From Romanomermis culicivorax (lineage: Eukaryota; Nematoda; Enoplea; Mermithida; Mermithidae): a stretch of 64,000 nucleotides of DNA. The stretch lies in NCBI GenBank assembly GCA_963922205.1, contig CAWUHX010000281.1, positions 310,001 through 374,000 of the forward strand. Direction: 5' to 3'. Positions 1 through 64,000 of this stretch are shown here, piece by piece (within the stretch, counting starts at the first letter, position 1; every line of letters starts with the position of its first letter). A model generated the notes under the pieces. It made no database searches. It worked only from the letters and a program-made list of their open reading frames with translations, and was not told where the DNA came from. The translations under genes and the position numbers were made by a program.

Positions 1-529
1 CATTTTCAAAAGCATAACCAGCAGCTGCAACATGTGTCGACTTAGCATCACAACCATAGTTCAATTCCATTTCCAAATAACATCTGTAAGCATATCTATC
101 CCCACTAAAATGTTTAAATGTTAAAATTAAAAAACATGAACATACATTTAATTATAAAACTTACCTGTCAGATATTAATTTTTCATTCAAGTACATTTTG
201 ATCCGTTTAAAAAATGTTTTACCGATCAAATTAATTGGCACCACAAGGTTACCATTGAGACTGTTGTTGGCATCTGCTGTTAATGTGCAAGCAGTACCAT
301 TAGCTTTCGTAATTTGAATAGTAAAATATATAAAATTTTCTGATAAATCCAGCATTTATGAATCAGGTGAAATAACAAACTCGTAAGGTCCTTCATTAGT
401 ACAAGGATTCTGGAGCTGAATATCAGACCAAAAACTTCTACGAATAGCAACTTGCATTGGAGGTACAGTAAATAAATCTTATTCCATTTTACTACTAGGA
501 GACGAAGCAGCATCAATAAATTTACTCAT
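1..529 (-). pseudogene. Polinton major capsid protein (double jelly-roll), N-terminal part, with intron
   Basis: Reading leftwards from an ATG at 529, the frame shows the N-terminal signature of Polinton/adintovirus major capsid proteins: DLFTVPP followed by Q, then YEFVISPDS, LDLSENFIYF and LNEKLISD. Two in-frame TAA codons (481-479 and 358-356) interrupt it. At 165 the exon ends in a consensus donor (GTAAGT reads leftwards from 164) and a TTTTAG acceptor ends at 105. Splicing out these 60 bases brings a second exon (104 to 1) into frame that begins GDRYAYR and YLEMELNYG, which matches the next conserved segment of the family. The rest of the gene is off-window. Capsid identity rests on family knowledge. 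The intron rests on the splice sites and on homology resuming in frame. Confidence 0.8.
105..164 (-). other. 60-bp spliceosomal intron inside the Polinton capsid gene
   Basis: On the minus strand the donor is CAG|GTAAGT and the acceptor is a T-rich run ending ATTTTAG. The intron is AT-rich and contains in-frame stops. The flanking reading frames join in the same phase at the point where Polinton capsid homology would otherwise break. Short introns of this size are normal for nematode-type host splicing. Confidence 0.65.
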
Positions 530-1055
530 TTTGAATAGATATCCTTGAAACCGACTACTCTACGTGGAGTCTTTTTTAAAAATGAGGAATGTCCTTTCAG
601 GTGTTTACGTTTATGTTGTTTCTGATGCTGTTGATGCTGACCATCATTCAACTTTTTATTGCTTTTTATATGTATCGTAGAATTTATATGTTTATGCTTC
701 CCTAAACCTTTTCCTTTATGAATGCGTTCGCCCGTTTCATGTAATAAGCTGCCAGCGGCGTTTCGTCCATGCTCTGCAACACTTTCTTTAAAAGAACGGC
801 CTTCTACAACATCGCCTGCAATTTTGGAACCTGCAGCAAGTGCATGCTTTCCTGCAGATTTTAACAAAGGCATAGCTAGACGCCACAAACTCTTGAAAAA
901 TTACCAACCCCAGCTCCTTGATGTCTATAATAAAACAGGTATGCTGCTCGGAAACCTTCTAAGGTACCACCTAACTGAAATTGGTTATCTTGAATGCTGT
1001 GTTGATAAATATTGATCCAGTAATCAATGGTTTCAGGGATAAATATGGTATGCAT
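526..1055 (-). pseudogene. Conserved Polinton basic virion-associated protein (pX-like), frameshifted
   Basis: The gene starts at an ATG at 1055 (MHTIFIPET...) and runs into a segment typical of the Polinton protein encoded beside the capsid genes, with motifs LGGTLEGFRAA and GAGVGN. Near 890-900 a one-base change in a T-run shifts the frame. The remainder (888 to 526) continues with the family's next motif around WRLAMPLLKSAGK and AGDVVEG, then a very basic Lys/His/Gln-rich tail. Family members are thought to be nucleic-acid-binding or internal virion proteins, by analogy with adenovirus core proteins; that role is inference. Its 3' end overlaps the major capsid start by four bases. Confidence 0.65.
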
Positions 1056-1259
1056 ATTTTGCTTCGAAAATCAAAAGGAACAACTAAATTAATTAATTAA
1101 TTAAGAGCGTTTGTGAAAATTCAACCTGATGACAATGTGTCCATATGCAAATGAGTGAATGAATAAATAAAAATTTGATACTATCATGATAGGAATAAAG
1201 GAGTACGTCCGGGGGAATGTAATTTAACTATAACATTCCCAAACTGAGAGGGTATAAGC

Positions 1260-2115
1260 TCATTCATACTGTTTTATTATATTAATTTCGAGTACTGTAA
1301 TTTCTTTTAATTGAATAGGTATATAGTGAGATGTTTCATATAATCGACTCACATTATCTTTGTATTTTCCCTGAACATTTACTATACCTAAAAGCGGTGC
1401 TAAAGTATTTCCAACAATCTGATTTTCAATAATATTACAGTAAACATAAAAACTTTGTAAATCATTTAAATTTGGTGGCTGAATTCCTAACATGTATAAA
1501 TGATTAGTTCCAGGCTCGGCAAGAAAAACAGCTTTGGATGGTGGAATATGTGTGTTAGAATTTTCTGGGGGTTTCTCTCCAACAGTATATAAGTTAATAT
1601 TCACAGCTCTATTTAAAAAATCATCAGCTGTTGCATAGACAGCAGTATTGGTAGCGCTAAATCCAAGAAGTTCCATTAACCGCTTGCTTATATCCATTTT
1701 ACGCAAGATTGTACCACTTTTTATTTTCAAATTAACTAATCCTCTACCATGTTCATCGTATGAAAACATGATTTCAATGTTAGTTCCGGCAATAGCTGCT
1801 CCAATTTTTGCATTCAACTTGTCAATTAATTCAGATATGTTCAGATATGGTAAAGTAATGTTTTTCAAAAACTATAACTTTAATTTTTTTGACCTTATAT
1901 CCAACACCATCCATAATTAGCGTTATTACATTATCTCCCCCATGATTGGTAAATGTAGCCCAACTATAGGGGTATATTATTTCACTTAGCCCTACCTCCC
2001 AGCTTCCATCTAGTTTTAAACGGTAAGGTAGATGGGCTGAAAAATCAGAGGGCTTGTTTCCATTTTTGCTATTACTAGGTAATGTGATATAAAATTGATC
2101 TTCAAAGGTTGTCAT
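1260..2115 (-). pseudogene. Polinton minor capsid (penton-like) protein, frameshifted
   Basis: An ATG at 2115 opens a frame with ITLPSNS, FSAHLPYRLKLDGSWEVGL and YPYSW, the hallmark N-terminus of Polinton minor capsid (single jelly-roll, penton) proteins. The frame runs to 1831. The C-terminal half lies in another frame (1868 to 1260) and carries FYVYCNIIENQIVG, LAPLLGIV and SHYIP, which match the family C-terminus. The two halves overlap in a T/A-rich homopolymer stretch at about 1840-1875, so a single indel there is the likely break. The minor capsid sits at the icosahedral vertices next to the major capsid. The gene overlaps the upstream two-TM ORF by 14 bases. Confidence 0.8.
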
Positions 2116-2410
2116 TATTTATAATGTTGTTTGCTGTTGCTGTAGGTACTGTCTTCAATGAATTAGATGACTGTAATACTGTTGGTACGGGGCTAGGTAA
2201 TAAATATCCTATACAAGCGCACAAAAGACCAACCCACAATTGTGTATTATTATTGTAGAGAGATAAATTTATTATAGCTGTAATGACTACAATGTATATT
2301 AGTATGACCTGACTGAAGAAAACCACTTCGTTTCGAGGTAGACATTTTCCAAAAAACTCCCAAACACTAATGCGAGATGTTTCTGAATGCGTACTATTAC
2401 TACTATCCAT
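2102..2410 (-). CDS. Small two-transmembrane Polinton protein
   Basis: This 102-residue ORF is intact from an ATG at 2410. It has two hydrophobic segments (about residues 30-51 and 58-74) with the string VGLLCACIGYLLPSP between and after them. A short protein with a W-x-x-L-L-x-x-C-x-G-Y-L-L-P-x-P motif is found repeatedly in Polintons beside the minor capsid gene. Its function is unknown; a virion membrane or entry-associated role is only a guess. It overlaps the start of the minor capsid gene by 14 bases, as expected in a compact viral-type genome. Confidence 0.6.
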   Translation of the reverse strand: MDSSNSTHSETSRISVWEFFGKCLPRNEVVFFSQVILIYIVVITAIINLSLYNNNTQLWVGLLCACIGYLLPSPVPTVLQSSNSLKTVPTATANNIINNDNL

Positions 2411-2578
2411 TTCAAAATGAAAAATTTTTTATTTAACAACTAAACACTCAATCATGAATTTATAAGAATGCCGAGCTACTAAAGTAACCAATAAAATTAT
2501 ACAAAAATATAAAGGAGGTGGAGCTATTGAAGTAAAGTAAAAATTATATAGAAATACATGAAGAAGGAAGTAACTTTT

Positions 2579-3070
2579 TTACAAACATGTACATAATTTA
2601 TTTCGCCAGTGACCTTTTACAGAAAATTTACAATGAAAAAACTTACAAACCAATTTATCATTATAAACAAAATTTGTGTTAATGAAACTTCTAAACATTT
2701 TATACATAGGAACATGTCCCACTTTATAATACAAAAAATATAAAGTATATATACCACAAATCCTACTATTAAAATTTTGTAAATGTTTCTTATTTGTATA
2801 TCTTATTGAAGCATTTTTGTTAATATTGTTTATAAAAGCAGGAATAATTGGTGGTAAACCATAAGAATCAAAATAACATACAGAGTTAGCATTATCAAAA
2901 TACATAGCTATCCAATGACTTCCTTTTTGAAAAGATGTATCGGTGTTTGCAATTAAAGCTGCAGGTCTTCTGACTATCTTCGGTAGAGTATCACAAGCGA
3001 AAATCCCTAAAAAATTTTCTGATAATAGCCCATCTTGTTGAGCATTATATGTCAATTGAAAGTTGTTCAT
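2579..3070 (-). CDS. Adenain-like cysteine protease (Polinton PRO)
   Basis: This 163-residue ORF starts at the ATG at 3070, one base after the integrase stop. It shows the adenovirus-type maturation protease triad region: [10 protein letters not shown] (catalytic His), a following CYFDSYG acidic position, and [12 protein letters not shown] with the nucleophilic Cys. In Polintons this enzyme is expected to process capsid proteins during virion maturation. The frame is open and of normal size, so unlike its neighbours this gene shows no visible lesion. An in-frame TTG-led extension to 3091 exists but overlaps the integrase, and the ATG is the better start. Confidence 0.85.
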
Positions 3071-3071
3071 C

Positions 3072-4166
3072 CTAATCCTCGTTGTCGTCAATTTGTATAT
3101 CCTTTTCTAAAATCCAGCTGTTGAATTTTTGAGGATAACCCCACAACTTCACAAGTACTCTATTCAGACCATCCGGTAAATGTTTAGTTTTCAAAACCTT
3201 TTCAATTTTGTATTCTTTGATATTAGGATTAAAATCAATTTTCTGTAGTTCTTTTTCATAAAAACGTCCTTCTATATCTTCGCCTTCCAAATCTTGAATT
3301 CTATAGAGTATATGATTTTTAGTCTCCACAATATGTTTTACTTTGAAAACTTCTTCAATCCATTGAGGTAAATAACCTTTGTCAAATACACCTCTATGTT
3401 TACTAATTCGCACGTAATCTCCTATATCAATCTTAGACTTTCTAGTGTATAATCTTTCAGGGTAGAGTCTTTGCCATATAATTTTTTTGTTAGAATAATC
3501 TACATTAATAGGTTTTTCCTTAATCAATCTATGAACAGAGTGATTGTAGTTGGAAACAACTGAGGGTAAAATATCGATCCATTTATAAGTGGTAAACTCT
3601 GTAAAATATTTAAATAATTTAGTTTTATAAGTTCTATTAAAGGGTTCCACTATTGAACATTCAATGTCTTCATTTTGAGAAGTAAAAAAATGTATATCAT
3701 TAGTTTTCAATAATTTCTGGAAATCTTTGTTGACAAATTCTTTTCCTTTATTGCTGCGCACTCTCCAAGGGATTCGACTTCTTTTTAAAATATTTTGAAA
3801 AGCATCACAAACATTCTCTGCGTGTTTTGATTTTAATGGTTCAACCCATGGGTATTTACTTAATACATCTATACATGTAAACATAAATTTGTATCCATCG
3901 TTAAAATCTGCTAAAGAAGACATATCTGCCAAATCAATTCCCTATTCTTGATCCATAGCTGTAACATAAATATGATTACGTGAAAATTTTTTGTTGACTT
4001 GTTTATGTAAGGTATAACTATTTTGTTTTGAAAGCCAATCTTTAACATTTTTACATGTAATTGTTTTACGGTGTTTTCTAGCTTCAACATATAATTTTTC
4101 AATACTAGAAAAAGCTGTAGGATTTGGGTGTAAATTTTTGTATAATTTCGAAAGTAACGTGTTCAT
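3072..4166 (-). pseudogene. Retroviral-type (rve) integrase with chromodomain, nonsense-interrupted
   Basis: The gene starts at an ATG at 4166 (MNTLLSKLY). The N-terminal part carries IEKLYVEARKH and YTLHKQVNKKFSRN, typical of Polinton integrases. A TAG at 3944-3942 then stops the frame four residues before the first catalytic Asp of the DDE core (DLADMSSLADF). The frame continues open beyond it to 3072. The second catalytic position, normally Asp in R-S-D-K-G, reads RSNKGKEF, an Asp to Asn change. The Glu region (VEPFNRT) is present. The C-terminus has the chromodomain-like YKIEKVLK...WGYP...NSWI. The nonsense codon and the Asp loss together indicate an inactive enzyme. Confidence 0.85.
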
Positions 4167-4170
4167 TGCT

Positions 4171-4898
4171 CTAGTACAAAGGAGTATACCATCTAAGAGC
4201 TCTAACTTTTTGTGGTATCTTCTTTTCTGTCGAGTTTCCTTTATTAAAGAATGAATGGTCTTTGATATCTTCTTCTGCACCACTTGAAAATAAATCAATG
4301 CCTTTCACAAGTGGTTTATTCAACGGCTTGCCATTACTAACTGTCTGATCATCTGATTCTTCCCGAGGTGTATGGTAGGAGAGTTTCTGAGGTAAAGTGA
4401 ATAACATTTTACATAAAGGGTTTCCTATAGCCTCTAAGGGTACATTATGTTTTTTCAAAGCATTAGCAAATTCATCTACTCCAGCCGCTTGCATAATGTT
4501 TGAATGTTCAGGCCACAAATCATGTAATAAATCAATAATGTGTGATCCTTCCATTAATTTTCCATCAATTAAATTTTCACCTTGGTTATTAACATTTATA
4601 CTACGGTTAGGTTGCACATGTTCCAATAATAATGATGCTGAGCGTTTAAACTGTTTAGGAATACCACTAAGTAACTTTTCATTGTTCAACCATTTTTTTC
4701 CTCTTGTTTCAAATCATCACTATCATTTTCATCTTCATTATCATCAACAGCTTTTTGTTTTAAAATCACTGTAGAAGGTTGAGCCTTTTCATGTTCAAAA
4801 GTTAAATATTGTGAAAATAGTTGCAAGTACATTTTGTATTGTTCTTCAGGTGTTAACGTATTATCTTTCAAAATGCACTCTAATTCATTACAATACAT
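4171..4898 (-). pseudogene. Conserved Polinton ORF of unknown function, frameshifted
   Basis: Two overlapping minus-strand frames make up one protein. The first (4898 to 4686) has LTPEEQYKMYLQLFSQYL and an acidic linker. The second (4689 to 4171) has GIPKQFKRSASLLLEHV, IDGKLMEGSHIIDLLHD and FANALKKHNVPLEAIGNP. A protein with this motif order is commonly found in Polintons and their hosts' annotations, without known function. The break falls at a run of seven T on the plus strand (about 4692-4699), so an indel in that homopolymer is the simplest explanation. The true N-terminus is not clear; the first frame stays open upstream to about 4960. Confidence 0.55.
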
Positions 4899-5619
4899 GT
4901 CAACTTGCTTAGCTATACCTGTCTTTTCATTTACATTCGTGGCGCAGACATTAGTATAGAAGTAGAGTGCCGCAGAAAGACCAAAAAGGGTAGTGATTAA
5001 TCATGGTCAGATATTTTTGATATATTTTTCGACAAACATAAGCTGGCGTCCAGTAAAACCTTAACCCAGCAAACTTGTATTTATTTGCATAAATTATAAA
5101 GTGGTGTAGCCACATTCTTTTTAATATTTGTCGGCAATCATTGTTTAACATATTTTTTATTATTTAGATTCGACCCATCCTTTGGAGTAAAGGGCCCAAG
5201 GCCCAGGCGCACACTGGCTGGATGCAAGCTCAGGAAGAGCAGACAAGGGATTCTGCAGGTAAGTCTATCCTCGACGGGATACCTTTCCCTCCTAGGAGAC
5301 TTAGAGGGCTCTGGCCCCTCAACTAAAGTAGGTCTTAGTTGTTGTTGCCAGGTCTGGGGGAACTGGACTGTTGTGCAATCTCTGAGGCATAGCCAAGATG
5401 CTAGCTCTAACAGGTCAGTTCAGACCAGCATCAATCTTTTCTTTCACCCTGAGGAAAGACGTGCACAACAAGTGGCACCAAGTTTTTTTTGCATTCTAAG
5501 GAAAGACCTGCACAACACCCCCTCATTGATTGTTGCTGGTCCCCCATGTCTATTTATGTCTCGAATAAAACCGTCTGCCAGACACCATTAGCCCTTCATA
5601 ACTGATCCACCCGAATCCA
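4899..5619. other. Polinton end and boundary, no gene
   Basis: The Polinton right end should fall between about 4950 and 5170. From 5170 on the base composition changes (GC-richer, many CCC and GGG strings). A short stretch at 5445-5515 (GAGGAAAGACGTGCACAA-like) recurs near 15540, so this is repeat-derived sequence. No convincing ORF is present. Confidence 0.4.
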
Positions 5620-6050
5620 CCATTGAGGTCCCCTGTGACCCATGCCCCTGTCCTAGCCCCTCCCCAGCAGGACTACGTAAGTTCCAGGCTTTTAGTGCCA
5701 GGGGTAGTTGAGGGCATTTCCTTTTAAGCAGGTTTCCCTCCCCATCTTTTCACATAGTTACCGACAACACCCAATCCCTGAGGTCAGGTCAAAAGGGATC
5801 TCGTAGCTCACAATTGGGATCCCAGCTCCTAGGTCATCTTATGGATGGCCCTGTCCATCGTTCATATTTAACTGGACCAGTATTTGTCAACCCTTACCTG
5901 CTGGTATTGTCCTTATTATATTCTACAGTAGTGACCCCAGAGCAGCATCACAGTACATATAGTTTCTTCTATAGTCAGTACTGACTGGGTAAGGTCAAGC
6001 AGTGGAAAAGCCCCACTACAGGTGGCGAAGGCAGTTTCCCGCTGTGTGTG
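5620..6050 (+). repeat. Dispersed repeat family C, copy 1
   Basis: About 430 bases align with 41110-41600 in the same orientation. Shared blocks include AAAGGGATCTC, GGTCATCT/GTCATCTCA, TTCTACAGTAGT, CAGAGCAGCA and the stretch before GTGTGTGACAA/GCGTGACAA. The copies differ by many substitutions and small indels, so the family is old. No coding content is visible. It may be part of an LTR or another non-autonomous element. Confidence 0.65.
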
Positions 6051-7039
6051 ACAACACGGATTGGGTAACTTTGGCTAATTTGTACAACCATGAGATAGAC
6101 TATGTACATCCCTGACACTGCAAATGCAAAAAGTTCTTCACTGAGAACTGATTGTCAGTTCAAAAAACGCACTTAACTGCGATGCAGTTGCAGACTGCGA
6201 CCCGCAAATTTTTTTGCAAGTTGTGATGTCTTGTGAGTGTGCAGACAGCACTGTTTTCCACCCATTGTGGTGAACTACGTCTGCAATTTTAGTGAATTTT
6301 TCTCAGCAAATTGTGATATTTCACAACTATCCTATTTGCAAAATCGTTGAAATCCCAAATCTTTGATTTTGCAAAAAATCAAAAACAGTATAAAACATCT
6401 GTTCTATGCAACTTCGTTTGTGTGTGATCGATTAATATTCACTGCAGAGCAGTCTAGCAAAAACCTGCACCACTTGCCTTCCAGCCAAGTTTCAAAAAAT
6501 CAAGATTACTTATTTTGCAAGTCGATTAGTTGTTATACTTTTTGTGCATCTCATTTGCAGAAAAAAGCTTATTGATAATTGCGAACAAATTTGTTTTCAA
6601 CTTTTTACCATATTATTGACTTTTACTTTCTAGGAAAGTACAGCCCGGATGTTTAGCAAATGACGAAAATCACGAGGTCGAATTTGGGAACTAATTCTAG
6701 AAAATTAACGCGTTCAGCATTTTTACCCGTCGAAAATTTTGATAAGGAAAATTTTCCTGCAGTATAAATAGCCTGCAAAATCACTACACCCATTTTATTT
6801 TTCTTTTTCGTAAATATTTGCAGCGTCAAAGTTTTCCAAGTGAGTGGGAAATAGGCTACACTGTTGAAATCAAAAAACAGTGGGATTCGAGAAATTAAGC
6901 CTAAGTCTCAGCTGACATAAACCTGATTTCCATGGATTTTACAATTTTTGCGGGTACATCTGTACCCATTTAGCTTAACGTTGGAAGGGCGGGCTAGGGG
7001 CACCCTACGGGTTGCCGTCGAATAGAGCCTGCTTTATAC
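6051..7039. other. No gene; one core-promoter-like TATA site
   Basis: I see no supported gene here. A textbook TATAAATAG at about 6763-6771 is followed by a C/A-rich initiator-like stretch and a T-rich leader, but no downstream ORF of substance follows before the foldback arrays at 7040. Several poly-A and poly-T words (TTTGCAAAAA) recur at 6180-6560. Confidence 0.3.
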
Positions 7040-8875
7040 ACTCCAGCGGTCTATTCCCAAGTGAGGGATTCCCAACTGAGCGATCTCGAGTGAGTGATTC
7101 CTAAGTAGTCGATTCTCAAGTGGGCGATTTTTGAGTGGGTGATGCTCAAGTGGGCGACTCCCAGGTGAAAGATTCCCAACTGAACGATTCCCAAGTCAGT
7201 GATTCTCAAGTGGCGATTCCCAGGTGAGAATTTACCAAGTGAGCGAACTCGCAATTGTGTGATTCTCATATAAAAGATTCCTAAGTGAGCGAATTCCCAA
7301 GTGAATGATTCATAAGTGGGCGATTCTCAAATGGGCGATTCCCAGGTGAGAATTTCCCAAGTGAGCGAATTCGAAATTGTTTGATTCCCATATGAACGAT
7401 TCCCAAGTAAGCGCATTCCCAACTATGCGACGTTCCAAGTGAGCGAATTGACAAGTGAGCGAATTCCGAATCGGGCGATTTCTATGTGAGCGATTCCCAA
7501 GTGAGCGAATTCCCGAGTGGGCCAATTCCGACTTGAGCGATTCCCATGTGAGCGAATTCCCAACTGAGTGAATTCTCAATTGAGGGATCCTCATGTGAAT
7601 GATTCCTAAGTGGGCGATTCTCAAATGGGCGATTCCCAGGTGAGAATTTACCAAGTGAGCAAATTCCCAATTGAGCGATTACCATGTGAGCGAATTCTCA
7701 AGTATGCGATTATCAAGTGGGTGAGACCGAGCTTAGCGATTCCCAAGTGAGCGAATTCCCTATTGAGCGATGCCCAATGGAACGATTCCGAAGTAAGCGA
7801 TTTCCCAACTATGCGATGTCCCAAGTGAGTCAATTCCCAAGTGAGCAAATTCACAAGTGAGCGAATTCCAAATCGAGCGATTCCAAACAAGCGATCGAGA
7901 ATGTAATAAGGCTGTCTCCATTGTTTCCTTCGTTTGTCTATGCTTTCTTTCCTTTTGGTTTTTTTGTCATCTACTTTTTTCTTTTTTGCTCATGGTACTA
8001 CACAGTACCACATGTCATTTTAAATAACCGTGGTCTCTTGTATAGTTCAACTACAGTTCGACATGCTTGTAAGTGAGAAAATCTTCATAAAAAACACAAA
8101 CAAAAGAATGCTGATACTAACAAACATAAAGAGAAAGGAAACGTCACCAAATGTGAAGATATTAAGAATAAGTGAAAATAGGTGGAAAAGCATTTAAAAA
8201 AGACAAAAAACATGAAGACAGTGACAATATAAGAGAAGCAACATAGAGAAAGCAGCAAGGAAGAGAGAGAAAAATGTGAAAAAGGAACAAAAACGAAAAA
8301 AGCAGGAGAGATTGTAAGCAGATGAAAAATAATGAAGAAAAATCACAAAAGATAAAATTATGTAGAGAATAGAGCGTGCCGAATTGTAAAACAACTATAC
8401 GGGTGACTATGCTTATTAAAAATAAGAACTTGTTTGTTGTTCCATGAGCAAAAACGAAAAAAGTAGATAAAAAGAAAAACGAAAATAAAAGAAAGCAGAG
8501 ACAAAAGATGAAAACGTAATAACATACACAACCGAAAACATTAACAGTACACACAAAAAACGAAGAAAGAAATACATACAAAAATAACATATAAGGTAAA
8601 GAAGGAAAATATGGAGAAAGTGTTACTACATTTTCGATCACTCGTTCACAATCGCCCAATTGGTAATTCGCTCGCTTGGGAATCGCTCACATGAGAATCG
8701 CTCAATTGGGAATCGCTCACTTGAGAATTCCCCAATCTGGAAATTCGCTCACTTTGAAATTCGGTGTGTTGGGAATCGCCTGCATGGAAATCGCTGAATT
8801 GGGAATTGGCTCACTTGGGAATTCGCTTACTTGGGAATCGATCACTTGGGAATCGCTCACATGAGAATACCCCGT
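7040..8875. repeat. Foldback element 1: inverted arms of degenerate 15-17 bp repeats
   Basis: From 7050 to 7895 there are about 50 imperfect copies of a unit close to TTCCCAAGTGAGCGA. From 8650 to 8870 the same unit runs in reverse complement (AATCGCTCACTTGGGAA). Inside the arrays the arms continue as unique inverted sequence: the GATCGAGAATGTAATAA block at about 7892 pairs with the reverse of 8622-8640, and CATCTACTTTTTTC-rich sequence near 7970 pairs with the reverse of about 8455-8475. The loop is about 8000-8440. Long translations across the arrays and the purine-rich loop are compositional and not genes. The element resembles Drosophila FB-type foldback transposons in design, with no detectable transposase. 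Confidence 0.7.
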
Positions 8876-9612
8876 TCAGGTCAGCTACCAGAAAAATCTG
8901 GATTACTCAAGCTAATTTGTCGAATTTAGGTGTGATAATGTTGGATCTCTACTATCTATCTTATTGCTGATTCCTTTCAAGAAGACAAAACCTGTCTAAG
9001 TTGAAATCCAGCAAAAACTTTCATACTGTTGTATCCGTCTGTTCATGTTGCAGCCTGCAGGTCAAACACTATCACTGTAAAATTTCTGAAACATCTGCAG
9101 AGTGTGGAGGTTTGCCTTGTCATGGATTCGAGTCACTCACCCAGCGTATTTTATTTAATCTGATTTCCTCATTGGATCTGGGCTCAAAATAAAAGTAAGT
9201 GATTGATGCATTAGGCATACTCCACGGGCTATTAGGGGCCTTTTACGGGCATGGGCCTTTTGTGTGTGTACACTATGCAAATCGGCGTGACATCCTTGAC
9301 TATGGCTAATTTGCATAACCTTTAAATAGACTATGTCCATCCCTGACACCAGGTCCAGGTTTTACCCCAGAAACTAAAGAATTCTGCAATGGTAACACGC
9401 TGAATCCAGAGCTTAGGGTTACACTGAGGACAGATTCAAAGACCAATAGGTGTTAAGATTCTGTTAGCCACACCCTCACACCCATGTTACATCTCAACTT
9501 CATATTTGGGACTGTGATAATGATTAGCATTTTCTATGATTATACTTTTCTTTTGAGACAAGACCCTTGCATTTTCTTTCTTATTATCTATCAAATAACA
9601 TTAGAATACACG
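8876..9612. other. No gene recognised
   Basis: This AT-rich spacer leads up to the transthyretin-like gene. It presumably holds that gene's upstream control region, but no TATA box or other motif stands out close to the start. Confidence 0.3.
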
Positions 9613-9619
9613 TTTCAGC
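9613..9619 (+). promoter_or_regulatory. Candidate spliced-leader trans-splice acceptor
   Basis: TTTCAG at 9613-9618 is the consensus nematode splice acceptor. It lies one base before the start codon of the transthyretin-like gene with no upstream in-frame exon evident. In nematodes this is the normal arrangement for SL trans-splicing; a cis-spliced 5' UTR intron is the alternative. Confidence 0.4.
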
Positions 9620-10849
9620 ATGACCAACTCGATTTTCGCCATCTTTCTGGCCATCCTGAGCTTGATGATAATGCAATCAGCTGGTCAACGTTGCGAGATG
9701 TTAGACTCATGGAAGACGATGGAAGGCACGGTCGCCTTCACCGGTAAAGTGACATCCAATGGTCGACCAAAGAGTGGCGTCTACGTTACGTTGCAATTGG
9801 GCACTGATCTCCAATTTGGAGGTATGTCATTCCTTTCCCTACACTCTGCCAGCAACTGCACCATCTGCCTAGAGTGCCCACCACAAAAATTCATGTATGG
9901 ATCCACCGCCAAGATGAACATCTGATGGATGAAATCAGAAGAAAATGCACATTTTTCCCCACTTTAAATAGAAATAGGTCTTTTATTTTTTTCATCAGTC
10001 TCAAATCTTGGAACCTTACCATTTTTTGTGTTTGAAAATAAGTCGAGGACTGACGAACTAGGGCAGGATTGGGATTCCAGGGTTTGTCCTTAATGTACAT
10101 ATTTCCCACGCCCATGCTTACCCGATTAACTTAATTAATAGTACTTAAACCCACCACTAATTACCCCTACCAATTAAGGAATGGTACTTCCTTAATTGTC
10201 TCCTGAATTACAATAAACACAAAAGGAAAGCTTTCTGCAATTTCACCTTACGTAACAAGAAACACTTACTTACAATCATGGCTGGGCGAGAAGATAGCAA
10301 ATTCACTCCCACGCACTAGGGAGAAAAGGAACAAAGATGGGCGTGCGGGGGAGCAGCGAGTACGATATAAAACTAATAGGAAAACGTACATTATAAAAAA
10401 TACAAAGAATAATGCACTCTGAGAGAGCCAGTGCACCCGTGCCAACCTGCACTACAGTAAGACGACTGTTGATGGTCCGCGTTGCTCACTCCTCTTGGTA
10501 CTTGCGGGCCTCATGCGTGGTTTGACAAAAATGATGAAATCGGCGGAAAAACACTACAACACTTTGTATTACAAATTTTTTAGCGATCTCGTGGTCCTCT
10601 ATCAGTGATGCCGTACAAACGAACGATAATGGCGACTACAATTTGCAAAAAGTGTTCACAAAAGCGAACAACTGTTGGGCGAATCGCAACTATCGCTTGC
10701 ATTTCGGCAAAACGGAATGTCAACCCTTCGAGCAGGCTGTAGTTCCGGCTGTCGGTGACATGAGTTGGGATTCAGCTGGAAATGCTCATTCTTCTGTGAA
10801 AATGAACCATAATGTACACCATGATGTTCAAATGTCTTGCAGCTATTGA
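9620..10849 (+). CDS. Secreted transthyretin-like family protein, two exons
   Basis: Exon 1 is 9620-9821 and exon 2 is 10584-10849, giving 155 residues. The donor is GGAG|GTATGT and the acceptor is a T-run ending TTTTTTAG|CG; the phase-1 junction keeps one frame through both exons. Residues 1-22 form a signal peptide (MTNSIFAIFLAILSLMIMQSAG). The mature part reads VAFTGKVTSNGRPKSGVYVTL, then after the splice QTNDNGDYNLQKVF and YRLHFGKTECQPF. This order (strand, N-G-x-P turn, D-N-G-x-Y turn, late Cys) matches the transthyretin-like beta-sandwich common in secreted nematode proteins. The tail is His/Met-rich. Function is unknown beyond extracellular. A carboxypeptidase-regulatory-like domain with the same fold is the alternative. 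The 762-bp intron hosts a dispersed repeat. Confidence 0.65.
10070..10561 (-). repeat. Dispersed repeat family H, copy 1, inside the transthyretin-like gene intron
   Basis: About 490 bases match 39181-39656 in the same orientation. Shared blocks are TTCCAG...GTCCTTAATG, CATGCTTACCCGATTAA, CACTACAGTAAGACG and a right end at CACTACAACA. Read on the minus strand both copies run TGTTGTAGTG...TACCA/TCCCA, which is LTR-like (TG..CA), but I find no clear target-site duplication. The family is unclassified and probably non-autonomous or a solo LTR. Confidence 0.65.
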
Positions 10850-11284
10850 TGGAGCTTATATTTCATTCTGCTTTTGCCTATTTTACACTATGTAGTTGGC
10901 CAATATATTAAAATTGACAATTGTATAGGTACATAACATAATAGTGCATGATATTAGAAAATGCATTTTATGTTGTTTCATATTTTTTGATGTAACCCTA
11001 AATGGTTGCAGTTTTAGGTTAAACATGCAGAGGGTTCCAACTTCCTTTATGCCCCTAACTACAGTATTCCACGAGTTTTTACCCAATTTCGTTAAATATA
11101 ACTAATCCTACTCTATTTCTCACGAGTCATTTTAACACAACATCTATAGCCTTATCTTTTGAATCTATCTAATTTTTATTTCTTCAAATGTGACATGAAA
11201 ACAAGTTAATGATGTTTTCATGAAAAACATCTTGCAAACTTATTTTTCTCCCTGCTGGAATTCGTTCCCAGGGTGCACCATTTT
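10850..11284. other. 3' flank of transthyretin-like gene, no other gene
   Basis: No canonical AATAAA lies just after the stop; an ATATTAAAA at about 10900 could serve as a weak variant. Beyond that the sequence is AT-rich and featureless. Confidence 0.3.
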
Positions 11285-11660
11285 TCCCATATTGCATATT
11301 TTTCAAATTTTTGCAAGTGCACATACCCATTTTCCCATAGCCGGAAGGGTAGGCTTTACAGGACTATACAGTCATACAAGTGCCCACCTTATATGAGAGG
11401 CGTTCTTTGGGTGCTTATTAACGCCTAGTGGAGGCCACATTCCACGGCCTGGAGTCTGCCTGACAAGCAGGACTCGTTTGGCTACCTACCTCATAATGGA
11501 ATAGGCCTGGCTCCTCATTAGCGGCACTGTCATCCACATGCTAACTGGGCTGAGTAGACCCTGGCAAGCAGCATTCCTCCAAGCATGCCTTCACAATTTA
11601 TTTATACCAGAGAGGATGAAAGGCTATCTGGTCCTTCGCCAGTCACCAGAAATTCAATTT
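11285..11660 (+). repeat. Dispersed repeat family G, copy 1
   Basis: This matches 42850-43205 in the same orientation at high identity. Shared blocks include TACCCATTTTCC, AGGCTTTACAGGACTATA, AAGTGCCCACCT, GCCTAGTGGAGGCCACATTCC, TGCTAACTGGGCTGAGTAGACC and GATGAAAGGCTGT. A short related piece (GTACCCATTTAGC...) occurs at 6960. No protein is encoded. It could be the 3' tail of a non-LTR element; class unknown. Confidence 0.7.
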
Positions 11661-11884
11661 TGAGGCTACACCTGGAATCAAGCCTGATACCTGATACTAT
11701 TAGTCAGAGGCAAATACCACTAGACCAAGATGGCGCTACTGCGTATTTGGATTATTTTGTTGTTCATCAGCTATTCCATATATTTAATCAGAATGATGGC
11801 TGCACCCTATTTTTCAAAAACTTATTTTCACTCCAAAACATTCCATATAATTTTCATTTCTAAAAAGTTAGCAACTTCATTGGT

Positions 11885-12080
11885 CGGAGGCATGCTGCTA
11901 CTTGCCAAAGGTCGTAGGTTCACGACCACCAAGCATTGGAGTTGTGTGCTACAAAATCGTAGCCTAGGGGAGCACCCTAATCTGGGTTCACCTCGTAGTG
12001 TGGTGGTCTAGTGGTGAGGACATCAGCCCGGAATGCTGGTAACCCAGGTTCGTCTCCTGGCTGCACCCTATTTTTCAAAA
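11885..12080 (+). repeat. tRNA-derived SINE-like element
   Basis: A tRNA-like head at about 12000-12065 contains an A-box-like GGTCTAGTGGTGAGG and a B-box-like GGTTCGTCTCC, followed by CTGCACCCTATTTTTCAAAAA. The last string also occurs at about 11800, upstream of the element, suggesting a long direct repeat or target duplication of roughly 20 bases. The cloverleaf is too degenerate for a working tRNA. Confidence 0.5.
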
Positions 12081-12112
12081 AAAAAATCTAAATTCATGTC
12101 AAATCTTGTGAT

Positions 12113-14296
12113 CTGGGCCTGGTTTCACCAGAAAACTCTGTATTTAAACTAGAATGTCACGAGTTATGAGTCCCATGTTAAGAGAGCTAGGAATGACCAT
12201 CTCACCAAAAAGCAGAATTTACCAGCAAGGAATTACGAGTCCAGGAGTGCTATGAGTGGCCCTTTCACCAAAAAATAAAGTTTATGAGTACAAGCCCATG
12301 AGTTGTGACTGCTACGAGCGACGGTTTTTCATAATTTACAACTGTTCATTTCCATCAAATGAGTAACCCATCACTATGATAAGGGAAGGACTGATAAATT
12401 TGACAAGATTTTCATGAACATAAAATGGATCCGAAGGATATGTAACTGCACATTTTTTGTCATTTGCTCTCTTTTGTCAACATAACAAAGAAACAATAAT
12501 TTGGATACATTTTCGAAATTACCGCATTTTGGGCGAAAAACAAGAATTTTTGACATTTTCCTCAAAAACCCCCGAAAAATTTGTTTTAATGAGAAACCAA
12601 TATGTGCATAGGGTTGCCCTTGCAAAATAAGCCTCCCTCCTCTGCCACCCCCTCGGATAAAAACCAAGGGCATCCTGCGCCAGCAAGCCATGACCTCATG
12701 AATCTACTTTGAAGGGTTCCCATATATAATATGTAAAGGCGTGAAGTTACGCCCTTGATTAACTAGTTTTAGAAATGTGCCACCCATCTTGATTTTTTTC
12801 AAGATGACAATTTTTTTCAAGATGTTATTATATTTATTCGAGATGCCATCAAGCCACCTCGATTTTTTCCACGATTATCTTGAGAAAAATGCGATGCATT
12901 TCAAGAAATTGCGATGCACTTGAAAAAAAGTCAAACATTGGAAAAAAGTCGCATCTTGATTCTTTTGCGACACATCTTGAAACTTCCGCGAAGCATCTTG
13001 AAACTTTTGCGATACATCTTTAAAAAGATGTTGTGCATCATGTTCGAAGGTAACGATTTTTTCATGTTTTAACAAATTTTTTCAAGTAGTAACATTTTTT
13101 TTCAAGTATTAACAAGTTTTTTCAAGCGGCCATTCTTTCATTCCATACAAATGACTAACAGAAATGAACTATCTGCAAAGCTCTAGAAATCTTTTGCATT
13201 TTTTAAATGATTTTTTGTTAAAATTAACCTGTCTTTACAACAAATTTAGATACCTTCTGTAAAATTGACGAATTTTCAAAAGAGTGATGAAACTGATTTT
13301 CTGTAGAGATTAAAATAATTTACGAAATTTTTATCTAACAAATTTTTACAAAAATTGAGAAAATTTCTCCAAGGTTTTGTTGTGGGGCGACTTGACGTAT
13401 TTGTAAAGCTCGTGTCATTTTCGAGTAAAGATCGGCAAGTTAAGAAAAGGAAGATCCGGATGAGACCCCCGGAGAGGCATGGCTACGATGTGAAGAAATT
13501 GTGAAAATGTTTTTCAGTTGAGATCGTTTGTACTGTAGCCAGGCGGTTGTGTCTTAGTTTTTGTGGAGATGTTTGGAGTTTGAGGCTGCGATTTTGTACA
13601 TTAATAAATTGTGTTTAAAGTGTGTGGTATAGAAAAAGTCAAACTATTTGGAAAATAGTTTGAGTAATCGGGTGAAACTCCTAACAGGTTAAGACAGTAC
13701 AGTCCAATTTACAGCATCCGAAAACCTTTGACGACCTGAGCGAAGATCCCAGGATAATTTGACATAGCGCTCTCTACGAGCCCGTCAATCTTCTGCGTAA
13801 GATTATTGTTGCGTTAATTTCATCTAACACTCTGAGTGTTCAGTTTCTAGCATACCGCTTGCTCTTCTACGTTCCATACATCTCATCTAAAAATGTGGGA
13901 TAACTCGTCAAGCTACGCAGCTTAATTTATTCGTCTATTCTTATTTTCCCGCACGACATAATTTGGTGACCGCACCAGGGTTGAAATTTTAGAGTAACAG
14001 AAATTAATAATTTCCAGAACAAGTTTCGCAATCCCATTGCACCATCCGATTATAAAAACATTATGAATTCCCATATAACCAGTGCCAAAAAACGCCCATA
14101 AAATGCTCATTTTACGAGTCCCATGAAAAACATGGTGAAACACTCTTACTATGGACTCGTAACTCAAAGCACATCACATGTAGCTTGCAGTCCATCACTG
14201 GTAGGTTGTAGCTCGTCACTCGTACTCATTTACTCCTAGAATTTGACACTCGTAGTACTCGTAAAACCCGTAACATTGTGGTGAAACTGGGCCCTG
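12113..14296. repeat. 2.2-kb non-autonomous DNA element with terminal inverted repeats
   Basis: The left end reads CTGGGCCTGGTTTCACC and the right end is its imperfect reverse complement (GGTGAAACTGGGCCCTG). The inversion continues inwards: both ends are rich in ACGAGT or ACTCGT words over about 200 bases (12140-12320 and 14110-14280), with GAGTCCCATG shared. The interior has stretches of TTTTTTCAAGATG-type short repeats (12790-13130). No transposase is visible. A target-site duplication is not clear. The GGGCCC-type TIR resembles ends seen in animal MITE families; superfamily not assigned. Confidence 0.55.
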
Positions 14297-14886
14297 GAGT
14301 GGGTGACATTGCCTTGAAACTTGATGTCTTCAATTATTCAAGAATTAAACATAAGGTATAAGCATGTTTTCAAATGCTTCAGAAAAAATTGAATTTGAAA
14401 AAACTGGCTATACAATAGGTCACTCCGTAACCAACAGGGACTTGTTGGGAACCCTCTTGCAGCCTATATCATGATCCGGAGGTCCAAATGCAAATCAGCA
14501 ATGGGCGTCCAGCCGACAGAAACAAATAGGTATGGCAATGCAGTGTCAATGGAAGAAGAAAAAATTTTCAAAAAATCATTGTTATTTTTAATGAATTTTT
14601 GGCCATATGCTTGTGTCTACGGTGAATATTCAAGGCCACTTTGACTAACTGATTAACAAAAATTTAAGGATATATCTACGTTTTTTGTAGTATTTCATAG
14701 TTTTAATTTATAAGCATATTTTGGTCTTGGTTAGTAGTTAACTCTATGCACAGGCATTGATATCTTGCTGACGTCAGATTGAAGATATGCCATGTAGGGT
14801 CTCTGATTTCTGATAATATCCAGTTCACACAGATTTTCCTCATACAACATCCACCATAGGATTGATGTTTCAGCCAATCCAAATGT
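14297..14886. other. No gene recognised
   Basis: AT-rich sequence. The last 30 bases (GGATTGATGTTTCAGCCAATCC at 14861) belong to repeat family F, which recurs at 15265 and 18303. Confidence 0.3.
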
Positions 14887-15168
14887 TGTATGGGTCAGTA
14901 GTTTGTCCTATATCTATCTGGCGGCCCACACATTCATTATAGAGGAGGTATCCGTTACACTGGCCGATGAAAACGAAAATGAAAGAGGTGAGCGAATATT
15001 TGGCCGAAGGCCTAACTATCTATATACAAAATATGACACAAACATGAATTTACATACATAGGTCCATACTGAACGAAAAATAACCCACAAAAATGTGGCA
15101 AAAATCACATGCCCAAAAACTGCAGCAGCATGATGCGCACGTGCAAACACATTACCATGGCGACCAAA
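14887..15168 (+). repeat. Dispersed repeat family D, copy 1
   Basis: This begins TGTTGTATGGGTCAG, contains GGCCCACACATTC and GGCCGAAGGCCTAACTAT (a palindromic GGCCnnnGGCC box next to a TATA-like TATCTATA), and ends at GTGCAAACACA. Related copies are at 48297-49423 (split by an insertion) and in pieces at 40278-40355 and 41640-41865. The TG...CA ends suggest an LTR, but I find no target duplication. Confidence 0.6.
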
Positions 15169-15425
15169 CCTACAGGACGTTGGCCAGTAATGGGACAGCT
15201 CCAGCAATGCCCAGGAAGCCTTTCAACCCTGTATGGTAACTCACAACATATGGCCCACAGGATTGATGTTTCAGCCAATCCATGGGTTCGCAAGCCATCC
15301 ATATTTTGTGAGTCCTGGTCGGGATGGTCACATCATCCCACCATTGGCATTGGTGGGACAGCTGCAGTGCCACCCAAGAAGCCCGTCAACATATCGGCCA
15401 GTCTATGGGGTGCACTTTGTTAAGG
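15169..15425 (+). repeat. Dispersed repeat family F, copy 1
   Basis: Contains GGATTGATGTTTCAGCCAATCC followed by GTGAGTCCTGGTCGGGATGGTCACA, GGTGGGACAGCTGCAGTG and CCACCCAAGAAGCCC. The same order recurs at 18295-18460 and 19155-19255, in reverse at 43425-43560, and as a fragment at 46595-46680. Several short frames cross it but none is conserved between copies. Unclassified. Confidence 0.6.
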
Positions 15426-16245
15426 CCTGTCTAGACTTCAGTTTTTTGTCTGGTCAGCACAAGGACTGTTGCACTAGGTCGGATGCCTAGTCAGGGAGAT
15501 GTTCGGAGTAATACAACCCAACTAAAGTTCTTTCTCTAATCCTGAAGAAAGACCTGCACAAAAGAGTTATGTGAATGTTACATAATCACTTTTCACTGTG
15601 AGCCTTCTTTACCCAGAAATTTGCATAAAAGTTTTTTTAAAATGAAAACTTTATCTTTGGTACAACTATAGTTCATTCTTTTCTAAATATCTTTAGGTGG
15701 CAAATAATCGGCTTACAGTCCTAATTGCGACAAGCAATTTGCAGAGTAGATGTCTGCATTCTATAGAGGTTTATTATTTCTATGAGAATCTATTTTACAT
15801 TAGAAAGCTCATTCAGAAAAAGTGGACTATAATTATATTTCATCAAACTATAGCTTTTTTTTCATGGCAATTCCTAAGAAGAATAAATTTCTGGAGATGA
15901 AGCTTTATTTCACATTTTCGGGTATTCTGCTGAACGATATGGCACATAGAGAGAGGAATTTTGGAGCATAATTTTCTAACAATTTTTTTTATTGAAAAAA
16001 GACTGCAAAATCTTTGTGTAGACGATGTTTTAACCATTGTCATTCTTCAATTCAAAAACTTTGTAAAAAATAATGTAAATAATATCAAGAGCTTTCTTGT
16101 TAGGATGCATACAGAATTCAGTTGTGCATGTCATCTGGAACCTGTAGACTTGATGCCTCATGTCCAAGTCATGTGCCTATAACTGGATTTTCCAACTGAT
16201 GCTGAGGCAGTCGCAGCCATAGATGCACGAGGAGGGTTTCGGAGG

Positions 16246-16302
16246 AATTTGACCCCAGCAGATTCTTGCTGATCCCCAGCAAGAATCTGCTGGGGTCAAA
16301 TT
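16246..16302. repeat. Perfect hairpin, 26-bp arms and 5-nt loop
   Basis: Bases 16246-16271 and 16277-16302 are exact reverse complements; the loop is ATCCC. The stem contains CCCCAGCAGATTCTTGCTG on its left arm. An uninterrupted stem of this length is either a recent inverted duplication or a structured RNA or cruciform site. Nothing nearby identifies a host transcript. Confidence 0.9.
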
Positions 16303-16354
16303 GGACCAAGGAAAATGAGAAAGATCAATTTGGACCAAGGAAAATGAGAAAGAA
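16297..16354 (+). repeat. 29-bp tandem duplication abutting the hairpin
   Basis: Two near-identical 29-base units (core TTGGACCAAGGAAAATGAGA) lie end to end, the first overlapping the right foot of the hairpin. Only one or two differences separate them, so the duplication is young. Confidence 0.85.
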
Positions 16355-17962
16355 AGGAAAGAAAGTCGTCATAAAAATGGAAATGATGCTGTAGTTTAAC
16401 AATTTTTTCTGAAGAAAGTATACTTGGTTCCCATTAAAACTCCAAAAACTGCTGTCTAAGAAAATTTTTTCACATAGCTAGCTAATTTAATTGCAAGAAT
16501 ATGCTGTTTGGATGTTAGAAGACCTCTCTTTTTATTATCACGAACGAAAAAACATTTTGTATTCCACCCCCCCCGTCCTGGCTGACCCCCAGCAGAATTT
16601 CTATGCTGTGCATGTATGGTTGCAACAGGTGAGGTGGGGTTGCACAGTTGATGACAGAGCACCTATCACACAGTCTGTGAGAACCATTAAATTGTCAGTA
16701 TACCTGGGCCCTGTACCAGTCTCGGCAGTGGAGGAGGAAGCCTGCGATTATGGCTTCAGTTATCCCTGAGAGAATGATGATGCCCAAATCATGGAGTCAT
16801 GCATTTTTGTCTAAAAACTGTAGACATGATGTTTCAGGTTTAAGACCAGACCTGGATTGTTTCAATGGTCACTGCAGCACTCGCAGCAGGCGATGCTGGA
16901 CTGTGCAGCCATGCTAGAGCTAGTGTTGCCAACTGCAGGGTTTTGCCCTGAAATTGGACGTTTTAGGGGTTGAAGTTTTTTCTAGGTTTTTTATAGGTCA
17001 AGGTTGGTAACACTGTCTAAGGCAGCTGCCACTTAATAAGTGGGAACCATTGCCCGTGAATGTGCCATAAGATTCCATGCCTGCTCTAGCAGGATAGGCG
17101 ATATTGCGATGAGCCATCAAGCTTTCATAGGAGGAGAATGTGATAATGCACAAAAGATAGTCATGCAGTTTCCTCTGAAATCTGCAGACATGATGTCACA
17201 AGTCCAGATTTAAACGTTTGCAATGGGCATCGCTGCACTCGCAAGGGCTGATGCAGGTCCACACAGTCAATAATAGAGCAGATACCACACAGTGTGCGAG
17301 AACCGTTACATGCTGACCATACCAGGAGGCTCATTCCCTGCCTAAGTAGTAGTAGGGATGTTATGACGGATGCATCCCTCTCCGCTAGGAGGATGCATGA
17401 AAATGGGAGTCAAGCATTTTCTGGCGCCTGTAGACATAATGTTTTACTTGCAGGTCACACGCCTAAACCAAGATTTGTGTGAATGGTACTGCTGCAGTCA
17501 CAATGGGCGATTCATGGATGTGCCACTCAGCATGCAAAAAAACTTATGCATGTGGGTCGTTTTGGAATAATGTATTAGTTAGCCCTGATTAGCTGTGAAC
17601 CACTGAACCACTGTGCTTTCGGATTGACGCATGTGGACCACGGTTTTGTTCCTGATGGTGCATTCATAAAATCACTCTCCTAAATCTATAAACTCAGTAT
17701 TTAAAAAACGAACCAGTTCTCATATATCTTTACTGCAAATGCAATGAGGATGTTTCAGTTGTGAAGTCTGGACTATGGAAATTCTTATGTGATCAGATCT
17801 ATTGGTATGTAACTCTTTTGTGTTTCTGTTTTATAAGAGATCATTATTCTTTAGCCTTGATTGATTATCGTGCTAAAAAACCAATTCGAATGAATAAAAG
17901 TTTATGATCACACATAAAAAACAGGTGAATCTCACAATCAAATAGAAAAATTCAAATAAAAA

Positions 17963-18234
17963 TTAGGAACTATTCTGCATCCGGGCCCTTATTATTGCGT
18001 CTATGCCACCACCGCTGCCTCCACCGTAAGCTTGTGTATCGGAATTTGGGATCTGCTGAGCAGGTTGAACAACATTGCTGCCACTGCTACTCGGATCGGG
18101 TCTGCTGGGTGCTACATTGTTACTGCTAATGGGTGGTGGTGGTGGAGGATCGCCATTGCCACCGCCAGATTTGAGACGTATCAGGGCGTCGGTGAGGCCA
18201 TCAGCACTATGATTTATGGGTACACCAGGTCGAC
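17963..18234 (-). CDS. Terminal exon of an unidentified gene (Gly/Pro/Ser-rich tail)
   Basis: On the minus strand a nematode-like acceptor (TATATATTTGCACAG) ends at 18235 and opens a 90-codon frame to a TAA at 17963. The peptide starts GRPGVPINHSADGLTDALIRL, then has a Gly-rich turn, a run of six Pro, Ser/Asn-rich linker, YGGGSGGG and IDAIIRARMQNSS. Low-complexity linkers around two short amphipathic pieces (DALIRL and DAIIRAR) suggest a scaffold or actin-type regulator tail, but that is a guess. Upstream exons on the minus strand were not identified. A chance frame is possible; the acceptor and the amino-acid bias favour a real exon. Confidence 0.4.
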
Positions 18235-18294
18235 CTGTGCAAATATATAACAAAATTGATTAAGGATAGAGCAATGCAGATTTGAGTATGCAAT

Positions 18295-18460
18295 CCACCC
18301 CTAGGATTGATGTTTCACCCAGTCAATTGGTTCCAAACCTTGTCATTTTTGTTGAGCCCTGGTTGAAATAGTTGCACATAACCCAACATCAGCCAGTTGT
18401 TGATCAGCTCTAGCACTAACCAGGAAGCCCATCAACCTTGGTGACTGTTCCAGGGGCTCC
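18295..18460 (+). repeat. Dispersed repeat family F, copy 2
   Basis: GGATTGATGTTTCACCCAGTC is followed by TTTTTGTTGAGCCCTGGTTG and CCAGGAAGCCCATCAACC, in the same order as the copy at 15169-15425 but with a diverged middle. Confidence 0.55.
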
Positions 18461-18764
18461 CAGTTGCTCCGAGAGATAGAGGGATGTTGTATGGTTGCAT
18501 ACAGTTTCCATCCATAGATGTCTCATGCAGTCCGCAGGTTTCGAACTGACCATTTTTGTTGAGCCATGGCTATGATGGTCACACCTAAATCAACATAGGC
18601 CAACAGTAGAATATATCCAGGATCACAAAACTGTTGACCAAACTTAGATGCTATCAGCTGTTCCAATTGAATGTTCCCTTACATGTTCCACATATAGGAC
18701 CGACATTTCAACCAGTTTGTGTGTTGTAGAGGTTCATCTAGCTGTTAATTATGTGACATGCCCT

Positions 18765-18890
18765 GCACTCACTACCACCACTACAACCACAATTTCTGGA
18801 CCATCCGTATGGCTCAGTTAGCACAGTTGGATGCATCTGTCTCGTACGAAAATGATCGAGGGTTTGAGCTCCTCATGGATAATTATTTTT
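18765..18890 (+). repeat. tRNA-derived SINE, copy
   Basis: The family head CACTACCACCACTACAACC then AATTTCTGGACCAT is followed by a tRNA-like part with A-box TGGCTCAGTTAGCAC and B-box-like GGGTTTGAGCTCC. The same head plus tRNA-like layout recurs at 42215 (plus) and at 20995, 22795 and 43920 (minus). Confidence 0.65.
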
Positions 18891-18934
18891 TGATGCGCCA
18901 GCTATGTGAATTTGGGCATACAACATTGGTGACC

Positions 18935-19100
18935 ATACCAGGGGCCCTTTCACCTCAGAGGGAGGAGGGGAGTTGTTGTGGCGCATCTGGTTGTTCGTCC
19001 TGCAGTCACCACCACCACTAGAACTACATTTAGTGCAGTTCGATAGCACATATGCCTTGTTCGCTGATGGTCGAGGTATCAAGCCCCTCACTGCCCGCTA
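18935..19100 (+). repeat. tRNA-derived SINE, second adjacent copy
   Basis: Starts at ACCATACCAGGGGCCCTTTC, continues through GTGGCGCATCTGG and CACCACCACCACTAGAAC, then a decayed tRNA-like part (TTAGTGCAGTTCGATAGCAC ... GGTATCAAGCCCC). It shares its upstream block with the 42215 and 20995 copies, showing that the family unit is about 200 bases. Confidence 0.6.
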
Positions 19101-19154
19101 TTTTTCGGATGCATCAGCCATGCGGATTTGGGCAAAGAATACGGGGTTTCCAAA

Positions 19155-19255
19155 GTTGGTCTTTTTTGTTGAGCCCTGGTCAGGATGGTCATAGCTATTC
19201 CGAGACTGGCCATCAGCGGGACAGCTCTGGCGCCATACTTGAAGCTTTTCAATAG
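19155..19255 (+). repeat. Dispersed repeat family F, copy 3 (fragment)
   Basis: TTTTTGTTGAGCCCTGGTCAGGATGGTCATA, then GGGACAGCTCTGGCGCC, matches the core of the other F copies. Confidence 0.55.
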
Positions 19256-20990
19256 TGTGCTGGAAATGACAAGCAGACTAAGGAGTAATTGTTCCTCGAA
19301 GAACAGTTTGAGGTCTAACTATAGCAGAGAAAAAATGAGCCTGTCCTGGACTCACTGGACTAATTCAAAACATCTTTGAGGGAAAAAAAGCGCTGTTAAG
19401 GTCGCCAATCACATTAGGCTGAGCCATGCAGGTAGTTTGTTAACTGTGGTTCCATGATCGTTGGAATATAGGTTGGGCTGGCTTTACAATGAACACTGGA
19501 TGCACAGACAGAACACAAACAGTTCTCTGCCTTGAACAATGTAGGAGACATGACTGTTTGAACAAAAAGTGCAGCAGGACATACAGTACTCCTTTAGTGC
19601 TCCAACTCAATCTTCTGAATCCAGGGCAGTCCTGTTAACAATGCTAATGTGAACCTTTGGAAAAGTATCTTTCTTATCTTTTATGCATCGATGTTGCAGA
19701 TCAATTTTTAGTCAAAACTGTTGACAATTCTTGCATCATGATGCAAATTCTCTAATGATCTTGATCTCCATCAAGGTTGAATTCGCCAAAAACTTCTGTC
19801 TGTGCATCCATAATTTCAAAAAATGGTAACTTGATCAGCAGTCAATGCATCAATTTTTGTACTTCAAAAGTTTTCACAATAGTCTATTAAGAAGCACGCT
19901 AATGAAAGTATTTTGTAGCTTACTGTTGGATGCATGGAATTAACCAGAACCAGTTACTATTTAAAAAAAATTGACTCATGAAAGATCAACCCTAGAATCT
20001 TACACCCTGGAATATATTGAAATCATAATACCATGTACTGTAAAATTACAGTAATCCTCTGGGATAATATAATCACCGGCATACAAATGTGCATACCTTC
20101 AGCGACTGCTAACCACAATGGTAATATGCAAAGTAATAAGTGTTTCATTGGTATTAGATTTAATTGAACAAAATGGAGTAATTAACCTTCAGTAATGAAA
20201 GGTAATTATACATTATCCTAGAAAACGCCTACAGTAACACATCCGGGATCCGTTTGCTCTTCTATCGTCGAATAACAGGTGACATTTTTTTGCATCCACG
20301 TCTCTATGATAGCATATCCAGTTTTTAGGGCAATCAATCAAAATTTGGTCAAGAAAAGTTTTGTTGAAATTAGGCATATGATTAGTTTTTCATGAAAACA
20401 ACGTCAAGTTTTCAACAAACTCAATGACATCATAAGGCCAGTTTACTTTGATTTCAAGTGCCACATCAAGTTGGAGAAATAATCAGTATTTCTGAAAACG
20501 AATTGTAAAAAAGATAAATCAAAATTCTCTGAAACGTGCTTTATCAGATGATGCGCAGGTTTTAAAGAAAATCACATTTAATTTGATCAAGGCAGAATTC
20601 TCATGTAGGAACTCAGATGTGAGATTCTTAACACAATGTTAAGTGACAAGGGTGCGCAACAGGTCTAGTCAATGGAGTGATAAGACAATGCTAAAACTTT
20701 ATGTGGTTAAGCATCTGATCAACTCTGAATGCCATTTGATGGATTTCTTGCAATGATTTGGGGAATGGAAAGGATATGATGATTTTCAAAAGTTACTGGA
20801 TTCACACAAGGAACTCATGACTTTTATGAAGCAGAGTGGAAGCATGAGATTTCTATTGGTCATGCACATCAGGTGTTAAAGTCTGATTTATGATTTCGTT
20901 TTTGGTTCTCATGAAATCAATTGTACAAGAAACAGAATAGTAAACTATTCATGCTCAAATATGTTTGTCAAATGCCCAACTCCATATGGA
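19256..20990. other. No gene or repeat recognised
   Basis: AT-rich single-copy-looking sequence. No long frame, no splice-consistent exon chain and no internal repeat that I could support. Confidence 0.3.
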
Positions 20991-20994
20991 CAGC

Positions 20995-21195
20995 AATGCT
21001 AGGTGAGGGGCTGGAACCCTTGATATTCTACGTACAAGGCAGGTGTGCTTTGGGTTGGCTATCAAGCCACCAGCATGGTTTAGAAATTGCAGTTGTAGTG
21101 GTGTTGGTGAGTGCGGGGCATGGTGAGTGAATGACAGCCAGACGCACCACAATGAATCTGCCCCTTCCAGGAGGAAGAGCCCCTGGTGGAGAATC
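20995..21195 (-). repeat. tRNA-derived SINE, minus-strand copy
   Basis: In reverse it reads ACCAGGGGCTCTTCCTCC, then GTGGTGCGTCTGGCTGTCAT, CACTACAACTGCAATTTCT, a tRNA-like A-box remnant (GGCTTGATAGC) and GGGTTCCAGCCCC as B-box remnant. Confidence 0.6.
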
Positions 21196-22083
21196 CAATG
21201 TCAGGTGCCCAAATGTCAGAGAGTCAAAATCCTTTTCGTATTCGATTTTGGAAATTTCCTGTAAAATGTATCCAAAATTTAATAAAATTTTGTACGTTCT
21301 TCTTTTTTTGCTTGTGTTCACTTGCCGAAGCATTATCTTTCCCAAGGAACAGAAATAACATATATTTTCAAAATCATATTATTTCAATTCAAATTTTTTT
21401 ATAACACAAGCCATATTAAAACATCGGCTTATCTTACCATTATCCAAACTCTCTTCAACACAAATACATTCACTCTTGGTTTATAATCTAGACAGCCAAA
21501 GGTTCAGAGGATTCGGCTTTCAGGCATCCTTCTTACCTGAGGGTAGGACCTACCATCTATGTCCGACCGTGAGTACCAGAGGAAAAATCTGGTGGAACTT
21601 CGGCTAGCAGGCCGACCACTCGCCCAAGAAACGCTGGTGCAGAGACAATGGAGACGAATGCCAAAATCCATCAATGTGGAGATGTTCACAAGATATCCAT
21701 TGACAGTAGTGGTAGACTCCTTGACTTCACAAATAGGCAACTGGGAAGTCACTGGTGGTTTTAAGGGCCTGAGTGTCACCAGGCGTTTTTAATTTTGTTC
21801 GAATGGACAAATTTTTTTATTACTCGTAATATTATCGTTTTATCATCAAGCTAGGAATTGGGTAACATTTGTGGCCATTGGCCCGTGTTTTACTCAAACA
21901 ATAATTTATTTGTATTTGAGTTCGATTTCACTCTGATTAGGACGTCGATGGGGCAGCAGGGCGCCAAGTAGATGCCACAGGTAGGTTAACATTATGGCGC
22001 TTTATTGCATCAGTTGAGTGATGCTCACGGGGACCTCCTCACTTTTCCCTCCTGACAGGAAAGTCCTGTTTTTGCATGGGATG
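21196..22083. other. No gene recognised
   Basis: A 77-codon frame at 21559-21792 contains no recognisable domain and is mirrored by a similar-length frame on the other strand, so I do not call it. The remainder is AT-rich. Confidence 0.3.
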
Positions 22084-22769
22084 ATTCCAGAGGGTCAATT
22101 CCTATGGCCTTTGATCCTCTATTATTAGTATCCTTCTACTTCTGAAGTTCTTTGTAGTTAAAGTGGGTTCAGTTTTCACTAGGTAACTGAATGTTTTTAT
22201 ACGCTTTGCATTATTCTATTTTTAGTCAAAACATGAAATGGTGGGTGAAGTTTTGCATAGCACCCACCACAAAGGTATTTTTGACGTTTTCACATTGTAT
22301 TCTTAGTTTGTCGTTTTTCTTAGAGAGTGGAGCTTGTCTCTCTGAGTTTGAATAAATTTTTATGTTTCCCTTTTTCTATTTTATCACCCTGAGTATTACT
22401 TATTTTGATTTGGGCTAAGACTGAGGTGGTGACTCTCACAGCTACAGTTTTTCTATTAAGGGCTGTGCATGGATATTTTCCATTTGACCATGAGTCAGAG
22501 TTTTGTGCATGCTCACACCATTGTTAGTGTTTTTGACATTTACATTTGTTGTTTAGATTTTTTTTCGGTTTCATTTCAATAACGGTGTTCTGCTTACCAT
22601 CTAGTCTAGTCGACCTGTGCCGAGAGTCTCTTCCCCTATTGGCAGTTCCTGTGGATTCCCAGTGAGCCCTTAACTTTGTCAGTCCAGTTAGCGTCAGGGT
22701 TGGAGTCAAGTCAGGAATCTTCCAAGAACCCCAGAGAGGTTATCAGAGGGCATACAGACCACAATTCCA
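22084..22769 (+). repeat. Diverged copy of LTR family E
   Basis: Starts at CCAGAGGGTCAATTCCTATGG and ends near GAGGGCATACAGACCAC, matching the ends of the intact solo LTR at 48497-49327 (AGAGGGTCAATTCCTCTG and GAGGGCATAGGAGCACTC). Internal matches include GATCCTCTAnTTATTA, AAGTTTTGCATA and CCAAGAACC. It is much more diverged and shorter than that copy. Confidence 0.55.
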
Positions 22770-22794
22770 CATAAATCGATGTGGACGGCACATC

Positions 22795-22965
22795 GGAAAA
22801 GTAATGCTTGGTGAGGGGCTCAAACCCTCAATCTTCTGTATGCAAGTCAGAGGTCCTGCCCTGTGAATTGCACTATGTGAGCCACATGCATTGTTCAAAA
22901 ATTGCGGTTGAAGTGGTGAGTTGAGTGATTGAATGACAGCTGCCCGCACCACAAAAAGATGTTTT
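22795..22965 (-). repeat. tRNA-derived SINE, minus-strand copy
   Basis: In reverse it has the head GTGCGGGCAGCTGTCATTCA, CAACCGCAATTTTTGAACA, then GGCTCACATAGTGCAATTCA (A-box side) and GAGGGTTTGAGCCCC (B-box), a good tRNA-like order. Confidence 0.65.
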
Positions 22966-23423
22966 TCCCCCATTGGAACATGTAAAATGTGTGATATTGA
23001 TAACAATTATGCTTGTGGCAATGATCGTTTTTTCATCATTATTCTAAATTATCGTAAATTATGCATCATAATTGAAAAAAGTTGAATTGAGCAAAGCAGG
23101 CACAGCAGTAATATAGAAGCTACACTCCATGGAAAATGTATAGGCAACTTCATAGCTCCAGTGTTGTACAAATAATCAAACCTTGCTCATAATTTTCAAC
23201 TCACCCACATAATACTACTATGATGTTGGCACATGGTGATTGGTACGAGCATTCCACACTACATGTAGAACATACGAAAATCGTCAGCATTATAATGTTT
23301 GCTCAGTGATCTACCATATTTTCCAGTACAGAGCTTAATTTCGTGGACACGTAGTCGATCATTCTTTCATATAGGAGTTAGAATCGTACAGACTGTATAA
23401 CATTTTTTTCAATTTTGGAGAAA

Positions 23424-26400
23424 ATGGACATCAATCCTCTCAACAATGTTATCCTCGATCAACGAATTGATATTCCGATAACGAAACATTTCGAACAATA
23501 TCCGGTCAATGATTTCCGCAAAGATTTCTTTACTTCTGACGTCCATAAAATTTATCATATTCATTTCATTATCGGTCTTTTAACTTCCATCGCCAGCAGT
23601 AAAGGAACGTTCAAGAATATTTTCTTTAGACGAGTTGGCAACAAAAATTTGCGTATATTTGTGGTGCAAGGTGAGAAAATCATTTTCCATAATATTTTCT
23701 ATGAATCCAACACCGATGGAGCTTTGCATACTGTGACAGAATACGAAAAGTATTTCCTAAGAAAGGCTATGAAACATTCGAAGTTTATCACTGCACCAAA
23801 TAAGAATTTTCAAAATTTTGAATACTTGGTCAAAATTGTTCCGAAGAATCACGAACAAAGTGTTGAACATTTCACGATGCGTTTGGAAATGGTAGATGAA
23901 CATCAACATTTTACGCCAAAGCTAACAGCACAAGCACAAAATGAGCTAACAGCACAAGCACACATGCAGATAGTAGTCAGCAATGAAAAATTATTCCGAG
24001 AAATCTATGGCAAAAATCAGTTTACCATCCAATCATTGACAAAAATTACAGATTCTACACTCGCGCATTGGAGTTTAGAAGAATTTTCCTATAATGAGCC
24101 AATAGCCAAAGCTGGTCTGTCCCAGGGATTCATATTTAAAACCCTACCCAATATATACTACAACATTTTACGCCAAAGTCCTTTGCCTATTGTATCTTAC
24201 AGGGATGGTGCCCTGTCTATGTGTTTACCAGAAAACAGCTTGCGCAATAGTTATGCTTTATTTACTTTCCCGCCAAAAAGAACTGTCGGCTATCATCTAT
24301 TGTTGGGAGCTAGAAGGAAAGATATCACGATACATGAGATGAATATTCAAATCATGAACGAAAATCGAAAAATTGATGCCAGATATGTTAAACTGAGCTT
24401 AGAAAATATTCTCGAGGATATGAGCAATGAAGTTTTGGCAAACATGGATGTTACAACTTCACGAGAATATTCTGAAATAATCAGGAATTTTTTTAAATTA
24501 CATGGGGTGTTCAGTACGGAACAATTGAAAGCTTTTTCACTTGGACTGTTTAGAACAGTGCCCGCTGCCCATACGTCCATATCTGTTGGATTAGCCAATG
24601 GTCTGCTCAGATCCATGATATTTGAACACAATGATGTTGAAATTTGGATCACTTTCGATGCAGCGAGTAAGAAAAATCCTGGAACACTGACTAAAAACAC
24701 TCCTCAATGTGACATCTTACAACTCAACTTTGAGCCTGGATTTGAAATTTCTGTATCAATGGTATCCAAGTCTGATCTGCAACCAGCACAGCCTTTCGAA
24801 GCACATGGTCATCTCGAATTCAACAACATTCTTCAAAAAATGGTTAGTGGTTCACATGACGTGCCACCGCTTGACACAATATGGAAACTGCAGTCTACTC
24901 TAGATAGCTTGATCAATAAGATCAGGCACATTCCTGAGATATATTCGAACCTTCATATGTATTTTGCTGGAATGGCATCTCACTGTTGTGTATGGCGGTA
25001 TAAGGAAACATCGGAATGGGAGCATCAAGATGGAGAGCTATTATATCCAGTTTGGAATGGAAATCTTATCAAACAGGTTTCTTTCAAGTTTCATAATAGA
25101 AGGCATGATGCTGCTCGTTCCATCCTGGCCCCTGGACGATTTGAACCGAGCTATTCCATGAGCATAGCCTACAATGCTGACACTGATGAAATATCTATCC
25201 TTGGATTAGACCAAGAGACACAGCAGTACACAACCGATGGTGTCGCAAAAATTTGCACTTCCCGAAGAAGAAAACGCTACAGTTTTTCGGTTTGTTCTTC
25301 AATCGAGAATCAACACGAAACCAAATATAATAAAGAGGATGATAGTTTCAAAATTGGAGATGAACAAGTGAAGAAGATGATAATGATGAAAGATGCCAAA
25401 CTCAGAGCGCAGTTGGAAAAAGTGTACGAGATATCCGGCAAAATACAACTGGCATTTGTGGGCAGAGATTTAATTGGTGATGCAGTTCGGGGTGATGTTG
25501 AAGGATTGGTCAGGGATGGGCTTTTCTTTGGTGGCATTACTTTGGCGCAAAAGGCTGGAGATGTGGCCGCAATGTATGGAAAATCTGTAGGAAGTGTGGG
25601 CATCACTTCTGCTGGCCTTTGTTTACCAAATCTAGCCTTTGATGCATATATGGCGTACCAAATGATTCAGCAGATAAAGCAGAAGGATACTATCAATGCC
25701 GTCAGCACTGGAGTATATATTGCAATTGATGTGGCCAAGTGCGTGTTGGAAGCAATGGCTGTATTCGGCTTAATCACACTAAATCCTTGGATCATTCCTG
25801 CAATGGTTATCACTAATGTTGCTATACTTATTGGCCAGAATATCTACGATACAGTCAAAAAAATTAAAGAAATCGATCACATTGTTCACCTCTCGACAGG
25901 TGAATACACGTACGAATTTGTGCGAGAATTTTTGAAAATGGGCACCGATCCATACATTCAACATCTGGCAGATGAGAAACAAGCCAATGAACAAGTAGCT
26001 TCCCGATTATTCGAAATTTATCCAAATATGAAACGTTTTGTAGTAAGTGCAGCCATATATGATGAACACAAAAGCATTACGTTCATTGACGACAATCGAA
26101 TTGATTTGACCAGGATAAGTTCTATTAAAGCAAAAAGTAGAGCTATGCCAGAAATGAAAAAGAACAGAATGTACTATTGTGCCATGAGCCAAGAGCCCCA
26201 TTCACAATCTTTATTCCAGAAGATAGTCAATGTTATTATGTACTCAAGCATTTGGGGGATTTTGCAGTCAATGACACATAAAGAAATTGGACAAGAATTC
26301 CATGACTTCCAATGCCTTAATGCATTTGGAGTTTCGACAGCTGATGCTCAGCATTCCGAAAAAACCATGTTCCTTTTATTTGATGGTATAGATAACGTTA

Positions 26401-28004
26401 ATGGATTCCCATATGCATCCAATGTATTCCACATTGGAAATGGCTCCAAGTTTATCCGAGGTGGCGACTGTGATGATTATTTCAAAATAATAGCCGAAAA
26501 TGTCAATGGTTATTTCGATGGTGGAGATGGTTATGATACACTGGATTTGAGTGAATTTGGTTCCAATCATCCTTTGACCATAGAAGGCGACACTGCTGTA
26601 GAATGGTCGACTGGTAAATTGGAAAGTTTTCAAATTTCAAATATTGAGAACATTATTGGACGTAAACATTTCTCTGATTATATATTAGTATGTAATCAGA
26701 GTAGAATAGATCTGGCTGGAACGAATTATGGTCTTGATGAGGTAGCAATCAAGAATGATGGAAAAAATGATTGCACGGCCCCAACAAATTTGACAATCTA
26801 TTTGCGAAACACAACTAATGTCGTGTGCTATCATCCAGAAGCCAAAGTAACGTATCTAGTGATGCAGGAAAGTGTTGCTATAGTCGAAGCTCACAATGGA
26901 TCACATCATTTCTACTTTCAAGGTCTGGAACTGATTGATATCACAGTGGTAGGCTTTGATGATGATACGCTACTTTTAAAATATGGTGGAAAAGAAGCTA
27001 ATGGTACTCTGCTTGTTGATAATTTATCAAATGTCAGTATGGAATTTGATGATGGCGTGAAAATCAAATCTTCAGGCAATAGCCTAGTTGCACATTTGGA
27101 GAGAGCAGAATCTTTATTCGATGTTATAGAAAAATATGAAAAATTCATAGAAAATAATAAATTCGTGACATTGGTGGCTGAAACAATGCAAGGAACAGTC
27201 ATTCTTCATCAGAGTCGACGCTCAATTGAAATGAGCGGCACAAGAACAAATATGAATATCATAGTCAATGGTGACAAACTCGATGCTGACCTAATAGGTC
27301 ATGTTAATGCAAGCAATTATTTCCTTGTATTTGGTGAGCAGTTGGATTGGTCGCAAGTAATTGATTTGAAAATCTACACTCAGAACATGGCTGCATTTAT
27401 AGACTTGCATCAAATGGCTAGGTCGATACACGAAAAAACTGATGGTGAATACGGTTTGCATGTTTTGGCTAAAAGATCACCAGATGATAATGCAAATATT
27501 GAACTTCAAATCCAAGCAATGCCGAACAAAGATGATATGGCCACCATCGATTTGGGCAAAATAACAGTCATGAATGGCATTAAGAATATTGACAAAATCA
27601 TCATCCATTTTTACAATACAAATTTGTTGAGTTTAGTTGATGAGAATGTAGAAGAAGTAATGCTCGGCCAATCAGTGATGCATAAATCAGAGTCGATAAT
27701 TACCATATTACCAGGCCAACTTGATTTTTACAGTAAACTTCTTGTCGACTGTAAGGCGGGTGAAGAATTTGAGCCATTTTTTGTCAATGGTACTTTGATG
27801 CTCACTAATTTAGCATCTCATCAGACATCGGTGGAGAACGAAGATCAAATGATGACCATTTTCTTGTACGATTTCAAACTCTACAAAAACAAATATCGAA
27901 CTATCGATTTGGTTTTCGAAGATAAGACGTTGAAATTAGATGATTATGTTCAAATGTTGAATGATATTGAGAGCATTGATGCTTTTTGGAATAAGCTAGA
28001 CTAA
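23424..28004 (+). CDS. Large single-exon RTX-like protein with hydrophobic hairpin, possible bacterial-origin gene
   Basis: The first ATG is at 23424 (the frame is open a little further back, without an ATG), giving 1526 residues and no intron. N-terminal 600 residues: unrecognised, no obvious signal peptide. SRRRKRYS near residue 614 is a furin-type basic site. Hydrophobic segments cover about 695-745 and 755-810 (ITLNPWIIPAMVITNVAILIG), separated by a short charged stretch. Residues about 1010-1080 read GGDCDDYF, FDGGDGYDTLDLSEFG and SNIENIIGRKHFSDYIL, a degenerate hemolysin-type (RTX) Ca-binding pattern of the kind in bacterial secreted proteins. The last 450 residues look beta-rich with several N-glycosylation sequons. 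Cytotoxin-like architecture (cleavable N-part, membrane-inserting middle, repeat C-part) is inference. A young 24-bp tandem duplication lies at 23920-23967. Confidence 0.7.
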   Translation: MDINPLNNVILDQRIDIPITKHFEQYPVNDFRKDFFTSDVHKIYHIHFIIGLLTSIASSKGTFKNIFFRRVGNKNLRIFVVQGEKIIFHNIFYESNTDGALHTVTEYEKYFLRKAMKHSKFITAPNKNFQNFEYLVKIVPKNHEQSVEHFTMRLEMVDEHQHFTPKLTAQAQNELTAQAHMQIVVSNEKLFREIYGKNQFTIQSLTKITDSTLAHWSLEEFSYNEPIAKAGLSQGFIFKTLPNIYYNILRQSPLPIVSYRDGALSMCLPENSLRNSYALFTFPPKRTVGYHLLLGARRKDITIHEMNIQIMNENRKIDARYVKLSLENILEDMSNEVLANMDVTTSREYSEIIRNFFKLHGVFSTEQLKAFSLGLFRTVPAAHTSISVGLANGLLRSMIFEHNDVEIWITFDAASKKNPGTLTKNTPQCDILQLNFEPGFEISVSMVSKSDLQPAQPFEAHGHLEFNNILQKMVSGSHDVPPLDTIWKLQSTLDSLINKIRHIPEIYSNLHMYFAGMASHCCVWRYKETSEWEHQDGELLYPVWNGNLIKQVSFKFHNRRHDAARSILAPGRFEPSYSMSIAYNADTDEISILGLDQETQQYTTDGVAKICTSRRRKRYSFSVCSSIENQHETKYNKEDDSFKIGDEQVKKMIMMKDAKLRAQLEKVYEISGKIQLAFVGRDLIGDAVRGDVEGLVRDGLFFGGITLAQKAGDVAAMYGKSVGSVGITSAGLCLPNLAFDAYMAYQMIQQIKQKDTINAVSTGVYIAIDVAKCVLEAMAVFGLITLNPWIIPAMVITNVAILIGQNIYDTVKKIKEIDHIVHLSTGEYTYEFVREFLKMGTDPYIQHLADEKQANEQVASRLFEIYPNMKRFVVSAAIYDEHKSITFIDDNRIDLTRISSIKAKSRAMPEMKKNRMYYCAMSQEPHSQSLFQKIVNVIMYSSIWGILQSMTHKEIGQEFHDFQCLNAFGVSTADAQHSEKTMFLLFDGIDNVNGFPYASNVFHIGNGSKFIRGGDCDDYFKIIAENVNGYFDGGDGYDTLDLSEFGSNHPLTIEGDTAVEWSTGKLESFQISNIENIIGRKHFSDYILVCNQSRIDLAGTNYGLDEVAIKNDGKNDCTAPTNLTIYLRNTTNVVCYHPEAKVTYLVMQESVAIVEAHNGSHHFYFQGLELIDITVVGFDDDTLLLKYGGKEANGTLLVDNLSNVSMEFDDGVKIKSSGNSLVAHLERAESLFDVIEKYEKFIENNKFVTLVAETMQGTVILHQSRRSIEMSGTRTNMNIIVNGDKLDADLIGHVNASNYFLVFGEQLDWSQVIDLKIYTQNMAAFIDLHQMARSIHEKTDGEYGLHVLAKRSPDDNANIELQIQAMPNKDDMATIDLGKITVMNGIKNIDKIIIHFYNTNLLSLVDENVEEVMLGQSVMHKSESIITILPGQLDFYSKLLVDCKAGEEFEPFFVNGTLMLTNLASHQTSVENEDQMMTIFLYDFKLYKNKYRTIDLVFEDKTLKLDDYVQMLNDIESIDAFWNKLD

Positions 28005-28127
28005 TGAAGTCTCTCATATTAGAATTTTGTTAGGTTGCGTTTTCTAAAGTTGTTCTAGATTGTGGGTTGAAGTTGTAAAATATTTGGTCAATTTATACAT
28101 GCTGTGATTTTAAATGTTGCTAAATCC

Positions 28128-28149
28128 AATAAAAGTGCATTGAAATAAA
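28128..28149 (+). terminator. Polyadenylation signals of the RTX-like gene
   Basis: AATAAA occurs at 28128-28133 and again at 28144-28149, about 125-145 bases after the stop, followed by a T/G-rich stretch. This is a normal eukaryotic 3' end and argues that the intronless gene is expressed by the host. Confidence 0.65.
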
Positions 28150-28821
28150 TATTTGTCGCCATCTTTGTATTTTGTCAGCTCCTTATATCGAATTTTGAAA
28201 AATACAGAATAAAAGAAAAAATCGCATTCTTCATTTCGGTACGTGGAAGATTTCTAGTAATATTAGTGAAATAACTCACTTATCTGGTATAAAACTATTG
28301 TCCTGATTAATCTGTATTCGTTTTTATATTTTATTGAACAAAACCTCATCAATGAATTATTCCATGAACAAAATTTTGAGTCTAGGACCAATATGTGAAA
28401 TTTTAAGCAAAAAATACAACTCACTTGGAGAAAACAGCAACACAAATAATTAGATCATTTCTTTGCAGTACAGTATACTCGGCTCTCAATCTCCCTGCAT
28501 CATGCACCTGAGAACTTTGACCTCTATATTAATTTTTAATCATCTGTACAGTCTAAAACTTTTCCAGTACTCATGTTTTAACTGTTTTCAATGCTGCTAA
28601 CTGCATACGAATTCAGAAATATTCAGTTGCTTCAGAAACTCCTTTTATCACATTTCTGAAAAAAATTTTAAATCATCAGATCGCAAGATTCCCTCAGAAA
28701 ACTGCAATGTGAAACAGTGACTCCGAAAATTCATCAGGCAACTGATCCTCATAGATTTTCATTAAAAACAGTCATTGATCTGCTAATTATTATACTTCCT
28801 GATCAACTTGATCTAATCCAG
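28150..28821. other. Intergenic, start of satellite-like repeats
   Basis: No gene. From about 28690 the sequence begins to resemble the satellite unit described next (ATCAGATCGC, GATCTGCTAATTATTATACTTCC), but more diverged. Confidence 0.35.
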
Positions 28822-29079
28822 ATTAAAAACTTTCGGACATCAGACGACATGGAAAACAATACCCAGCGACTGCTCTGCATCGAATTTCCTTCGAAAAATA
28901 AGCATCATCTGCTAATTTTTATACTTCCTAATCAATTTGATTTGATCTAGATAGAAAATTCGCAGACATCAGATCACAGTGAAAACAATACCCAGCAACG
29001 GCTCTGCATGGAATTTAGTCAAAAACAACTGTTGATCCACTAATTTTTTACTTCCGGATCAATGTGATTGGATCCAGAT
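28822..29079 (+). repeat. Satellite, ~127-bp unit, left of the LTR element
   Basis: Two units (28822-28948 and 28949-29075) share GACATCAGA, AACAATACCCAGC, GGCTCTGCAT/GCTCTGCATCGAATTT, and a tail of the form ACTTCCnnATCAAnnTGAT. A diverged unit precedes them, and the array resumes at 38385 after the LTR element. Unit boundaries fall at AGAT. Confidence 0.75.
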
Positions 29080-29980
29080 TGTAACGACCAGATTTGTGTG
29101 AGGTACTTTACTTCTAACCAATCGGTCGATACGGCGGGGACAAATAACGGGACGGTGGCGCGGGCGGTACGGTTACAATAACAACGGATGATCGACGGTC
29201 GCTTGAACGTGGACAATAAAACGCGTTTCGATTTATAATACGAACGGGGGCCTCGGTTTAAGTTGCTTTTGGAAAGTCGGCCGCTTGCAAATGTATAAAA
29301 AGACGGGGCGGACGCGGAGGTCAAAAACGTAAAATCACAAGAATAAGAAGAAGGCCTAAATCACGCTTTGCTTCTTCTTTTATACGGCAATTTTGGCCAC
29401 TCCCTGGGCGTCGCGGGAGGTCGAGCTTCTGTCCATCTTCTTTCGCCAATCGTCGTTTCCTGCTATGCTTTTTATGCTTACTTAATTACGCCTCTCTAAC
29501 GCTTTTCTGGTACCGTATGCTTTCTGTGCTTTGCTTGCTTTCTACGGTGGGCTTGGCCACACCTCTGTGCTTCTGTGCATGCTTCCTGTATCGGTTTCTC
29601 TGTATACACATGTTTTGTGGGGCCGCCGCTACCGCTACACTTGAGACTACTGTACGGCGGGGCTTCTACGTATTTTACTATGTGCAGGTGTTGTTTACGA
29701 TTTTTACGGGGGATTACGGTAGCTCTGGAATGTGTAGTTTTAGTGTAGGTTCTAGGGGAACAGCTGCCCTTTGTGCAAATTAATTAGGGCGTCTTAATTG
29801 GGCTACCGGGGTGTGAACGGATCAAAATAAAGTACTTCACGTAATTTTGTAGGAATGTTTGGGTGTGAATCCCAGACACCCTTGAGACGATAAAATGTGA
29901 AAATAAAATAATATCTAATAAATGTCTATTACATACAGTATGCTACATATTTACAGTACTGCTTTAGCAGGTACGTTACA
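29080..29980 (-). repeat. 3' LTR of the element (901 bp)
   Basis: Nearly identical to 37484-38384; ends TGTAACG...CGTTACA are inverted as in retroviral LTRs. A satellite AGAT repeat abuts its left end. Frames of 80-140 codons exist on both strands in both LTRs but show no domain and are probably not genes. Confidence 0.95.
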
Positions 29981-29991
29981 TTTCCCTCCTT
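29981..29991 (-). promoter_or_regulatory. Polypurine tract
   Basis: On the minus strand AAGGAGGGAAA directly precedes the 3' LTR (TGTAACG). It is the plus-strand primer site for reverse transcription and lies about 20 bases after the integrase stop. Confidence 0.8.
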
Positions 29992-30011
29992 CCAGAGTTG
30001 AACATCCTCAT

Positions 30012-33000
30012 TCAAGGCTTTCGAGGTTGAGGAGGGGTGGCGGTAGATTCGTTAGCTGCTTTCCGAGGGTAGAAAGGGGTTGTCTCGTTGACATGCACCG
30101 TAAATGTAATATTCTTATGGGGGTGTTTAAGTGTAACGTTGGGGTACATGAAATTTGTAACTGTATAGGGCCCGTTTTGGCGAGGGAGGAATTTCGGAGT
30201 CAACCCTTGTTTACACGAATGATTTTTATAAAGAATAAGATCACCTGCCTTGTAATGTATGTTCTGTGCATGCTTGTTATACTGACGGGTATAGTGGGCT
30301 TGGGCTTTTTGCAAACTTTTCTGCACGGTTGAGAGTGCTTCTGTAAAATGCGATTTTACACGAAGGGCGTAATCGTCTAAATCAACCATGTAGGACGTGG
30401 GGAAAAAGTTTAAGGCTGCGTCTGATGGCAGATTAGCTTGCCTACCGTGGAGTAATTCAAATGGGGGATACGAAGTGCTATCATTTTTGTGAATGTTGAT
30501 CGAAAAAACGGCATATGGGAGATAAGTATCCCAATCAGTGTGATTTGAATTGATGTACATGCGGATACGGGTGGCTAAGGTTTGGTTGCAACGCTCAACT
30601 TCCCCATTGGCAATGGGATGGTATGGGGTGGTATGAATTTTCTGAGTGTTGCATAAACTAGTGATCCGTGAGAAGAGATCGGATACAAAATCGGAGCCAC
30701 GATCACAATGGATGATTTTTGGGGACCCATGACGGCAAACAATTTTGGTTACGAATAGCTTGGCAATAGTGGCTGCAGTGATGTCAGGGGTCGGGAATGC
30801 CTCTACATACTTTGTGAAATAATCGATGAAAACGACAATGAATCAATTGCCGTCTTCAGTGAGGGGTAACGGTCCCATGCAATCAACACCGACTCTATCA
30901 AATGGGCCAGTCGGCTGAATTGGTACCAAATTTGCATGTATTTTGTGTCGAAGACCTTTCTGGGTCTGGCATGGGTGGCAAGTTTGGCAGTAACATTTGA
31001 TATCACGGCTCATTTGGGGCCAAAAATATTTTTGTCTGAGCAAGTGTAAAGTTTTCCGGGCAGCAAAATGACCTGTGAATTTGCTGTCATGATGTGAGGC
31101 AATGAGTTGCTGGACCTGTGATTTGGGGATGTATAGTTTTGCCTGTTTGTCGACTATACGGAAGAGGATGTTTTGATGCACTGCGAATTTGATCAGAGTA
31201 AGGGGGTGTTTTTGGGCAATTCTTGCTAAAATACTTTTGACAGTTGGGTCAGTGCGTTGGAGTTCGGCAAAGTTTTTCTGTTGCTCTTCTTGTTCAGTTG
31301 CTTCGGCTTCAAGAACAGAATTGATGGTGGATATTTCGGGACGGGTTTCTAATTGCTCAATATCAAAGGATTGCTTTGCTGTCTGTGAGGGGAATCGAGA
31401 AACTGCATCTGCGTTGCGGTTAGCAGTGCCTTTCTTAGGTCGAATGTCTAGCTGAATACCAGAGAGGGCTAATCCCCAATGGGCAATGCGAGGGGACGGG
31501 TTTTCCTTTTGTAAGACTGCCTGAACTGCTGTATGGTCAGTGTGTACAATAACATGTTGCTGGAAAAGGTAAGGGCGGAAATACTTGACAAACTCAACTA
31601 CTGCAAGGGTTTCCAACTCAGTTATCGGGTAGTTGCGTTCTGCGGGCTTCAATGTGCGGCTCCCAAAAGCAATGGGGCGATCCTGACCTTTACTATCGAG
31701 TTGACTGAGAATGGCGCCGATTCCGAGTTTCCAGGCGTCAGTTTGCAAAATAAATGGTTTTGTGAAATCGAGATGCTGCATTATTGGGGCATGAATGAGT
31801 AATTCTTTTAGCTTGGTGAATGTGTTTTGCTGTTCGGGGCCCCAGGAAAATTCTGAGTTCTTTTTGAGTAGCAATGTGAGTGGGCTAGAAACTTGGGAGC
31901 AATTCGGGATGAATCTGCGATAATATGAGGGTAGGCCAAGGAATGACTTAACTTCTTTTGAGCTTTTGGGTGTGGGTATGTCATAAATGGCCTGTACCTT
32001 ATGGGGATCTGGTGAAATGCCTTGCTGGGAAATGACGTGGCCTAAGTATTGGACTTGGGGCTGGCAGAATTTGCATTTTTGTATGTTTAGCTTAAGGCCT
32101 GCTTGTGAGAATCAGGCAAGAATAGTGTCTAAACTTTCCAGCATTTGGGCATGGGAGTCTGCGAATACCAGAACATCGTCGAGATATACAAGGCATGTGT
32201 TCCATTGCAGACCCGAAAGAATAACATCCATTAACCTTTGGAATGTGGCTGGGGCATTGGTGAGTCCAAAAGGGAGGTAATTGAATTGATACTGGCCGGC
32301 TGAGCAAGTAAAGGCCGTTTTTTCTCTGTCTGCTTGTGCTATGGGAATGGAATAATATGCATTGGATTGGTCAAGGGACGTAAAATATTTCATTCCATGC
32401 AGGGTGTCTAGAATTTCGTCTATACGGGGCAAGGGGTAGGTATCTTTTTTGGTGACTTTGTTGAGGCCTCTAAAATCAATGCATAAAGGATGGCCTCCAT
32501 CTTTTTTGGGGACTAAAACTGTGTTGGTACACCAGGGAGAATTGCTTTGGCTTATGACACCTGCTGCTGCGAGTTGCTCAACTTCTGCTTGTATGATTTG
32601 CTTTTCTTTTGGGGAAGTCCGATAAAGTTGTCTACGTACGGGTTGGGAGCCATTGGTGTCAATTGTATGTGAAACAAGGGTGGTTCTACCTACATCCATT
32701 TTGGATTTAGCATATAATGTGGGATACTTCGATAGGGCGCGTAGGAGTTGCATTTTCTCGGTTTCTGTGAGGTCACTGGAGGCTAAATTAACATTTTCTT
32801 TTAACCATGTGAATGTATCAAAACGGTTGGGCTGGTTTTGCGTTGAAGGGGTTAGATTAGCGGGGGCATTTTGTTTTGGGATGAAACATGAGACTGTACC
32901 AATGCATGTTCCAGGGTAAAGAATTTGAGCTGTGTCTTGTGTGTTTAGGACTGATATGCGTATGCGACTGTTTTGATTTTCAGAGATACAAGCTGCGAAA

Positions 33001-33596
33001 TGGACTTTAGGATTCTGTTTGGGTTTCGGGGTGAATTCAAGCTGTTTGACCTGTAAGTACGATTTGGGCAAGGGGACAGTAAATTCGGTTACTGTACGGG
33101 GTGGTAATTCTAATTTTTCGTCTAAATAAGTTCCACCACGGGTCGAAAGTGGGCTGTATTCTAGGCCATCACAGGGTAATATGACATTGCCAAATTTGAC
33201 CTGAGATTTTTGATTGTTGATAGTGTATTCCGAAAATCGACTGAGAAAGTTTTTGCCTAGAAGGATGTCTGCTGTGCAATCTTTTTGGACATGGACCATT
33301 ATTGTTTCCTGGATTGTTTGGGCTGTTACTGTGACAAAAGTGGTTCCTACAAAGTGAATTGGGAGATTATTTGCTGCTTTTGCTTGGACTAGCGGGGGTT
33401 TCATGTCTAACTGTAGGATTTGAGCGATTCGGGAATCAATGAGTGAGTAAACTGCACCAGTGTCAATCATGCCTTTTGTCATTAGTTTGCCATTATGTGT
33501 GATTGGAATATAAGGGGTATGTTTTTCAGGCGCAATCTGGGGTAGCTTATTTGATCCAGATTGGTGGATTTGATTAATGAGTTCAATTGCAGGAGT
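30012..33596 (-). pseudogene. pol: pol: protease, reverse transcriptase, RNase H, integrase, with two internal TGA codons
   Basis: One minus-strand frame runs from 33596 to 30012. Protease: IDTGAVYSLID at about 33465. RT: IDFRGLNK, LPFGLTNAPATFQ and the catalytic VYLDDVLVF, ending in a TGA at 32114-32112. The frame stays open beyond it with thumb, RNase H (FILQTDAW, VIVHTDHTA) and the integrase H-H-C-C finger (HHDSKFTGHF ... CQTCHPCQ). The DDE core starts at VGVDCMGP, is cut by a TGA at 30842-30840, then shows HCDRGSDF and NGEVER, and a GPYTV (GPY/F) module. The order PR-RT-RH-INT defines Ty3/gypsy. Both stops are TGA where family members often have Arg, compatible with CGA to TGA decay. Confidence 0.92.
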
Positions 33597-34223
33597 TCAG
33601 GGGGTATCAATATCAACAAGGACGTATTTCTGCTGCGTTTGGGCTCCACGACGATTAGCTAATTCTAAGAGAGCATGGCCGAATGATGGGGGAATGGTCT
33701 CATGTAAATATCTGTTGTTTGATGGTATTTCATATGCATGTTCATGTGTGGCATGATGCTTGGGAGAGGGGAAATATTTTCGAAGAATGAGAAAAGAATA
33801 AAAGACGCCTGCAATAACTACAGTAATAACAGCTAGATTGATAATGATTTGCAGGGGTCCTTTGAGTAAATTGTTTAATCCGTCCGTGAGACTTTGGGTG
33901 GTACCGGTAATTACATGTTCTATGCCTTGACCGGCGCCAGAGAGTGTATTTCCGAGTGCTTGACCAGTGCCTGAGATCATGTTGTAAACTGTATCGGAAT
34001 TGAGAGACATTTGGGCTGTATAATTGACGAGTTTTTGGACAATGTGTTCGAGTGTGTGAGTTTTGTAAATGTATTGTTTCAAAAAGAGTAAGTTTGTCGA
34101 AATTGTTGCAAGTTGATCATGGAAAATTGCAGGTGTATTAAAATGGAAAAGGGAAAAATTTTGGTTCCAGACAATTTCTAAGGGTAAGTTTGTGACATGG
34201 GGGGATCCTGTTTCACTGACCAT
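33597..34223 (-). CDS. env: Envelope membrane-anchor region (TM part), upstream of pol
   Basis: This 208-residue frame overlaps the end of the gag-env frame in the -1 register. It has an amphipathic helical region (LEHIVQKLVNYTAQM), a Gly/Thr-rich stretch, one strong transmembrane segment (INLAVITVVIAGVFYSFLIL, about residues 128-148) and a basic-start cytoplasmic tail of about 60 residues. The layout is that of the C-terminal end of a type I viral fusion protein. It ends in a TGA (33599-33597) and the same frame then continues straight into the protease without another start, so anchor and pol share one register separated by a single stop. Whether it is made by frameshifting from the upstream frame, by splicing or from its own ATG cannot be told. 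Confidence 0.7.
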   Translation of the reverse strand: MVSETGSPHVTNLPLEIVWNQNFSLFHFNTPAIFHDQLATISTNLLFLKQYIYKTHTLEHIVQKLVNYTAQMSLNSDTVYNMISGTGQALGNTLSGAGQGIEHVITGTTQSLTDGLNNLLKGPLQIIINLAVITVVIAGVFYSFLILRKYFPSPKHHATHEHAYEIPSNNRYLHETIPPSFGHALLELANRRGAQTQQKYVLVDIDTP

Positions 34224-37036
34224 GTATTATTCTGTTTGTAAAGGGCTACATGCATGTGATGGCAGTCAACGGTTTGCGAAAAAGGGGTCAAATCGTTGCC
34301 TCCTGGATTCGAAAACATGAGTTCGGTTCCTACGAGAATGGGCAAAAGTTTGTAGCATGTTTGGTTGATTTTGTGGTTGTAAAAGATTTTAGATGCGTTT
34401 ACTTGTTTACAGGGCCAGACTCTGAGGGCTTCTCCTGTGAATTCTGCTATGATGTCTGTTCGCTGTAGGAATGCATGCGCTCCAAGGGTTGCATCAAGAC
34501 GTAAGATTTGCCATACGAGATCAAGGTGACGCTGTGCCTGTCTGCATAATTCACTCCATACGTTTTTGAAATTTCGAATTTCGAATTCCTGTATTTTGTC
34601 TGCTAGATAGTTTAGTTTCACATTAATGGGTTCAAAATCATCAAAATCGTATAGTATAGTATGAGTTTCGTTGGTTTTTGGGGTTAAAAATGCATTACGA
34701 TGTGGGGTGCTTTTGTCTAATTGTACGATAATGCCTTGTTCGGTTAGAATGCTGTCTTGGATTTCTGGGCAATTGGGGTTCGAAAAAACTGTATTTTTAA
34801 CCGAGAATGCACCTTGTAGCTCTTCTATAATCATGTGTGTTTGCGTGAGTTTGATGGGATGTGTATTTTTGTATTCGAAAGGGCATAAGTTTTCAAATGC
34901 TGTTTCATTCCAAATAATGGATCCGTCGGCTGTGACGCAATGACCTGATGTCCGTTTGCATGACCCCAGGTCGCCTAATGTACCTGTCATAGATTTTCCA
35001 TTCCAAGATGCTATTTGTCCTATTTCTATGATGACATTAGTGACTGAGGTACAATGGTCTGTACAACACCATGTGTATTCTATGCTTAGGGAGTTATTTG
35101 TTGACCAAAATCCTGGTTGGGTTTCATATAATTTTTGACCGTTGTGTTCTTTGTCTATAACGACTGCCTTACAACCATGTGGGGTTAGATTTTGCATTTC
35201 GGTTTGGTCGAAGACAATACCTTTTGATCCAAAAAATCCTGTATTAGTACAAATTTTGCGTTTGCGAACACTGCATTTATATGCATCTGTAATGTGGGGC
35301 TTAGTGGAAGGGATATAGATTTTTCTGAATGTTTGTATGGGTTTGTCTACTGTGGAAGGGGGCATGCATGATACAAGTTTCGGTATGCTGACTGAGTGAC
35401 CGCTCAATGAAGTTCCACACATCTGAAATTGGGCACTACACGCTGTGGGGATTATTATACAAAGAAAAATACAAAACATCGGCCAATAGAGTGTTTTAGT
35501 GGAGGGGGCGGGGTACTGTGTTTTTTCGTTGTGGCCGGTTTGGTGTTGGGGCTTTTGGTGTTGTCGTTTTGCGATTTTGAGCTGGGGGGGTGGCCGGTTT
35601 GAAATCTGAACATTCTGTAGAACTTTAGAAGTTGAGTTATGGGATGGGGTTTGGACTTGCTTACTTGTGGGGGTTGGTAGAAGTGTTTGAGGGGGGCGAA
35701 ATTGGTAGGGTTCAGGGGTCAGGCCATGGAGAAGGGATAACAAGTTGCGGCCTGTTTTGGACGGGGTTTCGGGGGCGGTGGGCGGCGTAGTGTCTTGCTT
35801 TCGGGGGATCTTGTAGCCTGCGGGGATGGTGGGCGGCGATTTTTCGATTTTTGCGGCTTCAGGCGTGGGGGGTGGTGACATGGCGCAGCAATCAGGTACG
35901 TCCAGATCAAGGACGTATTCCTCACTACCGCGGTGGGTGTTGGGCATAATGGTTCCTAAAGTAGTCTGATGGCCGTTAGTTATGGCGGGTAATTTTGAGT
36001 AAAATGCGGGATCATCAATGTCCATGAGGGGTTGGGGTTGCCTGTACTCAATGCAATTTTGAATATTACGACTCTGCTGATTTGGACAATATCTGCTTGT
36101 ATGACCTCTCTGCTTGCGTATGAAACATTGAAAATTGGAGTAGGGTTTTGAAAGGCAGTTATCTGATCTATGTCCTGTTTGGGAGCAGTGGATGCATCGG
36201 CTTTTACAATCATGTGTACTGTGATTATTACGGAAACAGATTTCACATGATTTTCGGGTGCCTACTGATTTACAATTACGAGCTACGTGTCCAATGTGTC
36301 CACACTGGAAGCATGTGGGCTGCCTAGGGGTGGTATTGTTCCTGTAAGCATTATTCCTGCTGAAAGTATTGTTACTGAAATTGTTGTAGCTACTTTGTTG
36401 TGGGGGTTGAGGTTTCTGTTTGATCTGCAATTGTAAATCTTTTACTTGTTGTTCTAACTGATGCAAAAGGTCCTGTTGGTCTGTGTTTTTGGTTAGAGAA
36501 AAGATGGGTTCGGGTTTTGGGGGTATGAAGGGAAGGACGTTAGATTTTAACTCGTTTCTAAGGATTTGCTGTTCAATGTAAGCTGCTTCATCTGACATTT
36601 CTTTTAGAGTTGCGAACCTTCTATACTTAATTGCTTCCCTGATTTCGTTTTGCATGCCTTCTACAAAGAGGGGTTTTATGATCATTTCTCGTGCGTCTGT
36701 GTTAAAGTTAGGGTAGGCGAGGGTTGCGAGATGTTCTAAATCAAATAAGAATTCCGTTACTGTTTCTGAAAGCTTTTGTTTTCTTTCGCGTAAGAATTGT
36801 TGATGTAACTCATTATCTCTATTGTTTGGGAAGAATGACTGTAATGCGACTTTATACTGCTCGTATGTGTGGGGAGGGTTTTCGGAATTTGCTAAACTTT
36901 TGAACTTTGCTAACGCGGCTCCTCCTAAATGAATTTCTAAACATGCCAACGTTAACTGTATGTCTGTATCTTTCATGCCTTGGAGTGCCATGAATTGTTC
37001 TAATCTTTTGTTCCATTCACCAAAATGTTGGGTCAT
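34178..37036 (-). CDS. gag-env: gag fused in frame to envelope ectodomain
   Basis: This is a continuous 952-residue frame. Residues 1-165 are a retrotransposon gag capsid region (FGEWNKRLEQFMALQ, FLFDLEHLA, FVEGMQNEIREAI). A Gln-rich coiled segment follows. At about 240-330 there are four zinc-knuckle-like fingers (CFQCGHIGHVARNC, CEIC..H..C, CIHCSQTGHRSDNC, and a fourth of C-x2-RK form that lacks one Cys). Residues about 340-510 are Pro-rich. Then comes a hydrophobic signal-like helix (MFCIFLCIIIPTACSA, about 515-532) and a Cys-rich ectodomain with several N-x-S/T sites (CGTSLSGHSV, YTWCCTDHC, ENLCPFEY, LRVWPCKQV). The ectodomain carries on in another frame as the anchor region. The glycoprotein resembles class III mononegavirus/chuvirus-like fusion proteins in outline; that is a weak impression. 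Confidence 0.82.
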   Translation of the reverse strand: MTQHFGEWNKRLEQFMALQGMKDTDIQLTLACLEIHLGGAALAKFKSLANSENPPHTYEQYKVALQSFFPNNRDNELHQQFLRERKQKLSETVTEFLFDLEHLATLAYPNFNTDAREMIIKPLFVEGMQNEIREAIKYRRFATLKEMSDEAAYIEQQILRNELKSNVLPFIPPKPEPIFSLTKNTDQQDLLHQLEQQVKDLQLQIKQKPQPPQQSSYNNFSNNTFSRNNAYRNNTTPRQPTCFQCGHIGHVARNCKSVGTRKSCEICFRNNHSTHDCKSRCIHCSQTGHRSDNCLSKPYSNFQCFIRKQRGHTSRYCPNQQSRNIQNCIEYRQPQPLMDIDDPAFYSKLPAITNGHQTTLGTIMPNTHRGSEEYVLDLDVPDCCAMSPPPTPEAAKIEKSPPTIPAGYKIPRKQDTTPPTAPETPSKTGRNLLSLLHGLTPEPYQFRPPQTLLPTPTSKQVQTPSHNSTSKVLQNVQISNRPPPQLKIAKRQHQKPQHQTGHNEKTQYPAPSTKTLYWPMFCIFLCIIIPTACSAQFQMCGTSLSGHSVSIPKLVSCMPPSTVDKPIQTFRKIYIPSTKPHITDAYKCSVRKRKICTNTGFFGSKGIVFDQTEMQNLTPHGCKAVVIDKEHNGQKLYETQPGFWSTNNSLSIEYTWCCTDHCTSVTNVIIEIGQIASWNGKSMTGTLGDLGSCKRTSGHCVTADGSIIWNETAFENLCPFEYKNTHPIKLTQTHMIIEELQGAFSVKNTVFSNPNCPEIQDSILTEQGIIVQLDKSTPHRNAFLTPKTNETHTILYDFDDFEPINVKLNYLADKIQEFEIRNFKNVWSELCRQAQRHLDLVWQILRLDATLGAHAFLQRTDIIAEFTGEALRVWPCKQVNASKIFYNHKINQTCYKLLPILVGTELMFSNPGGNDLTPFSQTVDCHHMHVALYKQNNTWSVKQDPPMSQTYP

Positions 37037-37063
37037 GCCGCCCGTGAATACTGTAGGTTTCGC

Positions 37064-37525
37064 CTAGAAATTGTTTGCCATGTTATTATGAATGTTTGCT
37101 GTTCTTAGATCGTCTATTAGGGTAGGGTTTACTGTATTCTGATTCAGTTGTGTGCGTAGGGTACGAAAATGTTCTGAAAATAAATCGTTTATCTGTTCTC
37201 TAATGATTTCTCCTAAATGATCTTGCGTTTGGTGGGTCATTCTTGGTTTACCTTGGGATTTCTGCTTAAATGCTTCAATTTTTGCTTCACGCTGTATTCG
37301 TTTAAATGTATCGCTTAATGTTTCGTTGGAGGGGATTTCCAGTTTGCTTTCTACGAATACTGTCTTACTGTAGGAAATGATTACTACTGTATTATCGAAT
37401 GCTTCTAAATGCCTGGATAAGAGTACACCTGATTGGGGGCTGGGAGTTCCACTGGTTAACGGTATGGTATGGTCACCAAAATATGTAACGACCAGATTTG
37501 TGTGAGGTACTTTACTTCTAACCAA
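37064..37525 (-). pseudogene. gag leader region, open through the primer site, TAG before gag
   Basis: A 153-codon frame in the same register as gag starts at an ATG at 37525, inside the 5' LTR, and crosses the LTR edge and the primer-site region without a stop. It ends in a TAG (37066-37064); nine codons later the gag-env ATG occurs. The residues between that TAG and the ATG (AKPTVFTGG) look like normal gag, so the TAG may be a C to T change (CAG) and the leader part of gag. Its C-terminal half is helical and charged (FKRIQREAKIEAFKQK). No known matrix domain recognised. Confidence 0.5.
37461..37478 (-). promoter_or_regulatory. Candidate tRNA primer-binding site
   Basis: Five bases inside the 5' LTR on the minus strand the sequence reads TGGTGACCATACCATACC. 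A PBS normally starts with TGG (pairing with tRNA CCA). I cannot name the tRNA from memory with confidence. Confidence 0.45.
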
Positions 37526-38384
37526 TCGGTCGATACGGCGGGGACAAATAACAGGACGGGGGCGCGGGCGGTACGGTTACGATAACAACGGATGATCGAC
37601 GGTCGCTTGAACGTCGACAATAAAACGCGTTTTGATTTATAATACGAACGGGGGCCTCGGTTTAAGTTGCTTTTGGATAGTCGGCCGCTTGCAAATGTAT
37701 AAAAAGACGGGGCGGACGCGGAGGTCAAAAACGTAAAATCACAAGAATAAGAAGAATGCCTAAATCACACTTTGCTTCTTCTTTTATACGGCAATTTTGG
37801 CCACTCCCTGGGTGTCGCGGGAGGTCGAGCTTCTGTCCATCTTCTTTCGCCAATCGTCGTTTCCTGCTACGCTTTTTATGCTTACTTAATTACGCCTCTC
37901 TAACGCTTTTCTGGTACCGTATGCTTTCTGTGCTTTGCTTGCTTTCTACGGTGGGCTTGGCCACACCTCTGTGCTTCTGTGCATGCTTCCTGTATCGGTT
38001 TCTCTGTATACACATGTTTTGTGGGGCCGCCGCTACCGCTACACTTGAGACTACTGTACGGCGGGGCTTCTACGTATTTTACTATGTGCAGGTGTTGTTT
38101 ACGATTTTTACGGGGGATTACGGTAGCTCTGGAATGTGTAGTTTTAGTGTAGGTTCTAGGGGAACAGCTGCCGTTTGTGCAAATTAATTAGGGCGTCTTA
38201 ATTGGGCTACCGGGGTGTGAACAGATCAAAATAAAGTACTTCACGTAATTTTGTAGGAATGTTTGGGTGTGAATCCCAGACACCCTTGAGACGATAAAAT
38301 GTGAAAATAAAATAATATCTAATAAATGTCTATTACATACAGTATGCTACATATTTACAGTACTGCTTTAGCAGGTACGTTACA
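37484..38384 (-). repeat. 5' LTR of the element (901 bp)
   Basis: Direct repeat of 29080-29980 with about a dozen differences by eye (for example CACAC here where the other has CACGC, and ACAGG for ACGGG). It carries the presumed promoter on the minus strand; on that strand a TTTTTATACATTTG-like region near 37700 could supply a TATA box. Confidence 0.95.
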
Positions 38385-38511
38385 AGATAAAAAATATTCA
38401 GACATCAGATCACACTCAAAACAATACCCAGTAACTGCTCTGCATCGAATTTCATAAAAAAAAAACTGTTGATCTAACAATTTTTTGACTTCCCGATCAA
38501 GTTGATCTGCT
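38385..38511 (+). repeat. Satellite unit right of the LTR element
   Basis: Begins AGATAAAAAATATTCAGACATCAGATCACA and continues in register with the 127-bp units at 28822-29075, confirming that the LTR element landed in the array at AGAT. Confidence 0.8.
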
Positions 38512-39180
38512 TTGCATCCGATCAACAAACTTCAAGTATCATGCACAAAAAAATTCTGAAATATCACTAAACATATAAATCAATCATTATTTTACTACAG
38601 AAACCATAAACAAGAAACCATAAAATATATAACATGCTATGGCCATATCTTTTTTTATGTATATTACGCTTATGCAAATTTTTCAAATCTGGTGACTTGT
38701 TCCAAAAAATGAAAAAACTTTCCAAGGAATTTCCAGTACGCCGGATCGACCAGAATCGATTTCGGAAACTGAACCTGAAAAAATAACTTTTTCCAGTTTA
38801 CTTTGGCTGGTGTATAGTCACTTCACACTGTCATAATTCCATTGTAACATGTGTATTTGAGTTTTTTATTCTCCATCCAACAAAAAAAGAATTATGTTCC
38901 TGGCCCTAGTCTAACCTGAGATATTCACAAGATCATCAAAAAATCATTTTTAAACCATATTACAAGGAGGAATGATTTTTGTTCAAAAATCTCAACCATC
39001 ACATTGAACACCAAAAACTGCTAATCCGTTCTATAGCCGCTAGTTAAGGGGGGGGGGGTAAAGTCCGACCATTTTTTGGCCACATTTTACACTACAGTAT
39101 ATGCTAAGGTATCCCGATCATGCTATACTTAGCATGTTTTATTTCGGAAATGGTCGGGATTTTAGGAGAGGAGGCAGGAG
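38512..39180. other. No gene recognised
   Basis: AT-rich, with a G-run (ten G at about 39049). The stretch GGTCGGGATTTTAGGAGAGGAGGCAGGAG leads into repeat H. Confidence 0.3.
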
Positions 39181-39656
39181 TGGTATTCCAGAATTCGTCC
39201 TTAATGCACATATTTCCGACGCCCATGCTTACCCGATTAAAACTTAATTAATGTACTTAGACCGGACAATAAATAACCCACAGACTAAGAAATCCAAGTT
39301 CCTTAATCTGTCTCCCAATTCGGTATGAAAAGTATAGGAGAGTTTTCTCACATTTTATCTAACACAAAGACACACTTACTCTTAAAAAGCTCGAGCAGGA
39401 GAGACAAAATAATAAACTCCCTCGTGCTGGGGAAAATACACAACTGGCTTGGCACACAGGGAGGCGGGTTAATGCACACACAATATAAAAATACTAATGA
39501 TGATGGAGAGAGCCCAATGCATGCGTGCCAATTCGCACTACAGTAAGACGTCTCTCGATGGTCCTCATCGCTCGCTCCGCTTTGAACCTGCATGCCTCTT
39601 TCAGAAATCGACAAATACGAGAATGTTCAACAAATTGGTGGAAATACACTACAACA
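39181..39656 (-). repeat. Dispersed repeat family H, copy 2
   Basis: Homologous to 10070-10561 over its whole length, with the same two ends (TGGTATTCCAG and CACTACAACA). Polymorphic in length by about 16 bases between copies. Confidence 0.65.
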
Positions 39657-40277
39657 TACACTGATGGATAGAAAAGATCGACTTACATATATTCCCCAAA
39701 TTTGATCCGCAGATGAGCAAAAGCACTGCTGTACTTTCTGCGATTAAGTTCTTTGGGTAGTCACTTTAATTGAAAAAAGTTGCTTCATGCTTTTTCCACC
39801 ACTATTTCTTCATAACCTTTCGAATCCAGTAGATATGCCCAACAGTTTCAATCCATCTCCACTTGTTGTAGTGGAAAAACGACAATTTTCAAACCACCGG
39901 TGTAGCTTAGTTAAAAATGAGTAGCCATTGAAGGGATCATCACTAAAATTTAAATTGTTTTTGCTAAACAGTGGCAAACACAATTTGAGGCTAAAACTTT
40001 TGGGATTCTGATTATTTTTATCAATTTTCATTTATGTTCTATTCTGGGTACATGTTGCTAAGTTAAAATTTTGCTGCTTTTATGTTTATAAATTCTGGAA
40101 ATGAAACACTGCAACAATTTCCCAGGATAGTAAATGAATCTATGCAAAAACTGATCGAAAATTCATTTTTTTGGTGTAATACTGACTGCTGAATGATTGA
40201 AAAAAAGAGGAAAGATAACTCAATTGTGGGAAAGTGTCGAATGTTAATTGATTAGTAGATGTAAATATGCTTGTTGT
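39657..40277. other. No gene recognised
   Basis: AT-rich spacer. Frames are short and not supported by splice sites or composition. Confidence 0.3.
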
Positions 40278-41865
40278 GTGGTTCAGTAGGTTTATCACTG
40301 GTGGCCCACATATTCAATGTAGTGGACATATCTGTTACACTGGCTGATTAACATGTCACATGCCGATCAAAGTATCAACATCACAGGATTTCCCACACCA
40401 AAATTTTGTTCCTTCGATTGTTTGTCATTTTTATTTTTTATTTCTGATCATTTGTCATTTTACTTTTATTTCGATTCATTTGTCATTTTTATGTGCGTTT
40501 CTGTTTCGTTTTTGCTCCGTCATTTATTTTACTTTATTTTGTTTCATTCCATGCTGGTTACAGTATGCCCCTTTAGCTAAAAGTTTCCTTCAAAGGGCAC
40601 TACTTGCTCACAGCCATTTTGGGTCACATTACATGCCCCTTGTGTCGACAAAGTGAGCTTCACTCCTGCTGACGCAAAATGAACAGTTTTGGAAAATTTA
40701 GCTAAAGACGTTCATATGTTTAGCATAGGCACTAAGTCAGCCCCAATGCTAGACCTATTCAAACTGGTCATGTGCCTATGTGCACACAGGCCCTTTCTGC
40801 ACCATTATCTCTGCAGAATTCGGCCTGGGCATCGTAAAATCTGCCCAAAGTCCAACTGTAGCCAACAGGGTCCTTAAAAGCATGTGCTTTTATGTATTTC
40901 CACTCATTCTCTGGGTTCACCAGCTCTCCTTCGTTTGTAGTCACCCTCCCCCCCATCGCCCCTCATTATTGTGTGCCACTGTTTGCTGCATATAGCCGTC
41001 CATATCTAATTTGCATATTCACCCTGCCGTCTTACTGTACCAGGATGGTTAGCATCACTGTTTATTCTGAATAAATTGGCCCCTGGGCCTTCATTTACAT
41101 CTAGCCACCTGGACTGGATTCCCTGTTACTGTTCCGGTCCCCAAGTGACCTGTTTCCCTCGCCATAGCCATTTAGTAGCTGGACTATGCGAGTTTCAGAA
41201 TATATTGTTGTTCGGGGTAATTAGGGTTAACCACTATTAAGTCGGCTTTCCTCCCTAAGCCTCCCCCAGTTAATAAATAGTCCTTCCCCTTTAGGTTGGG
41301 TTGAAAAGGGATCTCTTGGTTTACAATCCGGGTCCCAGCTTCTATGTCATCTCACTGATGACCCTGTGCATCATGCATACTGAACAGGACCAATTTTGGT
41401 CACCCCTAACCTGGTGGCGCTATCCTTATTCTACAGTAGTAACCACAGAGCAGCACTACAGTATGTATAGTTCCTTCTATAGCTAGCACTAGCCGGGTTA
41501 GGTCCAATAGCGAAAAGCTTCCACCTTAGTATGGGGCCCACGGCGCCTATTCTGGTGTCTTACGGAGACATGGGGGCTATGGCTCATTTAATGTGATGTG
41601 GCGAAGCTGAATCCACTATGCGTGACAAACATAATTTATCCATAAACAATAAAATAAGGTAAATAAACATGATAAGAAGACAGAATAGCATGAATGATTA
41701 GTTGGTCAGAGGCCCAACTATTTATACAGGAAAAATGGTGCACGTATAAATTTACATAGGTCAACGGTGGACACAAAACATTACAAGAAAACATGGGCAA
41801 AATTTGCATGCTTAAAAACTATATGCATGTGCAACAGCATGATGTGCACTTACAAACACAGCAAT
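40278..41865 (+). repeat. Composite repeat: family D ends around family C
   Basis: The left end (40278-40355, TGTTGTGTGGTTCAG ... GGCCCACATATTC ... TTACACTGGCTGAT) matches the head of family D. The right part (41640-41865, GGCCCAACTATTTATAC ... GTGCACTTACAAACACA) matches its tail. Between them lie about 750 bases of unassigned T-rich DNA and a copy of family C (41110-41600). Either this is a longer, more complete D element of which the other copies are internally deleted, or C and more were inserted into D. Confidence 0.5.
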
Positions 41866-42214
41866 GCTATCAGCTGGATTGATGGGAAACAAGGAGTATA
41901 ATTTTCATGACCAGCATGAATTGCTAAAAAATTTTCACATTGACCTTCTGAAGCTCGTTTTTTTCAATTCTCATCTTTTCAATCCTGTACGACATTCTAC
42001 AGTAAGCCTGGTGGCCTGCAGCAACCTACTGATAAAGTAAAAACATTACAAAAAACTTCATGCTACTGAACCCTGAACCACCCTGACTGAGCCTCTGGGC
42101 CGGTGCAGTGGGTAGCACATCTGCCATGAATGCAGAAGGTAGAGTGTACTTGACTGAACTGAGCTTCATTTTTCTGATGTGCAGGTCATCTAGAATTGAG
42201 CATATATCATTGGT
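41866..42214. other. No gene recognised
   Basis: Short AT-rich spacer before the SINE; nothing notable. Confidence 0.3.
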
Positions 42215-42385
42215 CACTGTACCAGTGGGCGTCCTCTCAAAAGGCCCAAGAGGAAGTTGTAGTGGTGCATCTGGGTGTACTACAATGTCCGAATCATCAA
42301 CAGGGCATTATAGCTCAGTGAGTAACGCAGCCCCCTTGTCAGCCAGAGGTCGAGGGCTTGATCCTCTCACCAAGCATTTTTTTTT
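42215..42385 (+). repeat. tRNA-derived SINE with Pol III-type T-run
   Basis: Starts CACTGTACCAGTGGGCGTCC, then GTAGTGGTGCATCTGGGTGT, then a tRNA-like part: A-box TAGCTCAGTGAGTAACGC, an anticodon-loop-like TTGTCAG (GTC, Asp-like), B-box-like GGGCTTGATCC, and a T9 run that could terminate Pol III transcription. Stems do not pair well enough for a functional tRNA. Confidence 0.65.
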
Positions 42386-42849
42386 AAATCCTGGCCATGT
42401 GGATTTTGACAAATGTTAATAATACGCAACCTGATATAACATACTTTCATTAGAGTTCAGCAGATAGACTATGGATTCTGGTTGATCCACCTCGAAGCAC
42501 ACCAGATCATTACATGGTAAAAATTCTAAACTATCAGCCAAAAAACTCCAAATGTACATTCCTTTGTCATGTTGTTGATCATCAAATGAAGGTCCATAAG
42601 ATACCCAGCCAGCAAGGAAATATGGTTGTCCGGAGACTTGTATAGTACCTGACTTTTTTTTTGCTGAGCCCTTGTTAAAACTAACAGCTGTCTCTTTGAG
42701 CATTCGGGTCTTGCTGGTTCGATTTTGGCTTAAAACTATCATTATGCAAATCTCACGGGATCATAGCTTTTCGGCTAACTTTGTAAAGAATCATCACTTC
42801 ATCAACAGTTATATTTTTTATGGCATCTTTATTTATTTATTTCTATATT
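42386..42849. other. No gene supported
   Basis: A minus-strand frame of 108 codons (42742-42416) is moderately protein-like (LEFLPCNDLVCFEVDQPE) but has no recognised domain, and I see no flanking splice sites that decide it. It could be a lone exon. Confidence 0.25.
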
Positions 42850-43205
42850 TTTTTTAATTTTTGCTGGTACACCTACCCATTTTCCTGTAGCTGGAAAGGC
42901 AGGCTTTACAGGACTATATGGTCATATAAGTGCCCACCTCATATGACAGTGCTCTCCGGGTGCCTTTTATGGCCTAGTGGAGGCCACATTCCATAGGCTG
43001 GCATCTGTCTGACAAGCATGACTTTTTGGGCTACCTAACTCTTAGTGGAATTTCCTTATTCGCCACACTATTGTGAACATGCTAACTGGGCTGAGTAGAC
43101 CCCAGCAAGCAGCGTTCCAAGCTCGCCTACACAATTTATCTACCCCAAAAGGATGAAAGGCTGTGTCTGCCCGAGCCAGCTACAAGAAATTCGATTTCGG
43201 GTTAT
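42850..43205 (+). repeat. Dispersed repeat family G, copy 2
   Basis: Matches 11285-11660 throughout (AGGCTTTACAGGACTATA, GCCTAGTGGAGGCCACATTCC, AACTGGGCTGAGTAGACC). Confidence 0.7.
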
Positions 43206-43424
43206 GATCTGCTCATTGTGGTCGTTGACAATGAAATAATAGAACTACTGCTTGTTTCATGAAGGCGATACTTCTTAATTATATGTTGTGTGCAGGAGAA
43301 TCTGAACTCAATTTCCCTAAGCTAGATTACTTTGGGAAATTGGTCTGCATAAAAAATTATGTGCAAACCTTCTAATATTAGTGGGACATTTCACGCTCTG
43401 CCAATCTATCAAGAGTACACTTAT
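43206..43424. other. Spacer
   Basis: Nothing seen. Confidence 0.3.
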
Positions 43425-43560
43425 TGGAAAAACAGGACCCCCATGTATTTGTTGAAGAGCTTCCTGGGTGGCGCCAGAGCTGTCCCACCACTGGCCAATG
43501 TCAGGGTAGGTGTGACCATTCCGACCAGGGCTCAGCAAAAATGGCCGGATTCGGACCCAT
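43425..43560 (-). repeat. Dispersed repeat family F, copy 4 (reverse)
   Basis: In reverse it reads GCTGAGCCCTGGTCGGAATGGTCACA, GGTGGGACAGCTCTGGCGCC and CCAGGAAGCTCTTCAAC, the same order as copies 1-3. Confidence 0.6.
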
Positions 43561-43919
43561 GGGTTGCTATGGCTGAAATAATGTATGTTACCATACAACA
43601 TGTTTATGACCATAATGGTATTCATGATCCTGTGGTACTCATAAACGCCATATTTATTGGGCTATTGTATGCAGGAGACTTCCTGGAATAAATCAATCAG
43701 TCATGCTCATGAATGTAGTGTGTAACGGGAATAGTGTGTTCATTCCTGTGAACACTGGTAACCAAATACATCTAGCTATACAGGTCTTACAACTTTGTGT
43801 ATGGAATTTCCAAGTTTTATTCCCAGTGTAGTGCATGACACACATTGCAACACAGTTTGACCCATTTGCACAAAAAAGCTACATTATGGACTTGAATCTG
43901 AATTTTTCACATACAGGGT

Positions 43920-44015
43920 AGATGCACTATCAACTGCACTAACTGAGCTGCACAGCTGGTTTGGAAATTGTGGTTGTACTCGTAGTGGTTGTGGTGAGTG
44001 ATTAAGAAATTAAAA
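43920..44015 (-). repeat. tRNA-derived SINE, minus-strand copy
   Basis: In reverse: TCACTCACCACAACCACTAC, ACAACCACAATTTCCAAACC, then GCTCAGTTAGTGCAGTTGATAG (A-box side) and GATTCAAGTCC (B-box). It abuts the solo LTR that begins at 44022. Confidence 0.65.
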
Positions 44016-44021
44016 TTATAG

Positions 44022-44890
44022 TGTAACGTACCTGCTAAAGCAGTACTGTAAATATGTAGCATACTGTATGTGATAGATATTTATTAAATATTATTTCATT
44101 TTCACATTTTATCGTCTCAAGGGTGTCTGGGATTCACACCCAAACATTCCTATAAAATTATGTGAAGTACTTTATTTTGATCCGTTCACACCCCAGTAGC
44201 CCAATTAAGATGCTCCAATAAATTTGCACAAACGGCAGCTGGTCCCCTAGAACCTACACTAAACTACACATTCCACGGCTACCATAATCCGGCTTAAAAA
44301 TCGTAAACAACACCTGCACACAGTAAAATAAGTAGAAGCCCCGCCAGACAGTAGTCTCAAGTGCAACGGTAGTGACGGTCCCCACTACACAGAGAAACAG
44401 ATACAGGAAGCATGCACAGAAGTACAGAGGTGTGGCTAAGCTAACCGTAGGAAGCAAGCAAGACACGAAAAGCATGCTGTACTAGAGAAGCGTTAAAGGG
44501 CGTGACTAAATAAGCATGAATAGTAAAGCAGGAAGCGACGATTGGCGGAAGAAGATGGACAGAAGCACCACCTCCCGCGACACCCAGGGAGTGGCCAAAA
44601 ACGTCATATTTAAAGAGAAGCAAAGCATGATTTTTATTATTATTCGTAGTTTCCAGTTTTTCGTTTTCCGCGCTCATTCATTTATATTTGCAAGCAGCCA
44701 TTTTCGAAAGCAGTTAAACCGAGTCGTATATTTATTTGCAAGCGAACGCGCCGTTCAATTTTGTGTGGTCGACGTTCAAGCGACCGTCGACCACCCGTTG
44801 TATTATTGTAGCTACCACACCCCACGCCCTTTGTCCGCCGTAACGTCCAATTGGTTAAAGTAAAGTGCTTCACAAAATCTGGTCATTACA
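44022..44890 (+). mobile_element. Solo LTR of the gag-env-pol element family
   Basis: Starts TGTAACGTACCTGCTAAAGC and ends GGTCATTACA, aligning end to end with the 901-bp LTRs but in the opposite orientation and with considerably more divergence. ATAG before 44022 and ATAG after 44890 form a 4-bp target duplication, so this is a real solo LTR left by recombination and not a fragment. Confidence 0.9.
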
Positions 44891-47800
44891 ATAGTAGTAG
44901 CATATAACTCTGAATTGAACCCGAGTTTGAATGTTCAAATGCAGTGCAAGCTCTTATTTACAGCCTATAAATATTCAAAGAAGAGACACACAAATATCAT
45001 GATAAAAGTTCAGTGAATAATAGCACAATCTGTTACAAGTTAGTTTTTGTACGTGAAGTTGTATCTATGTATGCGAGCATTCATCAATGACATTCATCAG
45101 CCAAATGCTGCAAGGAATGAAATTGTATTTTTTAGCCATCAAATAAGTAAATACTATTACATTTAAAAACATTTCGATTCTTTCCTAAATGTGTCCAAAA
45201 ATTAATGCATATGAATTTGCTACGAGATGAACCACTTAATTTTGAGGTCAGGTTCAGTTCCATCTGGTAGTGCTTTGGCTCTGATTGACAAATTGCATCA
45301 GCGTGATTCCAGTATATAAGTTCTGTAAATCTTGGGAGAAGGCCAACCTGAACTTCTAATGATCATAGTAGTGCAGAGCCTATAAAAGCCCATCTCCACT
45401 TTTGAGCCCATGCTATACTTCACCTGGGGTCGGCCCATGCGGGTTGCAAAATTTTTCTAGCCCTACCTCTGCTGGTGTTGTCTGGCAAGTGGTAGGTTAA
45501 AATTAAATTTTCTTTTCTAAAACTACTAACTTTTCGTGAATGTTATTTTTTATCATTTTGATCATTTCAGTTTTTTGTGAATGTTTTGATGCAAAAATTG
45601 GGAATTTTTGAGTCTCTTTCTGGAAATGTCCGAAAAACAAAAAAAAAACTTTTTGATACAAAAAATTTTGTTTTGGTCGAAATCCTCCCAATTACAGTAA
45701 AAATCAAGTCTAGAAATTCTGTCAGCTAGCACGTATGCAGAAAATTTTAAATTTGCTAAAAATTTTAAAAATGAGTAATTTTGGAAAGGTAAACTCATGG
45801 AACCTGGATTTACAAATTTTTTTTACAACTTTGAAAATTTTTACAGAAATTTTACAATATTTGTGTGTAAAACTGTAAAAGCCCAAAACCTTTGAACTTC
45901 ATATCAAGAGTAAGTTTTATATTATATATATTATATTACTATAATTTTTTTATTGCATTATTATAATTTTTTCATTTTATAACTTTATATTATCAGTAGA
46001 GTTTTTATGAGTAAACCTGTAAAACCATTAGGTTTTGAGTATAAAAAACTAAAGGATTTTATGGTTTTATGGTTTCATGCACAAACATATGTAAAACTTC
46101 TATAAATTTTTTAAAAACTATCAAGGAATGTGAAATTTTCTTTTCTCTATCTCTTTATTTGCCAACATTGTATCTTCTTACAAACATCTGTCAACTTCAT
46201 CTCATTTTTCATGATGAGCCCGGTAGGGTTAACTCGCCATACTTTGTACAGCAAGGAGCAACTTGGCACATTAAAGCTCCAAGCATACATTCTACAATTA
46301 AGTGGAATTTCACATTTTGAATTTCACATTCCTACACTTTTTATGAATTTCAATCGAATTTCATCATGCACAGCCATAGTTTCTACACCTCATGCATCCT
46401 ACATCCAATTTATTATAAGCAGACCTTGAAGTCTCAATTCTAAAACGATCAATAAGCCTCCCTTTTACAGTCTGTATTCATATTGAAAATCAAAGGAGCT
46501 TTTGCCCTTTTGCTCTATGTGAGGTTTCTATCCTCATTGAGCTCACCCTAAGATGCCAGGTCAAAGGAGCAGCAAGATACATGAAAAACCTGCCACTATT
46601 GGGTATTATTGAAGGCTTCCTGTATGGCACTGGAACTGTCCCATCACTGGTCATTGTCAGACTACTCTTCCTCCAAGTGCGTATTTTGTGGGAAAAGTTT
46701 ATGAATAGGAAAAAAATTTTTGGCCTCAATCTTGAAAAAGTTTTTGCAAGTTCAAAGTTTTGGCGAACTTAAGCAGGTTAAAATCTTAAAATTTCCCTGT
46801 GCTTTGGACAGATAATGAATTTTTCCAGTTTATTTTTCGGTTTTTCCACATATTGGTTTACTGGTTATGGCCTCTAATTACTGGTTTGTGAATCAGGTTT
46901 GATTTCAGGTGTGACCAGAATTTTTCTACAGCCGGCCTGTAAAGACACATCCTTACATCCGTACAGAGTAAGTGGACAATGTTGGCAATCTTTGGATGCT
47001 TTCTGCCTTTCATATAAGAGTACAATCAAGGATATTGTCATAGTTGAAAAAATGATTATGCAATAATGGAATAGAACGTATATTGAGCGCAAAAGAAGAT
47101 GATTGGGAAATACAAGGAGTGTTTTATGGTAACTGCTATGACGTTTTGAAACAGTTGACTGAATCAAGGAGGGCAAAACATCATGAATCCAAGGATCTTC
47201 CTTTGATTGCTAAAAGTTTTTGAATGCTGAAACTGATGATACAAATGGCCCCTTTTTCACAAACCCCTGTGCATAAAAAGTCCCATGTAAAAGTAAAAAG
47301 CCCATAAAAAGTCCAAAAAGTCCCATAAAAAGACGACCATGCCTGCACAACTAACACAACAATGACTATATTATAACATAATCCCTCAGTGTAATCTTCA
47401 GTGCTGTGAACATCCTAGAAGTTTTTTTCGCCAACAAATTTCAATTTGTGAATCTCTTTGTGAGTCAGAGCCATTTACACTGTACCTATTATACTTTAAT
47501 GTTTTAATTCACTTAGATCTTACATGAGCCTTATATCACATTGACTTAATGTTATATATATTTTTCCCTCATGTTGTTATTCTAGACAGAAAAAATCTGT
47601 GGTATTTTTTGAGGATCCCTCTTTGAACAGAAATGGTTTTGCATGGGTCGGATTATAAAACCAGAGTGTGATAAAGCTCCTAGTGCAAAAATGAGTTCAC
47701 AGTTCATAACTTTATTAGAAAATAATAACTCAAATGGTCAACTGTGCCAATGCCTGCCTAATCAACGCTTTGTCTATGTCGACAGTGGTATAATGAGTTG

Positions 47801-48295
47801 AGTTGGAGCAAAGCATTCAGTATTAATGCCAACTGCGACCACTTAATGACAGGTCTTTCAACAGTAGAAGTAATCACAGTAATTGAGTGGAGGATGAGAC
47901 CCAACCATTAATTTTTAAATGATCCATGCAGTTAGCTGCCTGTCAAACTTTTACTCATGATTATGGAAGGCTTGTTGAGTGTACTAAATTAATTTTTTAT
48001 GATGCAGAGACATCGACAATCAGTTTTTTCAACCTTTTAGAGAGTATCAAAATTAACTTCTTGATGTCTTGTTGCACTGTCTCTGTCGACCTTCTCAATG
48101 CTGCATCAATGAATTCAAAAAGAATAGAGTATAGCAGCTTGTTTCATTCCATTTTTCAGGGGAAGTCTGTTTCAAATGACTGCTGCAAAACCAACTACTG
48201 TACAACTCTGAAATCTAATTGATCTCGAATTCACACAATTTCAGGTTGCAGTTGAACTATTCAAGAACAATGAGAGCCAAAAAACAAGGATTTCT
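44891..48295. other. Long AT-rich stretch without recognised genes
   Basis: The only identifiable pieces are a fragment of family F at about 46595-46680 (GGGTATTATTGAAGGCTTCC ... GGAACTGTCCCATCACTGGTCATTGTCAG, reverse sense) and a short run of (AAAAGTCCCAT) at 47270-47335. Frames up to 100 codons occur on both strands without domains. Confidence 0.35.
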
Positions 48296-48296
48296 T

Positions 48297-49423
48297 GTTG
48301 TGTGTGTCAGTACCTTTATCCTCCACTGACGGCCCACACATACAAGTAGGAGGTATACCTTATGCTGTCCAACATGCCTAATTCATTCATATACAATACA
48401 ACATTAAATAAAGATGAAATGAAGATGATAAGAAACAAATGAAAGTTGGCCAAAGGCCCAGCTATTTATACACAAAAAACAATATGACCTAGTCCATGTC
48501 AGAGGGTCAATTCCTCTGACCTTTTTGATCCTCTAATTATTATACTTTCATTCCCTAGAGTTTCTTTGTTGTTAAAGTGTTTTCAATTATTATTAAGTAA
48601 ACAAACTGATAAAACGGTTTGTGTCACACATTTTTGGCCCTTAAAACAAATAAATGGATAGCGCGAAAGTTTTGCATACAACATGCAAGTTGATGTTAGG
48701 CACGCCGCCGTGCAGTTTGGTCATTGTGGAAAAATTATTATTATTGAAACGTATTTTTTCGTTTACGCTCTTATCGTCCTGTCTTCTTGGCTGGACGTTT
48801 GTTGATATACGCGGTGACTAGGAAAGGAGCGCGGGCGTCCTCGCCAACTACGATTATCTTGTATTGTCGTTTTTACGTTGCATGGGTTTTACGTTTGAGA
48901 GCCGACGCCGCCTGAGGATTTACGACGCCCCCCTTTTGATCAAGAGGCTCAGTGAGTTGTTGTTTGGAGACGTCAGGCAGATCTGTCTCCCCTCTTGAGG
49001 AGTTTCAGCTTAGGCCGCCTGTTGAGATATCCTAAAGCCCCTGTGGCTCTGTGTGCAGGGGCGAAGAAAGGGATCTGCAAGGCAGGGAGTAGTTAGGCGG
49101 CAGTGTTCTCGTGTTTGGCAATTGCGTACTCGTTTTCTATTGACCCTCACTGTGGTATTTCATTGCACTTTTCGTTTTGCTCATAATAAACATCTTAGTA
49201 CATCCAGTCTCAGCTAGGTACAGTAGGAGCATAGTCAGTACCGGGTTAGCATCAGGGGCCATACCAGATTGGATCTCCCAAGAACCGCAGCTAGGTAGCC
49301 GAGGGCATAGGAGCACTCAATACAACATCCATGGTAAACGAAAAAAATACACAAAAATGTGGGAATAATTCACATGTCCCAAGAAATACATGCATGTAGC
49401 ATGATGTGCAGATCCGAACACAA
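48297..49423 (+). repeat. Dispersed repeat family D, copy 2, split by an LTR insertion
   Basis: The head (48297-48496: TGTTGTGTGTGTCAGTACC ... GGCCAAAGGCCCAGCTATTTATAC) and the tail (49332-49423: AAAAATGTGGGAATAATTCACATG ... CGAACACA) are continuous in the copy at 14887-15168. They are separated here by the family E solo LTR. Confidence 0.65.
48497..49327 (+). mobile_element. Solo LTR, family E (831 bp), nested in family D
   Basis: Starts TGTCAGAGGGTCAATTCC and ends ATACAACA (TG...CA). TCCA precedes 48497 and TCCA follows 49327, a 4-bp target duplication; the flanks rejoin to family D. AATAAA at 49185-49190 fits an LTR polyadenylation signal in plus orientation. It is GC-richer than its surroundings (48700-49100). 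A diverged relative lies at 22084-22769. No full-length element of this family is in the window. Confidence 0.75.
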
Positions 49424-49737
49424 CTTTTCTACTCAGGAACCACCAACTCTAATAAAAGTAAAGTAAATTTAATTGAATGAAAGATAACCTCCTTTGAACT
49501 TCAGGATAACAGCATTTGCACATGCTCCAGATATCAGAGACATCAATTCACAGTATAATAATTTTGTGAATGGACAAAAAAAACTTTAAGCTATCCTTCT
49601 TAATTTTCAATATAGTAATAATAGATCCAATCGACATTTGTCAATGCATCCATGCTGGAAAGAAAAAATATGTATCATTTAGGCTGATGCAACAATTTGG
49701 CAAATTACAAATAAATACTTGAGGAGGTGGAACAATG
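49424..49737. other. Spacer, no gene
   Basis: AT-rich, nothing recognised. Confidence 0.3.
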
Positions 49738-50795
49738 ATTGTGCACCACTATAGCCACCATCACACTAGAGCCCCTGTCTCACTATAGCCCCCATATTAC
49801 TACAACCACCATCTTACTATAGCTAATGTATCAGAATAGCCACCAAAATCTCACTAGAGCCACCAGGACGCATAATAATGATATTGCTACAGCCACTAGT
49901 GTCGCATATTTAAAGGTACCATTACAGCTAATGTCTCAATACAGCCACTAGGGACAACCTGTAAAATGCAGTTTCATAAACAACTTGTACGTGATACATG
50001 TATTGGCATTACATAATGGGCTTTTAAGTAGGAGTATAGGGCAGTGACTACAGATGCAACACATTTCATGCCATTTAAAAATTATTATTGTTGCATGGGT
50101 GAGAGCCTCGTCACCTCATTTGCATAAGCTTTGTGCTAAAAAAGAGGATGCCATGTTAGATGCTAAGCATTGAATAAAAACTTAAAAGACTTCAATATTT
50201 TGTACAAGCATTACAAAGACCAAAATGGATTTTGGTGCAGCTGTTTTTGTATTAACTCAGTTCATGGAACCAAAACTGATAGTTTGTTCCACTAATGATG
50301 ATGGTGACTTGCACTATTTGTTTTGCCGAAAATCTCAAAAACAACTTAGTGATAATTCTTTGAGTGAATATTAACTAAGGTGTCACAAAAGAAAGATACA
50401 AAAATGTTCACCGTGCTATAATAAATGACTAATATAATGATCAAATCATTGTTTGATGGTGGATTAATATTTGATGGGTTAACAGTTATTTTTGCAAAAA
50501 TAAACGGATAATTAGAACATATGACACAAAATAATTATTGTGCAGAAAAACAAGTAATTTTCTGCATTATCTGTTGAGTGGGTCTTCTGAGACTTTGGCT
50601 ATAGTGATACTTTTGGTATGTGACATAGGTGGCTGTAGCGAGATCATTATTATGTGTCCTGGTGGCTCTAGTGAGATTTTGGTGGCTATTCTGATACATT
50701 AGCTATAGTGAGATGGTGGCTGTGGTGATATAATGGCTATAGTGATATAGTGGCTATAGTGTGATCGTGGCTATAGTGAGATGGGCCCAGAACAA
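49738..50795. repeat. Foldback element 2: arms of degenerate CTATAGCCACC repeats
   Basis: The left arm (49745-49960) has about ten variants of a 17-22 bp unit such as TCACTATAGCCACCATC. The right arm (50580-50790) has the reverse complement (GGCTATAGTGAGATGGTG). A stretch of about 65 bases, including AATGTATCAGAATAGCCACC and AAAATCTCACTAGAGCCACC, is nearly identical between the arms in inverted order, which shows a true inverted duplication. The loop (49961-50579) is AT-rich and non-coding. Confidence 0.8.
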
Positions 50796-51299
50796 CAAAG
50801 CACTGTTCAAGTGTCGGATGAGTTGCCCATTTCAGTCTACACTTATCTGGAAATTCCCACACTGGGAGCAATGTTTTGTAATTTCTCATAGTTTTCATAT
50901 GATAATAAGTATAGTCAGTGTAAACATGATGATAAGCTTCCATGACTGAAATACTGTAGAAAGCTGTTACTGTATTTCTCACACATAGCCATGCAACAGA
51001 TTCTACTACACAATATGTATGCCCATGTATTGAAAAAAACGCATGGAAAATCAGCCTGTTCTGATACTACCTATATCAGAAGAATTTAAGAATTGATGAA
51101 TTAAAGGATTCAGAGAAAGTTATATTGCAGTAAATTCAAATGACTGTACTACAGTCACCTTTGATTTTTATTGATTTGGAAAATTTCACATTCTTTCTTT
51201 TTTAGATTAAAATTTTTCAGCGAACAGGTTTTCAAGATGAATATTTCTAGAATGTATGATATGATTTGTTTGATTAGCAAGAAAAAGTACATGACAAAG
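50796..51299. other. Spacer, no gene
   Basis: Nothing recognised. Confidence 0.3.
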
Positions 51300-51450
51300 A
51301 AAAAGAAAATGAAAGAAAGCAAAGACAAAAGATGAATATGTAAAAACATAAATAAACATAAACATTCACAACCAGTACAGAAAATGGGAGAAAAAAGGAA
51401 TAAACACAGAGCAAACTGTGAGATAGAGAAGGAAAATACGGATGAAGTGT
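51300..51450 (+). repeat. Purine-rich block shared with foldback element 1
   Basis: GAAAGCAAAGACAAAAGATGAA, CATTCACAACCAGTACA and GAGAAGGAAAATACGGATGAAGTGTTA align with 8500-8625 in foldback element 1 in the same orientation. In both places the block lies immediately left of a short-repeat array. Confidence 0.65.
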
Positions 51451-51689
51451 TATTCAATTCTGGTGCACCGACAATTGAGCGCCGACAATTGAGCGTCGAC
51501 AACTGAGCGCCGGACAATTGAGCGCCTTGACAACTGAGCGCCGTGACAACTGAGCGCGAGACATTTGTGCGCCGACAACTGAGCGTCAGACATTTGAGCG
51601 CCGACAACTGAGCGTCAGACATTTGAGCGCCGAAAACTGAGCACCAACTATTTAATGCATTATAATTGAGCGTTTTTTCATTTACTGAG

Positions 51690-52107
51690 GCCTAAGCCTA
51701 AGCCTAAGCCTAAGCCTAAGCCTAAGCCTAAGCCTAAGCCTAAGCTTAAGCCTAAGCCTAAGCCTAAGCCTAAGCGTAAGCCTAAGCCTAAGCCTAAGCC
51801 TATGCCTAAGCCTAAGCCTAAGCCTAAACATAAGCTTAAGCCTAAGCCTATGCCTAAGCCTGTGCCTAAGCCTAAGCCTAAGCCTAAGCCTAAGCCTAAG
51901 CCTAAGCCTAAGCCTAAGCCTAAGCCTAAGCCTAAGCCTAAGCCTAAGCCTAAGCCTAAGCCTAAGCCTAAGCCTAAGCCTAAGCCTAAGCCTAAGCCTA
52001 AGCCTAAGCCTAAGCCTAAGCCTAAGCCTAAGCCTAAGCCCTAAGCCTAAGCCTAAGCCTAAGCCTAAGCCTAAGCATAAACATAAGCCTAAGCCTAAGC
52101 CTAAGCC
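51690..52107 (-). repeat. Interstitial telomere tract, (CCTAAG)n on the plus strand
   Basis: About 70 hexamers, with the G-rich strand TTAGGC on the minus strand. The central part (about 51865-52037) is perfect; the edges contain variants such as CCTATG, CCTAAA and CCTGTG. TTAGGC is the canonical nematode telomere repeat. Confidence 0.97.
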
Positions 52108-53418
52108 ACGGCGCTCAGTTGTCTGGGGCTCAATTGTCTCGGCGCTCAGTTGTCTCGGCGCTCAGTTGTCATGGTGCTCAGTTGTCTGGCCCTCAGTTGT
52201 CCGCGCTCAATTGTCGGCGCTCAATTGTCCGGCGCTCAATTGTCGGGTCATGTCAGTTCTCAAACACTCATTTGAAAATGCATTCACTTGAGAAATTATT
52301 GCTCATGTGAGAATAGAACCGTTTGAGCCACTAGCAGAAAATTACTTTTCTGATGCACTATGGAAGTGGATTTAAGCATAAAACATCTGGTGTACAGTAA
52401 TGGAAGCTTATTGCTGAACCCAGATAAGCCTTGAATCAAATTCCAAGGACTGTAAATTTAGCATCATGGTAATTGAAGCTTGTAGCTGCATGGTGCACAC
52501 AAATTTGGTAAAGGTATGGACTAGTTGGAAAAAGTGGACCTCAAGGAGGAAAACTGCATTCAAGCATTCTTGATTTTGACCATTCAGATATGCCAATGTT
52601 TTTTTCAGCTTGTTCATCAATGATATTGGATTTAATATTGTATTCAATAGTTATCTTAGCGATATCGAATGCTAAAACATGTAGAATTCTGGTTAGAGGA
52701 GTATCTCAAATTTTCGATGCCATATATCAGCCTGAACCCTGAGGGAAGTCATGTTGTTCCGGAACCCCCTTCGAATGTAACTTCCATTTTTCATAGCAGG
52801 TTTGCACATTCCGTTGAAGGACAGTCACACATTACCAGTTCTATGCGAACTATTATTACAGAGAAATCCATAGAAATGTGAATTTAAACTCATTTTCTGT
52901 TGTTTGATGCATGTAGTATTTCTGGGAAGATAATTGGGGCATTATGTGGAAAATCTCCTGATGAATAGGTTTGTACAACTTCTGGTTGGCAACTCATTGT
53001 GGGAAACTAGTCATCCAAAGTTCTGCATATGCAAAGATACAAATGCAAATGCATTCTTTTGTTCTGGATTAACCAATGCTTGAAGAATGAAATTATAATA
53101 ATCAATGAAACCTTCCAAAAAAAGATCATCTGTCAGCACGTGACCTGACAATTGAGCGCCGGACAATTGAGCGCCGACAATTGAGTGCCGACAACTGAGC
53201 GCCAGACAACTGAGTGCCGTGACAACTGAGCACCGAGACAACTGAGCGCCGACAACTGAGCGCCGACAACTGAGCGCCAACAACTGACCGCCGACAACTG
53301 AGCGCTGACAACTGAGCGCCAGATAACTGAGCGCCGACAACTGAGCGCCAGATAACTGAGCGCCAACTATTTAATGTCAGATAAATAACCCAATCAGTTT
53401 GAAGTAACTATTTTGCAT

Positions 53419-53686
53419 TTAGGCTTAGGCTTAGGCTTAGGCTTAGGCTTAGGCTTAGGGGCTTAGGCTTAGGCTTAGGCTTAGGCTTAGGCTTAGGCTT
53501 AGGCTTAGGCTTAGGCTTAGGCTTAGGCTTAGGCTTAGGCTTAGGCTTAGGCTTAGGCTTAGGCTTAGGCTTAGGCTTAGGCTTAGGCTTAGGCTTAGGC
53601 TTAGGCTTAGGCTTAGGCTTAGGCTTAGGCTTAGGCTTAGGCTTAGGCTTAGGCTTAGGCTTAGGTAGGCTTAGGCTTAGGCTTAG
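53419..53686 (+). repeat. Interstitial telomere tract, (TTAGGC)n on the plus strand
   Basis: About 45 hexamers in the opposite direction to the tract at 51690, nearly perfect apart from two small indels (at about 53460 and 53665). Low divergence implies recent formation or maintenance. Confidence 0.97.
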
Positions 53687-54225
53687 TCATACGAATCAAA
53701 AATGACCATATTTGTTTGATTCATAATATTAGACGTATGGACATATATACATTACAGTAGATAATCATTACGGTAGATAATCACTGAAATGCAAGTATAC
53801 TGCAGCGCTCAGTAAATGAAAAAAACGCTCAATTATAATGCATTAAATAGTCTGCGCTCAGTTGTCGGCACTCAAATGTCTGGCGCTCAGTTGTTGGCGC
53901 TCAAATGTCTGGCGCTCAGTTGTCACGGCGCTCAATTGTCACGGCGCTCAGTTGTCTGGCACTCAGTTGTCGGCGCTCAATTGTCCGGCGCTCAGTTGTC
54001 GGCGCTCAGTTTTCGGCCCTCAGTTGTCATGGCGCTCAATTGTCCGGCGCTCAGTTATCGGCGCTCAATTGTCAGTGCTCAGTTGTCACGGCGCTCAATT
54101 GTCGGTGCACCCTGTCAGCAAGAATGGGATAGGATTCCCCAATACTAGCTTGGTTTGAAGTTTGACCCATTGGGAATGCCAGAACAAAGATTTGGATTTG
54201 TCTAAACATTTTTGGCTGTATCCAC

Positions 54226-58633
<4,408 letters not shown>

Positions 58634-59809
58634 TCATTTTCACCCAGGTGGATTGTTTAGGAGATCTGATTCGATTCACAAGGATCATTAAGCCAAAATT
58701 CTTAATAACTGGTTGGAACAGGTTGTGCTGAAGTTCCGAAGTTTGTTAATTTTTGCCAATGTATGTTTAGTGGCAGGTGCTGTCCAAGTCAGGAAGATCC
58801 TTTCTTTGTTATGGTTACTGCAGAAAAACTGGGTGGGCTCTAAGAGGTTGAACACAGGTCAGCATAGTTAGGTGATCAATCACATGATAATTATGCATTG
58901 TGCTGAAATCAAATCTCAATGTTGGTAGCCAATGAGGCAACCATGCTATGGGGAAGAGATGCTGAGTCTGTGCAACAATATGAGTTCTCTTGGTTGCTTT
59001 CACCAGCCAGCCACACACATTCGTTGAAGCTTTGTATATTTTGTACTGGAAAAATCCAATGTAAAATTCATCTTTGATTACCCCTCCCAAGTTACTAATT
59101 CGAATTATAATGTATAGTATGATCAAAAGTTATAGATTTGGACTTTGGCCTATTAATGCAGTCTCTCACCTGCTTCTTACCTGATCAGAATGATGTAAAT
59201 TACAAGGATTGTTGTTAACAAGATTAAAAACAATAAACTGTGGTAAGAATTCATCATGAAACTCAAATTGGTAGTGTGGGCAGAAATGAACTGCTGGCAG
59301 GATGAAATAAACCTATTGCTTCGACGTATGAGGGATCTGAACATGCTGATTTTCCAATTCTTTTTTTTAATTGAAGGGCATATAAATAGAATGCAATTTG
59401 TCTTACGGAATCTATTCCATCTGTACAAAATTGTGGAAAATTTGATCTTCCGTACTTCACTCCTGTCAACTTATTATCCTACTCAGTATGATTTCGATTG
59501 TTGGTGAATTGATAGAACAAAAATTAAAAGGCAGTTCTTTCACTGTGGGTATTTTTTGATAATTATGAACAGGAATTGATTCCTCATCACACACGCAAAG
59601 ACAGCTCCATTGTACCACTTTCTCCTGCATTTTGTTGAACAGTGTTGGTTCGTCCCATTTGTGGGAAGAGGAGGACAGAGTTTTGTTACAGCTTGGACAT
59701 ATAAATGAAAATTAAAGGGATCCATGATAACTATATAAAAAATTTGGTGTGATGGCAAATGCTACGCATATTTATTTTCGTATTGTCTGATCAAATCCAT
59801 GTGGCTGGT

Positions 59810-59910
59810 GCTCACCAAAAGTAACCCTCAGTGAGAGCTGAATCCATGAACCAGTTGGCTACGAGACAAAGACACCCCACAACTGGGCTAACCAAGCTAT
59901 ATGCATAGTT
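59810..59910 (-). repeat. Decayed tRNA-derived SINE fragment
   Basis: In reverse: AGCTTGGTTAGCCCAGTTGT (A-box side) and GGTTCATGGATTCAGC (B-box remnant). Confidence 0.45.
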
Positions 59911-60234
59911 TCGAATTTTTGATTTTAGTTCTGCTGGTGGTGGGAGCAGGGTACGCCTTGTGATAAACAGCTAATGTACAACTACACAATTTGTATCCTA
60001 ACATTTGGAATATCATGTTTAGTGAAAAATTGATGTCTATGACTACTGGAGCATTATGGAAATAGACCATCTGGTTTTATTATCACATGAAAAATTGATA
60101 CTTTTGTTCTCATTGAAATTTCACTTTCATGTGTTGCACCATTGAATGGTGTCACTTAAGTTTCAAAAGGTTTGACCACTATCACAGTTCAATTAATGGA
60201 ATAGTTCAACTGTAACTTGTCAAGTTTGACATAC

Positions 60235-60345
60235 AAGGCAGACTGGCCCGACCTCCTGCACACAAAGCTGACCAACTAGCCAACTGTGTTAACCGAGCCA
60301 CAAAAATGGTGTGGAAATTGTGATTGTAAATGCATGGTGTGCCAC
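60235..60345 (-). repeat. Decayed tRNA-derived SINE fragment
   Basis: In reverse: the family head ACAATCACAATTTCCACACC precedes GGCTCGGTTAACACAGTTGG (A-box side); the B-box is eroded. Confidence 0.5.
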
Positions 60346-60414
60346 ATAATGAACAGATGGACACACCAATACTTATAGTTAATGATTAATTTGTCATTGA
60401 CTTCATGGTGTAGT

Positions 60415-60490
60415 GATTATTATTATTATTGTTGTTATTAGTTTTATTATTATTATTAATATTATTATTATTATCATTATTATTGTTATA
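60415..60490 (+). repeat. ATT microsatellite
   Basis: Imperfect (ATT)n with GTT and CATT interruptions. Confidence 0.9.
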
Positions 60491-62663
60491 CAAAAAATTA
60501 TAGTTTGAAACTTGTCAGTTTGAAACTTGAAAGTCACGAGATATGCAAGAACCTCCATTTCAAGGGTGCCTTGAGACTCACAATACTTTCAAAGTCGACC
60601 TACATCGAATCTCATTTTCACATGGTAGCACAATGAATAGCCAAATGATGGGACTAGAAAAAATTGAAATTTTTCAATCTCTGGCTAATTGTCATGGAAA
60701 TGCTGATACACTTTGATATAGCTGGACTACGTATGGAAAATGAAGAATTAGGTTGCTGAATGGCAAGCAATTTTGAAATTGACCACTCAGCAGTATTGAA
60801 AGGACACTATAATTTATTTGACAAACATTTTCACAGAGGGAATCAATCGCAAAAGCTTTTACCTAATGACTAATTTATCATTTTGATTCCTCTTGATCTT
60901 ATGACATTTTTCAGCCTTAAAACTAATAGGTTATCATTGTTTGAAATGTGCAAGGTCACAAATGGAAAAATGCAAGTGAAAGCCATGCATATGGCTATAA
61001 ACCTTTATGCTAAAAAACTGAATTTACTTGGGTAAATCAGTCTGGAATAAAGTATAATCACTTGAAATATTCTTTTCTGTGGATTGGAACAAATGCAATC
61101 ATAAATGAATGTCTGGCTGCATGGCTTACAGAGTCAATTTACAGAGTCAAAGCAGAAATTTTTTCAGAACATCTGCCATACATATAATGCTTGCTTCCAA
61201 CTACTTTCAGAAAAGTTGCCTTCCAAAGAAACATACTGTAGGTATACATATAAAAGTGCATTGAAACTGGTCATAATTAGTTTACCTTAGGCTTAGACTC
61301 CAGAAATCGAATATAGTTTACGTTCAATAATTTCTTACTATGAAATTTGAATGTTTGAAATATGTTGGGGTGACAGATGTTGGTGACTTTCTGTTGTGTT
61401 TTGTATGTTTATCAATGTGATACCTGATTTGCTGAACCATATTCTGCAATCCAGGAAGAAGTAAATAAATCTACAGTGAATGACTCTGTAACTGTGCTGC
61501 AAATGCAAAACGGCAGCAGTATTTCTGACTCAACAATGAAATAATTATACTGGTGGATCGCTTGTCACAAGCAGGCATATTTGGAGCACTTATATGTTGC
61601 TTATCCAATTATTTTCAGCGTTTGTATTTATGTCATATGGTCCCTGTGAATTGCTTGACCAGCCATTGCAGATCAATTTCCCAAGAACATTGGTACATCA
61701 CTTGCTGAACATTTTTGTCTCCAATATTTTTTTGTTCAGGGTTTAAAATAACTGGAAAGTTTACATTATTAGTAGTTTTCATCATATGGAAAAGTACTAA
61801 AAATCGAATAGATTGAACTGTTTTGTGTTGATTTCCATAAAAAAATTATCAGAACTATGACTGAGAACAGGGGTCACTGATCGAGTTATGTGCATATAAT
61901 TCTATCCGGCACATGATCTGAATAGCTCAGAAATTCCATTGACCAATTACTTGGGTACATGATAATTGGAACAGAAATCTTCAAGATGAACAAAAATCTT
62001 CAAGATATCCTGGCCTTATCACGATTCATCTACAGCATCTGTCAAGTTCTCTCTATTTATCATGTTTACCAGGGTATATTAACAGTTGGGTGAAAGACTG
62101 AGCAATTGGGTGAATGAGTTGATTGGGTGAAAGTAATAGAAAACAATTGTGTGTGGGTGACAGAAAAACAGTAGGTCTGAAAGAAATAGAAGGAGAATTC
62201 TACACAGAACAACACACAATAACAAAGCTTGACAACAAGTGAGGGTAACAAAGAACAGATATCAGTATACATGTTTATGTACAGACCCTGGAATTCATAG
62301 TTTCATAATATTTTTGCAGTACTTTCAATGGCCAAATTCACAATTATTGGGAGAGACAAACGAACGATATGTTACAATGGTTAGGCTCATGTCTTTGAAA
62401 ATGGGAGAAAAAAGATTTTGGGAGGCCCATGTATTTTATCAGTTGATTGTCCAGCTGGGAGCGATGCTACTTCACAGTTGGATCACATTCACACTCCATA
62501 GGCTTCTCACATTCACCTCTTAGAAGCCATAGAAATCACGAGAACACACACTACTGATACTCAGGTATATATGGTTAGAGAAAGCATCCTTGTGTCTTGC
62601 ATGTTGTAGTGTGTTTCGGCTGATTTTTCACGATTTTCTAATAGTCTTGTCGATTTTGTAAAA

Positions 62664-62876
62664 ATGCCTACAAGTACAACACGTCGATCATGCCCCACCT
62701 GGCCCAGGGCGACAGTTACTGTAAAAGACGAATTTAGTCAATTAGTTAGTGTTTTATTGTTTATTATTCTCGCCTGTATCGTCCATTATATTATAATTGC
62801 CATTTTCGTCTGTACATTACTCTCGTTGTTTTTATATTGGTATCACGTTATGTTCTTTGGAAGGGGCGATTTTTAG
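62664..62876 (+). CDS. Small membrane protein, intronless, unknown
   Basis: A 70-codon frame begins with a basic, Thr-rich head ([20 protein letters not shown]), then [20 protein letters not shown] and [18 protein letters not shown], which is one long or two tandem membrane segments, and ends FFGRGDF. A TATATATGG lies about 100 bases upstream (62563-62571), and AATAAATAAA at 62885-62894 follows the stop closely, giving a compact TATA-ORF-polyA layout. The stop overlaps a good donor (TTTTAG|GTAAGT), so a spliced 3' UTR or a different exon structure is possible. The amino-acid profile is protein-like, but short hydrophobic frames are also common by chance. Confidence 0.4.
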
Positions 62877-64000
62877 GTAAGTTTAATAAATAAATGTTTA
62901 GTTAGAAAAGCGTTTTATTTGTGTCCAAAAGTGTGTTACCTTGTCTGACTAGTTTTAGTCAGGCATTTCTGGGAAAGGTAGTATTCTGTTCTTGACTTCT
63001 CGCCCCTGTGTGAGGAGTCATTCCAAAGTCTAGGACAGGCACAGGGAAGCACTGGCATTAAGGTCGATCCCTGGCTATCTCTCCTGCACTGCAATTCTTC
63101 TTATTGATTTCAACTCCTTCCTCGGACCTGATGGATCAAGGAGGCAAGAAATCGGTCAGAGCCGCCCCCCAACGCCCATTATATTTCAAAATACAACATG
63201 TATGTGCCTTCACTCATTCAACAACTTCTCAGCTAAGCCCATCAAAAATTTAAAAAAACGCCAAAAAACAAGTTTTTGGACACTCTATAGCCAACTAAAG
63301 ACACAATAGTAGAGTAATTATATAATAACATTACAGTCCAAGCAGTAGTACACCTCTGAACCACATCTTCCCTAAAACTAATGATTCAATGTCAATGTAG
63401 ACCAGATTTTGCAGTACAGCAGTGAGATTAGGCATACCTTGTAATAACTCCAGAATATAAGTCAGCTAAATCGCATGATGATTTATCTGCAGTAGCTACT
63501 TCCCTCAGATCAGCGCCAAGAGACGAGATCAAGTGAAACAAAGGAATGGGAAAACAATTAAACACAACAATCCAAAGAATCGAGTAAGGCGAAAATGGAA
63601 TTTCAACAAACTAGTGCAATAATTTCATAAATGTAGGACTTTTTAATTCTTCATTAAATAAGTTAAAATTCATTATGAATATTGAACATTGACTGAACAC
63701 GAAATTATCTAACATCTAAAAAGAGATGGAATGAGAGAGAAGGACTAAAAGTGAAACTAATTTTATTTAAAGTCAAAAGGATACTAAAAACATACGCTAA
63801 AACACGAGTTTTTATGCAGAACATGAAAAGCCTCATAAAAACCTCCATAAAAACAAAATAAAGAAGAATCTCTCTTTTCAATGTGACTTTTACTAAATAG
63901 GTTAGTGACAGCAGCAAGCGAAAATGGGATACAGTTGAAGTGCAATTGGCAGAGGCAAGTTTATCGTGTAATATTTTTTTGTGTTTTTTATATTCTTTTA
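62877..64000. other. No gene recognised
   Basis: Contains a GC-richer stretch at 62990-63180 (CTCCTGCACTGCAATTC, CAGAGCCGCCCCCC) unlike its surroundings, perhaps a repeat fragment or tRNA-free exon remnant; the remainder to the window end is AT-rich. Confidence 0.3.

What the first reader, a model, noticed from the sequence alone, without database searches (positions are those of the whole stretch)
29080..38384. LTR retroelement with gag-env-pol gene order
Seen: between the zinc knuckles of gag and the protease of pol lies a complete envelope-like layout: signal-like helix (about 35440-35500), Cys-rich ectodomain with N-glycosylation sites, one transmembrane segment (about 33780-33840) and a cytoplasmic tail. 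Pol (PR-RT-RH-INT with GPY/F) follows, and the polypurine tract and LTR come right after integrase, so there is no room for a 3' env. Known: retroviruses and env-bearing Ty3/gypsy elements such as errantiviruses carry env after pol, usually from a spliced mRNA. An env placed between gag and pol, with the ectodomain fused in frame to gag, implies a different expression strategy or a rearranged lineage.
Basis: partly seen in the sequence, partly recalled or inferred. Interest (0 to 1): 0.88.

Follow-up and report, generated by a model that had tools for sequence, protein, structure and literature searches.

The report
Retroviral element with mid-genome envelope
The genome of a roundworm, very likely a parasite of mosquito larvae, holds many copies of virus-like jumping elements whose envelope gene lies between the capsid and enzyme genes in one unbroken reading frame, so all three are likely made as a single chain that would thread through a membrane and then be cut apart, an arrangement our literature searches did not find described.

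Summary
The window carries a 9.3-kb Ty3/gypsy-type LTR element on the minus strand (901-bp LTRs, AGAT target duplication) with the order gag - env - PR-RT-RH-IN. It is not a freak copy: 31 of 32 fetched further copies have env directly upstream of PR, and 55 of 87 PR-RT matches have an env match exactly 603 nt upstream. Five families in the same genome (RT 39-57% identical to the window), and two more D-like ones (31-32%), share the order; many copies read gag-env-pol as one open frame of about 2,500 codons. The window copy itself is broken (four internal stops, one frame change). By profile the envelope is of class III type (Pfam Monjiviricetes_fusion in 5 of 5 families; herpesvirus gB in the PDB, best E=1.6e-6) and it is under purifying selection. 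RT and env trees agree, so one old capture is likely. Assembly statistics point to Romanomermis culicivorax v2. I infer a two-pass membrane polyprotein: an internal signal helix sends Env into the ER while Gag and Pol stay cytosolic, followed by proteolytic release. Splicing is the main rival and needs RNA data. New variant of a known kind, high interest.

The parts
37484..38384 (-). 5' LTR, 901 bp
   Evidence: 12 mismatches to the 3' LTR over 901 columns, TG...CA ends
29080..29980 (-). 3' LTR, 901 bp
38385..38388 (.). target-site duplication AGAT (partner at 29076-29079)
   Evidence: flank letters printed
37461..37478 (-). putative primer binding site (TGGTGACC...), five bases after the 5' LTR
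   Evidence: letters; tRNA partner not identified (inference). Family B has TTGGTGACC close to its 5' LTR
36500..37240 (-). gag: N-terminal part from a possible start Met at 37240, and capsid 36500-37063; in-frame TAG 37064-37066 in this copy
   Evidence: Retrotrans_gag (E=5.3e-4) and Ty3_capsid (9.6e-4), both below their Pfam cut-offs; N-terminal part and capsid in one frame in 20 of 20 other copies
36002..36493 (-). nucleocapsid part with CCHC zinc knuckles
   Evidence: zf-CCHC E=0.0017, just below its cut-off; further knuckles seen by eye in the translation
35522..36001 (-). proline-rich linker between zinc knuckles and env, with PTAP
   Evidence: PTAP in 15 of 20 family A copies L021-L040; dN/dS 0.35
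35417..35494 (-). internal hydrophobic signal-like helix of env
   Evidence: Kyte-Doolittle over 1.6; a helix at the same place in 7 of 7 families
34178..35416 (-). env ectodomain, Cys-rich, class III type by profile; reads in the gag frame
   Evidence: PF24664 E=4e-15; gB profile match of the five-family alignment; dN/dS 0.08-0.14
33873..34226 (-). membrane-proximal part of env, read in the pol frame in this copy
   Evidence: in the same frame as ectodomain and PR in 17 of 20 other copies
33771..33872 (-). env transmembrane anchor
   Evidence: Kyte-Doolittle maximum 2.40; positive C-terminal flank in 7 of 7 families
33600..33770 (-). env cytoplasmic tail; an in-frame TGA (33597-33599) follows in this copy, whereas the fetched copies align straight on into PR
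33222..33596 (-). aspartic protease (DTGA)
   Evidence: gag-asp_proteas E=6.5e-8; motif
32031..33221 (-). reverse transcriptase with the region before it (YLDD); TGA at 32112-32114 in this copy
   Evidence: RVT_1 E=8e-27; Ty3 RT best PDB match, E=8.2e-39
31460..31769 (-). RNase H
   Evidence: RT_RNaseH E=8.2e-36
30015..31130 (-). integrase: H2C2 zinc finger, core, GPY; TGA at 30843-30845 in this copy
   Evidence: Integrase_H2C2 E=9.9e-21, rve E=8.5e-9; GPY
29981..29993 (-). polypurine tract GGAAGGAGGGAAA
   Evidence: letters

Best explanation
This is a Ty3/gypsy-type LTR retroelement lineage that carries an envelope gene, of class III type by sequence profile, between gag and pol in one open reading frame, and the frame is likely translated as a single two-pass membrane polyprotein. 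Shown by sequence: the order, the shared frame in many copies, the two helices, the absence of a stop between env and PR in copies other than the window's, the purifying selection and the agreement of the env and RT trees. Inferred: Gag would stay in the cytosol, the internal signal helix would open translocation, the ectodomain would be made in the ER lumen, the anchor would stop translocation, and Pol would be made in the cytosol. Signal peptidase would then free the ectodomain from Gag and the element's own protease would free Pol, leaving Env anchored beside Gag in about equal amounts to bud as an enveloped particle. The envelope was likely captured once, from a negative-strand RNA virus of the Monjiviricetes (chuvirus or bornavirus side), before the families split.
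For: Order and copies: 20 of 20 fetched copies have envN-envC-anchor-PR in that order, 17 of 20 in one frame; gag to env in one frame in 19 of 20; 11 of 12 further copies, picked mostly for short frames, have env upstream of PR; 59 of 87 PR-RT matches (window included) pair with an env match upstream, 55 of them at exactly 603 nt, a multiple of three (both lists are capped, so 59 is a lower bound). One frame: 79 of 150 env matches and 54 of 87 PR-RT matches lie in frames of 2,400 aa or more, one of each with a stop inside the match (counted). Families: five with the same order and two further D-like ones with no stop in the pieces read. Env: PF24664 in 5 of 5, Glycoprotein_B weakly in 4 of 5 (best 0.0019), BDV_G in 2 of 5 (best 6e-6); seven PDB chains named glycoprotein B at 1.6e-6 to 1.5e-3, plus one herpesvirus-like entry named ORF8. 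PF24664 rings in 0 of 14 control genomes. Selection: dN/dS ectoN 0.14 (29 copies), ectoC 0.08 (31 rows), anchor and tail 0.11 (29), against RT 0.115 (11) and CA 0.084 (27). Common history: RT and env trees give the same family order with starred forks (rooted on D by choice). No conserved own start: no Met from 40 residues before to the end of the signal helix in families C and D2. Topology: positive net charge after the anchor in 7 of 7 families. No 3' env: 31 nt between integrase stop and LTR in A, 144 nt in B and 172 nt in C between the end of the integrase match and the LTR.
Against: No RNA or protein evidence; cleavage sites unknown. The flanks of the signal helix follow the positive-inside rule in only 4 of 7 families (B, B', D, D3); they are equal in A and reversed in C and D2. 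A Met lies in or within about 12 residues before the helix in A, B', D and D3, so an own start is not excluded there. The family D copy read here has one in-frame stop about 100 codons before its ectodomain, so in D gag may end before env. The structure model failed (pLDDT 31.5), so the class III fold rests on profiles alone. Single-sequence searches of the protein database found nothing, nor did a scan of viral contigs. An annotated R. culicivorax protein (P0001) joins a gag piece straight to the ectodomain, a gene model (I take it to be automatic) that could hint at splicing. Equal amounts of Gag, Env and Pol would be unusual. No 2A (NPGP) motif in the fetched loci. Copies for the selection test came from top-scoring lists, which favours conserved sequence; stop codons were skipped, RT and env were measured on different copies, and one copy enters ectoC twice.
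Confidence: 0.63

Rival explanations
1. Same gene order, but expressed by splicing: gag-pol comes from a message with env removed as an in-frame intron, and Env (still joined to Pol or spliced again) from a message that links the gag start codon to env. The one-frame layout would then simply reflect intron retention in the genomic RNA.
For: Cer1 of C. elegans makes its extra protein from a spliced message while its genomic RNA has no stop between gag and pol (PMC10309623, passages read). The UniRef protein P0001 joins gag to the env ectodomain and then to another stretch (how it was predicted was not checked).
Against: No strong donor consensus ([CA]AG|GTRAG) on the element strand of the window, but 0 found against 0.3 expected is uninformative. 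Of 32 fetched copies the only env-deleted one changes frame at its junction, so no retrocopy of a spliced message was seen. No stop ends env in the open copies, so a spliced env message would still run into pol.
Confidence: 0.29
2. The env region is a passenger or relic, such as an endogenised viral gene or host gene caught between gag and pol, with no role in the element.
For: The window copy is broken in gag, env and pol, and many copies have shorter frames: 71 of 150 env matches lie in frames under 2,400 aa.
Against: dN/dS 0.08-0.14 across env; long frames that hold env in several families and no stop in the pieces read of two D-like families; env and RT trees agree.
Confidence: 0.03
3. Assembly artefact, or a one-off nested insertion of a viral gene into a single element.
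For: None found.
Against: Clean LTRs and target duplication; the same order at dozens of separate loci on many contigs.
Confidence: 0.01

Closest known systems
Atlas virus of the hookworm Ancylostoma ceylanicum (Belpaoviridae; PMC9094657, passages read)
   Same: Nematode LTR element with a captured viral fusogen, all genes in one open frame without stops or introns (2,828-residue Gag-Pol-Env).
   Different: Bel/Pao not Ty3/gypsy; env at the end of the polyprotein; class II (phlebovirus-like) not class III type.
Tas of Ascaris (mentioned in PMC9094657, passages read)
   Same: Nematode LTR element whose env has weak similarity to herpesvirus gB, a class III fusogen.
   Different: Bel/Pao, with env after pol (position recalled, not read here). 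Not compared by sequence here.
Anakin / the mosquito Pao element with a chuvirus glycoprotein (PMC12440569 and PMC10084718, passages read; PMC7642597 seen only in search listings; that the two names mean one element is recalled)
   Same: Glycoprotein captured from a chuvirus by an LTR element.
   Different: Pao family; PMC10084718 reports no clear evidence of such capture by Gypsy or Copia elements.
Errantivirus (gypsy, ZAM; recalled, except that PMC12440569 passages name a likely baculovirus origin of its env)
   Same: Ty3/gypsy elements with envelope.
   Different: Env after pol from spliced mRNA; baculovirus F-like class I env.
Cer1 of C. elegans (PMC10309623, passages read)
   Same: Nematode Ty3/gypsy element with no stop between gag and pol.

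Membership tests
Ty3/gypsy (Metaviridae) | LTRs with TG...CA ends and a 4-6 bp target duplication | tested here: met
   One copy each: A AGAT; B GTAC; C TTTG. Not found for the B' copy; only a cut 58-bp repeat for D
Ty3/gypsy (Metaviridae) | pol order PR-RT-RH-IN with RT closest to Ty3 | tested here: met
   Pfam; Ty3 RT best PDB match at 8.2e-39. No tree with reference lineages was made.
Ty3/gypsy (Metaviridae) | Gag with Ty3-type capsid and CCHC knuckle | tested here: inconclusive
   Retrotrans_gag, Ty3_capsid and zf-CCHC found at 0.0005-0.002, each under its curated cut-off
Errantivirus | env after pol | tested here: not met
   31 nt between integrase stop and LTR; env upstream of PR in 31 of 32 fetched copies
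Errantivirus | class I, baculovirus F-like Env | tested here: not met
   No such Pfam family among the matches; for the window ectodomain the only family over its cut-off is PF24664
Belpaoviridae (Atlas, Tas, Anakin) | Bel/Pao protease and RT | tested here: not met
   No Bel/Pao-specific Pfam model among matches up to E=1 (which models are specific is recalled); Ty3 RT nearest in PDB
Class III viral fusogens | sequence-profile similarity to a class III protein | tested here: met
   PF24664 in 5 of 5 families; gB chains at 1.6e-6 to 1.5e-3 over a stretch of about 100-120 residues
Class III viral fusogens | class III fold with bipartite fusion loops | tested here: inconclusive
   AlphaFold2 model at pLDDT 31.5, not usable; fusion loops not examined
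Retrovirus (infectious, enveloped) | enveloped particles that infect cells | not testable with these tools
   Sequence only

The most novel reading that the evidence does not exclude
A lineage of nematode retroviruses builds capsid, fusion envelope and enzymes as one two-pass membrane polyprotein with the envelope in the middle, so every capsid protein is born tethered to its own fusogen: a third way to make an enveloped retrovirus, besides spliced env and terminal env in Gag-Pol-Env.
Probability: 0.53. Interest if true: 0.9.

Novelty: new variant of a known kind. Interest (0 to 1): 0.82.

Why it matters
Gene order gag-pol-env is treated as near universal in enveloped retroelements. A multi-family, probably recently active lineage with env inside the polyprotein shows that it is not obligatory, gives a natural test of how Gag, Env and Pol can be made from one chain across a membrane, and adds a likely capture of a class III-type fusogen by Ty3/gypsy elements. 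If the host is R. culicivorax, which parasitises mosquito larvae (and mosquito genomes hold chuvirus glycoprotein copies), it also bears on where such genes are exchanged.

Tried and rejected
Single-sequence protein searches with the ectodomain found nothing. IMG/VR viral contigs scanned with the five-family alignment: 58 stretches matched a pattern, none confirmed. PDB sequence search with the single ectodomain: nothing up to E=10. Structure prediction from two sequences failed, so no fold search was run. Late-domain motif PTAP (recalled motif): 15 of 20 family A copies L021-L040, none in the nine loci of other families, so not used as evidence. 2A motif NPGP (recalled): none. Splice consensus scan uninformative. 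A furin site of the form R-X-K/R-R (recalled) was not found in the gag-env frame. Considered and dropped: a host gene origin of env, an assembly artefact, a relic. No RT tree against named reference lineages: I had no reference set and typed none from memory.

Literature: ten searches, of which I saw titles and abstract starts. 'gag-env-pol' as a term gave 0 papers. No title or abstract start described env between gag and pol. The library holds open-access papers only and no bioRxiv collection. Six papers were read in passages (PMC10309623, PMC12440569, PMC9094657, PMC5408684, PMC10084718, PMC10879605); none was read whole.

Full report
Observation. The element lies on the minus strand at 29080-38384. 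Both LTRs are 901 bp with 12 mismatches; the outer flanks carry AGAT on each side. [quoted passage not shown] 31 nt separate the integrase stop from the 3' LTR, and a polypurine tract sits there. The window copy is damaged: in-frame stops begin at 37064, 33597, 32112 and 30843, and the frame changes between ectodomain and anchor.

The genome. The window belongs to an assembly of 359,112,060 bases in 595 contigs. Romanomermis culicivorax v2 is listed as 359.1 Mb in 595 scaffolds (PMC10879605, passages read), and a UniRef protein of R. culicivorax (P0001) matches this genome at 98% over 174 residues. I take the host to be that species; this is an inference.

Copies. The PR-RT piece gave 87 scored matches and an env piece 150, both capped lists. 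I fetched the DNA upstream of PR for 32 of the 87, none of them the window; env lies directly before PR in 31. The exception, L095, has lost the DNA between a point near the gag start and the anchor, with a change of frame at the junction. Of the first 20, 17 keep ectodomain, anchor and PR in one frame and 19 keep gag and env in one frame (frames of the alignments, single stops not excluded). Without fetching, 59 of 87 PR-RT matches pair with an env match upstream, 55 at exactly 603 nt; the window, with its frame change, is one of the other four. Frames of 2,400 aa or more hold 79 of the 150 env matches and 54 of the 87 PR-RT matches, one of each with a stop inside the match. So in many copies gag, env and pol are one open reading frame.

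Families. The Pfam envelope model gave 68 scored matches in this genome and none in 14 control genomes. I fetched 20 of the 68, mostly from the top of the list. By identity to the window they are 11 copies of A, 4 of B, 1 of B', 3 of C and 1 of D, with RT 55-57% (B), 56% (B'), 49-50% (C) and 39% (D) identical to the window. All 20 have gag (capsid, or in L062 only the zinc-knuckle part) upstream of env; 19 of 20 have RT downstream (L046 has none), and 19 of 20 have a PR match by BLAST (not L048, where Pfam finds a weak one). Two further D-like places (RT 31-32% to the window) show gag-env and env-PR-RT pieces with no stop in the frame. The B and C copies read have LTRs of 887 bp (no mismatch) and 575 bp (3 mismatches), 4-bp target duplications and no room for a 3' env. 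The B' copy is degraded and no LTR was found for it; for D only the first 58 bp of a likely LTR were fetched. The family D copy has one stop between gag and env, which tells against a single frame in that copy.

What env is. Alone, the window ectodomain matches PF24664 (Monjiviricetes_fusion). All five family ectodomains match it, the best at 5.2e-21; four match the glycoprotein B model weakly and two match the Borna disease virus G model. A profile of the five matches herpesvirus glycoprotein B chains in the PDB, the best at 1.6e-6, over about 100-120 residues. Glycoprotein B is a class III fusogen (established knowledge). The structure model was unusable, so the fold is supported by profile only. 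Invariant cysteines and other residues are spread along the alignment.

Is it in use. Pooled dN/dS between family A copies is 0.14 and 0.08 for the two halves of the ectodomain and 0.11 for anchor and tail, near RT (0.115) and capsid (0.084); the linker is laxer (0.35). Copies came from top-scoring lists and stops were skipped, so the values are somewhat low; RT was measured on 11 copies, env on 29 to 31 rows. RT and env trees of 11 rows give the same family order with starred forks; the capsid tree is poorly resolved and does not contradict it. The simplest reading is one capture before the families split.

How it would work. In open copies there is no stop between env and PR, and there is no conserved start codon at the env signal helix: in families C and D2 no Met lies from 40 residues upstream to the helix end, in B only one 38 residues upstream, while A, B', D and D3 have one in or near the helix. 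Each of seven families has a hydrophobic helix before the ectodomain and an anchor with a positive C-terminal flank. A chain with Gag in the cytosol, the ectodomain in the ER lumen and Pol in the cytosol fits this. Signal peptidase and the element's protease would have to cut it. The flanks of the signal helix obey the positive-inside rule in 4 of 7 families, so its orientation is not proven. Splicing is the chief rival: Cer1 uses it (PMC10309623, passages read), and the UniRef protein P0001 links gag to the ectodomain; but no spliced-out retrocopy was seen in the 32 copies.

Comparison. Atlas virus, a hookworm Bel/Pao element, has one Gag-Pol-Env frame with a class II Env at the end, and Tas of Ascaris has a gB-like env (PMC9094657, passages read). 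A mosquito Pao element caught a chuvirus glycoprotein, and no clear evidence of capture by Gypsy was reported (PMC10084718, passages read). Ten literature searches showed no title or abstract start with env between gag and pol. The finding is a new variant of a known kind: a Ty3/gypsy-type element with a class III-type Env in the middle of its reading frame.

Noticed in passing
L085:2284-3609: The family D copy has about 2.5 kb between integrase and the likely 3' LTR, with a 441-aa frame that resembles the exonuclease mut-7 (PDB 7jw2, E=2.4e-4; no Pfam match). Bdelloid rotifer LTR elements carry DEDDy exonuclease frames after pol (PMC5408684, passages read).
   Followed up: partly
window 35522-36001: PTAP, the sequence of a retroviral late-budding motif (recalled), occurs in the linker in 15 of 20 family A copies L021-L040 but in none of the nine fetched loci of other families.
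   Followed up: partly
window 28778-29016 and 38343-38509: Both flanks of the element carry related repeats with a spacing of about 129 bp: the element appears to sit inside a tandem-repeat array.
   Followed up: no
window 23382-28004: A 1,540-aa frame without a stop next to the element, with no Pfam match up to E=1.
   Followed up: no
window 3072-3941: Integrase-like frame that resembles those of Polinton/Maverick elements by eye; the assembly paper reports 6.5 Mb of polintons in R. culicivorax.
   Followed up: no
G000:C122:530993-540883: Two family A copies in tandem; the first PR-RT match lies in an open frame of 3,612 aa.
   Followed up: no
L048:1276-2790: Weak dCTP-deaminase/dUTPase-like match between PR and RT in family D (PF22769, E=0.0047, under the cut-off); rotifer elements have a dUTPase there.
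   Followed up: no
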